Shown here: piece by piece, positions 1-64,000 of the stretch
How positions within the stretch are numbered: the stretch's first letter is position 1
Layout of the letters: the number at the start of each line of letters is the position of its first letter
Source: Gemmatimonadota bacterium
GTDB lineage: Bacteria > Gemmatimonadota > Gemmatimonadetes > Gemmatimonadales > Gemmatimonadaceae
DNA length: 64,000 nt
Assembly: GCA_021298835.1 (NCBI GenBank)
Contig: JAJTHG010000008.1
Span: forward strand, 1 to 64,000
Direction: 5' to 3'
Made by a program: the position numbers and the translations under genes
Notes under the pieces: generated by a model
Told to the model about the DNA's origin: nothing
Database searches by the model: none
Seen by the model: the letters and a program-made list of their open reading frames with translations, nothing else

Positions 1-1373
1 CGGAAGATGCCGCACACCCGCGCGTGCGCCATCTGGATGTAATAGATCGGGTTCTCCTCCGACTGCGCACGCGCCAGGTCCACGTCGAAGACGAGCTGGC
101 TGTCGCCCTTGCGCATGAGGTAGAAGTACCGCACCGCGTCGCGGCCGACCCAGTCGATGAGGTCGCGCACCGTCACGTACGAGCCGGCGCGCTTGGAGAT
201 CTTCACCTCCTCGCCGCCCTTCATCACGGTGACCATCTGGTGCAGCACGTAGTCGGGGTAGCCGGCGGGAATGCCGATGCCGAGCGCCTGCAGCCCCGCG
301 CGCACGCGGGTCGTGGTGCTGTGGTGGTCGGCCCCCTGCACGTCGATCGCCCGCGTGAAGCCGCGTTCCCACTTGGTGACGTGGTACGCGACGTCGGGGA
401 CGAAGTACGTGTACGACCCGTCGCGCTTGCGCATCACGCGGTCCTTGTCGTCGCCCCACTGCGTCGTCCGCAGCCAGAGGGCGCCGTCCTCCTCGAAGGT
501 CGCGCCGGCGGCGGTGAGCGCGGCGACGGTGCGCTCGACACGGCCGTCGGTGTAGAGCGACGACTCGAGGTAGTACGTGTCGAAGGCGACGCCGAAGGCC
601 TTGAGGTCGAGGTCCTGCTCGATGCGCAGCGCGGCGACGGCGAAGCGCCGCATGGCGTCGAACCGGTCGGCATCGGCCGGCCGGCCACCCTGGGCGATCG
701 CACCGATGCCTTCGTCGAGGGTGTTGAGCTCGGGTAGCCCGTGCCGCGCCACGAAGGCCTTGGCGATTTCGGCGATGTACTCGCCGTTGTAGCCGCCCTC
801 GGGAATCGCGGCGTCACGACCGGCGTGCTGCGCCACGCGCACCCACAGCGACTTGGCGAGGTTCTCGATCTGCGCGCCGGCGTCGTTGTAGTAGAACTCG
901 CGGTGCACGCGGTGGCCCATGGCCTCGAGCAGCGACGCGATCGCATCGCCCAGCGCGGCCTGCCGACCGTGGCCGACGTGCAGCGGGCCGGTGGGATTGG
1001 CGCTGACGAACTCGACGTTGACCGGGCCGGCGCCCGCCGGCGCCACGCGGCGACCGTAGGCCGCCCCCTGCGCCAGCACGGTCCGCAACACCTCGGCCTG
1101 CGCGCCGGGATCCATGCGGAAGTTGATGAAGCCGGGCCCGGCGATCTCGACCTGCGCGACGCCGGCCGCGCGCACGTCGAGTTGCGCGACGATGTCGGTC
1201 GCGATGTCGCGCGGCTTGCGACCGAGCGGCTTCGCGAGCGTCATCGCGAGGTTGGTGGCCCAGTCGCCGTGCGAGGGATCGCGCGGGCGCTCGAGCAGCG
1301 CGGCCGTGCCAGCCGGCGCGCCGAGCCCTGCGGCGACGCGCGCGAGTTCGGCCTTGAGGGTATCGGCGCTCAC
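1..1373 (-). CDS. argS: Arginyl-tRNA synthetase, 3' end beyond window
   Basis: Charges tRNA-Arg with arginine in the cytoplasm. About 457 residues are visible from the GTG start ([12 protein letters not shown]). The class I signature [16 protein letters not shown] lies near residue 120 and contains the HVGH form of the HIGH motif. The KMSKS equivalent is KISKR in [17 protein letters not shown]. The last visible stretch, [11 protein letters not shown], opens the C-terminal anticodon-binding helical domain. Family members are about 550-590 residues, so roughly 100 C-terminal residues are outside the window. The gene follows the FmdB-like gene by 22 bp and probably shares its transcript. The start is set by homology; no strong Shine-Dalgarno sequence is seen. 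Confidence 0.96.
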
Positions 1374-1395
1374 GCGCGGGCCTGCCGGCGCGCGC

Positions 1396-1764
1396 TCAGC
1401 CGGCGGACGGCTTGCCGGCGCCGCCGCTCGACGTGGACGCGGTCGACGTCGAGGCGCCGGCGGACGGGGCCGCCGACGCCGGGGCCGCCGACGCCGGGGT
1501 GGACGACGCCGGGGTGGACGACGCGCCGGCGTCGGCCTTCTTCTCGGTCGTCTTCTTCGCCGCCTCGCGCTGATCCTTCTTGCCGTCCTTGCCGTAGTCG
1601 GTGATGTAGAAGCCGCTTCCCTTGAAGACGAGGTCGGCGCCGCCCGAGATGAGGCGGGTGGCTGGCGTGCCGTCGTCGAGCGTGATCTCGGACGGCACCT
1701 CGCTGATCTTGTAGCGGCGCTCGATCACGCGGCCGTCAGCGGTCTGGAATTCGTAGGTGGGCAT
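1396..1764 (-). CDS. FmdB-like protein that has lost its zinc-ribbon cysteines
   Basis: The ATG start gives MPTYEF, the usual opening of FmdB-family small regulatory zinc-ribbon proteins. The middle contains [15 protein letters not shown], the second hallmark of the family. The CxxC...CxxC metal site expected after MPTYEY is absent: the segment reads [17 protein letters not shown], and there is no cysteine in the protein. The C-terminal half is low-complexity Ala/Ser/Thr/Pro repeat ([17 protein letters not shown]). It is 122 residues long. A start nine codons upstream is open, but MPTYEF fits the family. It lies 22 bp before argS. Function is unknown; the family is linked to regulation of amide and formate metabolism in some species, which cannot be transferred here. 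Confidence 0.8.
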
Positions 1765-1873
1765 CGGAAATCGGGGATGGGGCCGCGACACGCGGCACAG
1801 CCACCAAAGCTACCCGAGCGCCCGTCCCAGTTCAAGGCGGACACGCCGTCGCAAGTCGTTGCGCGGCAACCGG

Positions 1874-2950
1874 TTACCGATCCGGCTCCGGGTCCGGCTC
1901 GGGGTGCGGCTCCGCGGGCAGCCGATCGGCGATGGCGGCCAGAGCTTCGGCCTCGCGCCACCGCTGCTCGAGCTCGGCCAGTTCGCCCTCCATCCAGCGG
2001 CGTTCGTCGGCTTCGTGGAGGGCGATCTCGAGTGCGAGGCGACGGGCCGTGTCAACGTGACCGAGCGACGCCGTGTGCGAGAGCCGGCCGCGCAGCAAAT
2101 GGCCGACACGGGCATCGGCAGGGCTGGCGTCGAGCAACCGGACGCTGTCCTGCACCGTGCCCTTCGAGCCCCCCTCACGGTTGATCGTCGGCAGCAGCGT
2201 GGCCAGTACACGCCGCGCCGCGTCGCCTTCGAAGAACGCGAAGTCGCGCGGGTCGAGCTTCCCCATGACGCGGAGACCTCGCGCCCGACGGTCGCGCGCC
2301 TGGAAGACGTCCTCGTGGCGGTCCGCGAGGTTCGACGACCATGTATCGAATGCCGTTCGGGCGGTGGGAACCGCCACCTGCAGCGGATCGCTCTCGGCCG
2401 CCACGCGCACCATGCTGGCCGCGTGCATCGTGACCGGAACGGGGCGCGCGTCCGGTCCCTCGAGCACCGCGGCGCGCTTGCGCCGTCGGTACCACTGCAT
2501 CGCCGGATTGATCAGGTTGCCGAGTGACATGGAGCCGATGCCAAGCCCGAACTGCCCGTAGGCGAGCATGCCCACGGCTCCCATGGCGAGGCCTGTCCAC
2601 ACCATGGTGCGCCGGAACCGCCGCCCGAACTGGTCGCCGTAGCGCCACGCCGCGAACTCCGGCAGCAGCGGTGCCCCGATGCGCACCAGCGTGAGCCCCT
2701 CGCGCAGTTTCGCGAGCCCGATCTCGCCGGTCGAGACGCGGGTGCGCGTGTCGCGGTACCCCCGCTCGCAGGCCTCGATCGCCTCCCATCGTTCCTCGAG
2801 CGGCACGAGGTTCCACCGTTCGCACGCCGGGCACACGACCCACAGGCGCCCCTTCGCGGCGTCGAACGCCAGCCGCCGGCCGACGGGGAATGACTCGATG
2901 GCCTCGTTCCGGCCGAGCCCGCGCTGGCACCACAGGCAGGTCGCGTACAT
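1874..2950 (-). CDS. Zinc-ribbon membrane protein, tandem paralogue B
   Basis: 358 residues of unknown function. The N-terminus MYATCLWC plus VVCPACERWN gives two CxxC pairs (C5/C8 and C40/C43), a predicted zinc ribbon. A hydrophobic stretch near residues 120-145 (WTGLAMGAVGMLAYGQFGLG) suggests one or two membrane segments. The C-terminus has a charged helical region, ALHEADERRWMEGELAELEQ, nearly identical to that of the upstream neighbour, then a Pro/Glu/Asp tail. The ATG was chosen because it aligns exactly with the start of the paralogue at 2956-4032; the frame stays open further upstream. It begins 5 bp after the paralogue's stop. No enzymatic motif is recognised. Confidence 0.85.
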   Translation of the reverse strand: MYATCLWCQRGLGRNEAIESFPVGRRLAFDAAKGRLWVVCPACERWNLVPLEERWEAIEACERGYRDTRTRVSTGEIGLAKLREGLTLVRIGAPLLPEFAAWRYGDQFGRRFRRTMVWTGLAMGAVGMLAYGQFGLGIGSMSLGNLINPAMQWYRRRKRAAVLEGPDARPVPVTMHAASMVRVAAESDPLQVAVPTARTAFDTWSSNLADRHEDVFQARDRRARGLRVMGKLDPRDFAFFEGDAARRVLATLLPTINREGGSKGTVQDSVRLLDASPADARVGHLLRGRLSHTASLGHVDTARRLALEIALHEADERRWMEGELAELEQRWREAEALAAIADRLPAEPHPEPDPEPDR

Positions 2951-2955
2951 GACGG

Positions 2956-4032
2956 CTACGCCGAGGCCGGACCGGGGACGTCCGGCACCGGGACATCGCC
3001 CGTCGGCGCGCGTCGGGTGAGTGTGTCGGCGATACCCGCGAGCGCCTCGGCCTCGCGCCACCGCGCGTCCAGCTCGGCGAGTTCGCCCTCCATCCATCGG
3101 CGTTCGTCGTCCTCGTGCAGCGCCATCTCGAGCATGAGGCGCGTGGTCACGTCCAGATCGTGCAGCGGCTTGACCCGACCGCTTACCGCGCGCAACGCGG
3201 CACCGGCGCGGTCGCCGACGATGTCCTCGCTGAAGCGCACGGCGTCGGCCACGTCCTGTGGCGAGCCGCCCGCGCGGTTCACGGCCGGCAGGAGGCGGGC
3301 CAGCACGTCCCGCGCGGCGTCGCCGTCCACGACGAACCAGTCACCCTTGGTGAGGCCGGCGGGCATGCCGTACTCGCGTGGCTTCGGATCGCCGATGGAG
3401 AGCAGGTCCACGACGTCCACTTCGACCGAGGCCGCCGCGGGGACCCGCGGAATCGCCAGCCGCAGCCGGTCCGGGCCGCGCTGGATACGCGTGCGATCGG
3501 CTCCGAGCATGGAGACGCGCTCCGGACGCAGCCCCCCGAGGTCGAGGCGCGTCGCCGTCCGGGAGCGCAGCGCGGCCTCGCGCGCCGCCCGCCACAGACC
3601 GGTACCCAGGAACACGCTGCCCCCGGCCCACAGCAGGCCGGCGTACGCGGCGCCGACGACGGTCACCCCCGCCCCGACCAGCGCCATCGTGCGCCGTCGC
3701 CGGCGCCCGAACTGGTCGCCGTAGCGCCACGCGGCGAACTCGGGGCGGAGCGGTGTACCGATGCGCACCAGCTCGAGGCCACCGCGGATTCGGGCGAGGC
3801 CGATCTGGTCCGTGGCGACGCGGGTGCGCGTATCGCGGTAGAGCCGTTCGCACGCCTCGATCGCTGCCCAGCGCTCCTCGACCGGGGTGAGGTTCCAGCG
3901 TTCACACTGGCGGCAGACGACCCACAGCCGCCCCTTGGCCTGGTCGAAGGCGAGGCGGTGCCCGACGGGGAATGCCTCGAGGACCTCGTTGCGGCCGAGG
4001 GGCTGCGAGCACCAGAGGCAGGTCGCGTACAA
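2956..4032 (-). CDS. Zinc-ribbon membrane protein, tandem paralogue A
   Basis: 358 residues, the same length as its downstream twin. It has the same zinc ribbon (MYATCLWC, C5/C8; VVCRQCERWN, C40/C43), followed by the shared block EFAAWRYGDQFGR near residues 100-112. The membrane stretch VGAGVTVVGAAYAGLLWAGG lies near residues 120-140. The middle third (about 170-230) differs most between the twins. The C-terminus again has the helix LHEDDERRWMEGELAELDAR. It follows the TonB-C-like gene by 21 bp. The pair clearly arose by tandem duplication followed by divergence. A cytoplasmic metal-binding ribbon on a membrane anchor is an inference. No known family was recognised. Confidence 0.85.
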   Translation of the reverse strand: MYATCLWCSQPLGRNEVLEAFPVGHRLAFDQAKGRLWVVCRQCERWNLTPVEERWAAIEACERLYRDTRTRVATDQIGLARIRGGLELVRIGTPLRPEFAAWRYGDQFGRRRRRTMALVGAGVTVVGAAYAGLLWAGGSVFLGTGLWRAAREAALRSRTATRLDLGGLRPERVSMLGADRTRIQRGPDRLRLAIPRVPAAASVEVDVVDLLSIGDPKPREYGMPAGLTKGDWFVVDGDAARDVLARLLPAVNRAGGSPQDVADAVRFSEDIVGDRAGAALRAVSGRVKPLHDLDVTTRLMLEMALHEDDERRWMEGELAELDARWREAEALAGIADTLTRRAPTGDVPVPDVPGPASA

Positions 4033-4053
4033 CGGTTCCCCCGCGCGTCGCGA

Positions 4054-4905
4054 CTACGGCGTTCGCCTGATCCGCTCCTTGCGGATCGTCTCCCACGCCG
4101 CGGGGCCCTGGCGCTGGACTTGGAACGGTTGCAGGACCCGCATCCGGCACGGGCCCGCCGGGCCGCGCGCGGGCTCGTACGCAGCGCGGGCGATGAAGCG
4201 CCGCGTCGGTGCCTCGAGGGCTCGCTCGGTGCTGAACAGGGTGACGATCGTGGCGGGATCGGCGCGCCCGTCAGGGGAGACCTCGAAGGCCATCAGGATC
4301 TCGCCGTTCTGGTGCCACATCTGGCCGGCCGGCGGCGGGAAGAACCCCGGATCACGGGCGGACGGGGCCACGACACACGCGCCGTCGGGGGCCTCGCGAT
4401 GGGACGCCGCGAACGCGGTGCCGAGCCGCGCGAGCAGCCGCTGCGCCTCTGGGGGCGACAGCGGGATGATCGTCACCGCGTCGAACACGGGCCGGTACAG
4501 CACGAGTTGCAGTTCGGCCTCGCCCGGCCGGTCCTCGCGCTCGGCGTACCCGAGCCATGCCCCCGTGGCCGTCCGGATGGACGCGCGCTGGAACTCCTTG
4601 CTCCACATCGGGCGGAGCGGCGTCGTCTCCTCGCCGCTCGCGGCGAGCTGGTCGAACGTCCGCTGCCGCCAGGCCTCTCCCGCACTGTCGGACAGGAAGA
4701 CGGCGATCCGCGGCGAACGGCCCTGCGGTTCGAGCAGCACGCCGTCGCGCTCGAACGCCGTCACCGCCAGTCGCGCCGGCGCGAACGTGATCGTGTCGCG
4801 GTGGACGACGACGGGCTCCTGCCCGGGCGTCGCACCCGGAGCCAGACCGAGCCGGACCGCGATCGCGGCCATGAGGCGCCCCACGGTCCTGCGCGCACTC
4901 GGCAC
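4054..4905 (-). CDS. Hypothetical protein with TonB C-terminal-like domain
   Basis: 283 residues from a GTG one base after the mutase stop; an ATG at residue 12 is an alternative that would leave MAAIAVRLGLAPG as a weak N-terminal hydrophobic segment. The last 70 residues (FEVSPDGRADPATIVTLFS, then RFIARAAYEPARGPAG and a final strand RVLQPFQVQ) follow the strand pattern of TonB_C domains: a strand ending in DG, a strand with the S position, an AA...A..F.PA helix, and a last strand ending pF.f. The usual N-terminal membrane anchor and proline-rich spacer of TonB are missing, so a classical energy transducer is unlikely. Function unknown; probably envelope-located. Confidence 0.6.
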   Translation of the reverse strand: MPSARRTVGRLMAAIAVRLGLAPGATPGQEPVVVHRDTITFAPARLAVTAFERDGVLLEPQGRSPRIAVFLSDSAGEAWRQRTFDQLAASGEETTPLRPMWSKEFQRASIRTATGAWLGYAEREDRPGEAELQLVLYRPVFDAVTIIPLSPPEAQRLLARLGTAFAASHREAPDGACVVAPSARDPGFFPPPAGQMWHQNGEILMAFEVSPDGRADPATIVTLFSTERALEAPTRRFIARAAYEPARGPAGPCRMRVLQPFQVQRQGPAAWETIRKERIRRTP

Positions 4906-4906
4906 G

Positions 4907-6606
<1,700 letters not shown>

Positions 6607-6610
<4 letters not shown>

Positions 6611-7635
6611 GCGAGCGCCCCCGTCATGCCAAGAACCTCGGCGGCGAGGGCGACGTCGTCGCGGCTGCCGATGTAGAGCGGCGCGCGCTGGTGGAGTTCC
6701 GTGGGCTCGATGCTGAGCAGCCGCCGCTCGCCGTCGATGGCGGCCCCGCCCGCCTGCTCGACGATGAACGCCATCGGGTTGCCCTCGTAGAGCAGCCGGA
6801 GCTTCCCCTTGGGGCTCTTCGCGTTCGGCGGATAGCAGAACACCCCGCCGGCGAGCAGGTTCCGGTGGAAGTCGGCCACGAGCGAGCCGACATAGCGCAC
6901 GTTCTTCGCCTTGTGCCCGCCCTCGAGCCCGCGATACCGCCGCATGAGCGACTTGACCGGTTCGCTCCACAGCGCCTCGTACGAGTCGTTCACGCTCAGG
7001 AACTTGCCGGCGCTGGGGGTGCGGATGTGGGGGTGCGACAGCAGGAACTCGCCGATCGAAGGGTCGAGCGTGAAGCCGTGCGCCCCCTGTCCCGTCGTAT
7101 AGACGAGCATCGTGCTCGAGCCGTAGATGACGTAGCCGGCCGCCACCTGCTGGTGGCCGGGCTGCAGGAAGTCGCCGAGCTCGCCGTGGGGGGCGCTCTG
7201 CCGCTTGGCGAGCACCGAGAAGATCGTCCCCACCGGCACGTTGACGTCGATGTTGCTCGAGCCGTCGAGCGGGTCGAAGACGACGACGTACTTCCCGGTG
7301 CGGAACGACGGCGGGATCGGGATGATCTCCGCCTCCTCCTCGGAGGCCATCGCGCAGAGCCGGCCACCGGCCTCCAGCGCCTGCACCATGATCTCGTTGG
7401 CGATCACGTCCAGCTTCTGCTGCATCTCCCCCTGCACGTTCTCGTTGCCGGCGGCCCCGAGGATGTCGCTCAGGCCGGCGCGGCGGACCTTCGACGAGAT
7501 CATCTTCGCCGCGAGGGCGATGTCGTACAGGATGTCGGACAGGTCACCGGTGGCGTGGGGCAGCAGGCGCTCCTGCTCCACGATGAACCGCTCGATGGTG
7601 ACGGCCTTGGTGGGCGATTGGGAGGCCACGGGCAC
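6607..7635 (-). CDS. fbp: Fructose-1,6-bisphosphatase, class 1
   Basis: Hydrolyses fructose 1,6-bisphosphate to fructose 6-phosphate in gluconeogenesis. The metal-binding motif [20 protein letters not shown] is complete, the upstream [11 protein letters not shown] supplies acidic ligands, and the C-terminal block [21 protein letters not shown] is typical. It is 342 residues from the GTG at 7635 ([12 protein letters not shown]); a GTG two codons later is equally possible, and an upstream GTG (7719) would add an atypical Pro/Ser-rich leader. It starts about 97 bp after comEC and is coupled to the mutase by a GTGA overlap. Confidence 0.95.
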
Positions 7636-7711
7636 GGGTAGTCGGAGAGACGGACACCGGCCCGGCGACGATGCGACCGGGCTGCCCGGGGAAAGCTCCC
7701 CACGCCGGGCG

Positions 7712-7732
7712 ACCGGCACAAGCGGCGCCGGT
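7712..7732 (-). terminator. Possible GC hairpin after comEC
   Basis: ACCGGC and GCCGGT arms of 6 bp enclose a 9-nt loop at the comEC stop, and a second GCCCGG/CCGGGC pair lies just downstream before fbp. There is no U-run, so this may be a weak terminator, an mRNA stabiliser or nothing. Confidence 0.25.
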
Positions 7733-9993
7733 CACCAATCGGCGGTGTCCGGCGCGGCGCGGCGGGGGACCGGCCATCGTTCCCCGGCGGCCTCCGCTTC
7801 GAGCCGATGTCCGTCCGTCCGGACCACCAGCGCCCCCAGGCGATCGGTGCGCAGCACCACCACGCCGCGGCGGGCGAGCGCCCCGACCACCCCGGCATCG
7901 GGATGTCCGTACCGGTTGCCGCGCCCCACCGACACCAGTGCCACCGCGGGCCGGATGCGCGCGAGCAACGGGGGCGTGGTGCTGGTCCGGCTGCCGTGGT
8001 GGCCCACCTTGTACACGTCCGCGTGCAGCGCCGGCCCCCAGCGGGCGGCGAGCCAGGCCTCCTCGCCGGCCTCCGCGTCGCCCGTCAGGAGCCAGCGCAC
8101 GTCGCCCACGCGGACGCCGAGGACCACGCTGGCATCGTTGGGACCGCGGGCGTCCGCCACGAGCGCGGAGTCGGGGGCGAGCACGGTGACGACCACTTCG
8201 TCCACCACCAGCGAATCGCCGGCCCGTGCCGCACGCCACCGCGCGCCGGTAGCACGCGCGGCCACCAGGGCGGCACGATAGGCGTCGCTCGTGCCCGGAA
8301 ACGCCGGCTCGAGCACCTGCCTTGGCGTGAGCCGCCTGATGAGCGTGGCGGCGCCGCCGACGTGGTCGAGGTCGGGATGCGTGAGCACCAGCGCCTCGAC
8401 GCGCCCGCCGAGCCGGCGCAGCGAGGGGACGACCACGGCGCGGCCCGCATCCGACCGCCGCCCCGCCGGCCCGGCGTCCACCAGCACCCAGCGGCCACGG
8501 CGCGTGCGAATCCCCAGCGCGTCCCCCTGCCCCACGTCGAAGACGTGGAGCTCGGTCATCGCCGCCGGTGCGACCACCGGCTGCCACACCAGCACCGTCA
8601 TGGCCGCGAGCGCGACCGCGCTGCCGCGCCGCCACCACGCCGGCTCCAGACAGCCGGCGCCGAGTCCCGCGACGGCCACGGCGGTCGCCACTGCGGCGAA
8701 TGCGCCGGGACTCACCGACACCGCGGCCCCGGGCACGGCGGCCCCCGCGCTCGCGATCGCGTCGAACCCCGCCAGCAGCGGATGCGTCGCCGCGGCGGCC
8801 GGACCCGCGAGCCATGGCAGCGGCGCCACGGCGAGCGTCACGAAGAGCGCGGGCTGCAGCACGGCGAGCAGCGGACCGGCGACGAGGTTGGTCACCGGGG
8901 CGACCAGCGAGAGCCGTCCGACGTGCCATGCCGACAGCGGCGCTGTCAGCACGGCGACCGCCGTACCGGTGAGCAACTCCCGGGCGATGGTGCCGCGCCA
9001 GCCCGCCCACCGCTCCCCGACGACCCGACGCGCCCATGCCCCCGCAGCGATGAGGCCGGCCATGCCGCCGACCGAGAGCTGATAGCCGATGTCCAGCGCG
9101 GCGAGCGGATCGTCGAGGAGGGGCAGCGCACTGCCCCACGCGACGGACGCCCACGGAGACACCGGACGTTGGATCGCCTTGGCCACCGAGGGTACTGCGA
9201 GCATGACCGCCGCCCGGACTGCGGGGGGAGGCGCCCCCAGCAGCAGGACGTAGCCCGCCGTCGCCGCGAGCCCACCCAGCGCCGCCGTCGTGGGCGAGGC
9301 GCGGGCAAGGCCGAGAAGCAGCGTCAGCGCCTGCGCGACGATCGCGACGTGCAGCCCGCTGATGGACAGCGCATGGATGAGCCCGCTGTCGGCGAAGCGA
9401 TCCTTGAGGTCGAGCGAGAGGTCCCGCGTGTCGGCCACCAGCAGCGCGCGCGCGAGCGGCGCCTGCGAGCCGAGCCGTCGGTCGAGCGCGGCGGCCGCCC
9501 GCGCGCGGGCGGCGAGCCGCCCGTCCGTCCCGCCGAGCGGCGCGACGCGCGCGTTGCGGACGAGGACGCCTCGCGGCGTCGCGAGGGCTTCACCGGCGAC
9601 CGCCACACGGGCTCCCGGGTGGGCGCGGCCCTCGGCGACGATCAGGGTGGCCGCCACGTGGCAGGTCGCCGTGCCGTCTCCGCGCACGGTCGCCCGGACG
9701 CGCTCGCCGGGCGCCGCGGGGGAGAGGTCGAGCGTCGCCACCCAGTGACGCCGCGAGGCGACGAGCGCGCGACATCGCTCGGCCTCGCGCCCGGCGAGGT
9801 CGCCGCGCCACGCCGCCGCGGCGAGGAGCAGCGCCAGCGGGGGAATTGCCCCCCCCAGCGGAGCGCCGGGCCGCGGCCGCCCCTGCGCGAGGACGCCCAC
9901 CAGCGCCGCCCCCGCGCCCCAGAGCGCGTATCCGCTCCCGCCAAGCAGCAGGCCGGTGAGCAGCGCGATCGCCGCCGCGAGGACGAGTGGCAC
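7732..9993 (-). CDS. comEC: ComEC/Rec2 family DNA-uptake channel with metallo-beta-lactamase domain
   Basis: Inner-membrane channel that passes single-stranded DNA during natural transformation. It is 753 residues from a GTG start. Order: N-terminal hydrophobic segment, the DUF4131/OB-like region (about 80-160), the competence core with HALSISGLHVAIV near residue 208 and many membrane helices, then a C-terminal metallo-beta-lactamase-like domain. That domain starts at LHVFDVGQGDALGIRTRRG and contains LTHPDLDHVGG and KVGHHGS, the expected metal ligands. No comEA or other competence gene is nearby, so a working uptake system cannot be concluded from this gene alone. Confidence 0.93.
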   Translation of the reverse strand: MPLVLAAAIALLTGLLLGGSGYALWGAGAALVGVLAQGRPRPGAPLGGAIPPLALLLAAAAWRGDLAGREAERCRALVASRRHWVATLDLSPAAPGERVRATVRGDGTATCHVAATLIVAEGRAHPGARVAVAGEALATPRGVLVRNARVAPLGGTDGRLAARARAAAALDRRLGSQAPLARALLVADTRDLSLDLKDRFADSGLIHALSISGLHVAIVAQALTLLLGLARASPTTAALGGLAATAGYVLLLGAPPPAVRAAVMLAVPSVAKAIQRPVSPWASVAWGSALPLLDDPLAALDIGYQLSVGGMAGLIAAGAWARRVVGERWAGWRGTIARELLTGTAVAVLTAPLSAWHVGRLSLVAPVTNLVAGPLLAVLQPALFVTLAVAPLPWLAGPAAAATHPLLAGFDAIASAGAAVPGAAVSVSPGAFAAVATAVAVAGLGAGCLEPAWWRRGSAVALAAMTVLVWQPVVAPAAMTELHVFDVGQGDALGIRTRRGRWVLVDAGPAGRRSDAGRAVVVPSLRRLGGRVEALVLTHPDLDHVGGAATLIRRLTPRQVLEPAFPGTSDAYRAALVAARATGARWRAARAGDSLVVDEVVVTVLAPDSALVADARGPNDASVVLGVRVGDVRWLLTGDAEAGEEAWLAARWGPALHADVYKVGHHGSRTSTTPPLLARIRPAVALVSVGRGNRYGHPDAGVVGALARRGVVVLRTDRLGALVVRTDGHRLEAEAAGERWPVPRRAAPDTADW

Positions 9994-10089
9994 GCCGCAC
10001 GATGCCGGTTCGGCGTCGGCGCGACGGGATCACGGGCGCGCACGCGCCATCATGCGATTGCCGCGCGGCAGTCGCGGCGCGCCACGGCA

Positions 10090-10107
10090 CCGCCCGCGCG
10101 CGGGCGG
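10090..10107 (-). terminator. GC-rich palindrome after miaB
   Basis: A perfect 18-bp palindrome, CCGCCCGCG followed by CGCGGGCGG, can fold as a 7-bp stem with a 4-nt loop. It lies 12 bp past the miaB stop in the 125-bp gap before comEC. No U-run follows. Likely the end of the alr-miaB transcript. Confidence 0.4.
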
Positions 10108-10118
10108 CTGCGGTTCGG

Positions 10119-11468
10119 TCAGCCGGCGAGCGGAAGCGGCTGCCGTTCCGGTCGCGCCGGGGCGACGGGTGTGCCGGTGAAGGTCGAACCGGTCGTCCCG
10201 GTCAGCTCGACGTCGAGGTAGCCGCCCACGGCGGCGGCATCCGCCGCGACGAGGACCGTCTTGAAGTCGCGTGACCGCCCCTGCAGCAGCTCGCCGTCGC
10301 GCGCGACCTTCTCGATGAGCAGCTCGCGTCGCTGCCCGAGGAGCGAGAGGTTCTTCGCGCGGGCCATACCGCGGATCGTCGCCACGAGCCGGTCGTAGCG
10401 GTCCTGCACCACGTCGGCTGGCACCGCCAACTCGGGGGGCAGGCGCGTCGCCGGGGTCCCCTCGCGCATCGAGAACTGGAAGGTGAACGCGTCGTCGAAT
10501 CCCACCGCGCGGCAGGCGGAGAGCGTCTCCTCGAAGTCGGCGTCGGTCTCGCCCGGGAACCCGACGATGATGTCGGTCGTCAGGCCGAGGCCCGGCATCG
10601 CGGCGCGCAGCCGGTTGACGACCGCGAGGTACGCTTCCCGGGAGTAGCGGCGCAGCATCCGCTTGAGCGTAGCGCTCGATCCCGACTGCATCGGCAGGTG
10701 CACGTGCTCGCACACGGTAGGCGTCTCGGCCATCGCGGCGATGACGCGGTCGGTGAAGTCGTTGGGGTGCGGGCTGGTGAAGCGGATGCGGCGAAGGCCG
10801 TCCACGCGCCCGAGGGCGCGCAGCAGGTCGGCGAAGTCGTGCGTGCCGTCGGTGTACGAGTTCACCGTCTGGCCGAGCAGCACGACCTCGGTCATCCCCG
10901 CCTCGACGATGCCCCGCGCCTCGCGCACGACGTCGTCGAGCTGGCGCGACCGTTCCGGCCCGCGCGTGTAGGGAACGATGCAGTAGGTGCACTTGTAGTC
11001 GCAGCCCCGCTGCACGGGGATCCACGCCTTGACCTTGTCGAAGCGCCGCGGCTGGAAGTCCTCGTAATGCTCCTCGAGGTCGAAGTCCGTGGCGGTGACG
11101 CGCTGGCCCCGCTGCGCCCGCGCGATCAGCTCGGGGAGTGCGCGGTAGCCGTCGGGGCCGATGACGAGCGAGACGTGACGCGCCTGGTCGAGGATGCGGG
11201 GCCCGAGCCGCTGCGCCATGCAGCCGGTGATGCCGACGATCGACCCCGGCTTCATGCTGCGCTTGAGCTCGCCCACGCGTCCGATCACGCGCTGCTCGGC
11301 GTTCTCGCGGATCGCGCAGGTGTTCACGAGAATCACGTCGGCGCCGTCGGGCGAGTCCACCGCCTCGTAGCCCACGGCCGCGAGCGTGCCGAGCATGAGC
11401 TCGGAATCGCTCACGTTCATCTGGCAGCCGTAGGTCTCGATGAAGACGGTGCGGCGGTCGGCGAGCAT
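10119..11468 (-). CDS. miaB: tRNA-2-methylthio-N6-dimethylallyladenosine synthase MiaB
   Basis: Radical SAM methylthiotransferase that modifies i6A37 of tRNAs reading UNN codons. It is 449 residues from the ATG (MLADRRTVFIETYGCQMN). The N-terminal UPF0004 domain has cysteines in YGCQMN, NTCAIRENAEQ and TGCMAQR. The radical SAM cluster is CDYKCTYC in VQRGCDYKCTYCIVPYTRG, and a TRAM domain closes the protein (ELLIEKVARDGELLQGRS). HLPMQSGSS is also typical. It starts 17 bp after mtaB. An upstream open extension is Arg/Pro-rich and overlaps mtaB, so it is rejected. Confidence 0.96.
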   Translation of the reverse strand: MLADRRTVFIETYGCQMNVSDSELMLGTLAAVGYEAVDSPDGADVILVNTCAIRENAEQRVIGRVGELKRSMKPGSIVGITGCMAQRLGPRILDQARHVSLVIGPDGYRALPELIARAQRGQRVTATDFDLEEHYEDFQPRRFDKVKAWIPVQRGCDYKCTYCIVPYTRGPERSRQLDDVVREARGIVEAGMTEVVLLGQTVNSYTDGTHDFADLLRALGRVDGLRRIRFTSPHPNDFTDRVIAAMAETPTVCEHVHLPMQSGSSATLKRMLRRYSREAYLAVVNRLRAAMPGLGLTTDIIVGFPGETDADFEETLSACRAVGFDDAFTFQFSMREGTPATRLPPELAVPADVVQDRYDRLVATIRGMARAKNLSLLGQRRELLIEKVARDGELLQGRSRDFKTVLVAADAAAVGGYLDVELTGTTGSTFTGTPVAPARPERQPLPLAG

Positions 11469-11485
11469 CGGCGACGGCGTCGGGG

Positions 11486-12712
11486 TCAGCGAGGATGGGC
11501 GACGAGCCGCCCGTCGGGGCGGACGTCCAGCCGGGCGGCGAAGCGGGTGCGGCGCGCCGCGGGCTCGGCGCACGACACGGAAAGGTAATCCTCCGTGATC
11601 CCGCCGGGATCAGCGCCCCCCCGGACGACCACGACGTCGGCCGTGCCCCCGGCCCGGCCCTCGGCGTAGGCGGCGCCCTTGGCCGCGCCGAGCGCCCGGA
11701 GCTCGGCCGCCCGGGTGCGCGACGCCGCGGCCGGCGGGACGTCCCCGAGCTTCGTCGCCGCGGTGCCGGGCCGCGGCGACCATGGGAACACGTGCAGGTG
11801 CGTGAAGGGCAGCGCCTGGACGAGCGCGATCGTGGCGGCGTGATCCGCGTCGGACTCGCCCGGAAAGCCCGTGATGACGTCGGCCCCGAGGCCGAAGACC
11901 GCACGCCCCGCGGTGAGCCGCTCGATCGCGCGCGCGTAGGCGGCAGCGGTGTACCAGTGCCGCCCCATGCGGCGCAGCACGGGGTCGCTGCCGCTCTGGA
12001 GCGGGGCATGCACGTAGGGCGCCACACGATCGCCCCCGTCGCGCAGCAGGGCGACGAGCCGGTCGCAGAGTTCGGTCGCCTCGACGCTCGCCAGCCGGAA
12101 GCGCACGCCGGGCACCCGCACGACCAGCGTCTCGAGCAACGCGCCGAGCGACGTGGCGATGTCGCGCCCGTAGGTGCCGACGTGGATGCCGGTGAGCACG
12201 ATCTCGGGGTGGTGCTCGGCCAGTCGTGCGGCCTCGTCCACGAGCGCCGCGACCGGGCGCGACCGGTTCGCGCCGCGCGCCAGAGTCGTCGCGCAGAAGG
12301 TGCAGTGCTCGTCGCACCCGTCCTGGACCCGGAGGGTCGCGCGGGCCTCGGCCTGTCGTGCCGCGGGGTGATCGTCGCGCGGCAGCCCCAACACCGCGGC
12401 CACCGCGGCGACGTCTCCACCCGCGACGACCGCCTGCACGCCGGGCAGGGCCGCGAGGGTTCCGTCGTCGAGGGCCGCGGCGCAGCCCATCACGATCGTG
12501 CGCAAGCCCGGTCGCTCCCGGGCGGCCCGTCGCGCCCCCTGGCGCAGGTCGGCGACCGCCTCGGCCGTGACGGCGCACGAGTTGAGGATGGCGACGTCCG
12601 CGTCCTCGGCCCGCTCGACGACGACCGCGCCGGCGCGCCGCAGCCGGGCGTCCACCTGCGCGGTGTCGTACGCGTTCGCGCGGCAGCCCCACGTGCGCAG
12701 CCAGACGCGCAC
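11486..12712 (-). CDS. mtaB: tRNA t6A37 methylthiotransferase MtaB
   Basis: Converts t6A37 to ms2t6A in tRNAs reading ANN codons. It is 408 residues from a GTG 5 bp after the preceding stop (VRVWLRTWGCRANAYDT). Cysteines of the N-terminal cluster are in TWGCRANAYD, LNSCAVTAEAV and VMGCAAALDD; the radical SAM motif is CDEHCTFC; HAPLQSGSDPVLRRMGR and GADVITGFPGES follow. Assignment to MtaB rather than MiaB rests on WGCR in place of YGCQMN and on the CAVTAEAV block. Both methylthiotransferases lie side by side here. Confidence 0.9.
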   Translation of the reverse strand: MRVWLRTWGCRANAYDTAQVDARLRRAGAVVVERAEDADVAILNSCAVTAEAVADLRQGARRAARERPGLRTIVMGCAAALDDGTLAALPGVQAVVAGGDVAAVAAVLGLPRDDHPAARQAEARATLRVQDGCDEHCTFCATTLARGANRSRPVAALVDEAARLAEHHPEIVLTGIHVGTYGRDIATSLGALLETLVVRVPGVRFRLASVEATELCDRLVALLRDGGDRVAPYVHAPLQSGSDPVLRRMGRHWYTAAAYARAIERLTAGRAVFGLGADVITGFPGESDADHAATIALVQALPFTHLHVFPWSPRPGTAATKLGDVPPAAASRTRAAELRALGAAKGAAYAEGRAGGTADVVVVRGGADPGGITEDYLSVSCAEPAARRTRFAARLDVRPDGRLVAHPR

Positions 12713-12717
12713 GGGGG

Positions 12718-13851
12718 CTACGGGCGGATGATGATGCCGAGCGAGAACGTGCCGGCCGTCTCCGAGAGGTTGCCGGGCGCGGACCGGCGGCCGCTGGTGT
12801 AGCTCACGTCCACGCCGAAGCGGCCCTGCGCGAGCACGAGCCCCACTCCGCCGGCGACCACCTGCTCGCGGACGATGGCCTGTGCCACGCCGAAGGGCAG
12901 CGCGCGGGAGGCAGTGCCGAGCCGGAGGGCGAACGGCAACCGCCCCATCGAGGGACTCAGGTACTCGAGCCCGATGGCGGTCTCGTCGGCATCGGTGACC
13001 GCGACGGCCGACTCGATGAGGGGACGCATGGCGGTCCACGAGATGCGCTCGCGCCGCGCCGCCAGCGTGAGCCCCCGCGCGATCTCGGCGCGCGCACCGA
13101 TGCCGAACCGGTTCGGGATGCTCCCCTCGGCGCGAAACCGCTCGGCGTCGTTGACCGCGTCGATCTCCCCGCCGAAGCGCGCGGACCCCGCGAGCCCGAA
13201 CCAGCGTACCGGCTGCCACGTGACGCCGAGCGAGGCGGCCCGTCCGGCGAAGCGCACCGTCTGGCTCGAGGAGAAGCTCACGAAGGCCGAGGCGGTGTCG
13301 TAGCTTCGGGCACTGCGGATGCGATGCTCGCCCGTGAACGCATGCAGCGCCGCCCCGACCCGCACGCCCGCCGGCAGGGCCACACCGACGAGGAAGCGGG
13401 TGTCGGCGATCGCCCCGCGCACGCCATTACGGTCCACGAAGCGGGCCGTGTCGCGGCCGACGATCTGGGTGCCCGAGAACAGCGTCTCCCACGAGCGGTC
13501 GAGGAACGACGAGACGTTCAGGCCGATCGCCACGCGTTCGCCAAGCCCGATCCCCGCCGCGAGCAGCGGGAAGCGCGAGATGCCCGTGAGGTCCCGTCCG
13601 GCCGCCGTGGATGTCGTGCGCGTCTCGGGCTCGAACTGCACGTGGATCGCCGCGCGGCCCCAGGTGGACAGCGAGGCCGGATTCACTCCCGTCACCGGGT
13701 CGAACTCGGCGATGGCGCCCGCCGTGCCGCGCGCGTGCGTGCTCAGCTGCCCGACGGGGAACCCCAGCCCCTGCGAGCCCAGCGTCCCCTGCGCGAGCGC
13801 CACCCGCGGCAGGACCAGTGCGGCGGCGGCCGCGAGGACATGCCGGATCAT
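12718..13851 (-). CDS. Outer-membrane beta-barrel-like protein
   Basis: 377 residues. A signal peptide is clear (MIRHVLAAAAALVLPRVALAQ, cleavage after ALA). The mature part alternates hydrophobic and polar residues in short strands rich in Gly and aromatic residues and ends in an amphipathic strand, FSLGIIIRP. The opening LGFPVGQLSTHARGTAGAIAEFDPVTGVNPASL resembles FadL/PorV-like barrels that begin with a conserved NPA segment. The ATG overlaps the upstream lipoprotein stop (ATGA), which suggests the two are made together and may interact. Substrate unknown. Confidence 0.75.
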   Translation of the reverse strand: MIRHVLAAAAALVLPRVALAQGTLGSQGLGFPVGQLSTHARGTAGAIAEFDPVTGVNPASLSTWGRAAIHVQFEPETRTTSTAAGRDLTGISRFPLLAAGIGLGERVAIGLNVSSFLDRSWETLFSGTQIVGRDTARFVDRNGVRGAIADTRFLVGVALPAGVRVGAALHAFTGEHRIRSARSYDTASAFVSFSSSQTVRFAGRAASLGVTWQPVRWFGLAGSARFGGEIDAVNDAERFRAEGSIPNRFGIGARAEIARGLTLAARRERISWTAMRPLIESAVAVTDADETAIGLEYLSPSMGRLPFALRLGTASRALPFGVAQAIVREQVVAGGVGLVLAQGRFGVDVSYTSGRRSAPGNLSETAGTFSLGIIIRP

Positions 13852-15146
13852 GGCAGACCGCTCCCGCGCCGGACGTTGTACACGACACGGACGCGCGGGC
13901 GGAGCCCGGGGGCGGCCTCGCGCGAGAAGAAGCGCAGCTGCCCGCTCTCGAAGTTCTCGGGGCCGATCCGCAGCACGATCGCTCTCCGCATGCCGGTGAT
14001 GCCGGACGCCCGCCACTCGCGCACGGCGGCCGTGACGTCGAAGCGGCGCACGCCCGAGTCGGTGACGACCATGCGCAGGGAGTCGGTGAACGAGCGCAGC
14101 CCGAGCGTGAGCCGCAGTGCGTTGATCCCGCCGACCGCGAGGGTGGTGCTCCGCCGGATGTCGGCGTTCGGCCCCGCGACCACGATCCACGGGAATGCGG
14201 CCAGCGTGTCTCTCAGCCGGGGGCCGGTGTACGGCCGTTGCACGAGCTCGATCGTCGCGCGCAGCACGTCGCTCGAGTCCACGATCGCCGTCGGCAGGTC
14301 GATACCGAGGTACGCCCGCCGACCCGGGGCGCCGCCGATCGCGAGTTCGCCGGCCGGCGGGTCGCCCGAACCGCCTACGACCCACGTGAAGTCGGCCAAG
14401 GCCGCCGCGACGTCGGGCAGGTTCGAGGGCGTCGCCGAGCGCGGCGGGAAGGTGAAGGTCGGCAACCCGGAGTCGGCCGCCGGCCGGTACCGCAGCTTGG
14501 CGTCGCGGAACCCGTCGGTGCTGCCGACCAGCAACTGGACCGTGCCCGACGACACGACGCGGAGGCCGACGCGCACGCGGGTGAGTTGCCGCAGCCCGTC
14601 CACGAGGCGCGCGGTGTTGGTGATGGGGATGCGCATCGTGTCGCGCAATGAATCTCGGCTGAAGGTCCGGCTGCCGAGGAGCTTGTCCGGCCGGAAGTGC
14701 TGCGCGAGGGCGGACGTCGCCGTGTCCACGACCGTCGTGTCCACGTCGTAGGCCTCGATGGTGAAGGCCGCCGTCGCCCGGCTCGCGAGCGTGTCCACCC
14801 GCAACTCGATGCGCACGCTGTCCGGCGCGGTGATGGGACGGAGCGTATCGGCGAACGAGGGCGCGAAGACCGCCACCGTGGAGTCGAAGCGCATCAGGGC
14901 GCGCACGTCCAGTCCGCCGGGCGCGGTCGCCAGCAGCAGCCGCCCTTCCGTGCCGAGCACGGGGAAGCCGGCGAGGACGGTGTCGAGCGTAACGGCCTCG
15001 AGCGTCGTGTCCACCACCTGCAGGTTGCGCTGCGGACAGAGGAGCGGGCACTGGCTGTTGGTGACTTCGTCCGCCGAGCAGCCGCCGATCGCGACGGCCG
15101 CCGCGACCCCCAAGCCGAGGAGGGAAGACCGCAGGGAACGCGTCAT
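13848..15146 (-). CDS. Lipoprotein with DNRLRE-like ending
   Basis: 432 residues. The N-terminus MTRSLRSSLLGLGVAAAVAIGGC is a lipoprotein signal with lipobox IGGC; the lipidated Cys is followed by SADE. The C-terminal part has FDVTAAVREWRASG, VLRIGPENFESG, RFFSREA and RPRVRVVY. This is the order found in DNRLRE-type repeat domains of extracellular proteins (FDVT..V..W.......G..L.........F.SRE......P.L.V.Y). It probably faces the periplasm or the outside. The ATG overlaps the cdd stop (ATGA). Its role with the following barrel protein is an inference from coupling only. Confidence 0.75.
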   Translation of the reverse strand: MTRSLRSSLLGLGVAAAVAIGGCSADEVTNSQCPLLCPQRNLQVVDTTLEAVTLDTVLAGFPVLGTEGRLLLATAPGGLDVRALMRFDSTVAVFAPSFADTLRPITAPDSVRIELRVDTLASRATAAFTIEAYDVDTTVVDTATSALAQHFRPDKLLGSRTFSRDSLRDTMRIPITNTARLVDGLRQLTRVRVGLRVVSSGTVQLLVGSTDGFRDAKLRYRPAADSGLPTFTFPPRSATPSNLPDVAAALADFTWVVGGSGDPPAGELAIGGAPGRRAYLGIDLPTAIVDSSDVLRATIELVQRPYTGPRLRDTLAAFPWIVVAGPNADIRRSTTLAVGGINALRLTLGLRSFTDSLRMVVTDSGVRRFDVTAAVREWRASGITGMRRAIVLRIGPENFESGQLRFFSREAAPGLRPRVRVVYNVRRGSGLP

Positions 15147-15550
15147 GCGGCCCCGTGGCTCGACGGCCGGAAGACGAAGGGGGCCGGCAGGAGGTCGCCG
15201 AGCGACCAGCGCGCCTCGGCTCCGCCCGGAGTGAAGCTCACGATGTCCAAGGTGGGGGCAAACTCCATGAGCACCTGGCGGCAGACCCCGCAGGGGGCCG
15301 CCGGCTGCGCACCCGTGGTGCACAGCGCCAGGCGCCGGAACTGCCGGTGCCCGGTCGAAACGGCCGCGGCGACCGCGGCACGCTCGGCACAGATCCCGGC
15401 GGGGAAGGACGCATTCTCGACGTTGCAGCCGCCGATCACCGATCCGTCGGCGCATTCGAGCGCCGCTCCGACCGGATAGCCCGAGTACGGGGCGTACGCG
15501 CGGGCCATCGCCTCCGCGGCGACTCGCCGGAGGGTCGTCCAGTCGGTCAC
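15143..15550 (-). CDS. cdd: Cytidine deaminase
   Basis: Deaminates cytidine and deoxycytidine to uridine and deoxyuridine. It is 135 residues, the size of the small tetrameric form. Zinc site and catalytic Glu are in NVENASFPAGICAERAAV (CAE) and PCGVCRQVLMEF (PCxxC); YSGYPVGAALECADG is the substrate-binding start. The GTG start overlaps the deoB stop (GTGA). With deoB it forms a nucleoside-salvage pair: deoxycytidine or cytidine breakdown and ribose-phosphate recovery. Confidence 0.96.
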   Translation of the reverse strand: MTDWTTLRRVAAEAMARAYAPYSGYPVGAALECADGSVIGGCNVENASFPAGICAERAAVAAAVSTGHRQFRRLALCTTGAQPAAPCGVCRQVLMEFAPTLDIVSFTPGGAEARWSLGDLLPAPFVFRPSSHGAA

Positions 15551-16710
15551 GTGATGGCTCCGAGGAACGACGTGCCGACGGGGCCTGCGGGCACCCCGAG
15601 CCACTCCGCCACCGTCGCCCCGAGGTCCGCGAACGTCGCCCGCACGCCGATCGCCACCGGACGGACGCGCGCGCCGATCGCCAGCACGGGCACGCACTCG
15701 CGCGCGTGGTCGGTGCCTGGCGTGGTCGGGTCGTTGCCGTGGTCGGCGGTGATGAACAGGAGATCCTCGGGACGTAGGCACGCGAGGATCCCGGGCACGG
15801 CGGCGTCGAACGCCCGCAGCGCGCCGTCGAACCCCGCGGCGTCGTTGCGGTGGCCGTACAGCTGGTCGAAATCTACGAGGTTGGCGAAGCAGAACCCATC
15901 CCCACCGGCCAACCAATCAAGCAGGGCCGCGACGCCGGCCGCGTTGTCGGTGGTGTGCACCCCGCGGATGCCCCGGCCGGCGAAGAGGTCGTCCACCTTG
16001 CCCACCGAATGCCGGGCGACGCCGGCGGCGGCCAGGCGATCGAGCAGGGTCCCGGCGGGGGGGGCGATCGCGAAATCCTTGCGGTTTGCCGTACGCACCC
16101 AGGCCCCGGCCGTCCCCGTGAACGGCCGGGCGATCACGCGGCTCACGTCGTGCGGCGCCACGAGCAGCCGCCGGGCGGTGGCGCAGGCCTCGTAGAGCTC
16201 GGCCACGGGGACGACCTTCTCGTGCGCGGCCACCTGGAAGACCGAATCGGCGGAGGTGTAGAGGATCCACGCCCCCGTGCGGACGTGCTCCTCGCCGAAG
16301 CGGCTGAGGACGTCGGTCCCGCTCCCGACGACGTTCCCGATGACCGGCCGCCCCGTCGCGGCGGCGAAGGCGGCCACCACCTCGGCCGGAAAGCCCTTCG
16401 GATAGGTGGGGAAGGGTCGGTCGAGCCGCACGCCGGCGATCTCCCAGTGGCCGGTGGTGCTGTCCTTGCCGGCCGACGTCGGCGTCAGCGTTCCCCAGGC
16501 ACCACGCGGCAAGGCGACGGGCGGCACGCCGGCGATGGGCGCGATGTTCCCGAGCCCGAGTCGCTGCAGGTTGGGCAGCGCGAGACCTCCGCGCGCCCGG
16601 GCGAGGTTGCCCAGGGTGTTCGACCCCGTGTCTCCGTAGGCCGCAGCGTCCGGCGCTTCGCCGATGCCGACGCCGTCGAGCACGAGGATGATCCCGCGCC
16701 TGGCCTTCAT
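15547..16710 (-). CDS. deoB: Phosphopentomutase
   Basis: Interconverts ribose 1-phosphate and ribose 5-phosphate (and the deoxy forms). It is 387 residues; an alkaline-phosphatase-fold metalloenzyme. Metal and phospho-site blocks are LVLDGVGIGEAPDA with YGDTGSNTLGN at the N-terminus, SAGKDSTTGHWEIAG near residue 80 (Thr of DSTTGH is the phosphorylated residue in the family), and FITADHGNDPTTPGTDHARE near the C-terminus. The ATG overlaps the alr stop (ATGA). deoC, the next enzyme for deoxyribose phosphate, is 5 kb away in another operon. Confidence 0.95.
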   Translation of the reverse strand: MKARRGIILVLDGVGIGEAPDAAAYGDTGSNTLGNLARARGGLALPNLQRLGLGNIAPIAGVPPVALPRGAWGTLTPTSAGKDSTTGHWEIAGVRLDRPFPTYPKGFPAEVVAAFAAATGRPVIGNVVGSGTDVLSRFGEEHVRTGAWILYTSADSVFQVAAHEKVVPVAELYEACATARRLLVAPHDVSRVIARPFTGTAGAWVRTANRKDFAIAPPAGTLLDRLAAAGVARHSVGKVDDLFAGRGIRGVHTTDNAAGVAALLDWLAGGDGFCFANLVDFDQLYGHRNDAAGFDGALRAFDAAVPGILACLRPEDLLFITADHGNDPTTPGTDHARECVPVLAIGARVRPVAIGVRATFADLGATVAEWLGVPAGPVGTSFLGAIT

Positions 16711-17795
16711 CCGCCGATGTACGATCGCGTGAGGCGCAGCTTCAACGCGACCAGCAGTTCGTACGGCGAGCACTGCGCGTGCGCGGCGAGCGTCTCGAGG
16801 CCGATGGCCGTTCCCGGTGCGGCCTCGTCGGTGCCGATGGCGGTGGCGACGTCGCCCAACTCGGCGCCGCAGTCGGTGACGTCGAGCATGGTCATGTCCA
16901 TGGTGACCCAACCGGCGATGGGCGCCCGGTGGCCGCGGACGAGCATGTAGCCGCGGTTGCCGAGGGCGCGTCGGTAGCCGTCTGCATACCCCACGTTCAC
17001 CGTGGCGATCCGGCGCGGGCCCGGGGCGACGTACGCACCATCGTAGCCGACGGTGTCGCCGGTGGCGACGTCGTGCAGTTCGACGATGCGGGCCTTGAGC
17101 GCGACCACCGGCCGGGGATGCACGCGCGCCGTTGGGCCGGTGCCGACCCCGTAGAGGAACAGACCGCTGCGCGTCAGCGTCCCCCGGGCAGTCCCCGCCT
17201 CGCGTCGGGCGGCGGCGGCGCTGTTGTCGGTGTGGACAAGCGGCGGACGGGCCGGCAGTTCGGCGAGGGCCGCGGCGAATCGGTGCTCCTGGTCGGCCAT
17301 GGTGGCATCAGGCACGTCGGCCGAGTGGAAGTGCGTGAAGACGCCCGCCGGAGGATCCGCGCGCAGGACGGGCTTCCACTCATGCAGCCGGTCCCAGGGG
17401 ACGCCGGCGCGGACCATCCCGGTATCGACGGCCAGCTGCCAGTCGCCCCCGTTCGCGTGCCGCCAGGCCGACAGGGCCTCGGCATTGCCGAGGGCCGGCT
17501 GCACGCGGGCGGCGGCGAGCGCGGGGGCCTCGGCCGGGTCCATCGGGGGGCAGCACAGGATCGGTCGCGTGATGCCCGCCGCGCGCAGCTCGGCGCCCTC
17601 GGTCGGCGTCGCGACGCAGTAGCCCCACGGGTCGAGCGGTTCGAGTGCGCGGGCAACGGCGACGGCCCCCAGGCCGTAGGCGTCGGCCTTGAGGACCGGC
17701 GCAAGGCGGGTCCCGGCGTGGTCAGCCAACGTGCGGGCGTTGGCGCGAAGGGCGTCGAGGTCGATCGAGAGCCAGGCGCGCGCGGGGTCGGACAT
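16707..17795 (-). CDS. alr: Alanine racemase
   Basis: PLP enzyme producing D-alanine for peptidoglycan. It is 362 residues. The PLP lysine is in APVLKADAYGLG near residue 36; the second catalytic base, Tyr, is in VGYDGAYVAPGPRRIATVNVGYADGY; HTDNSAAA and FLYGVGTG are also conserved. It heads the alr-deoB-cdd-lipoprotein-OMP-mtaB-miaB chain. The 90 bp upstream (17796-17885) separate it from a divergent gene and must hold the promoters of both; I could not pick convincing -35/-10 hexamers there. Confidence 0.95.
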   Translation of the reverse strand: MSDPARAWLSIDLDALRANARTLADHAGTRLAPVLKADAYGLGAVAVARALEPLDPWGYCVATPTEGAELRAAGITRPILCCPPMDPAEAPALAAARVQPALGNAEALSAWRHANGGDWQLAVDTGMVRAGVPWDRLHEWKPVLRADPPAGVFTHFHSADVPDATMADQEHRFAAALAELPARPPLVHTDNSAAAARREAGTARGTLTRSGLFLYGVGTGPTARVHPRPVVALKARIVELHDVATGDTVGYDGAYVAPGPRRIATVNVGYADGYRRALGNRGYMLVRGHRAPIAGWVTMDMTMLDVTDCGAELGDVATAIGTDEAAPGTAIGLETLAAHAQCSPYELLVALKLRLTRSYIGG

Positions 17796-17885
17796 CGCAG
17801 GAATCTACAACGTCGCCTCGTACGCTCTCCCCGTACCTTGGGCGGTCTGCCGCCCCCTGCCCGACCGCGTCCCGACCCGCGCGCC

Positions 17886-18590
17886 GTGTTTCGCGCCTTC
17901 GAATCCCGCCTCGACCCGTTTCCCGAGGCCCCGCCGCCGGACCAGCTCTTCGCCGCGCACCGGGGGACGCTGGCCCTGCTCACGGGCGTCCTGCTCGGGG
18001 GCATCGGGCGCGCCGCGATCGGGATGGTCACGCAGGACACCTCCCTGCTCCACCGGTCGGTCCGCGAGGACATCGCCCATGGCCGGCCCGATGCCACGGA
18101 GGCGGAGATCATCGCGGCCGCCGCGCGTGCCGAGGCCGACGGGTTCATCGGCACGCTGCGCGATCCGAAGGGCCGAGCGGGCTATGGGGCACACGTCGGC
18201 GAGCGTGGCGTCGGACTCTCCGGCGGCCAGCGGCAGCGCATCGCGCTCGCGCGGGTGATGCTCAGCGACGCGCCGATCCTCGTGCTCGACGAGGCGACGA
18301 GCGCCCTCGACAGCGAGGTCGAGGCCGCCATCCAGGCGACGCTCTACCGGCTCATGGAGGGCAAGACCGTGATCGCCATCGCCCACCGGCTCTCGACGAT
18401 CGCCGCCATGGATCGCCTCGTGGTGATGGACCGCGGGCGGATCGTCGAGGCGGGAACGCACGCGCAACTGCTGGCCACCAATGGCATCTACGCGCGCCTG
18501 TGGGCCCACCAGAGCGGCGGGTTCCTGGGCGACGACCCCGATGAGGACGTGTCGGCCCTCGCCGGCGGCGTGCCATATTCCACGACATGA
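17886..18590 (+). pseudogene. ABC exporter remnant: in-frame internal deletion of permease and Walker A
   Basis: The open frame of 234 residues starts at GTG (VFRAFESRLDPFPEAPP), like the N-terminus of fused permease-ATPase exporters. After one hydrophobic stretch (LALLTGVLLGGIGRAA) it jumps directly to the Q-loop, IGMVTQDTSLLHRSVREDI. It then has the signature LSGGQRQR, Walker B ILVLDEATSALD and H-loop IAHRLST, and a normal C-terminus (GIYARLWAHQSGGFLG). Transmembrane helices 2-6 and the P-loop (GxxGxGKS) are gone, perhaps 350 residues, yet the frame is intact and coupled to mazG by ATGA. It cannot bind ATP in the normal way and is probably a decaying gene, or an assembly collapse. Confidence 0.8.
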
Positions 18591-19372
18591 GCGCCTTCGA
18601 CGACGCCCTCGCGCTGATGCGCGACCTGCGCACCCGCTGCGAGTGGGACGCGGCCCAGACGCACCAGTCGCTGCGCCCGTACCTCGTGGAGGAAGCCCAC
18701 GAGACCGACGACGCCCTGCGCAGCGGCGACGACCGCGCGCTGCGCGAGGAGCTGGGCGACCTGCTGCTGCAGGTGCTGTTCCACGGCGTCATCGCCGAGG
18801 AACGCGGGGCCTTCACCGCGCACGACATCGCGGCGGGCATGGTCGCCAAGATGAAGGCCAGGCATCCGCACCTGTACGCGGGCGGCGAGAAGCAGGCCTG
18901 GGAGACCATGAAGGCCGCGAAGGCGCCGCGGACGTCGGTGGCCGACGGCCTGCCCGTGGAACTGCCGGCGCTGCATCGCGCGCATCGGCTGCAGGACCGC
19001 GCCGGGGGCATGGGCTTCGACTGGCCCGACGTGCACGGGCCGGCCGCCAAGGTGCGGGAGGAACTGGACGAGGTCGAGGCCGAGCTCGCCGCCACGCCCG
19101 CGCGCGGCGAGCCGGACGGCGCGCCCGTGTACGACGCGCAGCACGCGCGCCTCGAGGCCGAACTCGGCGACCTGCTCTTCGCCGTGGTGAACCTGTGCCG
19201 CAAGGCGGGGGTGCACGCGGCGTTGGCGTTGGAACGGGCGAACGGGAAGTTCGTGGGGCGGTTGGACCGGGTGTCCGCGCTCGCGCAGGCGCGGGGCATC
19301 GCCCTGCAGGGACAGACGCTCGAGCAACTGGACGAGCTCTGGAACGCGGTGAAGGCCGACGAGCCGCGCTGA
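18587..19372 (+). CDS. mazG: Nucleoside triphosphate pyrophosphohydrolase MazG
   Basis: Hydrolyses NTPs and dNTPs to the monophosphate and pyrophosphate, a house-cleaning role. It is 261 residues with two MazG repeats. The first has CEWDAAQTHQSLRPYLVEEA and LREELGDLLLQVLFH (EExxE and ExxD metal ligands); the second has KVREELDEVEAEL and LEAELGDLLFAVVNLCRK. The ATG overlaps the stop of the truncated ABC gene, so it is translated with it. It is one of only two plus-strand genes in the window. Confidence 0.93.
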   Translation: MSAFDDALALMRDLRTRCEWDAAQTHQSLRPYLVEEAHETDDALRSGDDRALREELGDLLLQVLFHGVIAEERGAFTAHDIAAGMVAKMKARHPHLYAGGEKQAWETMKAAKAPRTSVADGLPVELPALHRAHRLQDRAGGMGFDWPDVHGPAAKVREELDEVEAELAATPARGEPDGAPVYDAQHARLEAELGDLLFAVVNLCRKAGVHAALALERANGKFVGRLDRVSALAQARGIALQGQTLEQLDELWNAVKADEPR

Positions 19373-19384
19373 TCCGGGGGCACC

Positions 19385-19408
19385 GGCGCGGGCCGCCGCA
19401 CCCGCGCC
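19385..19408. terminator. Hairpin between convergent genes
   Basis: GGCGCGGG, 8-nt loop, CCCGCGCC: a perfect 8-bp stem with further G/C pairing outside it, lying in the 56 bp between the ends of mazG (plus) and the ALDH16 gene (minus). It can serve both directions. No T-run on either side. Confidence 0.45.
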
Positions 19409-19428
19409 CCCGGCCACGGGCCCTCAGC

Positions 19429-21870
19429 TCACTCGCCCCACGGGATCCAGACGTTCTTGACCTGCACCGCCTGCCGCAGGTAGGCGCGCCCCTCGCCCTG
19501 CTCGGCGTGCATCCAGTCCACCGGCCACCAGCGCGCCCACGTGCGCTTCAGGTTTCCCGCGCTCGCCCGCTCGACGGCCGTCGCCCCCTCGTGCGAGCCA
19601 TGGTACCAGATGGCCTCGACGTCGTCGTGCTCGGCCAGCACCTTCGCCAGCGGATCGCGGGCCCCGGTGACGATGTTCACGACGCCGGCCGGCACGTCGC
19701 TCGTATCGAGCACCTGGTAGAAGTCGGTCGCGCTGAGCGGGTGCCGCTCGCTGGGCACCGCCACGACGGCGTTGCCGGCGGCGACGAGCGGCGCGACGAA
19801 CGACACGAAGCCCAGCAGCGGGCAATCGGCCGGGGCGACCGCCGCGACGACGCCGACGGGCTCGTGGAACGCCAGCGCGACCCCGCGGATCGGCACCGAG
19901 TGGATCGCGCCGTCGTGCTTGTCCGCCCATGCGGCGTACGTGAACAGCCGCCGGACGGCCAGGTCAACCTCGTTCGCGGCGTCCTCTGCGGCGGCTCCCG
20001 TCTGCGCGCGGATGCGTCCGGCGAACTCGTCGGCGCGCGCCGAGAGGTTCTCGGCGAGATAGTAGAGGACCTGCGCCCGCGCGTGTCCCGACGTCGCCGC
20101 CCAGCCCGGGGCGGCCGCCTGCGCGGCCTCCACGGCGTTGCGGAGGTCCTTCCGGTTGCCCTCGCCGACCTCGCCGATCGCGCGCCCCTGCGGGTCCAGG
20201 ATCACGCGCGAGTATCCGGCGTCCGGACGCGCCTGCTTGCCGCCGACGAAGAGCTTCGCGGTGCGATCCACCGCCGGCCCGGGCAACGCGTGTCCGGCGT
20301 CCGGCGCGATCCGCGCCGCCGGCGCCGCCGCCGACCGCGCCGCCGCCGACCGCGCCGCGCGAGCCGCCGGGCGCACGACACGCGGCGCACGCCCGATGCG
20401 CTTCTCCCACGACGGCACGAGGTACTCGACGAACCCTTCGCGCCCGCCTTCGCGCCCGTAGCCCGACTCGCGGTACCCGCCGAACCCGGCTGCGGCGTCG
20501 AACAGGTTGGTGGCGTTGATCCACACCACGCCCGCCTTGAGCTTCGGCGCGATATCGAGCGCGAGGTTGATGTTCTCGCTCCACACGCTCGCCGCCAGCC
20601 CGTAGGGCGTGTTGTTCGCCAGCGCCACGCTCTCGGCCGGCGTCCGGAACGGCATCGTCACCAGCACCGGCCCGAAGATCTCCTCGCGGGCGATGACGTT
20701 CGACGTCTCGACGTTCGTGAACAGCGTCGGCGGATACCAGCATCCCTGCGCCGGCACGGCCCACGAAGGCTGCCACCGCGTCGCCCCCTGCGCCTCGCCC
20801 TGCGCGACGAGCCCGGCGATGCGGTCGCGTTGCACGGGGTCCACGATGGCGCCCATGTCCACGGCCTTGTCGAGCGGCCCGCCGACGCGCAGGGTCTCCA
20901 TGCGCGCACGCAGCTTGGCGACGAACGCATCGTGCACCGACTCCTGCACGAGGAGCCGCGAGCCCGCGCAGCAGACCTGGCCCTGGTTGAACCAGATCGC
21001 GTCCACGACCCCCTCGACGGCGCCGTCGAGGTCGGCGTCCTCGAAGACGAGGAACGGCGACTTGCCGCCGAGCTCGAGCGTCAGCGCCTTCCCGGAGCCG
21101 GCGATCGCCGTGCGGATGACGCGCCCGACCTCGGTGGAGCCGGTGAAGGCCACCTTGGCTACCCCGGGGTGCTCCACCAGCGCCGCGCCCGTGCGGCCGT
21201 CGCCGGTGACGATGTTGAGCACGCCGGCCGGCAGCCCCGCCGCGTGCGCCAGTTCGGCGAAGAGCAGCGCCGTCAGCGACGTGTACTCCGCCGGCTTGAG
21301 CACCACCGTGCACCCGGCGGCGAGCGCGGGGGCGACCTTCCACGCCAGCATGAGCAGCGGGAAGTTCCACGGGATCACCTGGCCCACGACGCCCACCGCC
21401 TCGTGGCCCGGGAACTCGGCCTCGAGCAGCTGCGCCCATCCGGCATGGTGGGTGAAGTGCCGCGCCACCAGCGGGACGTCGAGGTCGCGCGTCTCGCGGA
21501 TGCTCTTCCCGTTGTCGAGCGCCTCGACGACCGCGAACAGCCGGCTGTGCCGCTGCACCATGCGCGCGAGCGCATAGAGGTGCCGCGCCCGCTCGTGCCC
21601 GGACAGCGCCTGCCACGCGGGCAACGCCGCGCCCGCCGCGGCGACCGCCGCCGCGACGTCGGCCGCCGAGCCCTGCGCGATGCGCGCCAGCACCCGGCCC
21701 GTGGCGGGCTCGCGGGTCTCGAAGCTCGCGGCGCCCGCCGCGGTGAACCGGCCGTTCACGAAGTGCCCGAAGGCCGCCCCGTGGGCCGCGAGCCATGCCC
21801 GCGCCTCGGCGTCGCCTTCGGGGGCGGGCCCGTAGGCCATGGTCGAGAAGATCTCGGCGACGGTGGTCAT
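19429..21870 (-). CDS. Double-domain aldehyde dehydrogenase, ALDH16 type
   Basis: 813 residues: domain 1 (about 30-500) is a complete NAD(P)-dependent aldehyde dehydrogenase; an Ala/Arg-rich linker (about 505-555) leads to domain 2 (about 556-813). Domain 1 has VIPWNFPLLML, the catalytic Glu in LELGGKSP (E266) and the catalytic Cys in GQVCCAGSR (C300), plus EEIFGPVL. Domain 2 has the Rossmann part (VAPADCPLLGF, VAVPSERHPLSATD) but neither a catalytic Glu nor a Cys motif, and it ends in LRQAVQVKNVWIPWGE. This arrangement matches the ALDH16 family. The ATG overlaps the deoC stop (ATGA); acetaldehyde from DeoC is a plausible substrate, by context only. Confidence 0.88.
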   Translation of the reverse strand: MTTVAEIFSTMAYGPAPEGDAEARAWLAAHGAAFGHFVNGRFTAAGAASFETREPATGRVLARIAQGSAADVAAAVAAAGAALPAWQALSGHERARHLYALARMVQRHSRLFAVVEALDNGKSIRETRDLDVPLVARHFTHHAGWAQLLEAEFPGHEAVGVVGQVIPWNFPLLMLAWKVAPALAAGCTVVLKPAEYTSLTALLFAELAHAAGLPAGVLNIVTGDGRTGAALVEHPGVAKVAFTGSTEVGRVIRTAIAGSGKALTLELGGKSPFLVFEDADLDGAVEGVVDAIWFNQGQVCCAGSRLLVQESVHDAFVAKLRARMETLRVGGPLDKAVDMGAIVDPVQRDRIAGLVAQGEAQGATRWQPSWAVPAQGCWYPPTLFTNVETSNVIAREEIFGPVLVTMPFRTPAESVALANNTPYGLAASVWSENINLALDIAPKLKAGVVWINATNLFDAAAGFGGYRESGYGREGGREGFVEYLVPSWEKRIGRAPRVVRPAARAARSAAARSAAAPAARIAPDAGHALPGPAVDRTAKLFVGGKQARPDAGYSRVILDPQGRAIGEVGEGNRKDLRNAVEAAQAAAPGWAATSGHARAQVLYYLAENLSARADEFAGRIRAQTGAAAEDAANEVDLAVRRLFTYAAWADKHDGAIHSVPIRGVALAFHEPVGVVAAVAPADCPLLGFVSFVAPLVAAGNAVVAVPSERHPLSATDFYQVLDTSDVPAGVVNIVTGARDPLAKVLAEHDDVEAIWYHGSHEGATAVERASAGNLKRTWARWWPVDWMHAEQGEGRAYLRQAVQVKNVWIPWGE

Positions 21871-22900
21871 GGCATCGGCATCCGGTGGGCCGCGGCATAG
21901 CGGCCGGTGACGAAGTGCTCGAGCTGGCGCTCGACGTCGGTGAGGAGCGCGCTCGCCCCGAAGCGGAAGAGATCGGGGGCAAGCCAGCGGTCGCCGAGTT
22001 CCTCCTTCATGAGCGCGAGGTAGTCGAGCGCCTGCTTGGCGGTGCGGATGCCGCCGGCCGGCTTGTAGCCGACCAGGACGCCGCTCCGCTCGCGATACGC
22101 GCGAATCATCCGCACCATCGCCAGGGACACCGGCAGGGTGGCGTTCACCGACTCCTTGCCCGTGGAGGTCTTGATGAAGTCGGCGCCGGCCTGCATCGCC
22201 ACCCAGCTCGCGCGCGCGATGTTGGTGAGCGTCGCGAGCTCGCCCGTGCCCAGGATGACCTTGAGGTGCGCCTCGCCGCACATGGCGCGCACCGCCGCCA
22301 CCTCGTCGTAGAGCGCCTGCCATTCGCCGCGCAGGACGAGCCCGCGGGTGATGACCATGTCGATCTCGGCGGCGCCGTCAGCGACACTTGCGCGCACTTC
22401 CGCGAGCCGGGTGGCCATCGGCGCGAGGCCCGAGGGGAACGCGGTACTCACCGCCGCCACCGGGATCCCGCTGCCGCGCAGCGCGTCCACGGCGGCGGCG
22501 ACGAACGGGTGGTACACGCACACCGCCCCGGCGCGAATCGGCAGGGCCGACGCCCCCATCGCCTCGAGCAGGTCGGGCCGCACCGGCTGCCGCGCCTTGG
22601 CACAGAGGCGCCGCACGTTGGCGGGCGTGTCGTCACCCTGGAGCGTGGTGAGGTCCATGAGGGTGACGGCCTTCAGCAGCCACGCCGCCTGCCACTGCTT
22701 CTTCACCGTGCGTCGCGCCGGCAGGGTGGCCGCACGGCGCTCGGCGGCGCTGCGGTTGACGCGGATCGCGCGCACCGCCGCGAGGTCGAGCGGCTCGCCC
22801 GGGTTGCGCACGAGCGGCGCGGGCACGTGGACGAGCGCGGTGCCCCCCGCGTCGGCGGGGGCGACGCGGGCGGCCGTCCCCGTACCGGCGGACGGCCGGA

Positions 22901-22904
<4 letters not shown>
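21867..22904 (-). CDS. deoC: Deoxyribose-phosphate aldolase, long form
   Basis: Splits 2-deoxyribose 5-phosphate into glyceraldehyde 3-phosphate and acetaldehyde. It is 345 residues from a GTG that overlaps the asnS stop (GTGA), longer than the roughly 220-260 of the short bacterial form and like the long, eukaryote-like form. The Schiff-base lysine is in HLKVILGTGELAT, the second lysine in VGYKPAGGIRT, and the Asp in AAEIDMVI; MDLTTLQGDDTPANV is the N-terminal block. The N-terminal 65 residues before ARRTVKKQWQ are low complexity and of uncertain role. Confidence 0.93.
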
Positions 22905-24202
<1,298 letters not shown>

Positions 24203-24255
24203 GCCGGAAACCTAGCCGCCCGGGCGGGGCGGAATCAGGGTCGCGGTCCCGCCGC

Positions 24256-24960
24256 TCAAGTGCGGGCGCGGATCCCGACGACGACCGTGGTCACGAGCCG
24301 CGACGGGCTCCACCGGGCCTCGTGCACGAGCCCGCGCTGCACCCCCGCGACGAACCACCGGTCCTCGCGCCCCCACTCGAGCCCGGCCCCGACGCTCGCG
24401 CGCGTCGTGACGCCACCGCCGGTCCGGCCGCCGACGAGGAAGCCGACGTTCGCGCCGAGGCCGGCGGGCAGGACCGCGTTGCTCCATTGCGCGAACCCGC
24501 CGGACACCGTGCCCTCGACATACGGCCGGAGCGGCCAGCGCGGGACGGGACGCAGCACGAGCCCGCTGGTGAGGAGCCATGCGCTCATCCGCCCCTGCGC
24601 GCAGTCGGTCAGGCACCCCACCTGTCGCCGGTCGTCGCCTGCCGCTTCCACGACGACCGGCACGGCCAGCAGGCCTTCGTCGCGCCCCCACTCGGCGCCG
24701 AGCTGCAGGCCGAAGCCCCCGGTGCTCCGCACCGTCCCCCGCGTCGTGGCGAGCGTCGGCGTCAGGCGGAATCGCGGCATCCACCCGCGCGGCTCGCGGC
24801 GGCGCTCCTGCGCGGCGAGCGATCGCCACGGCAGCACGATCACCGCCGCGGCGGCCAGGGCGGTCAGGAGGGCCAGCCACGCGGCCGTCGGCCGTCCGCC
24901 CGCGCGGCCGCGCCGCGCCGAGGGCCGACGCGCGAAGCGGGATCGGCGGCGCGCGCTCAT
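24256..24960 (-). CDS. Small outer-membrane beta-barrel-like protein
   Basis: 234 residues. An Arg-rich N-terminus (about 25 residues) is followed by a hydrophobic segment (TAAWLALLTALAAAAVIVLPW) and a possible cleavage near SLAAQ. The remainder shows alternating strand patterns (GGFGLQLGAEWGRDEG, RPYVEGTVSGGFAQW, ASVGAGLEWGREDRWF) and closes with TTVVVGIRART, as in small barrels. Two cysteines (GCLTDCAQ) may form a disulfide. The ATG overlaps the recG stop (ATGA). No family recognised. Confidence 0.65.
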   Translation of the reverse strand: MSARRRSRFARRPSARRGRAGGRPTAAWLALLTALAAAAVIVLPWRSLAAQERRREPRGWMPRFRLTPTLATTRGTVRSTGGFGLQLGAEWGRDEGLLAVPVVVEAAGDDRRQVGCLTDCAQGRMSAWLLTSGLVLRPVPRWPLRPYVEGTVSGGFAQWSNAVLPAGLGANVGFLVGGRTGGGVTTRASVGAGLEWGREDRWFVAGVQRGLVHEARWSPSRLVTTVVVGIRART

Positions 24961-27047
24961 CCGACGCGGAACAGCTCGAGGCCGCGCTGGAACTGCGTCG
25001 TCAGGGTGCGGCGCAGCGCAAGGTGTTCCTTGCGCTCGAGTGCCGGGTCGGCGGCGAGGATGCGGTCGGCCGCGATGCCGGCGGCAGCGTTGAGCGCTTC
25101 GTCGCGCAGCGGATCGGCGATCCGGAAGCCCGGCATCCCCGACTGCCGGTCGCCGAAGAGATCGCCCATCCCCCGTTGCGCGAGGTCGGCGCGGGCGATC
25201 TCGAAGCCGTCCTCGCTCTCCACGAACACGCGCAGGCGCTCGGCGGTCTCCGGCGAGACGTCCCCGAGCAGGATGCAGTACGACTGCTCCGCCCCGCGCC
25301 CCACGCGCCCGCGCAGCTGGTGCAGTTGCGACAGCCCGAACCGTTCGGGGTGCTCGATCACCATCACCGTCGCGTTCGGCACGTCGATGCCCACCTCGAT
25401 CACCGTCGTCGCCACCAGCACGTCCACCGTCCCCGCGAGGAACCGGCGCATGATGTCGTCCTTCTCGTCGCCCTTCAGGCGCCCGTGCAGCAACGCCACC
25501 CGGAGGCCCGCGAGCTCGCCGGCGGCGAGTTGCTCGTACATCGTCGTCGCCGCCTTGAGGTCGGTCTTCTCGCTCTCGGCGATCACGGGGTACACGACGT
25601 AGGCCTGCCGCCCGGCCTCGACCTGCCGGCGGACGAAGTCGAGCACCCGCCCGCGGGCCGTCCCCGCCCGGAGGGCGGTGGTGATCGGCTGGCGACCCGG
25701 CGGGCGCTCGTCGAGCACGCTGAGGTCGAGGTCGCCGTAGAGCGTGAGCGCGAGCGAGCGCGGGATCGGCGTCGCGCTCATGAGCAGCACGTCCGGCCGG
25801 TCGCCCTTGCCCCCGAGCGCCGCGCGCTGCTCGACACCGAACCGGTGCTGCTCGTCCACGATCACCAGTCCGAGCTTCGCGAAGCGCGCCCGGTCGCTTA
25901 CGAGCGCGTGCGTGCCGATCACGAGCGCGGGGGCCGGGTCGGCCATGACGGCCTCGGCCTCGCGGCGCACCCGCGCCCCGAGCGAGCCGGTCAGCAGCAC
26001 GGGGGCCAGCCCCAGCGGCGCCAGCAGCCGCGTCGCGGTGCGCACGTGCTGCTCCGCCAGCAGTTCGGTCGGTGCCATGAAGGCGACCTGCCAGCCGTTC
26101 TCCATCGCGAGCATCGCAGCGAAGAGCCCCACGACCGTCTTGCCGCTGCCCACGTCGCCCTGCAGCAGGCGGTGCATGCGGTGCGGGCTCGTCATGTCGG
26201 CGACGATCTCGCGGACGGCGCGCGCCTGGGCGCCGGTCAGCTCGAACGGCAGCGACGCCTTGAGCTTCGCGGTGAGATCGCGCCGATTCTCGAACGCCCG
26301 CCCCTCGCGCGGCTCGCGGGCGAGCGCCTTGGCCCGGCGGTGCAGGATCTGGACGAACAGCAGTTCCTCGAAGGCGAGCCGCGACCGCCCGGTCATCGCT
26401 TCGGCCACGCTCGACGGACGGTGCACCAGGCGCAGCGCCTCGGGCAGCGGGGGAACGCCGGCCTCGGCCAGCACCGCCGGCGGCAGGTATTCGTGCACCA
26501 GCGGCAGCAGCACCGGGAGGTGCTGCTCGACGAGGCCGCGGATGACCTTGAACGACAGGCCCTCGGTGGCCGGGTACACCGCGAGCACCCGCCCCCCCGC
26601 CGTGCCCGTGTCGTCCGCCCCGAGATTCACGAACTCGCGCGGCACGAGCTGGCGGCCGTGGAAGAAGCGTACCGGCCCGGCCGCGAGCAGGAGGTCACCC
26701 TTCTGGATCGTGCGGTCGAGGTACGCCTGGCCCGGCCAGCTCGCCTCGATCATCCCCGTGTCGTCCTTGAGCACGGCCGAGAAGACGCGCAGCCCCTTGC
26801 GGGTCGGCAGGATGCCCTTCGAGATCACCCGCCCGAGCACCGTCGCCTCCATGCCGGGGGAAAGGGACCGGATGGGCTGGACCGTCGAGGCGTCCTCGTA
26901 GCGATGCGGCACGTGCCGCAACAGGTCGCCGGCGGTGCGGATGCCGAGCCGGGCAAAATGCTGCGCGCGCACCGGCCCCACGCCCTTGAGGTACGTGACC
27001 TCGGTGTCGAGCGTGAGCGCGGGTCGGCGGGACTCGAGGCGCGCCAT
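24957..27047 (-). CDS. recG: ATP-dependent DNA helicase RecG
   Basis: Branch-migrating helicase that reverses stalled replication forks. It is 696 residues from the ATG; a GTG immediately before it is also possible. The wedge/OB domain holds PVRFFHGRQLVPREF. Helicase motifs: Q-region LPFELTGAQARAVREI, Walker A LLQGDVGSGKT, AFMAPTELLAEQH, DEQHRFGVEQR (DExH), LMSATPIPRSLALTLYGDLD, LHGRLKGDEKDDIM, VLVATTVIEVGIDVPNAT and QLRGRVGRG. The C-terminal FEIARADLAQRGMGDLFGDRQSG is RecG-specific. It starts 31 bp after ftsY in the ftsZ-distal operon. Confidence 0.97.
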   Translation of the reverse strand: MARLESRRPALTLDTEVTYLKGVGPVRAQHFARLGIRTAGDLLRHVPHRYEDASTVQPIRSLSPGMEATVLGRVISKGILPTRKGLRVFSAVLKDDTGMIEASWPGQAYLDRTIQKGDLLLAAGPVRFFHGRQLVPREFVNLGADDTGTAGGRVLAVYPATEGLSFKVIRGLVEQHLPVLLPLVHEYLPPAVLAEAGVPPLPEALRLVHRPSSVAEAMTGRSRLAFEELLFVQILHRRAKALAREPREGRAFENRRDLTAKLKASLPFELTGAQARAVREIVADMTSPHRMHRLLQGDVGSGKTVVGLFAAMLAMENGWQVAFMAPTELLAEQHVRTATRLLAPLGLAPVLLTGSLGARVRREAEAVMADPAPALVIGTHALVSDRARFAKLGLVIVDEQHRFGVEQRAALGGKGDRPDVLLMSATPIPRSLALTLYGDLDLSVLDERPPGRQPITTALRAGTARGRVLDFVRRQVEAGRQAYVVYPVIAESEKTDLKAATTMYEQLAAGELAGLRVALLHGRLKGDEKDDIMRRFLAGTVDVLVATTVIEVGIDVPNATVMVIEHPERFGLSQLHQLRGRVGRGAEQSYCILLGDVSPETAERLRVFVESEDGFEIARADLAQRGMGDLFGDRQSGMPGFRIADPLRDEALNAAAGIAADRILAADPALERKEHLALRRTLTTQFQRGLELFRVG

Positions 27048-27078
27048 CACGCGCCAAACCTAGCCGCCGCCCGTCCCG

Positions 27079-28008
27079 TCAGTCGATGGCGACGAGGTCG
27101 GCCGCGTAGGCCTGCGCATCGAACGGCAGGAGGTCGCCGGGCTGTTCACCGACGCCCACGAACTTCACCGGCACGTTCACCGCCTCGTGGACGGCCACCA
27201 CCACGCCGCCCCTCGCGGTGCCGTCGAGCTTCGTGACGACGAGCCCCGTCAGCGGGACGGCGGCGGCGAACTGCCGTGCCTGCTGCACGGCGTTCTGGCC
27301 GATCGTGCCATCGAGCACGAGCAGCGTTTCATGCGGGGCGCCGGGCAGCCGCTTGGGGATCACCCGCCCCACCTTGCGGAGCTCCTCCATCAGCGCCTCG
27401 CTCGTGTGCAGGCGGCCGGCCGTGTCCACGATCGCGACGTCCACCCCGCGCGCGACGGCAGCATCGACGGCGTCCCAGGCCACCGCCGCGGGATCCTGCC
27501 CCGCCGCCCCGCCGACGAACTCCGCGCCCGTGCGCTCGGCCCACACGCGCAACTGGTCCACCGCGCCGGCGCGGAAGGTGTCGCCGGCACCCACCAGGAC
27601 GCGCTTGCCCTCACCTCGCAGCCGGTGCGCCAGCTTGCCGATCGCGGTCGTCTTGCCGGCACCGTTGACCCCGACGACAAGGATGATCGCGGGACCGGGC
27701 GAGGGCAGCCGCAAGGCCGGGTCGGCACGCCCGGCGGTGAGCGAGCCCGCGATGCCGTCGCGCAACGCGCCGCGGAACTCCTCGTCCGTCCGCACCTGCC
27801 CCAGCTTCGCCAGCCGCTCGACCTCGGCCACGAGCCGCATCGTGACCGGCACACCGAAGTCGCTCTCGAGCAGCAGCGCCTCGAGCTGCTCGAGGTTTCC
27901 CTCGACCGCGCCGCGCCGCAGCATCGCGCCGACGTCCGCGAGCGCGACGTCCCGGATGCGCTGCCAGAGCGAGCGGCGTGTCCCGCCGCCGGTGAAGAGA
28001 CGCGCCAT
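27079..28008 (-). CDS. ftsY: Signal recognition particle receptor FtsY
   Basis: SRP-receptor GTPase that docks ribosomes at the membrane. It is 309 residues. An N-domain helical bundle (1-105) precedes the G-domain: G1 GVNGAGKTTAIGKLA, insertion box GDTFRAGAVDQLRVW, DTAGRLHTSEALMEEL, TKLDGTARGG, and closing GVGEQPGDLLPFDAQAY. The acidic A-domain seen in enterobacteria is absent, as in many other bacteria. It follows the VWA-like gene by 21 bp. Confidence 0.96.
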   Translation of the reverse strand: MARLFTGGGTRRSLWQRIRDVALADVGAMLRRGAVEGNLEQLEALLLESDFGVPVTMRLVAEVERLAKLGQVRTDEEFRGALRDGIAGSLTAGRADPALRLPSPGPAIILVVGVNGAGKTTAIGKLAHRLRGEGKRVLVGAGDTFRAGAVDQLRVWAERTGAEFVGGAAGQDPAAVAWDAVDAAVARGVDVAIVDTAGRLHTSEALMEELRKVGRVIPKRLPGAPHETLLVLDGTIGQNAVQQARQFAAAVPLTGLVVTKLDGTARGGVVVAVHEAVNVPVKFVGVGEQPGDLLPFDAQAYAADLVAID

Positions 28009-28029
28009 GGCCGGAATCTAGCCGCGACG

Positions 28030-29829
28030 TCAGCGCAGGCCCGCGCGACGCCGCAGGATCCACTCGGCGCACAGCGCCGCGATCGCGAGCGCCACGAGCC
28101 AGAGCGCGCCCCGCGCCGTCGGGGCCGAAGCCGCCGCCGCTGCGGTCCCCACAGGCCCGGAGGCCACCGTCGGGCGCCGCGGCACCCACTCGCGGCTGGG
28201 GTTCACCACCACGGCGACCGCGCCGCCCGGCACTTCCACCCGGTAACGCCCCGCAGGCCACGCCCCGCCGAGCAGCATGGTCGCCGCTCCGGCCGCGCGA
28301 AGGGTATCCGTGCCCCGCGCTGCGCCGGCCTCGCCCTCGCGCGACCAGCGCAGCACGACGAGGGAGTCGCGCCCCGCCCGGCGCCAGGTGACGCGCTCGC
28401 CCTCCCGCACGGCGCCGACCGCCGGCACCACCGCGCGCGCGTCCGGCGCCGCCTCGGCCAGCCAGGCGGCGACCGCGCCCGCGAGCGAGGCGGCGGCGGT
28501 CGCGGCGTCGCCACCGCGCAAGCCCCAGCGCGAGAGACCACCTGCGGAGAGCACCGCCGTGCGGGGTGCGCGATCCCGGCCCGTCAGGACCGGCACCGCC
28601 GTGCCGCGCTTGTCCCGCTGGGCGACGAGCGCCGTCCACTCGAGCGCGGGGGCCGCCGCAGCGACGAGCGGCGGGAGGGAATCCCGGGAGGCCCCGCCGA
28701 GCACGTCGCCCAGCGGCGAGCCCGCCCCGGTCGCCGGCGGTGCGACGTACCACTCGCCCTCGACCGCCGGCGGGGCGACGAGCCATCGCGCCCCGCGCAG
28801 CGTCGTCGCCGGCGGACCGAAGAACGCCGTGTCGCCGTGCAGGACGACGAGCCCGGCCTCGGCCACCGTCCGCCGTACGTCGGCCTCCGCCACCGGCGAC
28901 AGCGACGGGCTCTCGCGCCACTCGCCGGGGGCGACGCGCCACCACGTGCGCACGCCCGTCCCCAGCGCACCGCGCACCCCGGCGTCGATCCAGCGCGCGT
29001 CCGCGTCGGGGGCGGTGCTCACCACCAGCGCGGTGGGCCGCGCGAGCACCTCGAGCGCGGTACGCAGGGTGTCGTTGCGCGGCTCGTCGTCGGGCGTCCC
29101 CTCGCGCCAGACCCCGACCAGCCGCAGCCCGGCGGCGGGGGCCGGCAGCCGCCAGGTGACCACACGCTCGGCCCACGGATCGAGCGGCGGCACGGTCGCC
29201 GAGAACGCCGACTGCCCATCCACCCCGAGCCGCAGCGTCGCCTCCGGCGCGCCACCGGCACCGGCCACGACCGCCACTTGCACGGTGATGGTGTCGCCGA
29301 CGATCGTGGTGAGCGGGACGTCGAGCGAGGCGAGAGCGAGGTCCGGGCGGGCATCGCCCTCGACGACGAACACGCGGGACTCGCGCGGCAGCCGTGCGAG
29401 CTGGTCGGCGTCGTCGAGCTCGCCGTCGGTCACGAGGTCGACCGACCGTCCCTCGGCGCGCGCGCGCTCGACGAGTGGTCCGATGCGACTCGCGGGGAGC
29501 GCCGGCCGGTCGGGGACGGGGCCGTCGGTGGCCTGCTCCCCCACCAGGACTGCGCGCCCGCCGACCGACTCCGCCACGGCGCGCGCCCGGCTCCACCGGT
29601 CTCCGACCCCGCCGCGGTCGAGCGAGGCGCTGGCGTCGAGCGCCAGCAGCCGCGTCCCGGGACGCGACGGCCCCATGGGCGCGTCGAGCCACAAGGCCAC
29701 CAGCAGGACGCCGGCAAGGCCGCGGAGTGCGGCGGGAATCCGGCGGCGCGCCGAGAACGCCCCACGGCCGGCATAGCCCAGCGCCGCGAGGCCGAGGCCG
29801 GCGGCGAGAGCCAGGAGCCAGGACGTCAC
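28030..29829 (-). CDS. Membrane protein with degenerate VWA-like domain (BatA-like)
   Basis: 599 residues from a GTG. A membrane pair at the N-terminus (SWLLALAAGLGLAALGYAG and LRGLAGVLLVALWLD) is followed by LLALDASASLDRGG, which matches the MIDAS motif DxSxS of von Willebrand A domains, and by DLVTDGELDD for the Thr/Asp ligands. The middle has CARDB-like strands, and a last membrane helix, ALWLVALAIAALCAEWILRRR, anchors the C-terminus. The layout resembles BatA/aerotolerance-type proteins, but sequence similarity is weak. Located between ftsZ (31 bp) and ftsY (21 bp), so co-expressed with division and secretion genes. Function unknown. Confidence 0.7.
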   Translation of the reverse strand: MTSWLLALAAGLGLAALGYAGRGAFSARRRIPAALRGLAGVLLVALWLDAPMGPSRPGTRLLALDASASLDRGGVGDRWSRARAVAESVGGRAVLVGEQATDGPVPDRPALPASRIGPLVERARAEGRSVDLVTDGELDDADQLARLPRESRVFVVEGDARPDLALASLDVPLTTIVGDTITVQVAVVAGAGGAPEATLRLGVDGQSAFSATVPPLDPWAERVVTWRLPAPAAGLRLVGVWREGTPDDEPRNDTLRTALEVLARPTALVVSTAPDADARWIDAGVRGALGTGVRTWWRVAPGEWRESPSLSPVAEADVRRTVAEAGLVVLHGDTAFFGPPATTLRGARWLVAPPAVEGEWYVAPPATGAGSPLGDVLGGASRDSLPPLVAAAAPALEWTALVAQRDKRGTAVPVLTGRDRAPRTAVLSAGGLSRWGLRGGDAATAAASLAGAVAAWLAEAAPDARAVVPAVGAVREGERVTWRRAGRDSLVVLRWSREGEAGAARGTDTLRAAGAATMLLGGAWPAGRYRVEVPGGAVAVVVNPSREWVPRRPTVASGPVGTAAAAASAPTARGALWLVALAIAALCAEWILRRRAGLR

Positions 29830-29860
29830 GCCCGGAAGATACGCGCCGGGCGCGACGGCT

Positions 29861-31039
29861 TCAGTCCATCTGCCGACGAATGAACGTCGGGATCTCCATG
29901 TCGGAGAGTTCGCTCGCCGACATCCCCTGCGGATGCCGCCCTGCGGGGGGCACGTTCGGCGGGGGCACCTGCGGCATCGGCATCCCCGCCGATCCGCGCA
30001 CGCCGCCGCGCGGCGGCAGCGGCGTGACGGAGGGCACGGCGGCGCGTCCGCTCGCCTGGGAGGGAAGGGGCACCCCCATGTCGTAGTCGAAGCCGGTGGC
30101 GATGACGGTGACGCGGATCTCCCCCTGCATCGCCGGTTCGGTGACCGAGCCGATGATGATGTCGGACTCATCCCCCGCTGCCTCGTGGATGAGTTCCGAG
30201 ACGGTGGTGAACTCGCCGAGCGTGAGGTCGGTGCCTCCCGAGATGTTGATCAGCACGCCCTTGGCGCCGCGAATGCTCAGGTTGTCGAGCAGCGGGGAGG
30301 CGATCGCCTGCTGCGCCGCCTCGACCGCGCGGTTCTCGCCACGGCCCACACCGGTGCCCATGAGGGCCGCCCCGCCGTTCGTCATGACGGTGCGCACGTC
30401 GGCGAAGTCCACGTTCACGATACCCGTCTTCACGACGATCTCGGAGATCCCGCGGGTCGCCTGCAGCAGCACCTCGTCGGCCTTCTTCAGCGCGTCCTGG
30501 AACGGGATCCCCTTCCCCACGACGGCCATGAGCCGCTCGTTCGGGACGATGATCATCGTGTCCACGTGCTTGCGCATCTCGGCGATGCCCTGCTCGGCCT
30601 GCTTCATCCGCTTCTTGCCTTCGAAGAGGAAGGGCCGCGTCACGATGCCGACGGTCAGCGCGCCGGCCTCCTTCGCCAGCTCGGCCACCACCGGCGCGGC
30701 ACCGGTGCCGGTGCCACCGCCCATGCCGCAGGTGACGAACACGAGGTCGGCTCCCTGCACGACGCGCGCGACGTCGTCACGGTTCTCGTCGATCGCCTGC
30801 CGACCGATCTCCGGCCGCGCCCCCGCCCCGAGTCCGCGCGTGAGCTTCTGTCCGATCTGCACCTTCACGTCGGCCTTCGACGCGAGCAACGCCTGCGCAT
30901 CGGTATTGACCGAGATGAACTCCACACCCTGCAGGGACTCGTCGATCATGCGGTTGACGGCGTTGCCGCCACCTCCCCCGACGCCCACGACCTTCATGCG
31001 GGCGCCCTGCTGGGTCGTTTCCTCGAATTCGAAGATCAT
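29861..31039 (-). CDS. ftsZ: Cell division protein FtsZ
   Basis: Tubulin-like GTPase forming the division ring. It is 392 residues from the ATG ([19 protein letters not shown]). The GTP-binding motif is [37 protein letters not shown] and [20 protein letters not shown] are typical, the latter supplying the synergy loop. A Pro-rich linker leads to the conserved C-terminal peptide [11 protein letters not shown], which binds FtsA. An upstream open extension of 27 codons runs into the leader and is rejected. It is preceded by a 261-bp leader with DnaA-box-like sites and inverted repeats. Confidence 0.98.
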
Positions 31040-31099
31040 TCGGTGCTCGCTGAGTTCGGGCGTCGCGTGCTGCACTGGCCGCGTGCCGACGAAGATAAC

Positions 31100-31120
31100 G
31101 TGTGGAGAACGATTCCACAC
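31100..31120. promoter_or_regulatory. Inverted repeat upstream of ftsZ
   Basis: GTGTGGA, 7-nt spacer GAACGAT, TCCACAC: perfect 7-bp arms. Each arm carries a near DnaA-box (TGTGGAGAA on the plus strand; GATTCCACA opposite). It is 60-80 bp before the ftsZ start. Either a protein operator or a leader hairpin. Confidence 0.45.
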
Positions 31121-31157
31121 CGTATCGAGAGCAACGTCGCGGCTTTGTGGCGGTTGT

Positions 31158-31179
31158 CAAGATGGTTTTCCACATCTTG
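31158..31179. promoter_or_regulatory. Hairpin enclosing a DnaA-box-like TTTTCCACA
   Basis: CAAGATG, 8-nt loop, CATCTTG: perfect 7-bp arms. The exact 9-mer TTTTCCACA is at 31166-31174. It is about 130 bp before the ftsZ start and abuts the TTGACA-like hexamer. Confidence 0.45.
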
Positions 31180-31300
31180 GTCGGGCGCACGTATCCCGTT
31201 TCCGCCCCCCCTCTCGGCACGCCGCCGTTTCCCGATCGCAGCCCTTGGCCAGGTGCCACCTCGGTCCGATCCCTTCGTGGAGGGACCGGTCAGCGAGGGA

Positions 31301-32566
31301 TCAGAAGAAGTCCTGCAGCCACGTCTTCAGGCGCTGCACGAGCTTCCCCGCATCGGCACCACCCGGGATGGACAGCCGCCGACCGCCGCTCGGCCCGGCG
31401 AATCCCAGCGCCATCCGGTTCGCCCCGTACAGCGCCAGCCCGACCGACGTCGAGAACCGTGGCGCTTCGACCGAGTCGGCCAGCCCGCCGACCCCCTCGG
31501 TCGGTACGCCGACGCGAGCGCCGATGCCGAAGACGTCCTGCGCCAACTCGACCGTGCCGGGCGCCTGGGCCGCCCCGCCGGTGAGCACGATCCCGCCGGA
31601 CAGCCGCCCCGCGTAGCCCGATTGCTGGATCCCCCGCTGCACGAGATGGAACATCTCGTCGGTCCGCTGGTGGATGATGTGGGCCAGCAGTTCGCGGGGA
31701 ATCCGTCGGTCGCCCTGCGCCGCGGTGCTGGGCAGCGAGATCGTCTCGCCCGGCGGCGAAAGCGGCTCGTACGCGATGCCGAACCGCTCCTTGAGCCGCT
31801 CGGCGTCCGCCTGCGTCACCCCGAGGCCATGCACGACGTCGCTCGTCACGTGGCTGCCACCGAACGGGACGGTCCCGACGTGCCGGATCTTCCCTTCGTG
31901 GAAGAGCGCCACGTCCGTCGCCCCGGCACCCATCTCGATGAGCGCGACCCCGAGCTCCTTCTCGTCCTCGGTCAGCGTCCCGAGCGCCGAGGCGAGGGGC
32001 TCCAGCACCAGCTCGCGAATCTGGTAGCCGGCCCGCTCGACCGCCTTGCGCAGGTTCATCGCGGGCGAGGCCCCGATCGTCACGAGGTACATCTCGGTCT
32101 CCAGCCGGGTCCCGATCATCCCGATCGGGTCGCGGATCCCCTGGTTCTTGTCCACGGTGTACTCCTGCGGGATCGCGTGCAGCAGCTCGCGGTCCTGCGG
32201 GATCACCTGCGCCCGGGCGACTTCGTTGACCCGCTCGACGTCGGCGCGCGAGATCTCGGGGCCGGAGACCGCCACCACCCCGTGGGACGTCATCGCCTGC
32301 ACATGCTCGCCGGCGATGCCCACGTACACCGCCGGCACCTGCGCTCCCGCCATCCGCTCGGCGTCGGTCATCGCCTTCCGGATCGCCCGCATCGTCTCCT
32401 CGATGTCGGAGACGACGCCCTTGCGCAGCCCGGTCGTGCGGGACTGGCCCACCCCCAGGACGCGAATCTCGGGGCGCTTGGGGAACTCGCCGACCACTTC
32501 CGCGATCACGGCGGTGGTCTTGGCGGAACCGATGTCGAGTCCGGCGACGAGGCGTTCGGGATTCAT
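31301..32566 (-). CDS. ftsA: Cell division protein FtsA
   Basis: Actin-like ATPase that anchors FtsZ to the membrane. It is 421 residues. Actin-fold motifs: phosphate-1 GLDIGSAKTTAVIAE at the N-terminus, phosphate-2 ALIEMGAGATDVALF near residue 205, and adenosine motif SGGIVLTGGAAQAPG near residue 325. The 1C domain lies around 85-165 (VYVGIAGEHVQAM). The C-terminus LVQRLKTWLQDFF is the amphipathic membrane-targeting helix. It starts 9 bp after ftsQ. Confidence 0.97.
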   Translation of the reverse strand: MNPERLVAGLDIGSAKTTAVIAEVVGEFPKRPEIRVLGVGQSRTTGLRKGVVSDIEETMRAIRKAMTDAERMAGAQVPAVYVGIAGEHVQAMTSHGVVAVSGPEISRADVERVNEVARAQVIPQDRELLHAIPQEYTVDKNQGIRDPIGMIGTRLETEMYLVTIGASPAMNLRKAVERAGYQIRELVLEPLASALGTLTEDEKELGVALIEMGAGATDVALFHEGKIRHVGTVPFGGSHVTSDVVHGLGVTQADAERLKERFGIAYEPLSPPGETISLPSTAAQGDRRIPRELLAHIIHQRTDEMFHLVQRGIQQSGYAGRLSGGIVLTGGAAQAPGTVELAQDVFGIGARVGVPTEGVGGLADSVEAPRFSTSVGLALYGANRMALGFAGPSGGRRLSIPGGADAGKLVQRLKTWLQDFF

Positions 32567-32575
32567 CAGCGCAAG

Positions 32576-33301
32576 TTACGGCAAGCGGGCGACGACCTGA
32601 TCACGATAGCGGAGATCCAGTTCCTTCGCGCGGAGCCCCCGCCGGTCGAGGTCGCGAGCGACCGGCAGGATCTCCGCCAGCCGCGCCGGCGTCACGTCGG
32701 ACGCCGCGCGGACCGGCAGGTCCCCCATAGTGACGACGAACTCCGCCGTTCCGGCACGCCGAACCTCGCTGATGCGGGCATAGACGTCGGGGACGTCGGA
32801 ACGGACCCGGCCCAGAAGGGCGAGCACGGCGGTGTCGCGCTGCGGGACGATCGGGGCGTCCACCGGCATCACCGCGGGCTCGAGCGGCAGCGCCCGCCCT
32901 GCCGCGTCGAAGGCCCGGAAGCCGTCCCGGCCCGGCACCAGCGCCACGGGGACGACCTCCTCCACGGAGAGAACCAGCGTGCCGGGCAAGCGCCGGTCAA
33001 CCACCGCGTTGGCGACCTGCGGATGGCCCCGCACGCGCTCGGCGTAAACCGACAGGTCGTCCCAGACCGACCGGGTCGTGTCCACGCGCATGCGATCCAC
33101 GAGGACCTGCGGGTCGATCCACCGCACCCCGTGAACTTCCACGCGCCGTATATGGAAGAACGCCAGCGGGCGCAGGGTCATGGGCCCCCACCACGGCATC
33201 CCCAGCGCGGCCACGGCCGCGACGACCAGTGCGACCCGGCCCCACCGGATAGGTCGGCGCGCCCCGCCAGCCGTTGCGCCCGGTGCTGCCGGAGCCGTCA
33301 C
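32576..33301 (-). CDS. ftsQ: Cell division protein FtsQ
   Basis: Bitopic divisome protein of 241 residues. Short cytoplasmic N-terminus, one membrane helix (VALVVAAVAALGMPWWG), a POTRA domain beginning FFHIRRVEVHGVRWIDPQVL and a beta domain. RRLPGTLVLSVEEVVPVALV is the typical junction block. The GTG start overlaps the murC stop (GTGA). murB and ddl, which usually lie between murC and ftsQ, are absent. Confidence 0.9.
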   Translation of the reverse strand: MTAPAAPGATAGGARRPIRWGRVALVVAAVAALGMPWWGPMTLRPLAFFHIRRVEVHGVRWIDPQVLVDRMRVDTTRSVWDDLSVYAERVRGHPQVANAVVDRRLPGTLVLSVEEVVPVALVPGRDGFRAFDAAGRALPLEPAVMPVDAPIVPQRDTAVLALLGRVRSDVPDVYARISEVRRAGTAEFVVTMGDLPVRAASDVTPARLAEILPVARDLDRRGLRAKELDLRYRDQVVARLP

Positions 33302-34692
33302 GACCGCCCCGCCAACGCCGCGAGCAGGTCGCGGGACGCCAGGGTGATGTCCCCCGCCCCCATGGTCACGACGACGTCGCCGCTCCGGAGCGCGGGCCGC
33401 AACGATGCGACCACGTCCGTCCGGGGACCGGTCCAGGCCGGCGGACGTCCCGCGCCGGTCATGGCGGAGGCGATGAGCGCCGAGCTGACCCCGGGGATCG
33501 GCTGCTCGCGCGCGGGATAGATGTCGCACAGCCAGACCGCGTCGGCCGCGGCGAGCGCCGCGCCGAACTCGGTGGCGAAGTCGCGCGTGCGGCTGAACAA
33601 GTGCGGCTGGAACGCGACCACCAGCCGACGTCCGGGATACGCGCCACGGGCCGCCGAGAGCGTCGCGGCGACCTCGGTCGGGTGATGCGCGTAGTCGTCC
33701 ACCACCTGGATGCCGCGGACCTCCCCGATGCGCTGGAAGCGACGCTCCGCCCCCTGCACCCCCGCCAAGCCGCGCGCCATCGCGGCCGGCTCGGCACCAA
33801 GCGCCAGCCCGGTCCCGATCGCCGCCAACGCGTTGCGGACGTTGTGAAGGCCCGGCAGCGGGAGCACGAATTCGCCGATCGACTTGTAGTCGAAGGTCAC
33901 GTCGAAACGACTGCCCACTCCCTCGGGCCGGATCCGGCGAGCCACGAGACGGGCGTCGGGAGACACCGCCCCCTCGACCTCGATCCCGTACCGGATCACT
34001 TCGGCCGACACCGGATACGGCAGGCGATTGGCCTCGGGATCATCGGCGCAGGCCACGACCCAACGCGCGGGCTTCAGGAATGTGGAAAACGTCTCACGGA
34101 TGTCCTCGAGGTCGCGATAGATGTCGAGGTGGTCCGCTTCGAGATTGGTGACGATCGCCACCGTGGGGCGCAGCGACAGGAACGACCGGTCGTACTCATC
34201 GGCCTCGACCGCAAAGACATCGTCGCCGCCACGCCGAAGGTTCCCGCCCCACGCCGCGACACGCGCGCCAACGACTCCGGTTGGCTCCATCCCGGCAGCC
34301 GCCAGGGCCTCGGTGACGAGCACCGTCGTCGTCGTCTTGCCGTGCGTCCCCGCCACCGCCACGACCCGTCCATCGTTCACGGCCTCCCCAAGCGCCTCCG
34401 CCCTCCTGATCACGGGAATGCCAATTTGGCGGGCCCTGTCGATCTCAGGATGACCCTTCGGCATCGCCGACGTGACGACGAGTGCCCGAGCACCGTCCAC
34501 ATGCGAGGGTTCATGACCGGCGACGACCGGAATGCCCAAGGCCTTCAGATCGCCCACGCCGGCGATGCTCGCGTCGCAGCCCGTGACGCGGACCCCCCGT
34601 CTGTGGAAAAGCTCTGCGAGCGCGCTCATCCCCGCCCCGGCGATTCCAACGAAATGCACCGGTCGAACATCGTCGCTGTGGAAAAGCGCCAT
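33298..34692 (-). CDS. murC: UDP-N-acetylmuramate--L-alanine ligase
   Basis: Adds L-Ala to UDP-MurNAc, the first peptide step of peptidoglycan synthesis. It is 464 residues from the ATG (MALFHSDDVRPVHFVGIAGAG). The nucleotide-binding motif is VAGTHGKTTTTVLVTEAL; VEADEYDRSFL, TNLEADHLD, LPGLHNVRNALAAI and DDYAHHPTEVAATL are Mur-ligase blocks. An extension 22 codons upstream runs into the AT-rich leader and is rejected. Three copies of TTTTCCACA lie inside the N-terminal third, built from codons that are rare here (CTT, TTT, ACA, AGA). GC content is visibly lower in this end of the gene. Confidence 0.97.
   Translation of the reverse strand: MALFHSDDVRPVHFVGIAGAGMSALAELFHRRGVRVTGCDASIAGVGDLKALGIPVVAGHEPSHVDGARALVVTSAMPKGHPEIDRARQIGIPVIRRAEALGEAVNDGRVVAVAGTHGKTTTTVLVTEALAAAGMEPTGVVGARVAAWGGNLRRGGDDVFAVEADEYDRSFLSLRPTVAIVTNLEADHLDIYRDLEDIRETFSTFLKPARWVVACADDPEANRLPYPVSAEVIRYGIEVEGAVSPDARLVARRIRPEGVGSRFDVTFDYKSIGEFVLPLPGLHNVRNALAAIGTGLALGAEPAAMARGLAGVQGAERRFQRIGEVRGIQVVDDYAHHPTEVAATLSAARGAYPGRRLVVAFQPHLFSRTRDFATEFGAALAAADAVWLCDIYPAREQPIPGVSSALIASAMTGAGRPPAWTGPRTDVVASLRPALRSGDVVVTMGAGDITLASRDLLAALAGRS
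34081..34089. promoter_or_regulatory. DnaA-box-like TTTTCCACA in murC
   Basis: Exact 9-mer (TGTGGAAAA on the plus strand), fitting the TTWTNCACA DnaA-box pattern. In murC it encodes F-S-T as TTT TCC ACA, starting at codon position 1. Confidence 0.4.
34602..34610. promoter_or_regulatory. DnaA-box-like TTTTCCACA in murC
   Basis: Exact 9-mer, same orientation as its neighbours. In murC it lies in CTT TTC CAC AGA (L-F-H-R), starting at codon position 2 and using the rare AGA codon. Confidence 0.4.
34677..34685. promoter_or_regulatory. DnaA-box-like TTTTCCACA at murC start
   Basis: Exact 9-mer overlapping codons 3-6 of murC (CTT TTC CAC AGC), 75 bp from the site at 34602 and close to the AT-rich island. 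Confidence 0.45.
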
Positions 34693-34729
34693 ACTCACTT
34701 TGTGCGTATTGCCCCGACGCTGACAGCAC

Positions 34730-34744
34730 TGACAATGATTGTCA
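34730..34744. promoter_or_regulatory. Perfect 7-1-7 palindrome resembling a Fur-family operator
   Basis: TGACAAT-G-ATTGTCA, 38 bp before the murC start. It matches the Fur 7-1-7 pattern TGATAATnATTATCA except for one symmetric change (T to C at position 4 and its mate). It may bind a Fur, MntR or other dimeric regulator. Confidence 0.45.
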
Positions 34745-34784
34745 TGTGAGAAGTGCAAAATGTTGTATTAGTTAGCATTGTCGC

Positions 34785-34805
34785 TTCAATCTAAAGACGA
34801 TTGAA
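34785..34805 (-). terminator. Hairpin directly after murG
   Basis: TTCAATC, 7-nt loop, GATTGAA: a perfect 7-bp stem beginning 3 bp past the murG stop. It is AT-rich and not followed by a U-run; it could attenuate read-through from murG into murC. Confidence 0.35.
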
Positions 34806-34808
34806 AGG

Positions 34809-35921
34809 TCAGTTGGCGATCAGCGTGCGCACTCTCTCGGCGATCTCAAGCGCTGAGTCAGGGCGCGCCCGGCGGAGCGCAGCGATTCGCATGGCCTTCA
34901 GGCGCTCCTCGCCTGCCAGCAGCTTGTCCACAGTGTCAGCCAACGCCCTGGAAGTCAACGTCTGCTGTGGAAAACAGATGGCGGACCCGGCGTCCTCGAG
35001 TGCGCGCGCGTTGGTGGTCTGGTGGTCGGCGGCGGCGGTCGGGAGTGGGATCATGATTGCGGGAAGGCCCCACGCCGACAGCTCGGCGCAAGTGATTGCA
35101 CCAGCCCTGGTGATCGCCAAATCGGCAGCAGCGTACGCATGGGAGATCGGCGACAGATATGGCGTCACGACGATACGACCATCGCTGGCGAGGTCCCGAT
35201 ACTGGGCCTCCTGCCCTGCACCGGTGGCCCAGATGAGCCCGACGCCAGCGGGGAGTCCGGAGCGTACCCAGCCCGCGACGGCCTCGTTGATCGCACGAGC
35301 ACCCTGACTGCCCCCGAAGACCAGCACGATCCGGCCGAGTTCGGTCGTCAGGCCAAAGCGTCTCCTTGCGTCGGCGGCGGATTCGCGCGCTGCCGGCGGC
35401 GGTTCGATCGGGCTTCCTGTCACAAACGTTGCCTTTCCACGGAAGTGTGGTGCGGCTTCGGGAAAGCCCAGATAGAGCTCGCGGGACCAGCGCGCCGCCC
35501 ATCGGGCGGTGAGGCCCGGCACGACATCGGCGACTTGTTGGACGACCGGCACGCCGCGGCGACCGGCCCAGGCGACGGCGAGGCCCATGGCGTAGCCGCC
35601 GGTACCGACGACCGCGACCGGGGGGCGTTCGCCGGCCAGCGCGGTGAGTCTGCGCCACGCCAGCACGGCCCCGCGCACGGTCTTCCAGTTCTCCCACGGT
35701 CGCCGGCGATAGAGGGGGTGCAGGTCGAGCAGCTCGAAGGCGAACCCCTGGGTCGGCAACACGGTGCGTTCGATGCCTCGACGAGCCCCGATGAAGAACG
35801 GCTCGATCGCGGGATCGAGCCGTACGAGGGCACGGGCGATGGCCAGCCCCGGGTACAGGTGCCCGCCGGTACCGCCTCCGGCGAACCAGACGCGTCGCCG
35901 GTCGCCGGTCGTCGCAGGCAT
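34809..35921 (-). CDS. murG: UDP-GlcNAc:lipid I N-acetylglucosaminyltransferase
   Basis: GT28 glycosyltransferase that makes lipid II at the inner membrane. It is 370 residues. N-terminal VWFAGGGTGGHLYPGLAIA, VVGTGGYAMGLAVAWAG, second-domain VLVFGGSQGARAINEAV and the donor-site ITRAGAITCAELSAWGLPAIMIPLPTAAADHQTTNA are all present. The ATG (MPATTGDRRR) was chosen although the frame is open upstream through the Pro-rich minisatellite, because no ATG, GTG or TTG occurs there. No Shine-Dalgarno sequence; translation may depend on reinitiation after ftsW. Confidence 0.95.
   Translation of the reverse strand: MPATTGDRRRVWFAGGGTGGHLYPGLAIARALVRLDPAIEPFFIGARRGIERTVLPTQGFAFELLDLHPLYRRRPWENWKTVRGAVLAWRRLTALAGERPPVAVVGTGGYAMGLAVAWAGRRGVPVVQQVADVVPGLTARWAARWSRELYLGFPEAAPHFRGKATFVTGSPIEPPPAARESAADARRRFGLTTELGRIVLVFGGSQGARAINEAVAGWVRSGLPAGVGLIWATGAGQEAQYRDLASDGRIVVTPYLSPISHAYAAADLAITRAGAITCAELSAWGLPAIMIPLPTAAADHQTTNARALEDAGSAICFPQQTLTSRALADTVDKLLAGEERLKAMRIAALRRARPDSALEIAERVRTLIAN
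34924..34932. promoter_or_regulatory. DnaA-box-like TTGTCCACA in murG
   Basis: Matches the DnaA box preferred in high-GC actinobacteria. It points opposite to the TTTTCCACA sites and lies within the murG 3' end. Confidence 0.35.
34976..34984. promoter_or_regulatory. DnaA-box-like TTTTCCACA in murG
   Basis: Exact 9-mer encoded as TGT TTT CCA CAG (C-F-P-Q), starting at codon position 3; TTT and CCA are rare here. Confidence 0.4.
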
Positions 35922-35930
35922 CGGCGGATG

Positions 35931-36014
35931 CAGCGGGGGCGTCAGCGGGGGCGGCAGCGGGGGCGGCAGCGGGGGCGGCAGCGGGGGCGGCAGCGGGGGC
36001 GTCAGCGGGGGCGG
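35931..36014. repeat. 12-bp minisatellite, seven copies, between ftsW and murG
   Basis: Seven head-to-tail copies of CAGCGGGGGCGK (K = G or T; copies 1 and 6 end in T). The array fills the ftsW-murG gap and contains the ftsW stop codon. On the minus strand the units read as Pro-Pro-Pro-Leu or Thr-Pro-Pro-Leu in frame with murG, without a start codon. Copy number is likely variable between strains. Confidence 0.95.
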
Positions 36015-37228
36015 CCCGTCGGGTCGGTCGCGTGTGCCCCGACGACCCGTTCGCGGACGCTGCCGATGTTGACCAGCATCCCCGTCATGGCCAGCGACAG
36101 CACGAGATTCGAGCGCCCGAAGGAGATGAACGGCAAGGTGAGTCCCGTGGTCGGCAGCAGGCCGATGACCACGCCGATGTGCAGGAAAGCGGTCACGACC
36201 ATCGTCACCGTGATCCCGACCGCCATCAGCGACTGGAAGGGGGTCCGGGCCTGGGTCGCGATGCGCATCCCCAGCCAGCCGTAAGCGCCATAGGCCAGCA
36301 CGAGCCCGGCGATGCCGAGGAAGCCCCATTCCTCGCCGACGTTCGAGCCGATGAAGTCGTTGTAGGCAAGCGGGAGGAAGCCCAGTTGCTGCCGCCCTTC
36401 GCCGAAGCCCACCCCGAACAGCCCGCCGGAGCCGACGGCAATCAGGGACTGCTTGAGCTGGTAGCCCACCTCGGCTGGCGCCTTGCCCGGGTCGAGGAAG
36501 GAAAAGACACGGAGCACCACGTACTGCAGCCGCTGCGCCTGATGCCACAGGAAGGGGATGGCCACGACCCCGAGCAGGATGAAGTGGCCCATCCGCACCC
36601 CGCCGGCGAAGAGGATGACGCCCATCACGAGCGTGTAGAGCATCGCCACGGAAAGGTCGGGCTCGAGGATCGCGAGGATGTCGAGCGCGCCGACCACCAC
36701 GAGGAACGGCAGCAGCCCCTTCGTGAAGCGGCGGAGCTGGTCGCCCTTCTTCACGACGAGCATCGCGGTCCAGACGATGACGGCCAGCTTGCCCAGCTCG
36801 GACGGCTGCAGCGAGCTCCCCAGCAGGAAGCGGCGGGAGCCGTGGAGTCGGGGGGCGATCGTCTCCGTCCACGGGAGAATGACGAGCGTCATCGTGGCCA
36901 GCACGACGAGCATGAGAGGCCACGCCCACCCGCGCCAACGCTCGGCGTCGAGCTTGGCGGCGACCGCGAAGCAACAGATCCCGGCCAGCCCCCCCGTCGC
37001 CTGCCGGAAGAGGAAGAAGGTCGAGGCGCGCCCCGCGTCCATCGCCTCGATGGCGCTCGCGCTGTAGAGCGTGGCCAGGCCGAAGACGAGGAGACCGGCG
37101 GACACGAGCACCAGCGCCCGGGCCTCGACGGACATCCGCCAGCGCTCGCGCACGCCGGCCGGCGCGGCCTGCGACGCGACGGCCGACGGCCGACGGGCCG
37201 GCAGATGGGGCAGGACGGCGGTACTCAT
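36002..37228 (-). CDS. ftsW: Lipid II polymerase FtsW (SEDS family)
   Basis: Septal peptidoglycan glycosyltransferase working with FtsI. It is 408 residues with about 10 membrane helices. The cytoplasmic N-terminus of 35 residues precedes ALVLVSAGLLVFGLATLYSASAIEA. The catalytic region contains LEPDLSVAMLYTLVMG (Asp of EPDLS), GYQLKQSLIAVGSGGLFGVGFGEGRQQLGFLP and FISFGRSNLVLSLAMTG. The ATG overlaps the murD stop (ATGA). The last residues GRPR-stop are encoded by the first unit of the minisatellite. Confidence 0.95.
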   Translation of the reverse strand: MSTAVLPHLPARRPSAVASQAAPAGVRERWRMSVEARALVLVSAGLLVFGLATLYSASAIEAMDAGRASTFFLFRQATGGLAGICCFAVAAKLDAERWRGWAWPLMLVVLATMTLVILPWTETIAPRLHGSRRFLLGSSLQPSELGKLAVIVWTAMLVVKKGDQLRRFTKGLLPFLVVVGALDILAILEPDLSVAMLYTLVMGVILFAGGVRMGHFILLGVVAIPFLWHQAQRLQYVVLRVFSFLDPGKAPAEVGYQLKQSLIAVGSGGLFGVGFGEGRQQLGFLPLAYNDFIGSNVGEEWGFLGIAGLVLAYGAYGWLGMRIATQARTPFQSLMAVGITVTMVVTAFLHIGVVIGLLPTTGLTLPFISFGRSNLVLSLAMTGMLVNIGSVRERVVGAHATDPTGRPR

Positions 37229-38700
37229 GCCGGGAGGGTCTGGTCGCCGACGGCGGCCAGGCGCCGGAAAGTGGCACCGCGCTCTTCGTAGTTCGCGAAC
37301 ATGTCGTAGCTCGAACAGGCGGGACTCAGCAGGACGACGTCGCCCGGCGCCGACACGGCGCGGGCACGCTGCATGACCTCGTCGAATGACGATCCAAGGC
37401 GCTCGACGGGCACGAAGCCCGCCAGGTCCCGCTCGACGAGGGGGGCGGCCTCACCGTAGGCCAGCACGACCTTCGCGCAGCGGTTCAGTTCGGGAATCAG
37501 TGGTGTGTACGGATCACCTTTGTGACGCCCTCCGAGCAGCAGGATCGTCGGCCGCGACATCCCCGCGAGCGCCACCTGCGTGCTCGCCACGTTCGTCGCC
37601 TTCGAGTCGTTGATCCACGTGACGCCGTCGAAGGTGCCGACGGCCTCCAGCCGGTGCGCCAGCGCGCGGAACGACGCCAGCGCGCGGGCGATCACGGCGC
37701 GGGCGTCGGGCGTCCGGTGCGCCGGGTCGGCGACCGCCACCGCCAGCGCCGCCGCGAGAGCGTTGGCGACGTTGTGGTCGCCCATCAGCGGCAACGCAGC
37801 TCGGTCGAGCAGCGGGCTCCCGAGCACCACCAGAGTCCCGCGGGTGCGGTCGTAGTGCGCGTCGGCGAAGCGGAGGGGCCCGGCCGGCCCGATCGCCGCG
37901 TGGCGCTCCGGATCGGCCACCGAGAACCCGTGCACGCTGCCCGGGAGCGTGGCGTGTGCGTCCGCGAAGCCGGGCCAGCGGTGAAACAGGCCGAGGACCG
38001 CCGCGTCGTCCGCGTTGAGCACCCACCGCGAGCCGGCGTCGGCGTTCGCGAAGAGCCGCGCCTTGTCGGCGTAGTACGCCGCGACGTCGGGGTAGCGATC
38101 GAGGTGGTCCGGGCTGAGGTTGGTGACGACCCCGACGGTCGGCTTCACGGACGGCGTGTCGTGGAGCTGGAAGCTCGACATCTCGAGCGCGACCCAGGGC
38201 GGTGGTGCGTCGCGCAGCGCCAGCGAGGCCAGCGGGGTGCCGATGTTGCCCGCGTCGGGGGCCTCGTGCCCGAGCGCGCGCAACAGGTGGCCCACGAGCG
38301 CCGTGGTGGTGGTCTTGCCGTTCGTCCCGGTGACCGCGACGTAGCGCAGCGTCGGCATCGCCAGCAGGGCGACCTCGAGTTCGCCCACGACGGGGACCCC
38401 GGCTTCGCGCGCCGCCGCGAGCGGGGGTGCCTCGGGGGGCACCCCCGGGCTCGCGACCACGCACGCGGCGCGGGCGATCCGCGCGAGGTCGTGCCCGTCG
38501 GGCTGCACATCGACCCCGAGGGCGGTGAGCGCCTGCGCCGCCTCGCGCGCGCGGGGCGCCGCGCCGGCGTCGCTGGCGTACACCGCGTGGCCATGCCGCC
38601 GCAGCAGTTCGGCGGCGGCGCGCCCGCTGGCCCCGAGGCCGACGACGGCGACCTCGCCCGGGCGTCCCGCCGGCAGGGGCAGCGGCGGACGGCGGGTCAC
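37225..38700 (-). CDS. murD: UDP-N-acetylmuramoyl-L-alanine--D-glutamate ligase
   Basis: Adds D-Glu to UDP-MurNAc-L-Ala. It is 491 residues from a GTG that overlaps the mraY stop (GTGA). N-terminal EVAVVGLGASGRAAAELLRRHG binds the uridine nucleotide; the P-loop is VAVTGTNGKTTTTALVGH; VALEMSSFQLHD, TNLSPDHLDRY, GDHNVANALAA, WINDSKATN and VLLSPACSSYDMFANYEERG follow in family order. Confidence 0.96.
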   Translation of the reverse strand: MTRRPPLPLPAGRPGEVAVVGLGASGRAAAELLRRHGHAVYASDAGAAPRAREAAQALTALGVDVQPDGHDLARIARAACVVASPGVPPEAPPLAAAREAGVPVVGELEVALLAMPTLRYVAVTGTNGKTTTTALVGHLLRALGHEAPDAGNIGTPLASLALRDAPPPWVALEMSSFQLHDTPSVKPTVGVVTNLSPDHLDRYPDVAAYYADKARLFANADAGSRWVLNADDAAVLGLFHRWPGFADAHATLPGSVHGFSVADPERHAAIGPAGPLRFADAHYDRTRGTLVVLGSPLLDRAALPLMGDHNVANALAAALAVAVADPAHRTPDARAVIARALASFRALAHRLEAVGTFDGVTWINDSKATNVASTQVALAGMSRPTILLLGGRHKGDPYTPLIPELNRCAKVVLAYGEAAPLVERDLAGFVPVERLGSSFDEVMQRARAVSAPGDVVLLSPACSSYDMFANYEERGATFRRLAAVGDQTLPA

Positions 38701-39839
38701 CTGAGCTTGAGCGTCGAGAGCGCCAGGAAGGCGCAGAGGATGCCGAGGATCCAGAACCGGACCACCACCTGCGTCTCCGGCCAGCCGATCATCTCGAAGT
38801 GGTGGTGGATGGGTGCCCGCCGGAAGACGCGGTGCTGCTGGGCGTACTCGAGGCCGTGGCGCCGCTTGCGGTACTTGAAGACCGAGCGCTGCACGATGAC
38901 CGACAGGGTCTCGGCGACGAACACCCCGCCGACGATCACGAGGAGGAACTCGCTCTTGAGCAGGATCGCGATCGCCCCGAGCGCGCCGCCCAGGGCGAGC
39001 GACCCGGTGTCGCCCATGAACACCTGCGCCGGGTGCGCGTTGAACCACAGGAAGCCGATCACGGCGCCGAAGACGGCCGAGCAGAACACCGTGAGCTCCC
39101 CCGCCCCGCGCAGGAAGTACACGCCGAGGTAGGCGCTCGTGTCCACGCGTCCCATCACGTAGGCGAAGATCGCGAACGTGATGATCGCGATCGCGATCAG
39201 GCCGGCGGCGAGGCCGTCGAGCCCGTCGGTGAGGTTGACGCTGTTGCTCGCCCCGGTGAGCACGACCGTGACCCACGGGATGTACAGCACGGACATCCAC
39301 GGCAGCGCCGGCACGAGCAGCACGTACTTGTAGAACGGGAGCGTCGTGCTCGCGCCCGGCAGCGCGCTCACGGGATACTGCCAGAGCAGGAAGCCGAGCA
39401 CCGCGCCGATGCCGACCTGTCCCAGCAGCTTGTACCGCTCGATGAGGCCGACGTTCTTCTCGCCGCGCCGCTTCTGCTGCAGCTTGAGCCAGTCGTCGAG
39501 GAACCCGATGCCGCCCATCCACGCCGTCACGAGCACCGCGTACCACACGTAGCGGTTCTCGAGCTTCATCCACAGCAGCGTCGGCACGATCGCCGCGACG
39601 AGGATGATGAGACCGCCCATCGTGGGCGTGCTCCCCTTGGCCTGGTGCGAGTCGGGCGTCCCCGCGCGCACGACCTGATGTACCGCCATCGCCCGCAGAC
39701 GGCGCAGGATGAGCGGTCCGACGATGAACGAGAGCAGCAGCGCCGTCACCGCGGCACCCGCCGCCCGGAAGCTGATGTACTGGAAGAGCCGCAGCGCCGG
39801 GACGTCCGGCTGGAACGGGAGGAGCAGCCAGTTGAGCAC
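38697..39839 (-). CDS. mraY: Phospho-N-acetylmuramoyl-pentapeptide-transferase
   Basis: Integral membrane enzyme that makes lipid I from UDP-MurNAc-pentapeptide and undecaprenyl phosphate. It is 380 residues from a GTG (VLNWLLLPFQ). Catalytic aspartates are in FLDDWLKLQQK and NLTDGLDGLAAG; AHPAQVFMGDTGSLALGG and APIHHHFEMIGW are the remaining signature loops; KGSTPTMGG is also conserved. About 10 membrane helices. Starts 37 bp after murF. Confidence 0.96.
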   Translation of the reverse strand: MLNWLLLPFQPDVPALRLFQYISFRAAGAAVTALLLSFIVGPLILRRLRAMAVHQVVRAGTPDSHQAKGSTPTMGGLIILVAAIVPTLLWMKLENRYVWYAVLVTAWMGGIGFLDDWLKLQQKRRGEKNVGLIERYKLLGQVGIGAVLGFLLWQYPVSALPGASTTLPFYKYVLLVPALPWMSVLYIPWVTVVLTGASNSVNLTDGLDGLAAGLIAIAIITFAIFAYVMGRVDTSAYLGVYFLRGAGELTVFCSAVFGAVIGFLWFNAHPAQVFMGDTGSLALGGALGAIAILLKSEFLLVIVGGVFVAETLSVIVQRSVFKYRKRRHGLEYAQQHRVFRRAPIHHHFEMIGWPETQVVVRFWILGILCAFLALSTLKLR

Positions 39840-39876
39840 GGGATCTCGCGGAGGGGGTCTTGCGTCCGCGCGAAAC

Positions 39877-41322
39877 CTAATGGTGCGCGTCCGGCCCCGG
39901 TGCGGGTGAGGCGGTCGCGGCGCCCGGGGGGGCGCCGGCGGTCGCGACGCCGGCCCACGACTCCAGCCGGGGCACCAGCCGCTCGAGCCGCACCCCGCGC
40001 GAGGCCTTGAGGAGCACCACCGCATCCGGGGCCAGGCGCGGCGCGAGCACCGGCCACAGCGGTTCGACGTCGTCGGCGACCACGACCCGCGCATCCCCCG
40101 GGGCCACGCGCCGCAGCGCGGCGGCCATCGCCTCGACGCCGGCGATCACGTCCGCCGACGACGCCAGCGCTCGCCGCGCGACCGCGTCGTGGAGGGCGTC
40201 CGCCTGGCTCCCGAGTTCACGCATCCCGCCCAGCACCGCCACCCGCTGGCGGCCCGGCGGCAGCGCGTCGAGGACGTCGAGGGCGGCCCGCATGGACGGT
40301 GGGTTCGCGTTGTAGCAGTCGTTGAGCAGCAGGGCGCGGCCCATCGGGACCAGCGCGCTGCGCATCGGCGGGAGCGTCACGCGCCCGATCGCCTCGGCCG
40401 CCGCGCCGAGTTCCACGCCGAGGGCGTCGGCCGTGGCGAGGGCGAGGGCCGCGTTCGCGAGGTTGTGCACTCCGGGCAGCGGGAGCGTAACGGGCACCCC
40501 GGCGAAGGTCATCCATCCCGTACCGGTGTCCTTGAGCCCCCATGCGGTGGCGGCGGGCTCGCCCGCGCCCAGGCCCGTGACCACCACGCGGCGCGCGCGG
40601 GGGCGGACGGCCTCGGCGAGCTCCGGCTGCGCGGCGGGCGTGACGGCGATCGCGACGCCATCGGCGGCGCTGGCCTCCTCGGCGAGCACGCCGGCGAGGT
40701 CGCCGAAACCCTCGAGATGCTCCTCACCGACGCTGGTGATCACGGCGACGTCGGGCTCCGCGATCGCGCGCAGCGTCGCGACTTCGCCCGGCGTGTTCGT
40801 CCCGACTTCCACGACCGCCACGTCGGCGGCGTCGGGCAGCGCGAGGAGGGTCAGCGGCACGCCCACGAGGTTGTTCAGGTTGCCCGCGGTGGCATGCACG
40901 GTGAACGCGGCCCCGAGCGCGGCGCGGAGGAGTTCCTTGGTGGTGGTCTTGCCGTTCGAGCCCGCGACAACCACGACCGGCTTCCCCCACGCGCGTCGGC
41001 GATACCGCGCCAGCGCGCCGAGCGCCGTCAGCGGATCGCGCACCACGAAGGCCGGCACGCCGAGGCCGGCGGCGCGCTCCGCGTCGCGCACGACCACCGC
41101 GGCCGCACCGGCCGCGACGGCCTGGGCGAGGAAGTCGTGGGCGTCGAACCGCTCGCCCGACAGCGCGACGAACACCGCGCCGCGCGTGAGGGCGCGGGTG
41201 TCCGTCTCGACGCCGCCGAGCGGCCGGTCCCCGGCGGGTCCGGGGAGCGCCAACTCGTCCGCCAGCGCGTCGCGCAGGCGGTCGAGGGTCCAGAAGGGCG
41301 AGGGGGAATCGGACGTGGCCAT
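39877..41322 (-). CDS. murF: UDP-MurNAc-tripeptide--D-Ala-D-Ala ligase
   Basis: Adds the D-Ala-D-Ala dipeptide to the UDP-MurNAc-tripeptide. It is 481 residues. ETDTRALTRGAVFVAL at the N-terminus, P-loop VVVAGSNGKTTTKELLRAAL, GNLNNLVGVPLTLL, EVGTNTPGEV, LPGVHNLANAALALA and NDCYNANPPSMRAAL are MurF blocks. The C-terminal tail is a Pro/Ala-rich low-complexity extension. The ATG is adjacent to the murE stop. Confidence 0.96.
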   Translation of the reverse strand: MATSDSPSPFWTLDRLRDALADELALPGPAGDRPLGGVETDTRALTRGAVFVALSGERFDAHDFLAQAVAAGAAAVVVRDAERAAGLGVPAFVVRDPLTALGALARYRRRAWGKPVVVVAGSNGKTTTKELLRAALGAAFTVHATAGNLNNLVGVPLTLLALPDAADVAVVEVGTNTPGEVATLRAIAEPDVAVITSVGEEHLEGFGDLAGVLAEEASAADGVAIAVTPAAQPELAEAVRPRARRVVVTGLGAGEPAATAWGLKDTGTGWMTFAGVPVTLPLPGVHNLANAALALATADALGVELGAAAEAIGRVTLPPMRSALVPMGRALLLNDCYNANPPSMRAALDVLDALPPGRQRVAVLGGMRELGSQADALHDAVARRALASSADVIAGVEAMAAALRRVAPGDARVVVADDVEPLWPVLAPRLAPDAVVLLKASRGVRLERLVPRLESWAGVATAGAPPGAATASPAPGPDAHH

Positions 41323-42795
41323 TCAGCGGTGGGCGAGGAGGTCGCGCACGATCTCGGCTTCGTCGAACGGCTGCGCGACGGTGCCGCGAATCTGGTAGGT
41401 CTCGTGTCCCTTGCCGGCGAGCAGCACCACGTCGCCGGGCTGCGCCTCGGCGAGCGCGGCGGCGATCGCCGCGCGGCGATCCTCGATCCGCCGGTGGGTG
41501 CGCCGCGTCATGCCGGCCTCGATGTCGTCGAGGATGCGCTCCGGTTCCTCGGTGCGCGGATTGTCGCTCGTCAGGTACACGACGTCCGCCAGGCGCTCGG
41601 CGATCGCACCCATCGCGGGGCGCTTGCCACGGTCGCGGTCGCCGCCGCAGCCGAAGAGCACGCGCAGCCGTCCCGGCGTGAACGGCCGCACCGCGGTGAT
41701 CGCGCGCTCGAGCGCGTCGGGAGTGTGCGCGTAGTCGCGCAGCACCGTCGGCGCGTCGGCGAGCCGCTCGAGCCGTCCGGGCACCTGCGGCAGCGTCCCG
41801 AGGGCATGCGTCACCTGCCCCATCGGCCGCCCCAGTGCGAGCGCGGTGGCGGCGGCGGCGAGGGCGTTGGCGACGTTGAAGTCTCCCAGGAGCGGTAGCC
41901 GCGCCTCGGCCGCCGCCCCGAAGGCGCGCAGCACGAAGCGGCTGCCGCGCCCGTCGAACGCGAGCGCCTCGGCGCGTACGTCGGCACCCGGCTCGAGGCC
42001 GAAGGTGACCCGGCGCCCGGGGACGGCGAGGGACGCCCACGCCGGGTCGTCGGCGTTGACGACCGCCACGCCATCCGGGGCGAGCCACTCGACGAGCGAG
42101 GCCTTGGCGGCGAAGTACGCCTCCATGGTGCCGTGGTAGTCGAGATGATCACGCGTGAGGTTCGTGAAGACGGCCGCCTCGAAGCGGACGCCTTCGATGC
42201 GCCGCTGGTGCAGCGCGTGGGAGCTCGTCTCCATGGCCACCGTGCGCACCCCGCGGTCGGCGAGGAGCCGCAGGACGCGCTGCAGCTCCACCGGCCCGGG
42301 CGTGGTGAGCCCGCTGCCACCGGGGACGACGAGCCCCGCCGATCCCGTCAGCACGCCGAGCGTGCCGATGCTCGCGGCGGGGGCATCCGGAGCATCGAAG
42401 AGGTGGCGCAGCATGCCGACGGTCGTCGTCTTGCCGTTGGTCCCGGTGACGGCCAGGAGCCGCAGGGCGCGCGAGGGATCGTCGTACCACGCCGCCGCCG
42501 CGACGGCCGCAGCCCGGCGCCCCTCACGCACCACGAGGGCGGGGCCGGTCGTCGCCGACGCGTCCTCGAGGATCATCAAGGCCGCGCCGGCGGCCTCGGC
42601 CCTGGGCACGAACGCATGCCCGTCGGCGACGGCACCGCGCACCGCGATGAAGGCACCGCCGGGGGTCACCTGCCGCGAGTCGTCCGTCAGGCCGGTCAGC
42701 ATGGCGGGCGTCACGCCACGGCGTTCCACGAGCAGGCCGGCGCGCGCGAGCGCGTCGGCCACGCGCTCGGCGCGCACGCCCCCCGTATTGCTCAT
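41323..42795 (-). CDS. murE: UDP-MurNAc-L-Ala-D-Glu--meso-diaminopimelate ligase
   Basis: Adds the third amino acid of the stem peptide. It is 490 residues. TDDSRQVTPGGAFIAVRG, P-loop LAVTGTNGKTTTVGML, ETSSHALHQRR, TRDHLDYHGTMEAYFAAKASL (with a carbamylated-Lys candidate), GDFNVANALAAAA and DYAHTPDALERAI are present. The substrate-selecting motif is TSDNPRTEEP; DNPR is the mDAP version, predicting mDAP-type peptidoglycan. The ATG (MSNTGGVRAERV) lies 10 bp after ftsI. Confidence 0.96.
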   Translation of the reverse strand: MSNTGGVRAERVADALARAGLLVERRGVTPAMLTGLTDDSRQVTPGGAFIAVRGAVADGHAFVPRAEAAGAALMILEDASATTGPALVVREGRRAAAVAAAAWYDDPSRALRLLAVTGTNGKTTTVGMLRHLFDAPDAPAASIGTLGVLTGSAGLVVPGGSGLTTPGPVELQRVLRLLADRGVRTVAMETSSHALHQRRIEGVRFEAAVFTNLTRDHLDYHGTMEAYFAAKASLVEWLAPDGVAVVNADDPAWASLAVPGRRVTFGLEPGADVRAEALAFDGRGSRFVLRAFGAAAEARLPLLGDFNVANALAAAATALALGRPMGQVTHALGTLPQVPGRLERLADAPTVLRDYAHTPDALERAITAVRPFTPGRLRVLFGCGGDRDRGKRPAMGAIAERLADVVYLTSDNPRTEEPERILDDIEAGMTRRTHRRIEDRRAAIAAALAEAQPGDVVLLAGKGHETYQIRGTVAQPFDEAEIVRDLLAHR

Positions 42796-42805
42796 GGGCG
42801 TCCGC

Positions 42806-44761
42806 TCATTTCGGGCCCCCGGCGCCAAAGCGCACGAGACTGCCGGCCTTGAGCATGGTGCCGGCCGCCGGATCGGTGCCCGGGGTGCCGCGCCACTCGA
42901 CGCGAAACCCCGCCTGGTGCAGCGCGAGCACCGCGCGCCTCGCGGGGAGGCCGCTGACGTCGGGCACGCTGCGCGGCGGAACGGCCGGGGCGGCGGCTCG
43001 CCGCTGGCCCAACTCGATCACGACCGGCACGTCACCGGTGTCGGCGACCGGGGCCTCGGCGACGAGTGACTCCCGGGACGCCATCGTCGCCGCGGGCAGC
43101 ATCGGATCCCGGGCCTTCGCGACGGCGGGCACGTCCGGCAGTGTGTTGCGGCCGGCGACGAGCCCCTGCAGTACGGCCGCCGCGACCGGCGCGGCGACGC
43201 GGCCGCCGTAGTAGGCGTCGCCGCGGGGGTTGTCGAGCTTCACGACGACGACGACCCGCGGGTCGTCGGCCGGGAAGAGCCCCACGAACGAGGCGGTGTA
43301 CGCCCCGGCCTCGTAGCGGCCGTTGCGGCCGACCCGGCGAGCCGTCCCCGACTTGCCGCCCACGCGCGTGGTGACGAGCCGCGCCCTGCCCGACGTACCG
43401 GTCTCGACGACCTCGACGAGCATGCGCCGCACGGCCGCCGCCGCCGCCGGCGAGAAGACGCGACGCAGCACGCGACGGCGGTGGGCGAAGACGACCCGCC
43501 CGTCCGGCGACCGCACCTCCCGCAGCAATCCGGGCTGCAGCACCTCGCCGCCATTGGCGATGGCGGCGTAGGCGACCGCCAGCTGGAGCGGCGTCACGGC
43601 AACCTCGTAGCCCATGGCGAGTGAGGCCGGCGACGTGGCGGACCACCGCCGGGGCTCGCGCAGCGTGCCGGCGGCCTCGAGCGGGTACGGCACCCCGGTC
43701 GGCGTGCCGAAGCCCAGGTCGCGGAGCAACTCGTACTGCTCGCGCGCGGAGAACCGGGCGGCGAACTGCACGATGCCGACGTTGCTCGACTGCGCGATGA
43801 CCTCGGTGAGGGTCATGCGGGGGGCGCGGTGCATGTCGGTGATCGTGCGCGCGCCGAGCCGCAGGGTGCCGTTGTACGTGTTGACGGTCTCGTCGGGACG
43901 GGCGCGCCGGAGATCGAGCAGCCGGCCGGCGACGAAGGGCTTGAGCGTGCTGCCCGGTTCGAACGCCTCCGTCAGGGTGGTCGCCGAGGTTGACCGGGGA
44001 TCGGGGCGCCGGCTCGCCAGCGCGAGCACGGCGCCGTCGGTGGGGTCGAGCACGACGATGTCGCCCCCGTCGGCACCGGTCTGGGCCATCGCCTCGCGCA
44101 ATTCGCGCTCGGCGAGGTCCTGGACCGCCTGCTTGACGGTGAGCGTGACCGCATGGCCCGGCACGGCGGTGTCGCCCTCGACGCGCGGCGACGGCAGGTC
44201 CGCACCGCGCGCGTCCCGCAGCACCCGGGCCGTGCCATCCCGCCCGGCGAGCAGCGAGTCCAGGGCGAACTCCAGGCCGTCGAGCCCGCGCGTCGGGGTG
44301 GCGCGTCCCACCAGCCGCCGGACGGCCTCGCCCGCCGGCGCCACGCGCTCGGCGACCCACGTGGTCCTCACGCCGGCGATCCTGCGCAGGGCGGCCACGT
44401 CGCCCGGCAGGAAGCGCTGCGGCAGGTCGATCCACGACAGCGCGGGATTCATCACGCGCCGGACCTGCGGCGCCGGCACGCCGGCGGCGGCGAGCGCGCG
44501 CGCCACCGCGCGCCGGTTCCTGGTCGCCTTGAGGTCGATTGCGATGGTCACGAGGGCACGACTCTCGGCGAGCACCGCGCCGTCGGCATCGCGGATGGTG
44601 CCGCGGGGCGCGGGCAGCGCCGTCGCTTTGCGGTGATTCCCCTCGGCCACCTCGCGCCAGTACCCGCCCTGCCAGAGCTGCACCCAGCCGGCGCGCAGCA
44701 GGATCGCCACGGCCGCGGCCGCGAGGGCCCACGTGAGGATCCGCGTGCGGTCAGCGCGCAC
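42806..44761 (-). CDS. ftsI: Septal transpeptidase FtsI (PBP3) with PASTA domain
   Basis: Class B penicillin-binding protein cross-linking septal peptidoglycan. It is 651 residues from a GTG overlapping the ftsL end by 11 bp. One N-terminal membrane helix (WALAAAAVAILLRAGW), a pedestal domain with RGTIRDADGAVLAES, then the transpeptidase: active Ser271 in FEPGSTLKPF (SxxK), AQSSN (SxN) and VGGKSGTARR (KSGT). The last 65 residues (SVPDVSGLPARRAVLALHQAGF) are a PASTA domain, as in SpoVD-type PBPs but not in E. coli FtsI. Confidence 0.96.
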   Translation of the reverse strand: MRADRTRILTWALAAAAVAILLRAGWVQLWQGGYWREVAEGNHRKATALPAPRGTIRDADGAVLAESRALVTIAIDLKATRNRRAVARALAAAGVPAPQVRRVMNPALSWIDLPQRFLPGDVAALRRIAGVRTTWVAERVAPAGEAVRRLVGRATPTRGLDGLEFALDSLLAGRDGTARVLRDARGADLPSPRVEGDTAVPGHAVTLTVKQAVQDLAERELREAMAQTGADGGDIVVLDPTDGAVLALASRRPDPRSTSATTLTEAFEPGSTLKPFVAGRLLDLRRARPDETVNTYNGTLRLGARTITDMHRAPRMTLTEVIAQSSNVGIVQFAARFSAREQYELLRDLGFGTPTGVPYPLEAAGTLREPRRWSATSPASLAMGYEVAVTPLQLAVAYAAIANGGEVLQPGLLREVRSPDGRVVFAHRRRVLRRVFSPAAAAAVRRMLVEVVETGTSGRARLVTTRVGGKSGTARRVGRNGRYEAGAYTASFVGLFPADDPRVVVVVKLDNPRGDAYYGGRVAAPVAAAVLQGLVAGRNTLPDVPAVAKARDPMLPAATMASRESLVAEAPVADTGDVPVVIELGQRRAAAPAVPPRSVPDVSGLPARRAVLALHQAGFRVEWRGTPGTDPAAGTMLKAGSLVRFGAGGPK

Positions 44762-45065
44762 GACGCGGCCCCTCGACGGGCGGCAGGTAGATGACCTGGC
44801 TGTCCGACGGCATGCGCATCCCGAGGCGCCGCTCGGCCACCGGCATGAGCGCCACGCGGCTCGAGGCCGCGCGGATGTCCCGCTCGAGCTGCGTGCGGCG
44901 CGCCTCCAACTGCACGCGTTGCTCGCCGAGTGCGGCGAGGCGGCGTGCCTGCGCGATCCCGTAGCTGCGACGGGCGACGACGCCGGTCGCGAGCACGAGG
45001 AACGCGCCGAGCCCGAGGGCCGCCAGCGTCCGGCCGGCCGGGGCTACGCGGCGGCCTTTCGCCAC
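44751..45065 (-). CDS. ftsL: Cell division protein FtsL
   Basis: Small bitopic divisome protein of 104 residues from a GTG ([12 protein letters not shown]) lying 22 bp inside the rsmH 3' end. One membrane helix (AALGLGAFLVLATGVVARR) precedes a coiled coil with LEARRTQLERDIRAASSRVA and a conserved ending, RRLGMRMPSDSQVIYLP. Position between rsmH and ftsI and the topology decide the call, since FtsL sequences diverge strongly. An upstream longer frame would overlap rsmH much more. Confidence 0.88.
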   Translation of the reverse strand: MAKGRRVAPAGRTLAALGLGAFLVLATGVVARRSYGIAQARRLAALGEQRVQLEARRTQLERDIRAASSRVALMPVAERRLGMRMPSDSQVIYLPPVEGPRRAR

Positions 45066-46003
45066 GCGCGGAGGCGCGCGCTGCGCGCACGCGGGTTGGT
45101 GCCCGCCTCGCCGGGCTCGGCGACGACGGCCTTGCGGGTCAGGACCTGCCCGGCGGCGCGCCCGCCGCACGTGCACGTCGGCTGCCGGGGCGGGCAGGTG
45201 CAGGCGATGCTCCAGTCGCGGAGCGCGTGCTTCACGAGTCGGTCTTCTCCGGAGTGGTAGCTGATCACGACGAGGACGCCGCCAGGGGCGAGTCGGTCAC
45301 GCCACCGGGCCAGCGCGCGCGCGAGCCCGCCGGCCTCGTCGTTGACGACCATGCGCAGCGCCTGGAAGAGCCGCGCGAAGTCGGCCGGTCCGCTCCGGGG
45401 CCCGCGCACGGCGCGGATGGCCCCGACGAAGTCGTCGCTCGTCACGAAGGGACGGCTGGCGCGCCGGCGCACGACCTCGCGCGCGAGCCGCCGGGCCTGC
45501 GGTTCGTCGCCGAGGTCGCGGAACCACGTCAAAAGGTCGTCCTCGTCGGCGCGGTTGAGCAGGTCGGCGGCGGTCGGCGCGTCCGCCGAGGGATCCATGC
45601 GCGCGTCGAGCGGCGCACCGGGCCGGAAGGAGAAGCCGCGACCGACGTCGTCGAGCTGCCGCGACGACACGCCGAGGTCGAGGAGGACGCCATCGACGGG
45701 CGCGCCGGCAGGGACGATGGCGTCGATGTCGTCGTACGTCGCGGCCACGATGCGAAGCCGCCCCGCGGCGAGCGCCGCGTCGAGGCGCTCGGCGGCGGCC
45801 GCGCGGGCGGCGGGATCGCGATCCACCGCCGTCACGCGATGGCCCGCCGCCAGCAGCAGCGCCGCGTGGCCGCCGCCGCCGAGGGTGCCGTCCACGACGT
45901 GCGTCGCCCCGGCCAGCAGGGTCCGCACGGCGTCGGCGAGCACGGGGACGTGATAGGCATCGGCACCCGGGAGGAGGCCGAGACCCGGCGGCGCATCGGA
46001 CAT
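45044..46003 (-). CDS. rsmH: 16S rRNA (cytosine-1402-N4)-methyltransferase
   Basis: SAM-dependent methyltransferase acting at the ribosomal P-site (former MraW). It is 319 residues. YHVPVLADAVRTLL, the SAM loop VVDGTLGGGGHAALLL, VDRDPAARAAAAERL, VDGVLLDLGVSSRQLDD, GFSFRPGAPLDARMD, QALRMVVNDE and VISYHSGEDRLVKHALRD are in order. It is the first dcw gene here; mraZ does not precede it. TATCTT at 46010-46015 (minus strand) sits 7-12 bp before the ATG and could be the -10 of a leaderless transcript. Confidence 0.97.
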   Translation of the reverse strand: MSDAPPGLGLLPGADAYHVPVLADAVRTLLAGATHVVDGTLGGGGHAALLLAAGHRVTAVDRDPAARAAAAERLDAALAAGRLRIVAATYDDIDAIVPAGAPVDGVLLDLGVSSRQLDDVGRGFSFRPGAPLDARMDPSADAPTAADLLNRADEDDLLTWFRDLGDEPQARRLAREVVRRRASRPFVTSDDFVGAIRAVRGPRSGPADFARLFQALRMVVNDEAGGLARALARWRDRLAPGGVLVVISYHSGEDRLVKHALRDWSIACTCPPRQPTCTCGGRAAGQVLTRKAVVAEPGEAGTNPRARSARLRAWRKAAA

Positions 46004-46023
46004 GGGGGAAAGATACCGAACGA

Positions 46024-46056
46024 CGACGGCCCGCCGGGGCTGCCGGCGGGCCGTCG
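46024..46056 (-). terminator. 14-bp perfect hairpin between TPR gene and rsmH
   Basis: CGACGGCCCGCCGG, 5-nt loop GGCTG, and its exact complement. It begins 22 bp past the stop of the secreted TPR gene and ends 20 bp before rsmH. On the minus strand it is followed by a T-containing stretch (TCGTTCGGTATCTTT). Probably the terminator of the TPR gene, possibly also affecting dcw expression. Confidence 0.65.
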
Positions 46057-46077
46057 CGCGTGGACCGGAAGGGGCGC

Positions 46078-47820
46078 TCAGCGCGCGCCCGGCTTCTTCG
46101 GCGGCGTCTTGGGAGCCGGTGCCGCGGCCTTGCAGAACACCTCGACCATCTTCGTGGCGTTCGGGCCGTACTGATTGACGAACTGCAGCATCTGGCCGGC
46201 GGCCTGCGGGCTGGTGGAACCACCCAGCGGCAGCATCTGCTCGGCGATCGCGAAGTGGTCGCGCGAGAGCCTGGCGACGTCGCAGTCCTTCGCGGGACCG
46301 GCCTCCTGCAGCGCCGGGATGGCGATGTTGAAGGCGGCGGTGCCGGCGAGGAACTTGGCTGCGGGGGCCCCGGCGACGCTGTCGGCGAACTGGGCCACCT
46401 TGAGCGCACGCATCCAGTCCTCGCGGGCCTTGCTGGCATTGGCCGCGCGGTACGCACCGTTGGCGAGCGAGAGGGAGTAGGGCCCAAGCACGGCCTTGTC
46501 GACGCCGGCAGTGAGGGCGACTCGCACCTCGGAGAGAGCGGAGTCGGGCTGCTGCATCTCGGTGAAAGCCTGGGCGATGAGCAGGTGCGCGTTCTCGGCC
46601 TTCGGATCGATCGCCAGCGCCTTCCGGATGCTCTCGATGGACTGCTGCACCTGGCCGGCCTTGCGCTGCTGGGCGCCGAGGGCGAGCCAGAGGGGGACGT
46701 TCTGCGGGAACTTGGCCGTGCCGCGCGCGAACGCCTCGGCCGCCTTCGCGGGCTGCGAGTCGTTGATGAACGCCTTCGCGAGGAGCGTGAAGAACGTCGT
46801 GTCGGCGGCGGCGGTGTCGAGCTTGACCATCTCCTCGCCGTAGCCGATCGCTTCCTTCCAGTTGCCGGCCGCGAAGGCGACCTTCCACGCGGTGGTCGTC
46901 AGGTTGACGTCGCCGGGGTTCTCCTGCACCGCCTGGCGGATGATCGGCGCGGCGACGTCGGCCCGGCGGTAGGCGCCGAGGTCGGAGACGACCCGGTTGA
47001 GCAGGGTGACGTTGGTCGGGTCGCCGGCGACAAGGGTCACGAGCGTCCGGATATAGCGCGTGGAGTCACCCTTTTCCTTGTAGGCGGCCGACGCGGCCGT
47101 GAGCGCGACGCGGTTGAGCGAGTCGGTCTTGAGGATCTCGTCGATGACGGGGAGCAGCGAGTCGGTCGGCTGCTTCATCGACTGCAGAGTCGTGAGCAGG
47201 CAGAGCCGCATCATGTTCGCCTTGGGCAGGCGCTTGATGACGTCGCGCGACCGGCGGATGGCGTCCGCGTACTTGCTCTGCCGGGCGGCGAGGTAGCACT
47301 CGGCCTCGTCATCGACCTGGCGCCGCGCCTCGCGCACCTCGCGTGCGACCTTGTCGCCGATCTCGTTGAGGCGCGCGCCATCGACGATGGCGAGCGGCTC
47401 GACGACGTTGTTGTCGCGGGCGAGCACGAGCTTGGCCTCGACCCGGAAGCCGGTGGCCGTCTTGCTGACCGTCCCCTCGAGGTACTCGTCGGCGCGGATG
47501 AGGTTCGCGAGCGCCTTCGCGTCGGCCGAGGAAAGGGCCTCGGTGGTGGAGTATCCCGACTGCTCGAGCGTGCTGTTGATGTCCTGCTTCGACATCACCT
47601 GGACGACGCGGGGCGGGAACTCGCCTTCGAGCGAGTTGCGGATGGCGTCCGCCGCCTGCTGGCCGAGATTGCGCTCGGCACTGCGGAGGTTCGTGACCAT
47701 GAACCGCTTGGCGGCCATCTGGCGCGCCTGAGCGGTCAGGGTGCCCGGCACCAACGCCGAGAGCACCACCGCCGAGAGCACCACCGCAACGAACCATCCC
47801 TGACGACGCATCCGATCCAT
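46078..47820 (-). CDS. Secreted TPR protein with LpoB/CsgG-like N-terminal domain
   Basis: 580 residues. The start is fixed by a Shine-Dalgarno sequence AGGAG 9 bp before ATG (MDRMRRQGWFVAVVL). The signal peptide ends near LTAQA. Residues about 38-150 (KRFMVTNLRSAERNLGQQAADAIRNSL ... VMSKQDINSTL ... ALANLIRADEYLEGTV) have the alternating pattern of LpoB/CsgG/FlgT-type periplasmic domains. The rest is TPR helices (WLALGAQQRKAGQVQQSIESIRKALAIDPKAENAHLL). It ends in KTPPKKPGAR. Periplasmic location inferred; a role in wall synthesis beside dcw is a guess from position. Confidence 0.7.
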   Translation of the reverse strand: MDRMRRQGWFVAVVLSAVVLSALVPGTLTAQARQMAAKRFMVTNLRSAERNLGQQAADAIRNSLEGEFPPRVVQVMSKQDINSTLEQSGYSTTEALSSADAKALANLIRADEYLEGTVSKTATGFRVEAKLVLARDNNVVEPLAIVDGARLNEIGDKVAREVREARRQVDDEAECYLAARQSKYADAIRRSRDVIKRLPKANMMRLCLLTTLQSMKQPTDSLLPVIDEILKTDSLNRVALTAASAAYKEKGDSTRYIRTLVTLVAGDPTNVTLLNRVVSDLGAYRRADVAAPIIRQAVQENPGDVNLTTTAWKVAFAAGNWKEAIGYGEEMVKLDTAAADTTFFTLLAKAFINDSQPAKAAEAFARGTAKFPQNVPLWLALGAQQRKAGQVQQSIESIRKALAIDPKAENAHLLIAQAFTEMQQPDSALSEVRVALTAGVDKAVLGPYSLSLANGAYRAANASKAREDWMRALKVAQFADSVAGAPAAKFLAGTAAFNIAIPALQEAGPAKDCDVARLSRDHFAIAEQMLPLGGSTSPQAAGQMLQFVNQYGPNATKMVEVFCKAAAPAPKTPPKKPGAR

Positions 47821-47909
47821 CAGCCCGCACTCCTCACAAGACGTTGACTGCGCTACCCCGCACGCGGGAGGCCGGGTCCGTCCTCCACGACGCCACGATC
47901 CCGCTCGAA

Positions 47910-47984
47910 TGGGCGAAGAGGGACTCGAACCCCCGACATCCTGCGTGTAAGGCAGGCGCTCTAACCAGACTGAGCTATTCGCCC
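47910..47984 (-). tRNA. tRNA-Val (anticodon UAC)
   Basis: 75-nt cloverleaf read on the minus strand: acceptor GGGCGAA/TTCGCCC with discriminator A, D-arm with AGCTCAGTCTGGTTAGAGC, anticodon stem CCTGC/GCAGG with loop CTTACAC (anticodon TAC), T-arm GGGGG-TTCGAGT-CCCTC. CCA is not encoded. It reads GUA and, with wobble, other Val codons. No clear promoter is seen in the 126 bp before it. Confidence 0.97.
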
Positions 47985-48114
47985 CGCTCCGGCCCCGACG
48001 ACGCCCAGTGTCGCGGCGCGCGGAAGCGTGGAAATGTCGCCGCGGCGGCTGGGCGGCGCAAGAATGCACCGGTCGCCCCCCCGGAGTGACGGGGACGTCC
48101 GGCGGGGGGCCGAC

Positions 48115-48288
48115 CTATTTCAGGATGGCCAGCGGCACGAGCACGCAGTAGCCGATCACGAGCAGGATCGCGGAGAGCGTTTCGCCGCCGCGAATGAGGT
48201 CGGCGTAGCCGGCGGCGAGCGTCAGGGCCGCCGCGCCCCACCAGAGCCAGGGGCGCGCGGGGCGCACCGTCGGGGTCTCGTCAGTCAT
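48115..48288 (-). CDS. Small two-helix membrane protein, 57 residues
   Basis: The ATG gives MTDETPTVRPARPWLWWGAAALTL and continues through GYADLIRGGETLSAILLVIGY to CVLVPLAILK-stop. There are two hydrophobic helices (about 17-30 and 40-56) joined by a short polar loop. It starts 9 bp after the stop of the peptidase gene, so it is the last gene of the chemosensory chain before tRNA-Val. The coding pattern (GC-rich third positions) supports a real gene. Function unknown. Confidence 0.65.
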   Translation of the reverse strand: MTDETPTVRPARPWLWWGAAALTLAAGYADLIRGGETLSAILLVIGYCVLVPLAILK

Positions 48289-48297
48289 GCCACAAAC

Positions 48298-49350
48298 CTA
48301 CGCGTCCGGGCGTCGGCCGTGGAGTGGGCCGTCGGCATCGGGCGGCGGCCCCGGCGGCGGGGACGCGGGGGCTCCGGATGACGGCGGCGGCACGGCGGCG
48401 AGCAGCGCCTCGATCGCGTCGGCTTGCGCGCGCGCGTCGGCGGCGGCGTCGGCGGCGACGAGCGCGGCCAGCCGACGCCGGTCGCGGCGCCGCCGCGCCC
48501 ACCAGAGCGGCCCGACGAGCAGCAGCAGCACGACCCCGGCGAGACCGAGGTCGGTCGCCACCGCGAGCGCGCCGTAGCGCCGCCGCATCCGCTCCGCCCA
48601 GCGCACCTCGAAGCCCGCCAGCGTCACGCCGTAGGCCCGCCGCACTGCGGCGTCGAGCGTGCCGCCCTCGCGCCAGTAGGCGAAGAGCAGCGCGAGACCT
48701 CGCTCCCGGTCGAGGGCGGCGAGCTCCTGCACCGCGCGGGTTGCGAGGGCGTACGTCGCAGATGCCCGCGTCGCCCCCCCGAGGAAGCCCGAGTCGAGCG
48801 CCGCGAAGCTGCTCCCCCGGCGGGCCGCCAGCGCGAGTTGCAGCGCCAGGAAGTCGTCCCGTCCCGTCTCGCCGGCGGCGAAGCTCGCGTACCCCTCGTC
48901 GAGCCAGCGGGGGATCTCGGCGTCCGGCAGGGCGTCGTGCAGCGCCAGATGGGCCAGTTCGTGACGGAGCACGACCAGCGGGTCGCCGGCCGACGACGGT
49001 GCGCTCCGCCCCTGCAGCACCGTGCGCTGCTCGGCCGGGATGGCGATCGCCGCCCCCCATTCCGGGACGCCGGGACCGATCCACTCGCGGAAGCGGCGCG
49101 CATCGGGGGCGATGGCGATCTCCACCCGCCGGGTCGGCCGCGGCAGGCCCGGAAAGGTGTCCCGGGCGCGCGCCGCGTCGAGCAGGGCGCGCGCGAGCGG
49201 TGCGTCCTCCGGGTACGCGTACACGGTGAATCGCCCCCCGTCGAACCGGCGCGCCCCCGCGTCCTGCGCGCCGCCGGGCGCCGCGGCCGTCGCGATCATG
49301 GCCGCGCCGCACGCGGCGGCGATCGCCCCGCGCCGCCTCCGGCGCCTCAA
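48298..49350 (-). CDS. Membrane-anchored gluzincin-type metallopeptidase (peptidase MA-like)
   Basis: 350 residues if it starts at the TTG overlapping the upstream stop (TTGA), which yields a full signal peptide, LRRRRRRGAIAAACGAAMIATAAAPGGAQ; an ATG 17 codons later (49299) is the alternative. The zinc motif is VVLRHELAHLALHDAL (HExxH), with DEGYASFAAGE downstream supplying the third-ligand Glu. A C-terminal membrane helix (GLAGVVLLLLVGPLWWARRRR) is followed by an Ala/Pro-rich cytoplasmic tail. The catalytic domain should lie outside the inner membrane. It is coupled to the chemosensory genes; the substrate is unknown. Confidence 0.75.
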   Translation of the reverse strand: MRRRRRRGAIAAACGAAMIATAAAPGGAQDAGARRFDGGRFTVYAYPEDAPLARALLDAARARDTFPGLPRPTRRVEIAIAPDARRFREWIGPGVPEWGAAIAIPAEQRTVLQGRSAPSSAGDPLVVLRHELAHLALHDALPDAEIPRWLDEGYASFAAGETGRDDFLALQLALAARRGSSFAALDSGFLGGATRASATYALATRAVQELAALDRERGLALLFAYWREGGTLDAAVRRAYGVTLAGFEVRWAERMRRRYGALAVATDLGLAGVVLLLLVGPLWWARRRRDRRRLAALVAADAAADARAQADAIEALLAAVPPPSSGAPASPPPGPPPDADGPLHGRRPDA

Positions 49351-50195
49351 GCGAACGACGGTGTTTCCCCGCCTTCGACGACGCGCACGAGTTCTCCGCA
49401 CTTCCTGCCCCACGGGTTGAACTTGTTCGCCGCGTACCCCGCCTTCCACGCCTGCAGCGCCTCCTCGTGATCGCCCTCCTGCCAGTGGGCCCGCCCGAGC
49501 TCGTAGTAGGCCTCGAGCAGGTTGGGGCCGAGCGCGAGCGTCTTCCGGAAGAAGGTCACGGCGTCCTCGGTCATCTCCCGCTCGAGATACACGAGGCCGA
49601 GGTAGAAGTGGGCGTACAGCGTCGCCTTCTTGTCGTTGTCGAGGCGTATGGCCCGCGAGAGATGTTCGATCGCCTCGCCGAAGATGCCCTTCTTGAGACA
49701 GATGTAGCCGACGTTGATGCGGGCGAGCGCGTTCGCCGGCTCGCGGATGAGCACCTTCTGGAAGTTGAGCAGCGCGTCGTCGTACTTCTCCTGCAGCATC
49801 TGTGCCCACCCGAGCAGCGACGTCGCCTGCAGTTCGTTGGGCGAGAGCTCGAGCGCGCGGGTGAGCGCCTCCTCTGCGGCGACGTAGTCACCGAGCGAGA
49901 TGCGGCTCCAGCCCTTCTCCACGAAGGTCGAGGCGCCGATATGATCCTCGTGGACGACCGGCCGCTCGCCGCTGAACTGCGGCGCCGTCGTCGGCGCGGC
50001 GGCCTTCCACTTCTCCACCAGCCCCTTCACCCCGTCCCTGAGCTGGCCGAGCTCGGCGATCTCCGCCTCGATCTGCTTGAACAGCGTGAAGATCTCGACC
50101 TTCACCTCGTCGCGCTCGGCGGGGGCCAGGCCCGCCGTGAGCCGCTGGTCGAGCGCGGTGAAGCGCTCGCGAAACCCGCCCCGGGCATCGGTCAT
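49347..50195 (-). CDS. Cytoplasmic TPR protein
   Basis: 282 residues. A helical N-terminal region (1-75) is followed by about five tetratricopeptide repeats (for example GWSRISLGDYVAAEEALTRALELSPNELQ, LLNFQKVLIREPANALARINVGYICL and LYAHFYLGLVYLEREMTEDAVTFFRKTLALGPN). No signal peptide or membrane helix; likely a scaffold. The ATG overlaps the cheW stop (ATGA). Partner proteins unknown. Confidence 0.85.
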   Translation of the reverse strand: MTDARGGFRERFTALDQRLTAGLAPAERDEVKVEIFTLFKQIEAEIAELGQLRDGVKGLVEKWKAAAPTTAPQFSGERPVVHEDHIGASTFVEKGWSRISLGDYVAAEEALTRALELSPNELQATSLLGWAQMLQEKYDDALLNFQKVLIREPANALARINVGYICLKKGIFGEAIEHLSRAIRLDNDKKATLYAHFYLGLVYLEREMTEDAVTFFRKTLALGPNLLEAYYELGRAHWQEGDHEEALQAWKAGYAANKFNPWGRKCGELVRVVEGGETPSFA

Positions 50196-50686
50196 GTGGC
50201 CGCTCCGTCGCCGTCCGGCCGCCGGGCCCGCTCGAGCACGAGCCGGTCACTGGTGGACAGCAGCCGCGCCGTGTCGAGGACGACGACGAGCGCCTCGCCG
50301 CGGCGGACGACGCCGCGCAGGTAGGTCCCCGCGAGGCCGCGGAAGAGCGGCGGCGGCGGCTCCACGGCCGCCGCGTCCACGGTGGCCACCTCCGTGACTG
50401 CATCGACGACGAGGCCGACCCATTCCCCCTCGACCTGCACCACGAGGAGGCGCGTGTCGGGCTGCGCGTCGCGGTGCGGCAGCTCGAAGCGCATCCGCAG
50501 GTCGACCACCGGCACGACGCGGTCGCGATAGTCCACGACGCCGATCAGCCACGCGGGCACGTTCGGGATGGCCCGCGGGGCGACGTAGCGGAGGACGCGC
50601 TCGACGCAGAAGACGTCGGCGGCGAACTGGTCGTCACCGAGGCGGAAGGCCACGATCTGCTGGAGGTGGGGCGCGGCGGTCATCAT
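50192..50686 (-). CDS. cheW: CheW-like coupling protein 1
   Basis: 164 residues forming one CheW/SH3-like domain: IVAFRLGDDQFAADVFCVERVLRY, IPNVPAWLIGVVDYRDRVVPVVDLRMRFELP, TRLLVVQVEGEWVGLVVDAVTEV and a last strand VVRRGEALVVVLDTARLL. It would couple CheA to receptors. Two ATGs in a row start the gene; ATGATGA overlaps the second cheW stop. The arginine after the first half (IGVVDYRDRV for the usual GVxxLRGxV) is a mild deviation. Confidence 0.88.
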   Translation of the reverse strand: MMTAAPHLQQIVAFRLGDDQFAADVFCVERVLRYVAPRAIPNVPAWLIGVVDYRDRVVPVVDLRMRFELPHRDAQPDTRLLVVQVEGEWVGLVVDAVTEVATVDAAAVEPPPPLFRGLAGTYLRGVVRRGEALVVVLDTARLLSTSDRLVLERARRPDGDGAAT

Positions 50687-51246
50687 CGGGAAAGATCGAG
50701 GGCCGCGAGCAGCGGCGGGAGGTCAAGGACGGCGGCCAGGCGCGGACCGGCGGGGACGGCCCCGAGCAGCAGGCCGTCCGCCGTGAGCGCCCCGGGCAGC
50801 GGCCGCACGTCGCCCGGGGAGACGGCGACCGCATCGAGCACGTCGTCGACGAGCAGGACCAGTGGATGCGCTCCCGCCGTCACGAGGGCCGCTCCGCCGA
50901 GGGCCGGTCCCACGCCGAGCACGGCGCCGGGGTCCGTCACCGGCAGCACGTCCCCGCGCAATGCCAGCCCCCCGAGCCCCGCGCCGGACGCCCCGGGCAG
51001 CGGATGTAGCACCGGGGCGTCGACCGCCTCGCGGACGTCGGACAGGGGCGTCACGAAGGCTTCGCCGCCAGCGGCGAACAGCAGCATCGGCACCGTCTCG
51101 CCGCGCGCGAGGCGCACCCGCAGGGGCAGGAGGGGCGGTGGGGGCGGCAGCACGGGGAGCGGTTCGGGGTCCGGCACCGCCATCCTCGGGACGCCGGCGT
51201 TGAGCCGCCGGGCAAGCTCCCACGGCGCCCCGCCGTCAGAGCGCAC
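50683..51246 (-). CDS. CheW-like coupling protein 2, divergent
   Basis: 187 residues from a GTG overlapping the cheD end by 11 bp. A Pro-rich N-terminal stretch (MAVPDPEPLPVLPPPPPLLPL) precedes a CheW-like domain: LLFAAGGEAFVTPLSDVREAVD, GLGGLALRGDVLPVTDPGAVLG, PLVLLVDDVLDAV and PRLAAVLDLPPLL. It is more diverged than its neighbour and may link CheA to something other than a canonical receptor. A later ATG (MAVPDPE) is an alternative start. Confidence 0.75.
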   Translation of the reverse strand: MRSDGGAPWELARRLNAGVPRMAVPDPEPLPVLPPPPPLLPLRVRLARGETVPMLLFAAGGEAFVTPLSDVREAVDAPVLHPLPGASGAGLGGLALRGDVLPVTDPGAVLGVGPALGGAALVTAGAHPLVLLVDDVLDAVAVSPGDVRPLPGALTADGLLLGAVPAGPRLAAVLDLPPLLAALDLSR

Positions 51247-51724
51247 GGTCGCCCGCCCGGAGAGACCGCACCGTCACGCGCCCGGTCCCGACGTGGAAGA
51301 CGACGCTCCGGCCGTGGGCGCCGCCGGTGTCCTCGGCCACGATCGGGATCGCCGCCCGCGAGAGTGCGTCACGCGCCGCCACCACGTTGCGCTCCCCCAT
51401 GTTGATGCCGGCGAGCGGCACCGGCGGCGCGAACATCCGCGCGCCGCCGACCAGGCGCGCCGTCACGCCCGTCGAGGCGCCGAGGGCCGCCAGCCGCTCG
51501 AGCAGCAGGGGGACAGCCGTCGTCGCGAACTTCGCGCGGTTGGCCGGGTCGCGCGCCAAGGTCTCGTCGGGCAGCAGCACATGGGCCAGGCCCCCGGCCC
51601 CGCGCCCCGCGTGGTGGAGGACGACGGCCACGCACGAGCCCAGCCCGAGGGTGACGAGTTCGCGGTCGCCCTCGGCCACCGCGGCGTCGGCCACGCGGAC
51701 GGTGATCACCTCCCGCGTCGTCAT
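51236..51724 (-). CDS. cheD: Chemoreceptor glutamine deamidase CheD
   Basis: 162 residues. Deamidates glutamines of chemoreceptors and stimulates CheC. The catalytic Cys-His pair is C31 in LGLGSCVAVVLHH and H48 in GGLAHVLLP; VGGARMF, GINMGERNV and IVAEDTGGAHGRSVVFHVGTG are the remaining blocks. The ATG overlaps the cheR stop (ATGA). CheC is encoded 11 kb upstream in the same chain. Confidence 0.93.
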   Translation of the reverse strand: MTTREVITVRVADAAVAEGDRELVTLGLGSCVAVVLHHAGRGAGGLAHVLLPDETLARDPANRAKFATTAVPLLLERLAALGASTGVTARLVGGARMFAPPVPLAGINMGERNVVAARDALSRAAIPIVAEDTGGAHGRSVVFHVGTGRVTVRSLRAGDRAL

Positions 51725-52545
51725 GCGGCGCGCCGGAAGAGACGCTCGCGCGCGTCAACGACGTCGAACCGGGCGCGCGCCGGCCCGACGAGCGACTCGA
51801 CCTTGCCCAGCAGCAGGAATCCGCCGGGGGCGAGGGCGCGGTGGAACCGCTCGAGCACGGCCTCCTGCGCCTCGCGCGCGACGTAGATGAGCACGTTGCG
51901 GCAGGCGATGAGGCCGAGGCCGGACGCCGGCGGCGCCTCGAGCAGCAGGTCGCGGCGCGCGATGCGCAGGCGCGCGGTGACCTCGGGCCTCGCCGTCCCC
52001 GCGTCCGGGCCGCCGAACCACCGGGCGCGGCGGGCCGACGGCGTCTCGGTGAACGCCGCAGGGCCGAACGTCGCGGCGCGGGCGAGCGCGAGGGCCCGCG
52101 CGTCGATGTCGGTCGCGTGGACGAGCAGCCGCGTGGGATCGGCCCCGTGTGCCCCGGCCCACTCGAGCGCCGAGACGGCGATCGTCACCGGTTCGTCGCC
52201 ACTCGAGCAGCCGGCGCTCCAGGCGGTGACCGGCCCCTCGGCGGCGAACAGCGCCGGCCAGACGTCCCGTTCGACGGACTCCCACGCTTCGCGGTTCCGG
52301 AAGAGCCGCGTGACGTTGATCGTCAGTGCGTCGAGCAGGCGCTCCCACTCCCCCGGCACGCGGTCGAGGACCTCCGCGTAGGCCGCGTAGTCGTGCACGC
52401 CGCTCGCGCGCATGCGGACGGCGATGCGCCGCCTGAGGCAGGCGTCCTTGTACTGGGGGCAGGCGAAGGGCCGCTCGGCCGCGATCTTCGCGGTGAGCGC
52501 GGCGAACGCGTCCTCGTCGAGGGCGGCGGCGGGGTCGGGCGTCAT
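51721..52545 (-). CDS. cheR: Chemoreceptor methyltransferase CheR
   Basis: 274 residues. Methylates glutamates of chemoreceptors with SAM. N-terminal helical domain (YKDACLRRRIAVRMRASGVHDYAAYAEVL), TINVTRLFRNREAWE, SAM loop AWSAGCSSGDEPVTIAVSALEW, VHATDIDARALALARAATFG and GLIACRNVLIYV are all typical. The ATG overlaps the DUF4388-TPR stop (ATGA). No receptor gene lies in the window. Confidence 0.94.
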   Translation of the reverse strand: MTPDPAAALDEDAFAALTAKIAAERPFACPQYKDACLRRRIAVRMRASGVHDYAAYAEVLDRVPGEWERLLDALTINVTRLFRNREAWESVERDVWPALFAAEGPVTAWSAGCSSGDEPVTIAVSALEWAGAHGADPTRLLVHATDIDARALALARAATFGPAAFTETPSARRARWFGGPDAGTARPEVTARLRIARRDLLLEAPPASGLGLIACRNVLIYVAREAQEAVLERFHRALAPGGFLLLGKVESLVGPARARFDVVDARERLFRRAA

Positions 52546-54164
52546 CGGGCCTCGGCGAGGGCGTCGAGGTTGGCGCGCGCAGCGGCGTTCGACGCGTCGA
52601 GCTGGAGGGCCCGTTCCCAGTGCGCCGCAGCGTCGCGCACGTCCTGGCGCCGGAAGCGCAGGTTGCCGAGCTTGACGTGCAAGTCCGGCCCGAGCGACGG
52701 CGCCAGCCGAAGGGCGCGCGTGAAGCTCTCGAGCGCCTCGTCGAACCGGCCGGCGCGGTAGTGCAGATCGCCCTGCGTCTTGAAGGCGGGGGCGAGCTGC
52801 GGGTCCTCCAGCACCGCCTGCTGGGCGGCCTGCGCGGCGGCGTCGAAGCGGCCGAGACGCTCGAGGACGGCGGCGTGATTGGCGTGCAGCACGGCGGCCC
52901 GCGGATGGACGGACGTGCCGTCGCGCAGGATCGCCTCGGCTCGCTCGACGTCGCCGCGGAACGCGGCGACGAGCCCGGCGAAGTGGAACCACGGAGCGGG
53001 GGGCGGGCGCGTGGTGAAGCGGTCGCGGGCGACGGCGAGCGCCTCGTCGGCACCGGCGAGGTCGCCGAGCCGCAGGGCGAGGACGCCGCGCGAGAGGTGC
53101 ACGAGGCCGTCGGCGTCGCCGCCCCGGGCGATCGCCTCGTCGTTGACCTGACGGGCCTCGTCGAGGCGCCCGAGGCGCTCGAGGGCCAGAGCGAGGTTGT
53201 GCAGCACGGCGACCCCGGTCCCGCCGCGCATCGCGAGCTCCTGCAGGACGCTCACGGCCTCCTGCGGCTTGTCCTGCCGCAGGAAGATCAGCGCGGTGTA
53301 GAAGCGGCCGACGGGGTCGCCCGCGAGCAGCTCGTGCACGCGGCGGAACTCGCGCAGGGCCTCGTCGAGCATCCCCGTCCGGTAGAAGGCGACACCGAGG
53401 TTGCGGTGCTCCTGCACCTTCTGCTCGCTCTTCGGGTCGCTCGGCTGCGGCTTCGTGCGCCCCACGCGGTGGAGGAAGCCCGCGGTCAGCAGGCCGTAGA
53501 TCGCCTTGCCGACGTCGAACTCGACCATCCCCGACTCCTCGACGAGCTGCGCCACGTCGCGCCGGCCGTCAACGAGGACGGCGATCGCCCGCTGGTCGGG
53601 CGACACCTCCTCCTCGGCCGCCGCGAACTTCGCGTGATCGAGCTCGAAGACGACATCGAAGCTGGGGACCTTCTTCTCGATGACGCTCCACTCGTCCACC
53701 CGGCGGGCGCCCTCGAGCAGCAGCGACTCCGGGTTGATCGAGACGAGCAGGTCCTGCAAGTCCGGGACGACGTCGGCCTCGAACGAGAACGACCCCTGGG
53801 TCCAGGTGAAGAGGAAGTACACCGCCTCCTCGATCTGCACCCGGATCTGCTGGTGGAGCTGGTCGCGCGTGATGAGGCCGCGTTCGACGAGCAGCTCGCC
53901 GACCCGGCGGTCGCGCGACTTCGTCTGCTCGGCGATCACGTCCTCGAGCTGCGCGCGCGAGATGACGCCGCTCTTGACGAGGATGTCGCCCAGACGGTCG
54001 CGGCGGTTGACGATCGCGGCGTAGCTGATGCGCCCCTTGTCGAAGTACACGTACCCGAAGTTGTTCCGGTACGTGACGCTGAGGCAGCCGGTCTTCTTCC
54101 CCATCGCGAGCAGCTGGAGCACGTCGGGGAGCGACGCCTCGCGGAGCGAGCCCTTGATCGCCAT
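52542..54164 (-). CDS. DUF4388 (PATAN)-TPR protein, copy 1
   Basis: 540 residues. The N-terminal PATAN/DUF4388 domain is [35 protein letters not shown] with YVYFDKGRISYA; a helical region with ILVKSGVISRAQLEDVIAEQ and LLVERGLITRDQLHQQI follows, resembling the GspE/MshE N-terminal fold; then EEAVYFLFTWTQGSFSFEAD, and from about 250 a series of TPRs. In other bacteria such proteins interact with response regulators and polarity modules. The ATG joins the tandem-DnaA stop as TGATG. A paralogue lies at 58292-59440. Confidence 0.85.
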   Translation of the reverse strand: MAIKGSLREASLPDVLQLLAMGKKTGCLSVTYRNNFGYVYFDKGRISYAAIVNRRDRLGDILVKSGVISRAQLEDVIAEQTKSRDRRVGELLVERGLITRDQLHQQIRVQIEEAVYFLFTWTQGSFSFEADVVPDLQDLLVSINPESLLLEGARRVDEWSVIEKKVPSFDVVFELDHAKFAAAEEEVSPDQRAIAVLVDGRRDVAQLVEESGMVEFDVGKAIYGLLTAGFLHRVGRTKPQPSDPKSEQKVQEHRNLGVAFYRTGMLDEALREFRRVHELLAGDPVGRFYTALIFLRQDKPQEAVSVLQELAMRGGTGVAVLHNLALALERLGRLDEARQVNDEAIARGGDADGLVHLSRGVLALRLGDLAGADEALAVARDRFTTRPPPAPWFHFAGLVAAFRGDVERAEAILRDGTSVHPRAAVLHANHAAVLERLGRFDAAAQAAQQAVLEDPQLAPAFKTQGDLHYRAGRFDEALESFTRALRLAPSLGPDLHVKLGNLRFRRQDVRDAAAHWERALQLDASNAAARANLDALAEAR

Positions 54165-56065
54165 CAGCGGAGCTCCTCGTGGAGGCGGGCACCGACGTCG
54201 GGCCAGTCGGCGACGACCTTCTCGGGGGAGGCGAAGAAGGGGTCGGCGACGGCCAGCGACCGCGGGGTTGCTGCCGTCGTCGGCTCGAGGACGCGGTGGA
54301 CGAGCGCCGGCCCGACCGGCACGCCGGCCTCGGCGGCGGTGCGGTGGATCGCCCGGACCATCCGCTGCAGGTCGGCGGCCGACCGCCCCTCGTCGCGGGC
54401 CACGGCGGCGATGACCTCCGGCTCGGCCTCGTCCCCCAGCGCGTGGAAGAAGCGCGCCACGAGCTTCTCCCGCAGCGAGGCGTCCGGCGGCCGGAGCTCG
54501 ACGACCAGCCCCTCTTCGAGGCGCGTCCGCACCCGGTCCTCGAGGCGCGGCAGCTCGCCCGGCGCCACCTCGCACGTGACCACGACCTGCTTGCCGAATT
54601 CGCGGACCGAGTTGAGGAGGTGGAAGAGCTCCTCCTGCGAGCGCTGCTTGCCGGCGACGAACTCGATCCCGTCGAGGCAGATCACGTCCGCCGAGCGGTA
54701 GCGGGCCCGCCACCGGTCCACCGTGTCGTCGCGGAGCGCGAGGATCAGCTCCTCGCTGAAGGCCATGGCGCTGGTGCACGCCACGCGTCGGTGCGGGCCG
54801 GCCGGGTCGGCGAGGGCGTTGGCGATCGCGTGCAGGAGGTGCGTCTTCCCCGAGCCCGGCGGGCCGACGATCACGAGGGGATTGTAGCGCCCGGACGGCT
54901 CGGCGATCACGACGTCGGCCGCGCGGACGGCGAGCTGGTTCGCGTTGCCGAGGGCGAGCCCGTCGCGCGTGAGCGACGGATCGGGTTGCGGCGGCGGGGC
55001 CGTCGCGGCCAGAAGCCGGTCCACGATCGCCTCCGCCTCGCGCACCCGCTCCGGGTCGCGGAAGCAGCGCTGCGCGCCGAGGGCGGGGTCGATCGCGAGC
55101 GCCTGGCGCTCGAGCAGGCGCAGATGTTCGACGGCCGCCTCGTACATCGCGAGCAGGCCGTCCACGTCAGGGGCCTCCGGCAGCGCGGCCGCACGCCGCA
55201 GCACGCCGGTCTCCCAGCCGATCGCTCCCCACCGCTCGATCGCGTCGCCGAGCCGCGTCTTCCAGGCCGGTTCGACGTGCTGCTGCACGGCCGCCGTCAG
55301 GCGCGAGACGAAGGCGTCGAACTCGCCGCCCCCACGCTGCGCCGGCGCGGCAGCCGGCGTCACCATGCGCGTCGGCGCGGCCCCGCCGGGCTGGAGCAGC
55401 TCGCGCTCGGCGATCAGCCGGTTGAGCTGCCCCTGCAGTTCGCGAACGTTGGTGCCGTCGCGGAGCGCGAGAGCGTCGAGCTGTTCGCGGCCCACGGTGA
55501 TCCCGCGCTCCCGGCACTTGGCGTCGAGGATGGCGAGCCGCGTCTCGTAGTCCGGCGCGGCCACGTCCACCGTCAGGCCGCCGGCGAGGCGGGTGACGAG
55601 GCGCTCGTCCACGTCCGGGATCTCGTGCGGCGGACGGTCACTCGTGAGGACGATCTGCTGCCCGGCCTCCTGGAGCGCGTTGAAGAGACGCAGCAGCACC
55701 TGCTGCGTTTCCGGATGGCCGGTGAGGAACTGGATGTCGTCGAGCAGCAGCAGATCGGAGCGCTGGAGCCGTCCCGTGAGGGCCGCGAGCTGTCCCGTCG
55801 CGACGGCGTCCGCCAGCTGGCGCACCAGCTCCTCGGTCGCGAGGACCTCGACCTGCAGCGCAGGGTCGAGGTGCGTCGCGTGCGCCCCGATCGCCCCGAG
55901 CAGGTGCGTCTTGCCAAGCCCGGAGCCGCCGTAGATCACCAGCGGGTTGTACACCGCGCCCGGGCCTTCGGCGACGGCCCGTGCCGCCGCGACGGCAAGA
56001 CGGTTCGCCGGGCCGACGATGAAGTTGTCGAAGCGGTGCGACGCGCCGGCGTAGGTCACCGTCAC
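54164..56065 (-). CDS. Tandem DnaA-type AAA+ ATPase lacking the DNA-binding domain
   Basis: 633 residues from a GTG overlapping the mglA stop (GTGA). Module 1 (1-220): [14 protein letters not shown]-loop GGSGLGKT (46-53), Walker [10 protein letters not shown] (105-113), [22 protein letters not shown] (arginine-finger region) and lid [14 protein letters not shown], all in DnaA order. A helical linker (about 250-360) follows. Module 2 (365-600): P-loop GPPGSGKT (401-408), Walker [10 protein letters not shown], in which the second acid is Gly465, and [16 protein letters not shown]. No domain I and no domain IV helix-turn-helix are present, so it should not bind DnaA boxes. Context points to the chemosensory/MglA system. 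Confidence 0.88.
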
Positions 56066-56661
56066 CGCTCCCCCCCCTGACTCAGCCGGCGGAGCACCAG
56101 CTCGGAGATCCCCTTGAGCGTCTCGAAGACGCCGGCACCGTGCAGCGCGTCGGCCGCGAAGTCGGGAACGTCGCGGAAGTTCAGCGCATCGCGCAGGTCC
56201 GGGACCGGCAGGATCAGCTCCGAGGGCAGGTCGCGCTTGTTGTACTGCAGCACCAGCGGCACCTCCCGCGGATCGAGCCCCTGTTCCGCCAGGTTCGCGT
56301 ACAGGTCCTGCAGCGACTCGACGTTCTCGTCGAACTGCCGGCGCTGGCTGTCGGCGACGAAGACGACGCCGTCGGCGCCCTGCAGCACGAGCTTGCGCGT
56401 AGCCTGGTAGTACACCTGACCGGGCACCGTGTAGAGCTGGAACTTGGTCGTGAAGCCGGAGATGCTGCCGAGGTCCAGCGGCAGGAAGTCGAAGAACAGG
56501 GTGCGGTCGGTCTGCGTCGCGAGCGACACCATGGTGCCCTTCCGGTCGGACGGGACCTGCTGGTAGATGTAATGCAGGTTCGACGTCTTCCCGGACCGGC
56601 CCGGTCCATAATAGACGATCTTGCACGTGATCTCGCGGGTCGAGTAGTTGACGATGGACAC
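56062..56661 (-). CDS. mglA: MglA-type small Ras-like GTPase
   Basis: 199 residues from a GTG ([19 protein letters not shown]). G1 is [10 protein letters not shown] (19-28); the switch II region reads [20 protein letters not shown], with TVPGQ in place of the classical DxxG, as in Mgl[22 protein letters not shown] and [13 protein letters not shown] (NKxD, guanine specificity) follow. In Myxococcus and Thermus MglA switches cell polarity and motility with the roadblock GAP MglB. It starts 2 bp after a roadblock gene, matching the usual mglB-mglA pairing. Confidence 0.95.
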
Positions 56662-56663
56662 GG

Positions 56664-57134
56664 TCAGGCCCGTCCGAACAGCGTGGCGAGGTTCCGGTTC
56701 AGGTCGCGCTCGAACTGGTCGTTCAGGACGGGAGCGGCCCCGGCCGTCGCCGGCGCCACCGCCGCGAGGCGGGTGCGGAACTCGTCGAAGTAGAGCCGGA
56801 CGAGGCCCAGCGAGGCCGACTCGTCGAACACCGCGAGCAGCAGGAGCGTCCCCGCCGGCGTGCCCGCCGAAGCGAGGAAGAGCTGCCGCTGCGCCCCCGC
56901 GTGGTGCAGGACGCCGAACGGCTTGCCCTCGAGCTGGCGGCCGAGTTCCGACGCGGAGGCGTGGATGGCGGCGGCGAGCGCGCAGGCGCTCATCACGTCC
57001 ATCGCGCGCGTGAACCCCGACTGGCCGATCACCTGCCCGCTCGGGTGCAGCAGGAGCGCGAGCTGCACGCGCGACTCCTCGATGAAGGCGCGCAGCGGTC
57101 CTTCGGCCCATGGTTCGGTGACGGCGACGATCAT
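56664..57134 (-). CDS. Roadblock/LC7 protein, MglB candidate
   Basis: 156 residues. A roadblock fold is suggested by [68 protein letters not shown] and [18 protein letters not shown]. It lies immediately before mglA, the position of MglB, the GTPase-activating partner. A 30-residue tail ends in [11 protein letters not shown]. The ATG overlaps the previous roadblock stop (ATGA). Confidence 0.8.
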
Positions 57135-57478
57135 GCCAGCGCCTCCAGCCCCTTGAGCATCTCGACACGCACGAGGCCGACGTTCGCCGTCGGCTCGGTG
57201 ACGACCACGAGCACGAGGTCGCCCCGCCCGACGGCGCAGACCCGCCCCGTCTCGGCGTCGAGCTGCAGGACTCCCGTCTCGCCGAATCCCGCCGACGTCG
57301 CCGCCTGTCGCGCGCGCCGGTAGAGCGACGCCGCCAGCGCCGCGACGACGTCGCCGCGCACGCCGACCTGCACGACCTGATCGACGACGATCCCGTCGTG
57401 CTCGCTGACGACGAGTGCGCCGGTGACGCCCCGCTGGCGGATCAATCCCCCGAGCACCGGCTGGAAAGGCGTCGTCAT
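57131..57478 (-). CDS. Short roadblock/LC7 protein
   Basis: 115 residues, a minimal roadblock domain: [71 protein letters not shown] and [16 protein letters not shown]. Likely forms homo- or heterodimers with the neighbouring roadblock proteins to act on MglA. The ATG overlaps the upstream TPR-roadblock stop (ATGA). Confidence 0.82.
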
Positions 57479-58299
57479 GTCGCCCCCGCGAGGAACGCGT
57501 GCGACGCGGCCAGCGCGCGGGCGAGCATCCGCCGCACGAACCCGAGCGGCGTGGTGCGGGAGGCGGCCAGCAGCACCAGGCCGTCGCCGGGCGCCGGGGC
57601 GAGCGCGACGCTTGCGCGGTCGGTCTCGAAGACGACGGACGTCCACGCGCCGAGCCCGAGGTGCCGCATCGCCCGCCCCGCTTCCTCGCCGATCCCGCTC
57701 ATCGCCGCCCCGACCTCGGCGGCGACGTCGCGCCCGTCGTGCGTCACCGACTCGCCCGCGAGCACGAGGCCGTTCGCGTCGATGAGGATGACGATGCCGG
57801 CCCCCTCGGCGGAGAGGTCCGCGAAGAGGGTCCGGGCCGGGTCCCCCGAATCCGGGGCGTCTGCCGACACCACGCCGCCGTTCCCCTGCCCCGACGCCCC
57901 CCGCTGCGCCCGCACGTACGCGAGCGCCGAGAGGTTCCGCTCGTCCGCCGGGTCCACCGCCGCCGCGGCCGCCAGATACTGCTCGGCCTCGCCCATGCGC
58001 CCCTGCTGGAAGCGCACGTAGCCCATCCCCTTCAGGGCACCGGGATGCGTCGGCGCGAGGCGGGCGACCATGTCCCACTCGTCGAAGGCGGCCTCGAGTT
58101 CCTCGCGGTCGGAGTGGACGCGGGCGAGCAGGTCGTGGGCATCGGCGAGGTGCGGATGCCGCTCGAGCCCGCGCCGGGCGATGGTGAGCGCCGCGTCGAG
58201 CTGCCCCCGCTGCCGCAGCGCCTCCCCGAGCTCGAGGAAGGCGAGACTGCCCGGGTCGGCGGCGAGGAGCGCCGAGGCGGTGGCGATGTCGTCAGACAC
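57475..58299 (-). CDS. TPR-roadblock fusion protein
   Basis: 274 residues from a GTG that overlaps the DUF4388 gene by 8 bp. Residues 1-130 are three or four TPRs (LGEALRQRGQLDAALTIARRGLERHP, GMGYVRFQQGRMGEAEQYLAAAA); a Gly/Ser linker leads to a roadblock/LC7 domain (FADLSAEGAGIVILIDANGLVLAGES, EVGAAMSGIGEEAGRAMRHLG, SVALAPAPGDGLVLLAASRTTPLGFVRRML). The fusion would dock a roadblock unit onto a TPR scaffold. Confidence 0.82.
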   Translation of the reverse strand: MSDDIATASALLAADPGSLAFLELGEALRQRGQLDAALTIARRGLERHPHLADAHDLLARVHSDREELEAAFDEWDMVARLAPTHPGALKGMGYVRFQQGRMGEAEQYLAAAAAVDPADERNLSALAYVRAQRGASGQGNGGVVSADAPDSGDPARTLFADLSAEGAGIVILIDANGLVLAGESVTHDGRDVAAEVGAAMSGIGEEAGRAMRHLGLGAWTSVVFETDRASVALAPAPGDGLVLLAASRTTPLGFVRRMLARALAASHAFLAGAT

Positions 58300-59440
58300 C
58301 GGCGTGGGCCTCCAGGAGCGAGCGCAACCGACGCGTGGTGTCGAGCACGGCGCGCACGCGATCGGACTCGAGCGCGCCGGGATTCGCGGCGAGCCAGCGG
58401 TCCCAGCGCCCGATCGCCTCGTCGAACTCGCCGCGGTTCGCGGCCGCCCACGCCAGCTCGAAGGACACCTCCTCGTCGTCCGGCGCGAGGGTGGCCGCCC
58501 GGCGGAGCTCCTCGTGCGCCTCGGCGACGCGTCCGAGGCTGCGGAGCGCGCGGGCTGCCCACATGCGCGCCGGCACCGACGCCGGGTCGGCCGCCGTCGC
58601 CGTCCGCGCGGCCGCCAGCGCCGCCTCGGCGTCGCCGTTCCCGAAGGCGTGCGCGGCGCGCGCGACGTGCGGGACCGCGTCCTCCACCGACAGCACCGAC
58701 CGGTGGCTCACCCGGTCGGGCTGGCGCAGCGTGATGACCCCCGTGGAGACGAGCCCGTACGCGATCCGCGCCACGTCGAACTCGCTGCGCGCGAGCGCCG
58801 CCGCGATCTGGCGCAGGTCGGCCTCGCCGTCGATCCGCGAGAGCGTCTCCCATTCCGACGGAAGCAGGTCGAGCAGCGTGTCGTGCCCGGGGGACGCCGG
58901 CGCGAGCGCGGGAATGAGCCCGAGGTGCGCCACCTTGTCCGCGATACGCGACCATTCGTCGATGCGCCGGGCGCCCTCCATGAGCAGCGACTCGGTCGAG
59001 ATGCGGACCGAGGCTGCGGCCGGCACGTCCGAGACGTCCCGGTCCGCGAACGAGAAGAAGCCCTCGCGCCACGACATCAGCTCGAAGACGACCTCCTCGA
59101 CCTGCATGCGCACGAACCGCTCGAGATCGCGCGGCGTCAGCACCCCCTCGTCCACCAGGATGGTCCCGAAGCGCCGCCCGTCCCGCCGCGCTGCCTGCAG
59201 GGCGAGCGCCCGCTCCAGTTCGGCCTCGGTGACCTTCCCGCTGCGCACGAGCATCGCCCCGAGCGGATGCGGGTTCGACCGGATGGACGCCCATACGACC
59301 TTGCCGCCCGAGAACCAGACGGTGCCCTCGTTGTCGCGGAGTTCGGAGGTGACGTGCAGGGCCCCCGTCTTCCGGCTCAGGTCGAGCAGCTGGAAGACGT
59401 CGTGGATGCCGAGCTCACGGAGCGGTCCTTCGATCGGCAT
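58292..59440 (-). CDS. DUF4388 (PATAN)-TPR protein, copy 2
   Basis: 382 residues, shorter than copy 1. PATAN start MPIEGPLRELGIHDVFQLLDLSRKTGALHV with GTVWFSGGKVVWASI, the helical LVRSGKVTEAELERALALQ and ILVDEGVLTPRDLERFVRMQ, then VEEVVFELMSWREGFFSF, followed by two or three TPRs from about 275. The ATG joins the upstream TPR stop as TGATG. Each copy lies on one side of the roadblock-MglA-ATPase core. Confidence 0.84.
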   Translation of the reverse strand: MPIEGPLRELGIHDVFQLLDLSRKTGALHVTSELRDNEGTVWFSGGKVVWASIRSNPHPLGAMLVRSGKVTEAELERALALQAARRDGRRFGTILVDEGVLTPRDLERFVRMQVEEVVFELMSWREGFFSFADRDVSDVPAAASVRISTESLLMEGARRIDEWSRIADKVAHLGLIPALAPASPGHDTLLDLLPSEWETLSRIDGEADLRQIAAALARSEFDVARIAYGLVSTGVITLRQPDRVSHRSVLSVEDAVPHVARAAHAFGNGDAEAALAAARTATAADPASVPARMWAARALRSLGRVAEAHEELRRAATLAPDDEEVSFELAWAAANRGEFDEAIGRWDRWLAANPGALESDRVRAVLDTTRRLRSLLEAHAGV

Positions 59441-62166
59441 CAGCCCGCTCCCGCCGCGGCGAACACGTGCTGCAGGTCGTCGGCGGAGCGCGACTCGCGC
59501 ACCGCGCGGCGTCCCCAGGGGCCGTCCGGATCGCGCGCGGACACCCGGGCCCACGCCTCGCGCGCCTCGCGCCAGCGGTGCTGCGCGGCGAGCAGCGCCC
59601 CGCGGTGGAACAGCGCCGCCGGATGGCCGGGATCGAACCGCAGCACGCGCGCGAAGGCGAAGGCCGCGTCGGCCTCGCGGCCATCGTCGAGCAGCAGTTC
59701 GCCGAGCGCGACGAGTGCGGCGAGGTGGGTCGGGTCGGCCTCGAGCAGGGCGATGAGCACCTCGCGGGCGGCCCGGCGCTGGCCGAGCGCCTGCCGAGCC
59801 GCGGCGAGCCCGAGGGCGGCCTCGCCGTACGTCGGTACCGCGGCCAGCGCCGCCTCGAACTCGGCGCTCGCCGCCTCGTGCTCGCCGTGGGCCGCCAGCA
59901 GCTGGCCGAGAGCAGTGCGCGCGCCGGCGAAGCCCGGCTCGAGCAGGATCGCCAGCCGATACACGGCGAGCGCCCCCTCCACCTCGCCGCCCTGCCGGAG
60001 CGCGTCACCGATGCGCTTGTGGACGTCGGCGCGCGCCGGGGCCAGCCGCCGGGCCTTGTCGAGCCCGCCGAGCGCCGCCGCGACGTCGCCGTCCGCCAGG
60101 CGCGTCTCGGCGAGCAGCACCAGCGCGTCGGCGTCCTCCGGCGCGGCCTGCGCGAGCCGCTCGGCCACGGGCCGTGCCTCGGGTCCGCGGCCGAGGGCCA
60201 GGAGGGCGTGTACGACCCCACGCATTGCCTCGACCGACGCCGGCGCGGCCGCCAGTGCCTGCGTGAAGCGCTCGGCCGCCTCCCCCCACGCCCCGCGCTG
60301 GGCGTAACTCTCGCCGATGATCACGAGCCCCTCGGCGGCGTCGCCGCCGCGGGCCATGATCCGCGTCGCCTCGGCTGCGGCGCGGTCGGCGAATCGCTTC
60401 GAGAGGAAGTCACGCGCCAGCGCGTAGGTCAGCGGATCGGCCTCGCCCGTCGGCGCCGCCGCCGTCGGCCGGTGCGACGGCGTGTTGAGGCGGGTGAAGA
60501 CCGCGTCGAGCAGCGCGGGGTCGAAGGCGAAGTCCTCGACGGGGCCGCTGACGCGCTTCTCGCCGCCGAGGTCCGGGAGGATCGAGAGGTCGGGGTCCTC
60601 GTGCAGCAGGTCGATGGCGAGCTCGAACTTCTGCGCGACGTAGTAGGGGTCGAGCTCGAGGGCGCGCTTGGTCTCGCGCAGCGCCCCCTCGTAGTCGCCG
60701 AGGTTCGACAGGGTGAAGCTCAGGTTGTAGTGCGCCTCCGCGTAGTCCGGCCGCGCCTGGATCGCCCGCGCGAACGCCGCGCGCGCCTCCTCGAAGCGCT
60801 TGAGCTCGGCGAGCACGAGACCGATCCCGTTCCACGCCGTCGGCTGCTCGGCCTCCGACTCGACGACGCGCCGGAACGCCTCGAGCGCGAGCTGGAGCCG
60901 CTTGCCCTTGAACAGCAGCAGCGCCAAGTTGAGCCGCGCGGTCGCGAAGGCGGGCTGCCGGTCGAGGGCGGCGCGGAAGGCGTCCACCGCCCCGTCAACA
61001 TCGCTCGCGTGGTAGCGGGCGACGCCGAGATTGTTCCACGCCAGCACGTAGGCGCGGTCGGCCTGCACGGCCCGATCGTAGCTCGCCATCGCCTCCGCGA
61101 AGCGGCCGTCCTGGTGCAGGGCGACGCCGCGTTCGTTCCACAGCTTGGGCGACTGCGGCTGGCGCGCGAGCAGGCCGTCGTAGAGCGCCACCGCCCCCAC
61201 GACGTCCTTCTGCAGCAGGTGGACCTCGGCCATCGCCTGCTCGACCAGGTCGCGATCCTCGCCCCGTTCGAGGGCGAGGCGGTACTCGCGCAGCGCGTCG
61301 GCCCAGTAGCCCTTCTGCCGGTAGGCGACGCCCAGCGCATGGTGCGCGAGCTGGCCCTCCTCGGCCACCGCGAGGCGCTGCTGCGATTTCCGCTCGGTGG
61401 CGCCGGGGAGCAGTTCCTCGTAGCGCGACGCGTTGTACCGGTCGAGCGACAGGTTGGCCTGGGCCCGGGAGAGCGACGGATTCAGCTGGATCGCCCGCTT
61501 CGTCGCCGCGCGCGCCTCGTCGTGGCGGCCGAGGTCGCCGAGCACGAACGCCAGCAGGTAGTGCGCGTCGGCCAGGTCGGGGTTGAGCGCGATCGCCTGC
61601 TGGAGGGCCGCGAGCGCCTCCTCGTCGAGCCCGCGGTTGTACGCGACCTCGCCGCGCTGGAAGTGCACCAGCGGGCTGTCCGGGTCGAGCAACGCCGCGC
61701 GCTCGAGCCAGCGCGCGGCGTCCTCGAGGTCGCCGGCGGCCTTCTCGGCCAGCGCGAGCTGGAGGATCGCGGCCAGGTCGTCGGGATGGTGCGTGAGGAG
61801 CACTCCGAACTCGGCCACCGCCTGCGGATACTGGCCGGCGAAGGCGTGCGCACGCCCGAGCTCGAAGCGCGCGTCGCGGTCGGACGGCCGGTGGCGCAGC
61901 CGCTCGCGCAACTCGGAGACCCGCCGGTCGAGGTAGCCGGTCTGGAAGTAGGCGATCTCGAGGTTGCGCCGCGCGACGTCCATGCGCGGGTCGAGCTCGA
62001 TCGCTCGGGTGAACGCCGCCACCGCCTCGTCGGTGAGCCCCTTGTAGTAGTAGAGCACGCCGAGGTTGTTGTGCGCGCCCGCATCCGACGGATCGATGCG
62101 CCGCGCGAAGCTGCGCAGCGTGTCACGATCCCTCGCCGACGAGAGGGGGGCGGCCGCGGCGGTCAC
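59440..62166 (-). CDS. Large TPR scaffold protein
   Basis: 908 residues from a GTG, nearly all TPRs (about 20 recognisable; for example NNLGVLYYYKGLTDEAVAAFTRAIELDPR, FQRGEVAYNRGLDEEALAALQQAIALNPD and ALFHRGALLAAQHRWREAREAWARV). A non-repeat stretch near 545-600 (DLSILPDLGGEKRVSGPVEDFAFDPALLD) divides it into two solenoids. No signal peptide or membrane segment. It starts 4 bp after cheC; probably the assembly platform of the system. Confidence 0.85.
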   Translation of the reverse strand: MTAAAAPLSSARDRDTLRSFARRIDPSDAGAHNNLGVLYYYKGLTDEAVAAFTRAIELDPRMDVARRNLEIAYFQTGYLDRRVSELRERLRHRPSDRDARFELGRAHAFAGQYPQAVAEFGVLLTHHPDDLAAILQLALAEKAAGDLEDAARWLERAALLDPDSPLVHFQRGEVAYNRGLDEEALAALQQAIALNPDLADAHYLLAFVLGDLGRHDEARAATKRAIQLNPSLSRAQANLSLDRYNASRYEELLPGATERKSQQRLAVAEEGQLAHHALGVAYRQKGYWADALREYRLALERGEDRDLVEQAMAEVHLLQKDVVGAVALYDGLLARQPQSPKLWNERGVALHQDGRFAEAMASYDRAVQADRAYVLAWNNLGVARYHASDVDGAVDAFRAALDRQPAFATARLNLALLLFKGKRLQLALEAFRRVVESEAEQPTAWNGIGLVLAELKRFEEARAAFARAIQARPDYAEAHYNLSFTLSNLGDYEGALRETKRALELDPYYVAQKFELAIDLLHEDPDLSILPDLGGEKRVSGPVEDFAFDPALLDAVFTRLNTPSHRPTAAAPTGEADPLTYALARDFLSKRFADRAAAEATRIMARGGDAAEGLVIIGESYAQRGAWGEAAERFTQALAAAPASVEAMRGVVHALLALGRGPEARPVAERLAQAAPEDADALVLLAETRLADGDVAAALGGLDKARRLAPARADVHKRIGDALRQGGEVEGALAVYRLAILLEPGFAGARTALGQLLAAHGEHEAASAEFEAALAAVPTYGEAALGLAAARQALGQRRAAREVLIALLEADPTHLAALVALGELLLDDGREADAAFAFARVLRFDPGHPAALFHRGALLAAQHRWREAREAWARVSARDPDGPWGRRAVRESRSADDLQHVFAAAGAG

Positions 62167-62170
62167 GACG

Positions 62171-62794
62171 TCACGCCAGCTTGAGCGTGCGAAGGATCGC
62201 CAGCAGCGACGGGCCGTCCGGCAGCAGCAGGAAGAAACCGCGCAGCACCTCGCCGAGGTCCGTCATGCGGAACTCGCTCTCGACGCACACGACCGGGTCG
62301 CGCGCGGACCCGAACTGCAGGTAGGCGCCCTCGAGCAGCGCGTGCGACATGTCGATCGCCAGCGACGGCGGCGACGGCAGCAGCATCATGCCCATGAACT
62401 CGGACAGGGCGCTCAGGTACTGACCGGAGAGGATGTTCCCCGCCTCGCGGATTGCCGACTGCTCGAGCTCCCCGAGCCCCGACGCGCTGCCCTTCGGACG
62501 GCGGAGCATCAGCTCGGCCAGCCTGATGGCGGTGGCCGACGGGAAGACGAGCAGGGTCCGCCCCGTCAGGTCGCCGAGCATGTGCAGCAGCACGCCGGCG
62601 GCCGGTTCCTCGGGACCGCTCACGTGCGGGGGCACGTCCTCGAGCGGGGCGATGAAGATCCGCGGCACCGAGATCATGATCGTCTGGCCCGTCATCTGCG
62701 AAAGCGCCGTCGCCGCGTGCCCCGCGCCGATGTTCGCGACCTCGCGGAGCCCGTCGAGCTGCTGGGCGGTCAGGTGCAGTACCGGGTCGTCCAT
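62171..62794 (-). CDS. cheC: CheC-type CheY-P phosphatase
   Basis: 207 residues. Two complete phosphatase motifs of the form [DS]xxxExxN-x22-P are visible: DGLREVANIGAGHAATALSQ and SAIREAGNILSGQYLSALSE, each followed by the Pro at the right distance. The protein dephosphorylates phosphorylated CheY-type regulators and binds CheD, which is encoded downstream in the same chain. It begins 8 bp after cheA. The cognate CheY is not in the window. Confidence 0.93.
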   Translation of the reverse strand: MDDPVLHLTAQQLDGLREVANIGAGHAATALSQMTGQTIMISVPRIFIAPLEDVPPHVSGPEEPAAGVLLHMLGDLTGRTLLVFPSATAIRLAELMLRRPKGSASGLGELEQSAIREAGNILSGQYLSALSEFMGMMLLPSPPSLAIDMSHALLEGAYLQFGSARDPVVCVESEFRMTDLGEVLRGFFLLLPDGPSLLAILRTLKLA

Positions 62795-62802
62795 CGGTCG
62801 CC

Positions 62803-64000
62803 TCAGAGCAGGGTGTTGACGTCGAGGATCAGCGCCGGCGCGCCGTCCGAAAGAATGGTCGCCCCGCTGAAGTGCGACTCGGCGCCCCGCACCGTGTCGA
62901 GCGGCTTGACCACGATCTCCTGCTGCCCGAGCAGCCGGTCCACCACCAGCCCGGCGCGACGGTCGGCGCGCTCGACGATCACCACCTGCCCGCCGTCGTC
63001 GGTGCCGCGCCGCAGCCCCACCACGTCGCGCAGGTGCACGAGCGGCAGCACCTCGTCGCGGAGCCGCATGACCTCGCGGCCGCGCAGCGTCTGTGCCTGC
63101 GCGGCCGACAGCTCGACCGTCCCCTGCACGTGCGTCATCGGTACCGCGTAGCGTTCGTCGCCCACCTGCGCGAGGACGGCCCCGATGATCGCCAGCGTCA
63201 CCGGCAGCCGCAGTTCGACCGTGGTACCCGCCCCGTCCGCGCTGCGGACCTGCACCGCCCCGCCGAGCATGCGCACCTTCGCGATCACCGCGTCGATGCC
63301 GACCCCGCGTCCCGACAGCCCGGTCACGCGCTCGGCCGTCGAGAAGCCCGGCCGCGCGATGAGCCGCACCACCTCGTCGTCGGTCAGCGCCGCCCGGCCC
63401 GCCTCGACGAGCCCCAGCTGCCGAGCCCGCGCGAGGACGCGCTCCCGGTCGATGCCGCGCCCGTCGTCCACGACGCGCAGGACCGCCGCCGAGCGGTCGC
63501 GCACGGCGCTCAGCACGAGCCGGCCGGCCCGCGGCTTCCCCGCAGCGGCGCGCGCCTCCGGCGGCTCGAGGCCATGATCCACCGCGTTGCGGAGGAGGTG
63601 CACCAGCGCGTCGGCGACCTCCTCGAGCAACGAGCGGTCGAGCTCGATCTCCTTGCCCTCGACGACGAACTCGACCTCCCTGCCGGCCGCCTGCGCGGCA
63701 TCGCGCACCAGGCGCGGGAAGCGGTCGAAGACCTGCCACGCCGGGACGAGCCGGCTCGCGAGGATCTCGTCGTGGAGCGCATCCACCAGGCGATCGGTCG
63801 CGGCGACCGCCTCGGCGAGATCGGACCCCGCACCACCCTCCACCACCCGCACCAGCCGGTCGCGCGCGATGACGAGTTCGCCGACAAGGTTGAGCAGCGT
63901 GTCGAGCCGCCGCGTGTCCACGCGGACCGACCGGGCCACCGGCATCACCGGCGCCCCCGCGGCAGGGGCCGAGGCCGGGGCCGAGGCCGACGCGACGTCC
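62803..64000 (-). CDS. cheA: Chemotaxis histidine kinase CheA, 5' end beyond window
   Basis: About 399 C-terminal residues are visible; the frame is open through the window edge, so the P1 (HPt) and P2 domains lie outside. P3: SVRVDTRRLDTLLNLVGELV. P4 kinase: N-box HLLRNAVDHGLEPPEAR, G1 VVDDGRGIDRERV, and GFSTAERVTGLSGRGVGIDAV. P5 CheW-like: LAQVGDERYAVPMTHVQGTVEL, LPLVHLRDVVGLRR, ending ILSDGAPALILDVNTLL. An Ala/Pro/Ser-rich linker precedes P3. Closest to the start of the chain within the window. Confidence 0.95.
   Translation of the reverse strand, partial: DVASASAPASAPAAGAPVMPVARSVRVDTRRLDTLLNLVGELVIARDRLVRVVEGGAGSDLAEAVAATDRLVDALHDEILASRLVPAWQVFDRFPRLVRDAAQAAGREVEFVVEGKEIELDRSLLEEVADALVHLLRNAVDHGLEPPEARAAAGKPRAGRLVLSAVRDRSAAVLRVVDDGRGIDRERVLARARQLGLVEAGRAALTDDEVVRLIARPGFSTAERVTGLSGRGVGIDAVIAKVRMLGGAVQVRSADGAGTTVELRLPVTLAIIGAVLAQVGDERYAVPMTHVQGTVELSAAQAQTLRGREVMRLRDEVLPLVHLRDVVGLRRGTDDGGQVVIVERADRRAGLVVDRLLGQQEIVVKPLDTVRGAESHFSGATILSDGAPALILDVNTLL

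Follow-up and report, generated by a model that had tools for sequence, protein, structure and literature searches.

A DnaA box in the ftsZ promoter of Gemmatimonadaceae suggests a link between chromosome copying and division

Introduction

The closest described system is that of Caulobacter crescentus, in which the ftsZ promoter is activated by DnaA, according to the parts of two reports that are drawn on here (PMC3193534, PMC8203912). The picture is different in E. coli, where three DnaA boxes precede ftsZ without affecting its transcription, as stated in the portion of PMC8203912 that concerns them; direct DnaA control of ftsZ is supported in Caulobacter but rejected for the E. coli boxes in that same account. 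A second, apparently independent lineage with a DnaA box and an ftsZ promoter of its own would show that such coupling evolves repeatedly. Gemmatimonadaceae, a family of soil and water bacteria, might be such a lineage. Division in Gemmatimonadota is unusual in that FtsZ-based fission occurs at varied planes (in the relevant part of PMC11271474), and no mention of DnaA control of ftsZ in Gemmatimonadota was found in the titles or abstract starts of the literature searched. We analysed a 64,000-nt stretch of a Gemmatimonadota bacterium (GCA_021298835.1, contig JAJTHG010000008.1, positions 1 to 64,000; hereafter the window) together with its relatives, and the best reading is that ftsZ appears to have gained its own DnaA-controlled promoter in Gemmatimonadaceae.

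Genomes and leaders

The dcw regions of 54 relatives were taken (20 kb each where the contig allowed); 80 named genome records and another 60 genomes of the family then supplied more leaders. The family name Gemmatimonadaceae comes from the named records where they state a family. In the named set, 16 of the 80 loci were without a usable ftsZ, and among the remaining 64 nine gaps duplicated ones already present. The 202 pooled sequences gave 173 with an ftsZ start and, once copies identical over the last 120 nt had been removed, 129 distinct leaders (108 from the family and 21 from its sisters), while 52 non-redundant representatives of the family were picked greedily by blastn. A box at 333 nt (genome G015) was scored as a miss. 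Density was compared in the 28 family genomes, the window's included, that had both genes in the fetched stretch; the FtsZ tree had 52 + 11 rows, the 11 being every second of the 21 sister rows; and boxes at other genes were sought in six genomes, in part.

The ftsZ leader of the window

The dcw cluster of the window lies on the minus strand, and its ftsA/ftsZ junction holds the following features.

29861..31039, minus strand: ftsZ (392 aa), a clear equivalog (TIGR00065, E 1.8e-125; PF00091, PF12327)
31301..32566, minus strand: ftsA (421 aa), a clear equivalog (TIGR01174, E 6.2e-118; PF14450, PF02491)
31040..31300, minus strand: family-specific ftsZ leader, that is, the ftsA-ftsZ gap of 261 nt (16-39 nt in sister families f2 and f3)
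31166..31174, plus strand: DnaA box TTTTCCACA (TGTGGAAAA in the ftsZ direction), an exact match with orientation and spacing as in relatives
31158..31179, no strand: inverted repeat CAAGATG-8-CATCTTG around the box, its arms not conserved in relatives
31157..31162, minus strand: TTGACA hexamer adjoining the box, with no matching -10
31100..31120, no strand: 21-nt inverted repeat GTGTGGA-7-TCCACAC, made of two weaker box-like halves and not conserved as such
31101-31109, minus strand: box-like half TTCTCCACA of the second repeat
31111-31119, plus strand: box-like half GATTCCACA of the second repeat
31092..31097, minus strand: putative ftsZ -10 TATCTT (context CGTTATCTTC), the counterpart of the family GCGTTATATTC by position and similarity, with one mismatch

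The gap of 261 bp between ftsA and ftsZ given in the preliminary description was measured at the same length (31040-31300). DnaA boxes follow the pattern TTWTNCACA. The 9-mer at 31166-31174, which begins 135 nt before the start codon of ftsZ, fits this pattern as well as the DnaA box consensus TTATCCACA (as given in the part of PMC8203912 used here) and, judged by sequence comparison, is the conserved element of the window's ftsZ leader. The copies of the box in the window are beyond chance, because TTWTNCACA occurs 11 times in the whole 3.46-Mb genome and the exact TTTTCCACA is found five times in the window versus 0.04 expected from shuffles. Genome-wide, TTWTNCACA shows no enrichment over the reversed pattern, and the leader matches therefore do not follow from its abundance.

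A box conserved in the family

Of 108 distinct Gemmatimonadaceae leaders, 74 carry the strict box TTNTCCACA in the 300 nt before ftsZ (shuffles: mean 0.7, max 3); of the 52 non-redundant ones, 34 do (shuffles: mean 0.3, max 1) and the other 18 are without it over that distance. Conservation in relatives, which had been put forward as a check in the preliminary description, was thus found for the box. Outside the family it was found in 0/21 sister-family leaders and 0/19 leaders from the rest of the phylum (five other families), in which the end of ftsA and ftsZ are 16-216 nt apart and the last 300 nt before ftsZ contain neither TATATT nor TATAAT. When 9-mers were ranked without supervision, the two with the top scores were TTATCCACA (15/52) and TTTTCCACA (13/52). 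The strict box is also concentrated in the gap itself, with 21 copies in 13.6 kb of family gaps versus 11 in 513 kb of flanking dcw DNA, a 71.8-fold difference in density across the 28 genomes.

The gap between ftsA and ftsZ, which is 16-39 nt long in the two sister families f2/f3, measures 175-1113 nt in 27 of 28 genomes of the window's family (f1) and 2620 nt in one. The complete genome G021 goes further, with ftsZ more than 10 kb from ftsA and a leader that still has TTATCCACA 271 nt before the ftsZ start. Among the 17 leaders with a -10 but without a strict box, five show a box with 8 of 9 positions matching, in the same place and orientation (shuffle mean 0.21). On the FtsZ tree, boxes are spread across the deep branches of the family and are missing mainly from one 10-row clade, with 10 changes of box state versus a shuffled mean of 21.1; this is a quick tree, in which the window (G000) and G003 are on long branches, and the window's own placement, joined to another long-branch row, is unsure.

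Ties to a promoter element

The box is associated with a conserved ftsZ promoter element, as a DnaA-regulated ftsZ promoter of the Caulobacter type requires. TATATT is present 40-190 nt before ftsZ in 43 of the 52 non-redundant family leaders and in 0/21 sister leaders. The other refuting condition of the preliminary description, the lack of a transcription start in the gap, is countered indirectly, by this conserved -10. In the 23 non-redundant leaders with both elements, the box is 76-107 nt from the -10 (median 85, SD 7.6) and its distance to the start codon has an SD of 31 nt (r 0.97), which argues that the box is tied to the promoter and not to the gene start. The putative -10 of the window, TATCTT (31097->31092), deviates from consensus, sits just downstream of the second repeat and is about 77 nt from the box. 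A possible helical phasing of box and -10 at 10.5 nt (p 0.0015 on all 48 leaders in which the spacing was measurable) fell to a p of about 0.12 on the 23 non-redundant leaders and is not claimed.

The orientation of the box is also fixed in most leaders (29 of 34 box-bearing leaders have it forward only, three reverse only and two both ways), and it mostly reads TGTGGANAA toward ftsZ, with a variable third base (T 15, A 13, G 5, C 3). Of 32 leaders, 14 have a further element, TCA[ACT]AA, at 26-28 nt on the upstream side of the box (shuffles: mean 0.58, max 4; control stretches: 2/64); the window leader lacks it.

DnaA as the likely reader

DnaA is likely to be the protein that reads the ftsZ box, because the same 9-mer, oriented toward dnaA, is found in the 400 nt that precede this gene in 16 of 17 family and 12 of 13 sister (f2/f3) genomes, or 28 of 30 across the order, and in one of four more distant genomes. 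In the sister families dnaA has the box and ftsZ does not, and the difference therefore sits in the ftsZ leader. The alignment of the window organism's DnaA with solved DnaA proteins extends through the C-terminal motifs PRQ and RDHSTVIH, and the match to 1j1v (residues 397-480) places the DNA-binding domain IV within it.

The known use of a box at dnaA is autoregulation by DnaA (described in part of PMC8203912), and the 9-mer found upstream of dnaA in this order is the same. The two sites differ in layout, the box at dnaA reading toward the gene, usually 12-100 nt from the start codon, whereas that at ftsZ is mostly in the opposite orientation and upstream of the -10, a contrast that is consistent with different roles but no proof of them.

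Inverted repeats and the TTGACA hexamer

The preliminary description had focused on two inverted repeats and a TTGACA hexamer. The hairpin said to enclose the box does exist (CAAGATG at 31158-31164 and CATCTTG at 31173-31179, 8 nt apart), but the enclosure is not strict, the box extending 2 nt into the second arm; likewise, the conservation expected of the repeats in relatives applies to the 9-mer, which is kept across the family, and not to the CAAGATG/CATCTTG arms. The second repeat was found where it had been placed, about 50 nt nearer ftsZ than the first (GTGTGGA at 31100-31106 and TCCACAC at 31114-31120, 7 nt apart), directly upstream of the putative -10, which it abuts, and it is terminator-like as RNA. 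Its role as a functional element finds modest support, an additional TCCACA core on the ftsZ side of the box being modestly enriched, at positions that vary (10/32 leaders; shuffle mean 2.3, max 7).

The TTGACA hexamer is present (31162->31157 on the ftsZ strand) but is not well conserved and, like the hairpin arms, is not supported as a functional element. A sigma-70 scan gave no promoter-like pair using it, and its candidacy as the -35 of an ftsZ promoter was rejected. A search of the leader for known RNA families returned only one sub-threshold microRNA match (E 0.29).

Boxes at murC/murG and at other loci

The other four exact copies of TTTTCCACA in the window are at 34081, 34602, 34677 and 34966 (span 34081-34974), with one TTGTCCACA at 34924, and flank the AT-rich murG/murC junction at a local GC-skew minimum. 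For any one stretch, the Poisson chance of four boxes in 894 bp is about 3e-12, to be multiplied by about 3,900 stretches. Three of them are inside murC and occupy two different codon frames, which hints at selection on the DNA. The cluster was found in 0/54 relatives and is possibly a site of DnaA titration or control. An origin there is unlikely: oriC at murC/murG was considered and rejected, the skew minimum being only local (it is deeper at 114 kb of contig C64) and, like the cluster, unshared by the 54 relatives. No skew pattern was readable in seven 20-kb samples of the complete genome G021.

Several other observations were made along the way. A palindrome, TGACAATGATTGTCA, is at about 34731-34745 in the murG/murC junction, and a short, in-frame-looking repeat, GGCGGCAGCGGGGGC, is near the murG/ftsW junction (window 35930-36020). 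At 54167-56626 (minus strand), the window encodes a protein with two DnaA-type AAA+ domains (PF00308 twice) and no DnaA C-terminal DNA-binding domain listed; it may be a regulator of DnaA or an Hda-like protein with a link to the division cluster. Paired PF00308-type domains with a spacing of about 1.1 kb are present across f1-f3, and several genomes (e.g. G009, G019, G040) have them on the murC contig, about 20 kb from that gene. Two genomes, the window's and G022, also have DnaA boxes before recA, at up to about 300 nt (L002:1501-1509, L289:1941-1959), and others are near rsmH (mraW), shortly upstream in G016 and about 1 kb upstream in G013 (L307:1919-1927, L301:1909-1917).

Proposed control of ftsZ and its alternatives

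We consider it probable that ftsZ of Gemmatimonadaceae has its own leader promoter, which would come under DnaA through a single box located about 85 nt before the -10. DnaA would bind at that distance from the -10 and modulate, most likely activate, ftsZ transcription, and the supply of FtsZ would then follow the level or nucleotide state of DnaA. Activation, as in Caulobacter, is favoured over simple occlusion because the box lies upstream of the -10, and in the window genome the second, weaker box pair that abuts the -10 could bring in repression when DnaA is abundant. The preliminary description had called it plausible that DnaA links replication to division at ftsZ; family conservation, fixed distance to the -10, absence outside the family and the match at dnaA make this well supported by comparison, and narrow the predicted functional element to the 9-mer and the promoter.

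Other explanations deserve to be weighed against this one. The TCA[ACT]AA element at its fixed position (-26 to -28 from the box in 14/32 leaders) means that another protein probably binds nearby, and a different regulator might then read the TGTGGANAA site itself, its likeness to a DnaA box being a coincidence; this is rather unlikely, since both the consensus and the third-base variation fit a DnaA box and the same 9-mers precede dnaA in 28/30 genomes, where DnaA autoregulation is the known use (in the section of PMC8203912 cited above). DnaA might also bind without any change in ftsZ transcription, the box being a passive or titration site, for which E. coli provides a precedent (PMC8203912, in part) and the dense cluster inside coding sequence at murC/murG a parallel in the window genome. 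We regard this as unlikely, passive binding having no need of a box whose distance and orientation are linked to the ftsZ -10 and which stays with ftsZ where ftsZ has moved from ftsA.

The second inverted repeat of the window could terminate or attenuate transcription between ftsA and ftsZ as an intrinsic element, given a terminator-like match at 31120-31100 (a 7-bp stem followed by GTTATCTTCG) and an RNA hairpin z of -2.26, but this is improbable: the T-rich tail sits where relatives have the -10 GCGTTATATTC, the hairpin is without counterpart in most of them, and the first box (31166-31174) is left unexplained. It is more improbable still, and by far the least credible of the explanations, that the boxes mark the chromosomal origin, even though the murC/murG junction, which is AT-rich (about 51% GC) and has four exact boxes within 894 bp, falls at a local minimum of cumulative GC skew (about 34.7 kb). 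The skew minimum at 114 kb of contig C64 is deeper, none of the 54 relatives has the cluster, dnaA has another location (beside reading frames for rpmH and rnpA), and the family-wide ftsZ box would again be unexplained.

Returning to control of ftsZ by DnaA, a broader scenario can be put forward tentatively, although we lean against it as a whole. At the origin of the family, ftsZ would have left its tight linkage to ftsA for a new promoter (with a DnaA box and TCA[ACT]AA 26-28 nt upstream), DnaA would have become a direct timer of FtsZ, independently of Alphaproteobacteria, and in the window's genus the murC/murG cluster would bring control by DnaA, or its titration, into the dcw cluster as well. 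If true, the boxes at ftsZ, together with those at dnaA, recA (two genomes) and rsmH (two genomes), would make up a DnaA regulon spanning replication, repair and division, none having been found in print for the phylum. The comparison of f2/f3 with f1 offers a natural before-and-after view of such a change.

Comparison with known systems

The boxes upstream of ftsZ in the E. coli ftsQA region resemble that of Gemmatimonadaceae in being DnaA boxes within the dcw cluster, but are inside coding sequence, whereas the latter is intergenic, promoter-tied and conserved in the family. Caulobacter crescentus is the closer parallel, since it too has DnaA box(es) in the promoter region of ftsZ, an ftsZ promoter of its own and a proposed coupling of initiation to division. 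It belongs to another phylum, however, and has two boxes, whereas Gemmatimonadaceae usually have one, about 85 nt upstream of a TATATT -10 and with TCA[ACT]AA 26-28 nt further up. No ftsZ box was found elsewhere in Gemmatimonadota, which indicates that this family gained its own independently of Caulobacter.

Follow-up and report, generated by a model that had tools for sequence, protein, structure and literature searches.

DnaA-type boxes within murC and murG of a Gemmatimonadota bacterium, and a related box upstream of ftsZ

Four exact copies of the DnaA-type 9-mer TTTTCCACA lie within murC and murG of this Gemmatimonadota genome, and they are almost certainly under selection. A fifth exact copy, on the opposite strand, lies upstream of ftsZ in the same dcw cluster, where a DnaA-type box recurs across much of the family at a level beyond chance. 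The murC/murG group occurs in this lineage only among the genomes compared, and looks like a recent addition to the older ftsZ-upstream site. Below, "the window" is the whole stretch of DNA analysed (64,000 nt).

Excess over chance and codon usage

A scan of the window located the boxes listed in Table 1. The sequence-only reading had placed exact copies at 34081, 34602, 34677 and 34976; the first three positions hold, and the fourth is corrected to 34966. Its two further sites, TTGTCCACA at 34924 and AGTGCAAAA at 34752, are both present. It had also fitted all of them to TTWTNCACA, which is true of the exact boxes, while these two sites each depart from it by one mismatch.

Table 1. Boxes and associated features of the dcw cluster (window coordinates)
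Feature	Position	Strand	Context
TTTTCCACA	31166..31174	+	ftsA-ftsZ gap, ~127 bp before ftsZ start; member of family-conserved box
murC	33298..34692	-	TIGR01082, 442 bits
TTTTCCACA	34081..34089	-	within murC, codons TTT TCC ACA
TTTTCCACA	34602..34610	-	within murC, codons CTT TTC CAC AGA
TTTTCCACA	34677..34685	-	murC codons 3-6, CTT TTC CAC AGC; F-H-S unusual for family
murG-murC gap, AT-rich	34693..34808	.	lowest 60-bp GC ~0.33; presumed promoter region
TTTTGCACT (listed earlier as AGTGCAAAA)	34752..34760	-	murG-murC gap, one mismatch to TTWTNCACA
murG	34809..35921	-	TIGR01133, 228 bits, just below curated cut-off of 250; start inferred
TTGTCCACA	34924..34932	+	within murG, one mismatch to TTWTNCACA, orientation opposite to exact boxes
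TTTTCCACA	34966..34974	-	within murG, TGT TTT CCA CAG; C-F unusual for family

An exact match was expected to occur far less than once per window, and shuffling bears this out: on average a shuffled window holds 0.04 copies of TTTTCCACA, and five copies were reached in 0 of 100 shuffles. TGTGGAAAA is the sole 9-mer in the window with at least six A/T and at least four copies, and also the sole one with at least five A/T and four copies inside 1 kb; no AT-rich 9-mer other than the DnaA-type box clusters likewise in the window. Across the 3.46 Mb genome (82 contigs), exact TTTTCCACA occurs 10 times and its reversed control not at all, and TTWTNCACA occurs 11 times vs 4 for the control. Its densest concentration in the genome is at murC/murG.

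The boxes occupy codon phases 1, 2, 2 and 3 (in order of position) and use the rare codons CTT, TTT, ACA, AGA and CCA, as first described. We held the MurC and MurG proteins fixed and redrew synonymous codons in 3000 trials per usage table. With the codons of neighbouring dcw genes, 2993 trials gave no copy and seven gave one; with local murC/murG usage, these numbers were 2930 and 70. The observed number is four. Selection on DNA rather than protein, which the codons had suggested, is therefore well supported (at most one copy in 3000 trials), as is the DnaA-type identity of the boxes, judged by their sequence.

Some of the encoded residues are also unusual in alignments of the family. At the 34677 box the MurC start reads F-H-S, where relatives are variable and most often of L/I-D-P type, and at the 34966 box MurG has C-F, where most relatives have H-L or similar. 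The L-F-H-R of the 34602 box combines states that occur separately in relatives.

Chance, or compositional bias in a segment that is foreign or locally richer in AT, is a very improbable source of the boxes. Third-position GC is indeed lower at the murC start and the murG end than in neighbouring genes, but local codon usage still gives at most one box in all 3000 trials. Segment by segment, the proteins are about as identical to the family as family members are to one another, which points to no foreign segment; horizontal transfer of the murC/murG segment left no sign in this comparison.

Distribution of the boxes in the family and the genome

Within the family, 15 of 35 distinct upstream regions carry an exact TTWTCCACA at most 350 bp from ftsZ. 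Permuted motifs averaged 0.07 (2000 permutations), and no permutation reached 15. Allowing one mismatch, 30 of 45 regions have a box upstream of ftsZ vs 6.6 expected from mononucleotide shuffles, while the exact box is upstream of ftsZ in 0/9 of a more distant group. These boxes mostly share one orientation relative to ftsZ, and by eye a CACA/AAA-rich element recurs ~25 bp before them. On sequence grounds, this DnaA-type box is conserved beyond chance and common to much of the family. In the window, the ftsA-ftsZ gap (31093-31180) also contains TTCTCCACA (minus strand) and GATTCCACA near the exact box.

The murC/murG boxes are distributed differently. Among relatives, taken here as genomes outside the host's genus, TTWTNCACA occurs at none of 29 murC loci. 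The named loci from Gemmatimonadota likewise have none near murC; one of them (L084) has a single copy in its ftsA-ftsZ gap. Counting boxes that differ by no more than one base over the interval -500 to +700 bp relative to the murC start, 47 loci of relatives, a small number of which share a genome, average 0.19 vs 6 here. The array is absent from every relative in which the murG-murC junction could be read. A spaced pair of boxes, allowing two mismatches, was matched in 4 of 178 other family genomes; the matched sequences are unlike the MurC start, and we took them as chance rather than as relatives' arrays. Conservation of the murC/murG 9-mers in relatives thus fails as a line of support (the proteins are kept, these 9-mers are not), and by sequence comparison the array is, as far as these genomes extend, specific to this lineage. 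This does not imply a chance origin, since the codon test was made within the host genome and is independent of relatives. The original suggestion of DnaA control of dcw genes is strengthened at ftsZ, where the box is family-conserved; at murC, where relatives have no boxes, conservation adds nothing to it.

dnaA is on a contig (C68) separate from the dcw contig. Its upstream region contains TTGACTTTTCCACA, with the 9-mer directly after TTGAC; several relatives share this arrangement, with TTGACTT followed by an identical or near-identical box. This placement is consistent with autoregulation, for which it would be expected. The remaining exact copies, together with a single TTATCCACA, appear to lie upstream of dnaA, ftsZ, recA, lepB and three less clear genes. 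At three of these loci (L207, L209, L210) ORF calls overlap the box, and its non-coding position is our judgement from the reading frames, which place the true start downstream.

Before the recA-like gene (contig C25), TTTTCCACA lies ~245 bp upstream and ATTTCCACA ~100 bp away in the same gap, a possible further DnaA target by its sequence. In the relative G021, three TTWTNCACA occur within 1.3 kb (C1:1922313-1923630), ~1.92 Mb away from dnaA and close to where the skew changes a second time; this could be another box group outside an origin.

DnaA control, titration or an origin

Our best explanation, about which we are evenly balanced, is that a lineage-specific DnaA array at the murC start was added to the older ftsZ-upstream box, modulating dcw transcription and holding some DnaA. 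Four perfect and two near-perfect boxes would have arisen around the murC start in one lineage, in a cluster that already had a DnaA-type box upstream of ftsZ. From the boxes themselves we infer that DnaA binds them in this organism, and murC would have its promoter in the gap. DnaA on both sides of the AT-rich gap might then modulate transcription of murC and subsequently of ftsQ, ftsA and ftsZ, following DnaA level or nucleotide state. The array would additionally hold some DnaA, with titration as a simple alternative or by-product.

DnaA control is favoured by the excess of boxes over both shuffles and codon-matched recoding, by the family-conserved box upstream of ftsZ, by the same 9-mer after TTGAC at dnaA in the host and several relatives, and by the apparent placement of other strict boxes in upstream regions. 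There are also precedents: Caulobacter DnaA binds in the promoter region of ftsZ, and B. subtilis DnaA in that of ftsL (PMC8203912). Against it, relatives lack the murC-murG boxes, so conservation lends no support to a function at murC, and simple promoter control is made less likely by the 34081 box, which is far away, ~600 bp inside murC. A simple scan of 34000-35300, including the murG-murC gap, found no match to a sigma-70-like promoter (the host's promoter type may differ), and a similar scan found no terminator in the murC-murG region.

The Caulobacter ftsZ promoter resembles the present case in having a DnaA-type box upstream of ftsZ, for which coupling of replication and division has been proposed (PMC8203912). 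DnaA binding is demonstrated there, whereas here it is predicted from sequence, and the available part of that source reports no murC-murG array in Caulobacter. E. coli has three DnaA boxes upstream of ftsZ within the ftsQA coding sequence (PMC10532879, PMC8203912). These are likewise coding-sequence boxes in the dcw cluster, but they lie in ftsQA rather than murG-murC, and our host has a separate, family-conserved box upstream of ftsZ in addition. It has also been demonstrated that the ftsQA boxes do not drive ftsZ (PMC8203912), which weakens the case for DnaA control here.

What DnaA boxes do in the dcw cluster has been described as an open and intriguing question (PMC10532879). Here a further phylum has a DnaA-type box upstream of ftsZ at family level, as well as natural boxes placed in coding sequence against codon bias; together they give a tangible system in which to examine whether replication is linked by DnaA to division and wall synthesis. 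More tentatively, Gemmatimonadaceae may couple replication to division via the ftsZ-upstream DnaA site, with this lineage having extended that control to peptidoglycan-precursor genes through an array inside murC/murG, paid for in rare codons and atypical residues.

A rather unlikely alternative, though one with real points in its favour, is that the array is a datA-like locus for titration or inactivation: its replication would lower the amount of DnaA that is free or ATP-bound, and it would sit in the dcw cluster by coincidence. Several perfect boxes within 0.9 kb, the genome's densest group of the exact 9-mer, would suit such a role, and a box lying 600 bp into a gene is easier to reconcile with it than with control of a promoter. 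In E. coli, titration on the chromosome has support (PMC12371093). The array resembles datA and DARS in being a local group of DnaA-type boxes, presumably of high affinity, away from oriC. However, those loci are described in the available text as lying in non-coding DNA that is kept across E. coli strains (PMC4585315), whereas this array is found in one genome and is mostly coding, with its four exact boxes inside murC and murG. Four to six added sites would also matter little unless DnaA is scarce, and they flank a probable promoter in a cluster whose ftsZ end has a conserved box.

The third role raised for these boxes, an origin-like locus, is disfavoured, and the array is probably not the chromosomal origin. 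A relocated or secondary origin in the murC-murG gap would account for the box cluster, with its four exact and two near members, next to AT-rich DNA, an arrangement also found at bacterial oriC with a basal unwinding system, and raw GC skew does switch sign at ~34.8 kb. The gap is AT-rich, as claimed from the start (lowest 60-bp GC 0.33); the corresponding values are 0.48 for the host dnaA-dnaN gap and 0.37-0.43 for those of five relatives. Such an origin is nonetheless improbable. In the host, the dnaA-dnaN gap retains CTG-CTA-CTA behind a stretch resembling a box, an arrangement like that of G021 and G011, whereas murG-murC has no consensus DnaA-trio and just a run of ATC ATT GTC after TTTTGCACT. 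The trio's absence alone is weak, as the same scan missed trios in the dnaA-dnaN gaps of 4 of 10 relatives.

Strand-corrected skew also shifts at dnaA. Taken in the direction of dnaA, skew at four-fold sites on C68 lies between -0.12 and -0.42 upstream of the gene, then comes to around zero and turns slightly positive farther downstream. This host test covers two contigs of a draft genome; the shift is similar to that in most relatives with data (G004 and G011 excepted from the comparison). At 34.8 kb there is no sustained strand-corrected change, only a local flip whose sign reverts within ~20 kb on either side (C64). In G021, a single contig of 4,636,964 bp, the dcw cluster lies at 1.715 Mb, 1.7 Mb from dnaA and within a single skew sign; the sign switches close to dnaA and again at about 2.0 Mb. 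The origin at murC-murG that raw skew had suggested is disfavoured on the strength of strand-corrected skew and the trio scan; that relatives lack the array argues the same way. By title or abstract, we found no paper on DnaA boxes or oriC in Gemmatimonas/Gemmatimonadetes.

That a protein other than DnaA recognises the 9-mers is barely plausible: DnaA recognition is a prediction from sequence and a unique palindrome suggests another regulator in the gap, but the 9-mer is the classic DnaA box and stands at the dnaA promoter across the family. The palindrome, TGACAATGATTGTCA (34730-34744), is a perfect 7-1-7 repeat, which we take to resemble Fur-family operators. As a regulon member it was rejected, with no second copy at up to two mismatches in the genome.

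The window also encodes an 820-aa protein (54164-56626, minus strand) that matches PF00308 (DnaA-type AAA+) twice and to which no DnaA DNA-binding domain was matched; it is suggestive of a tandem Hda. Most relatives also have paired DnaA-type matches; the G021 pair precedes murC by ~22 kb and shares its strand.
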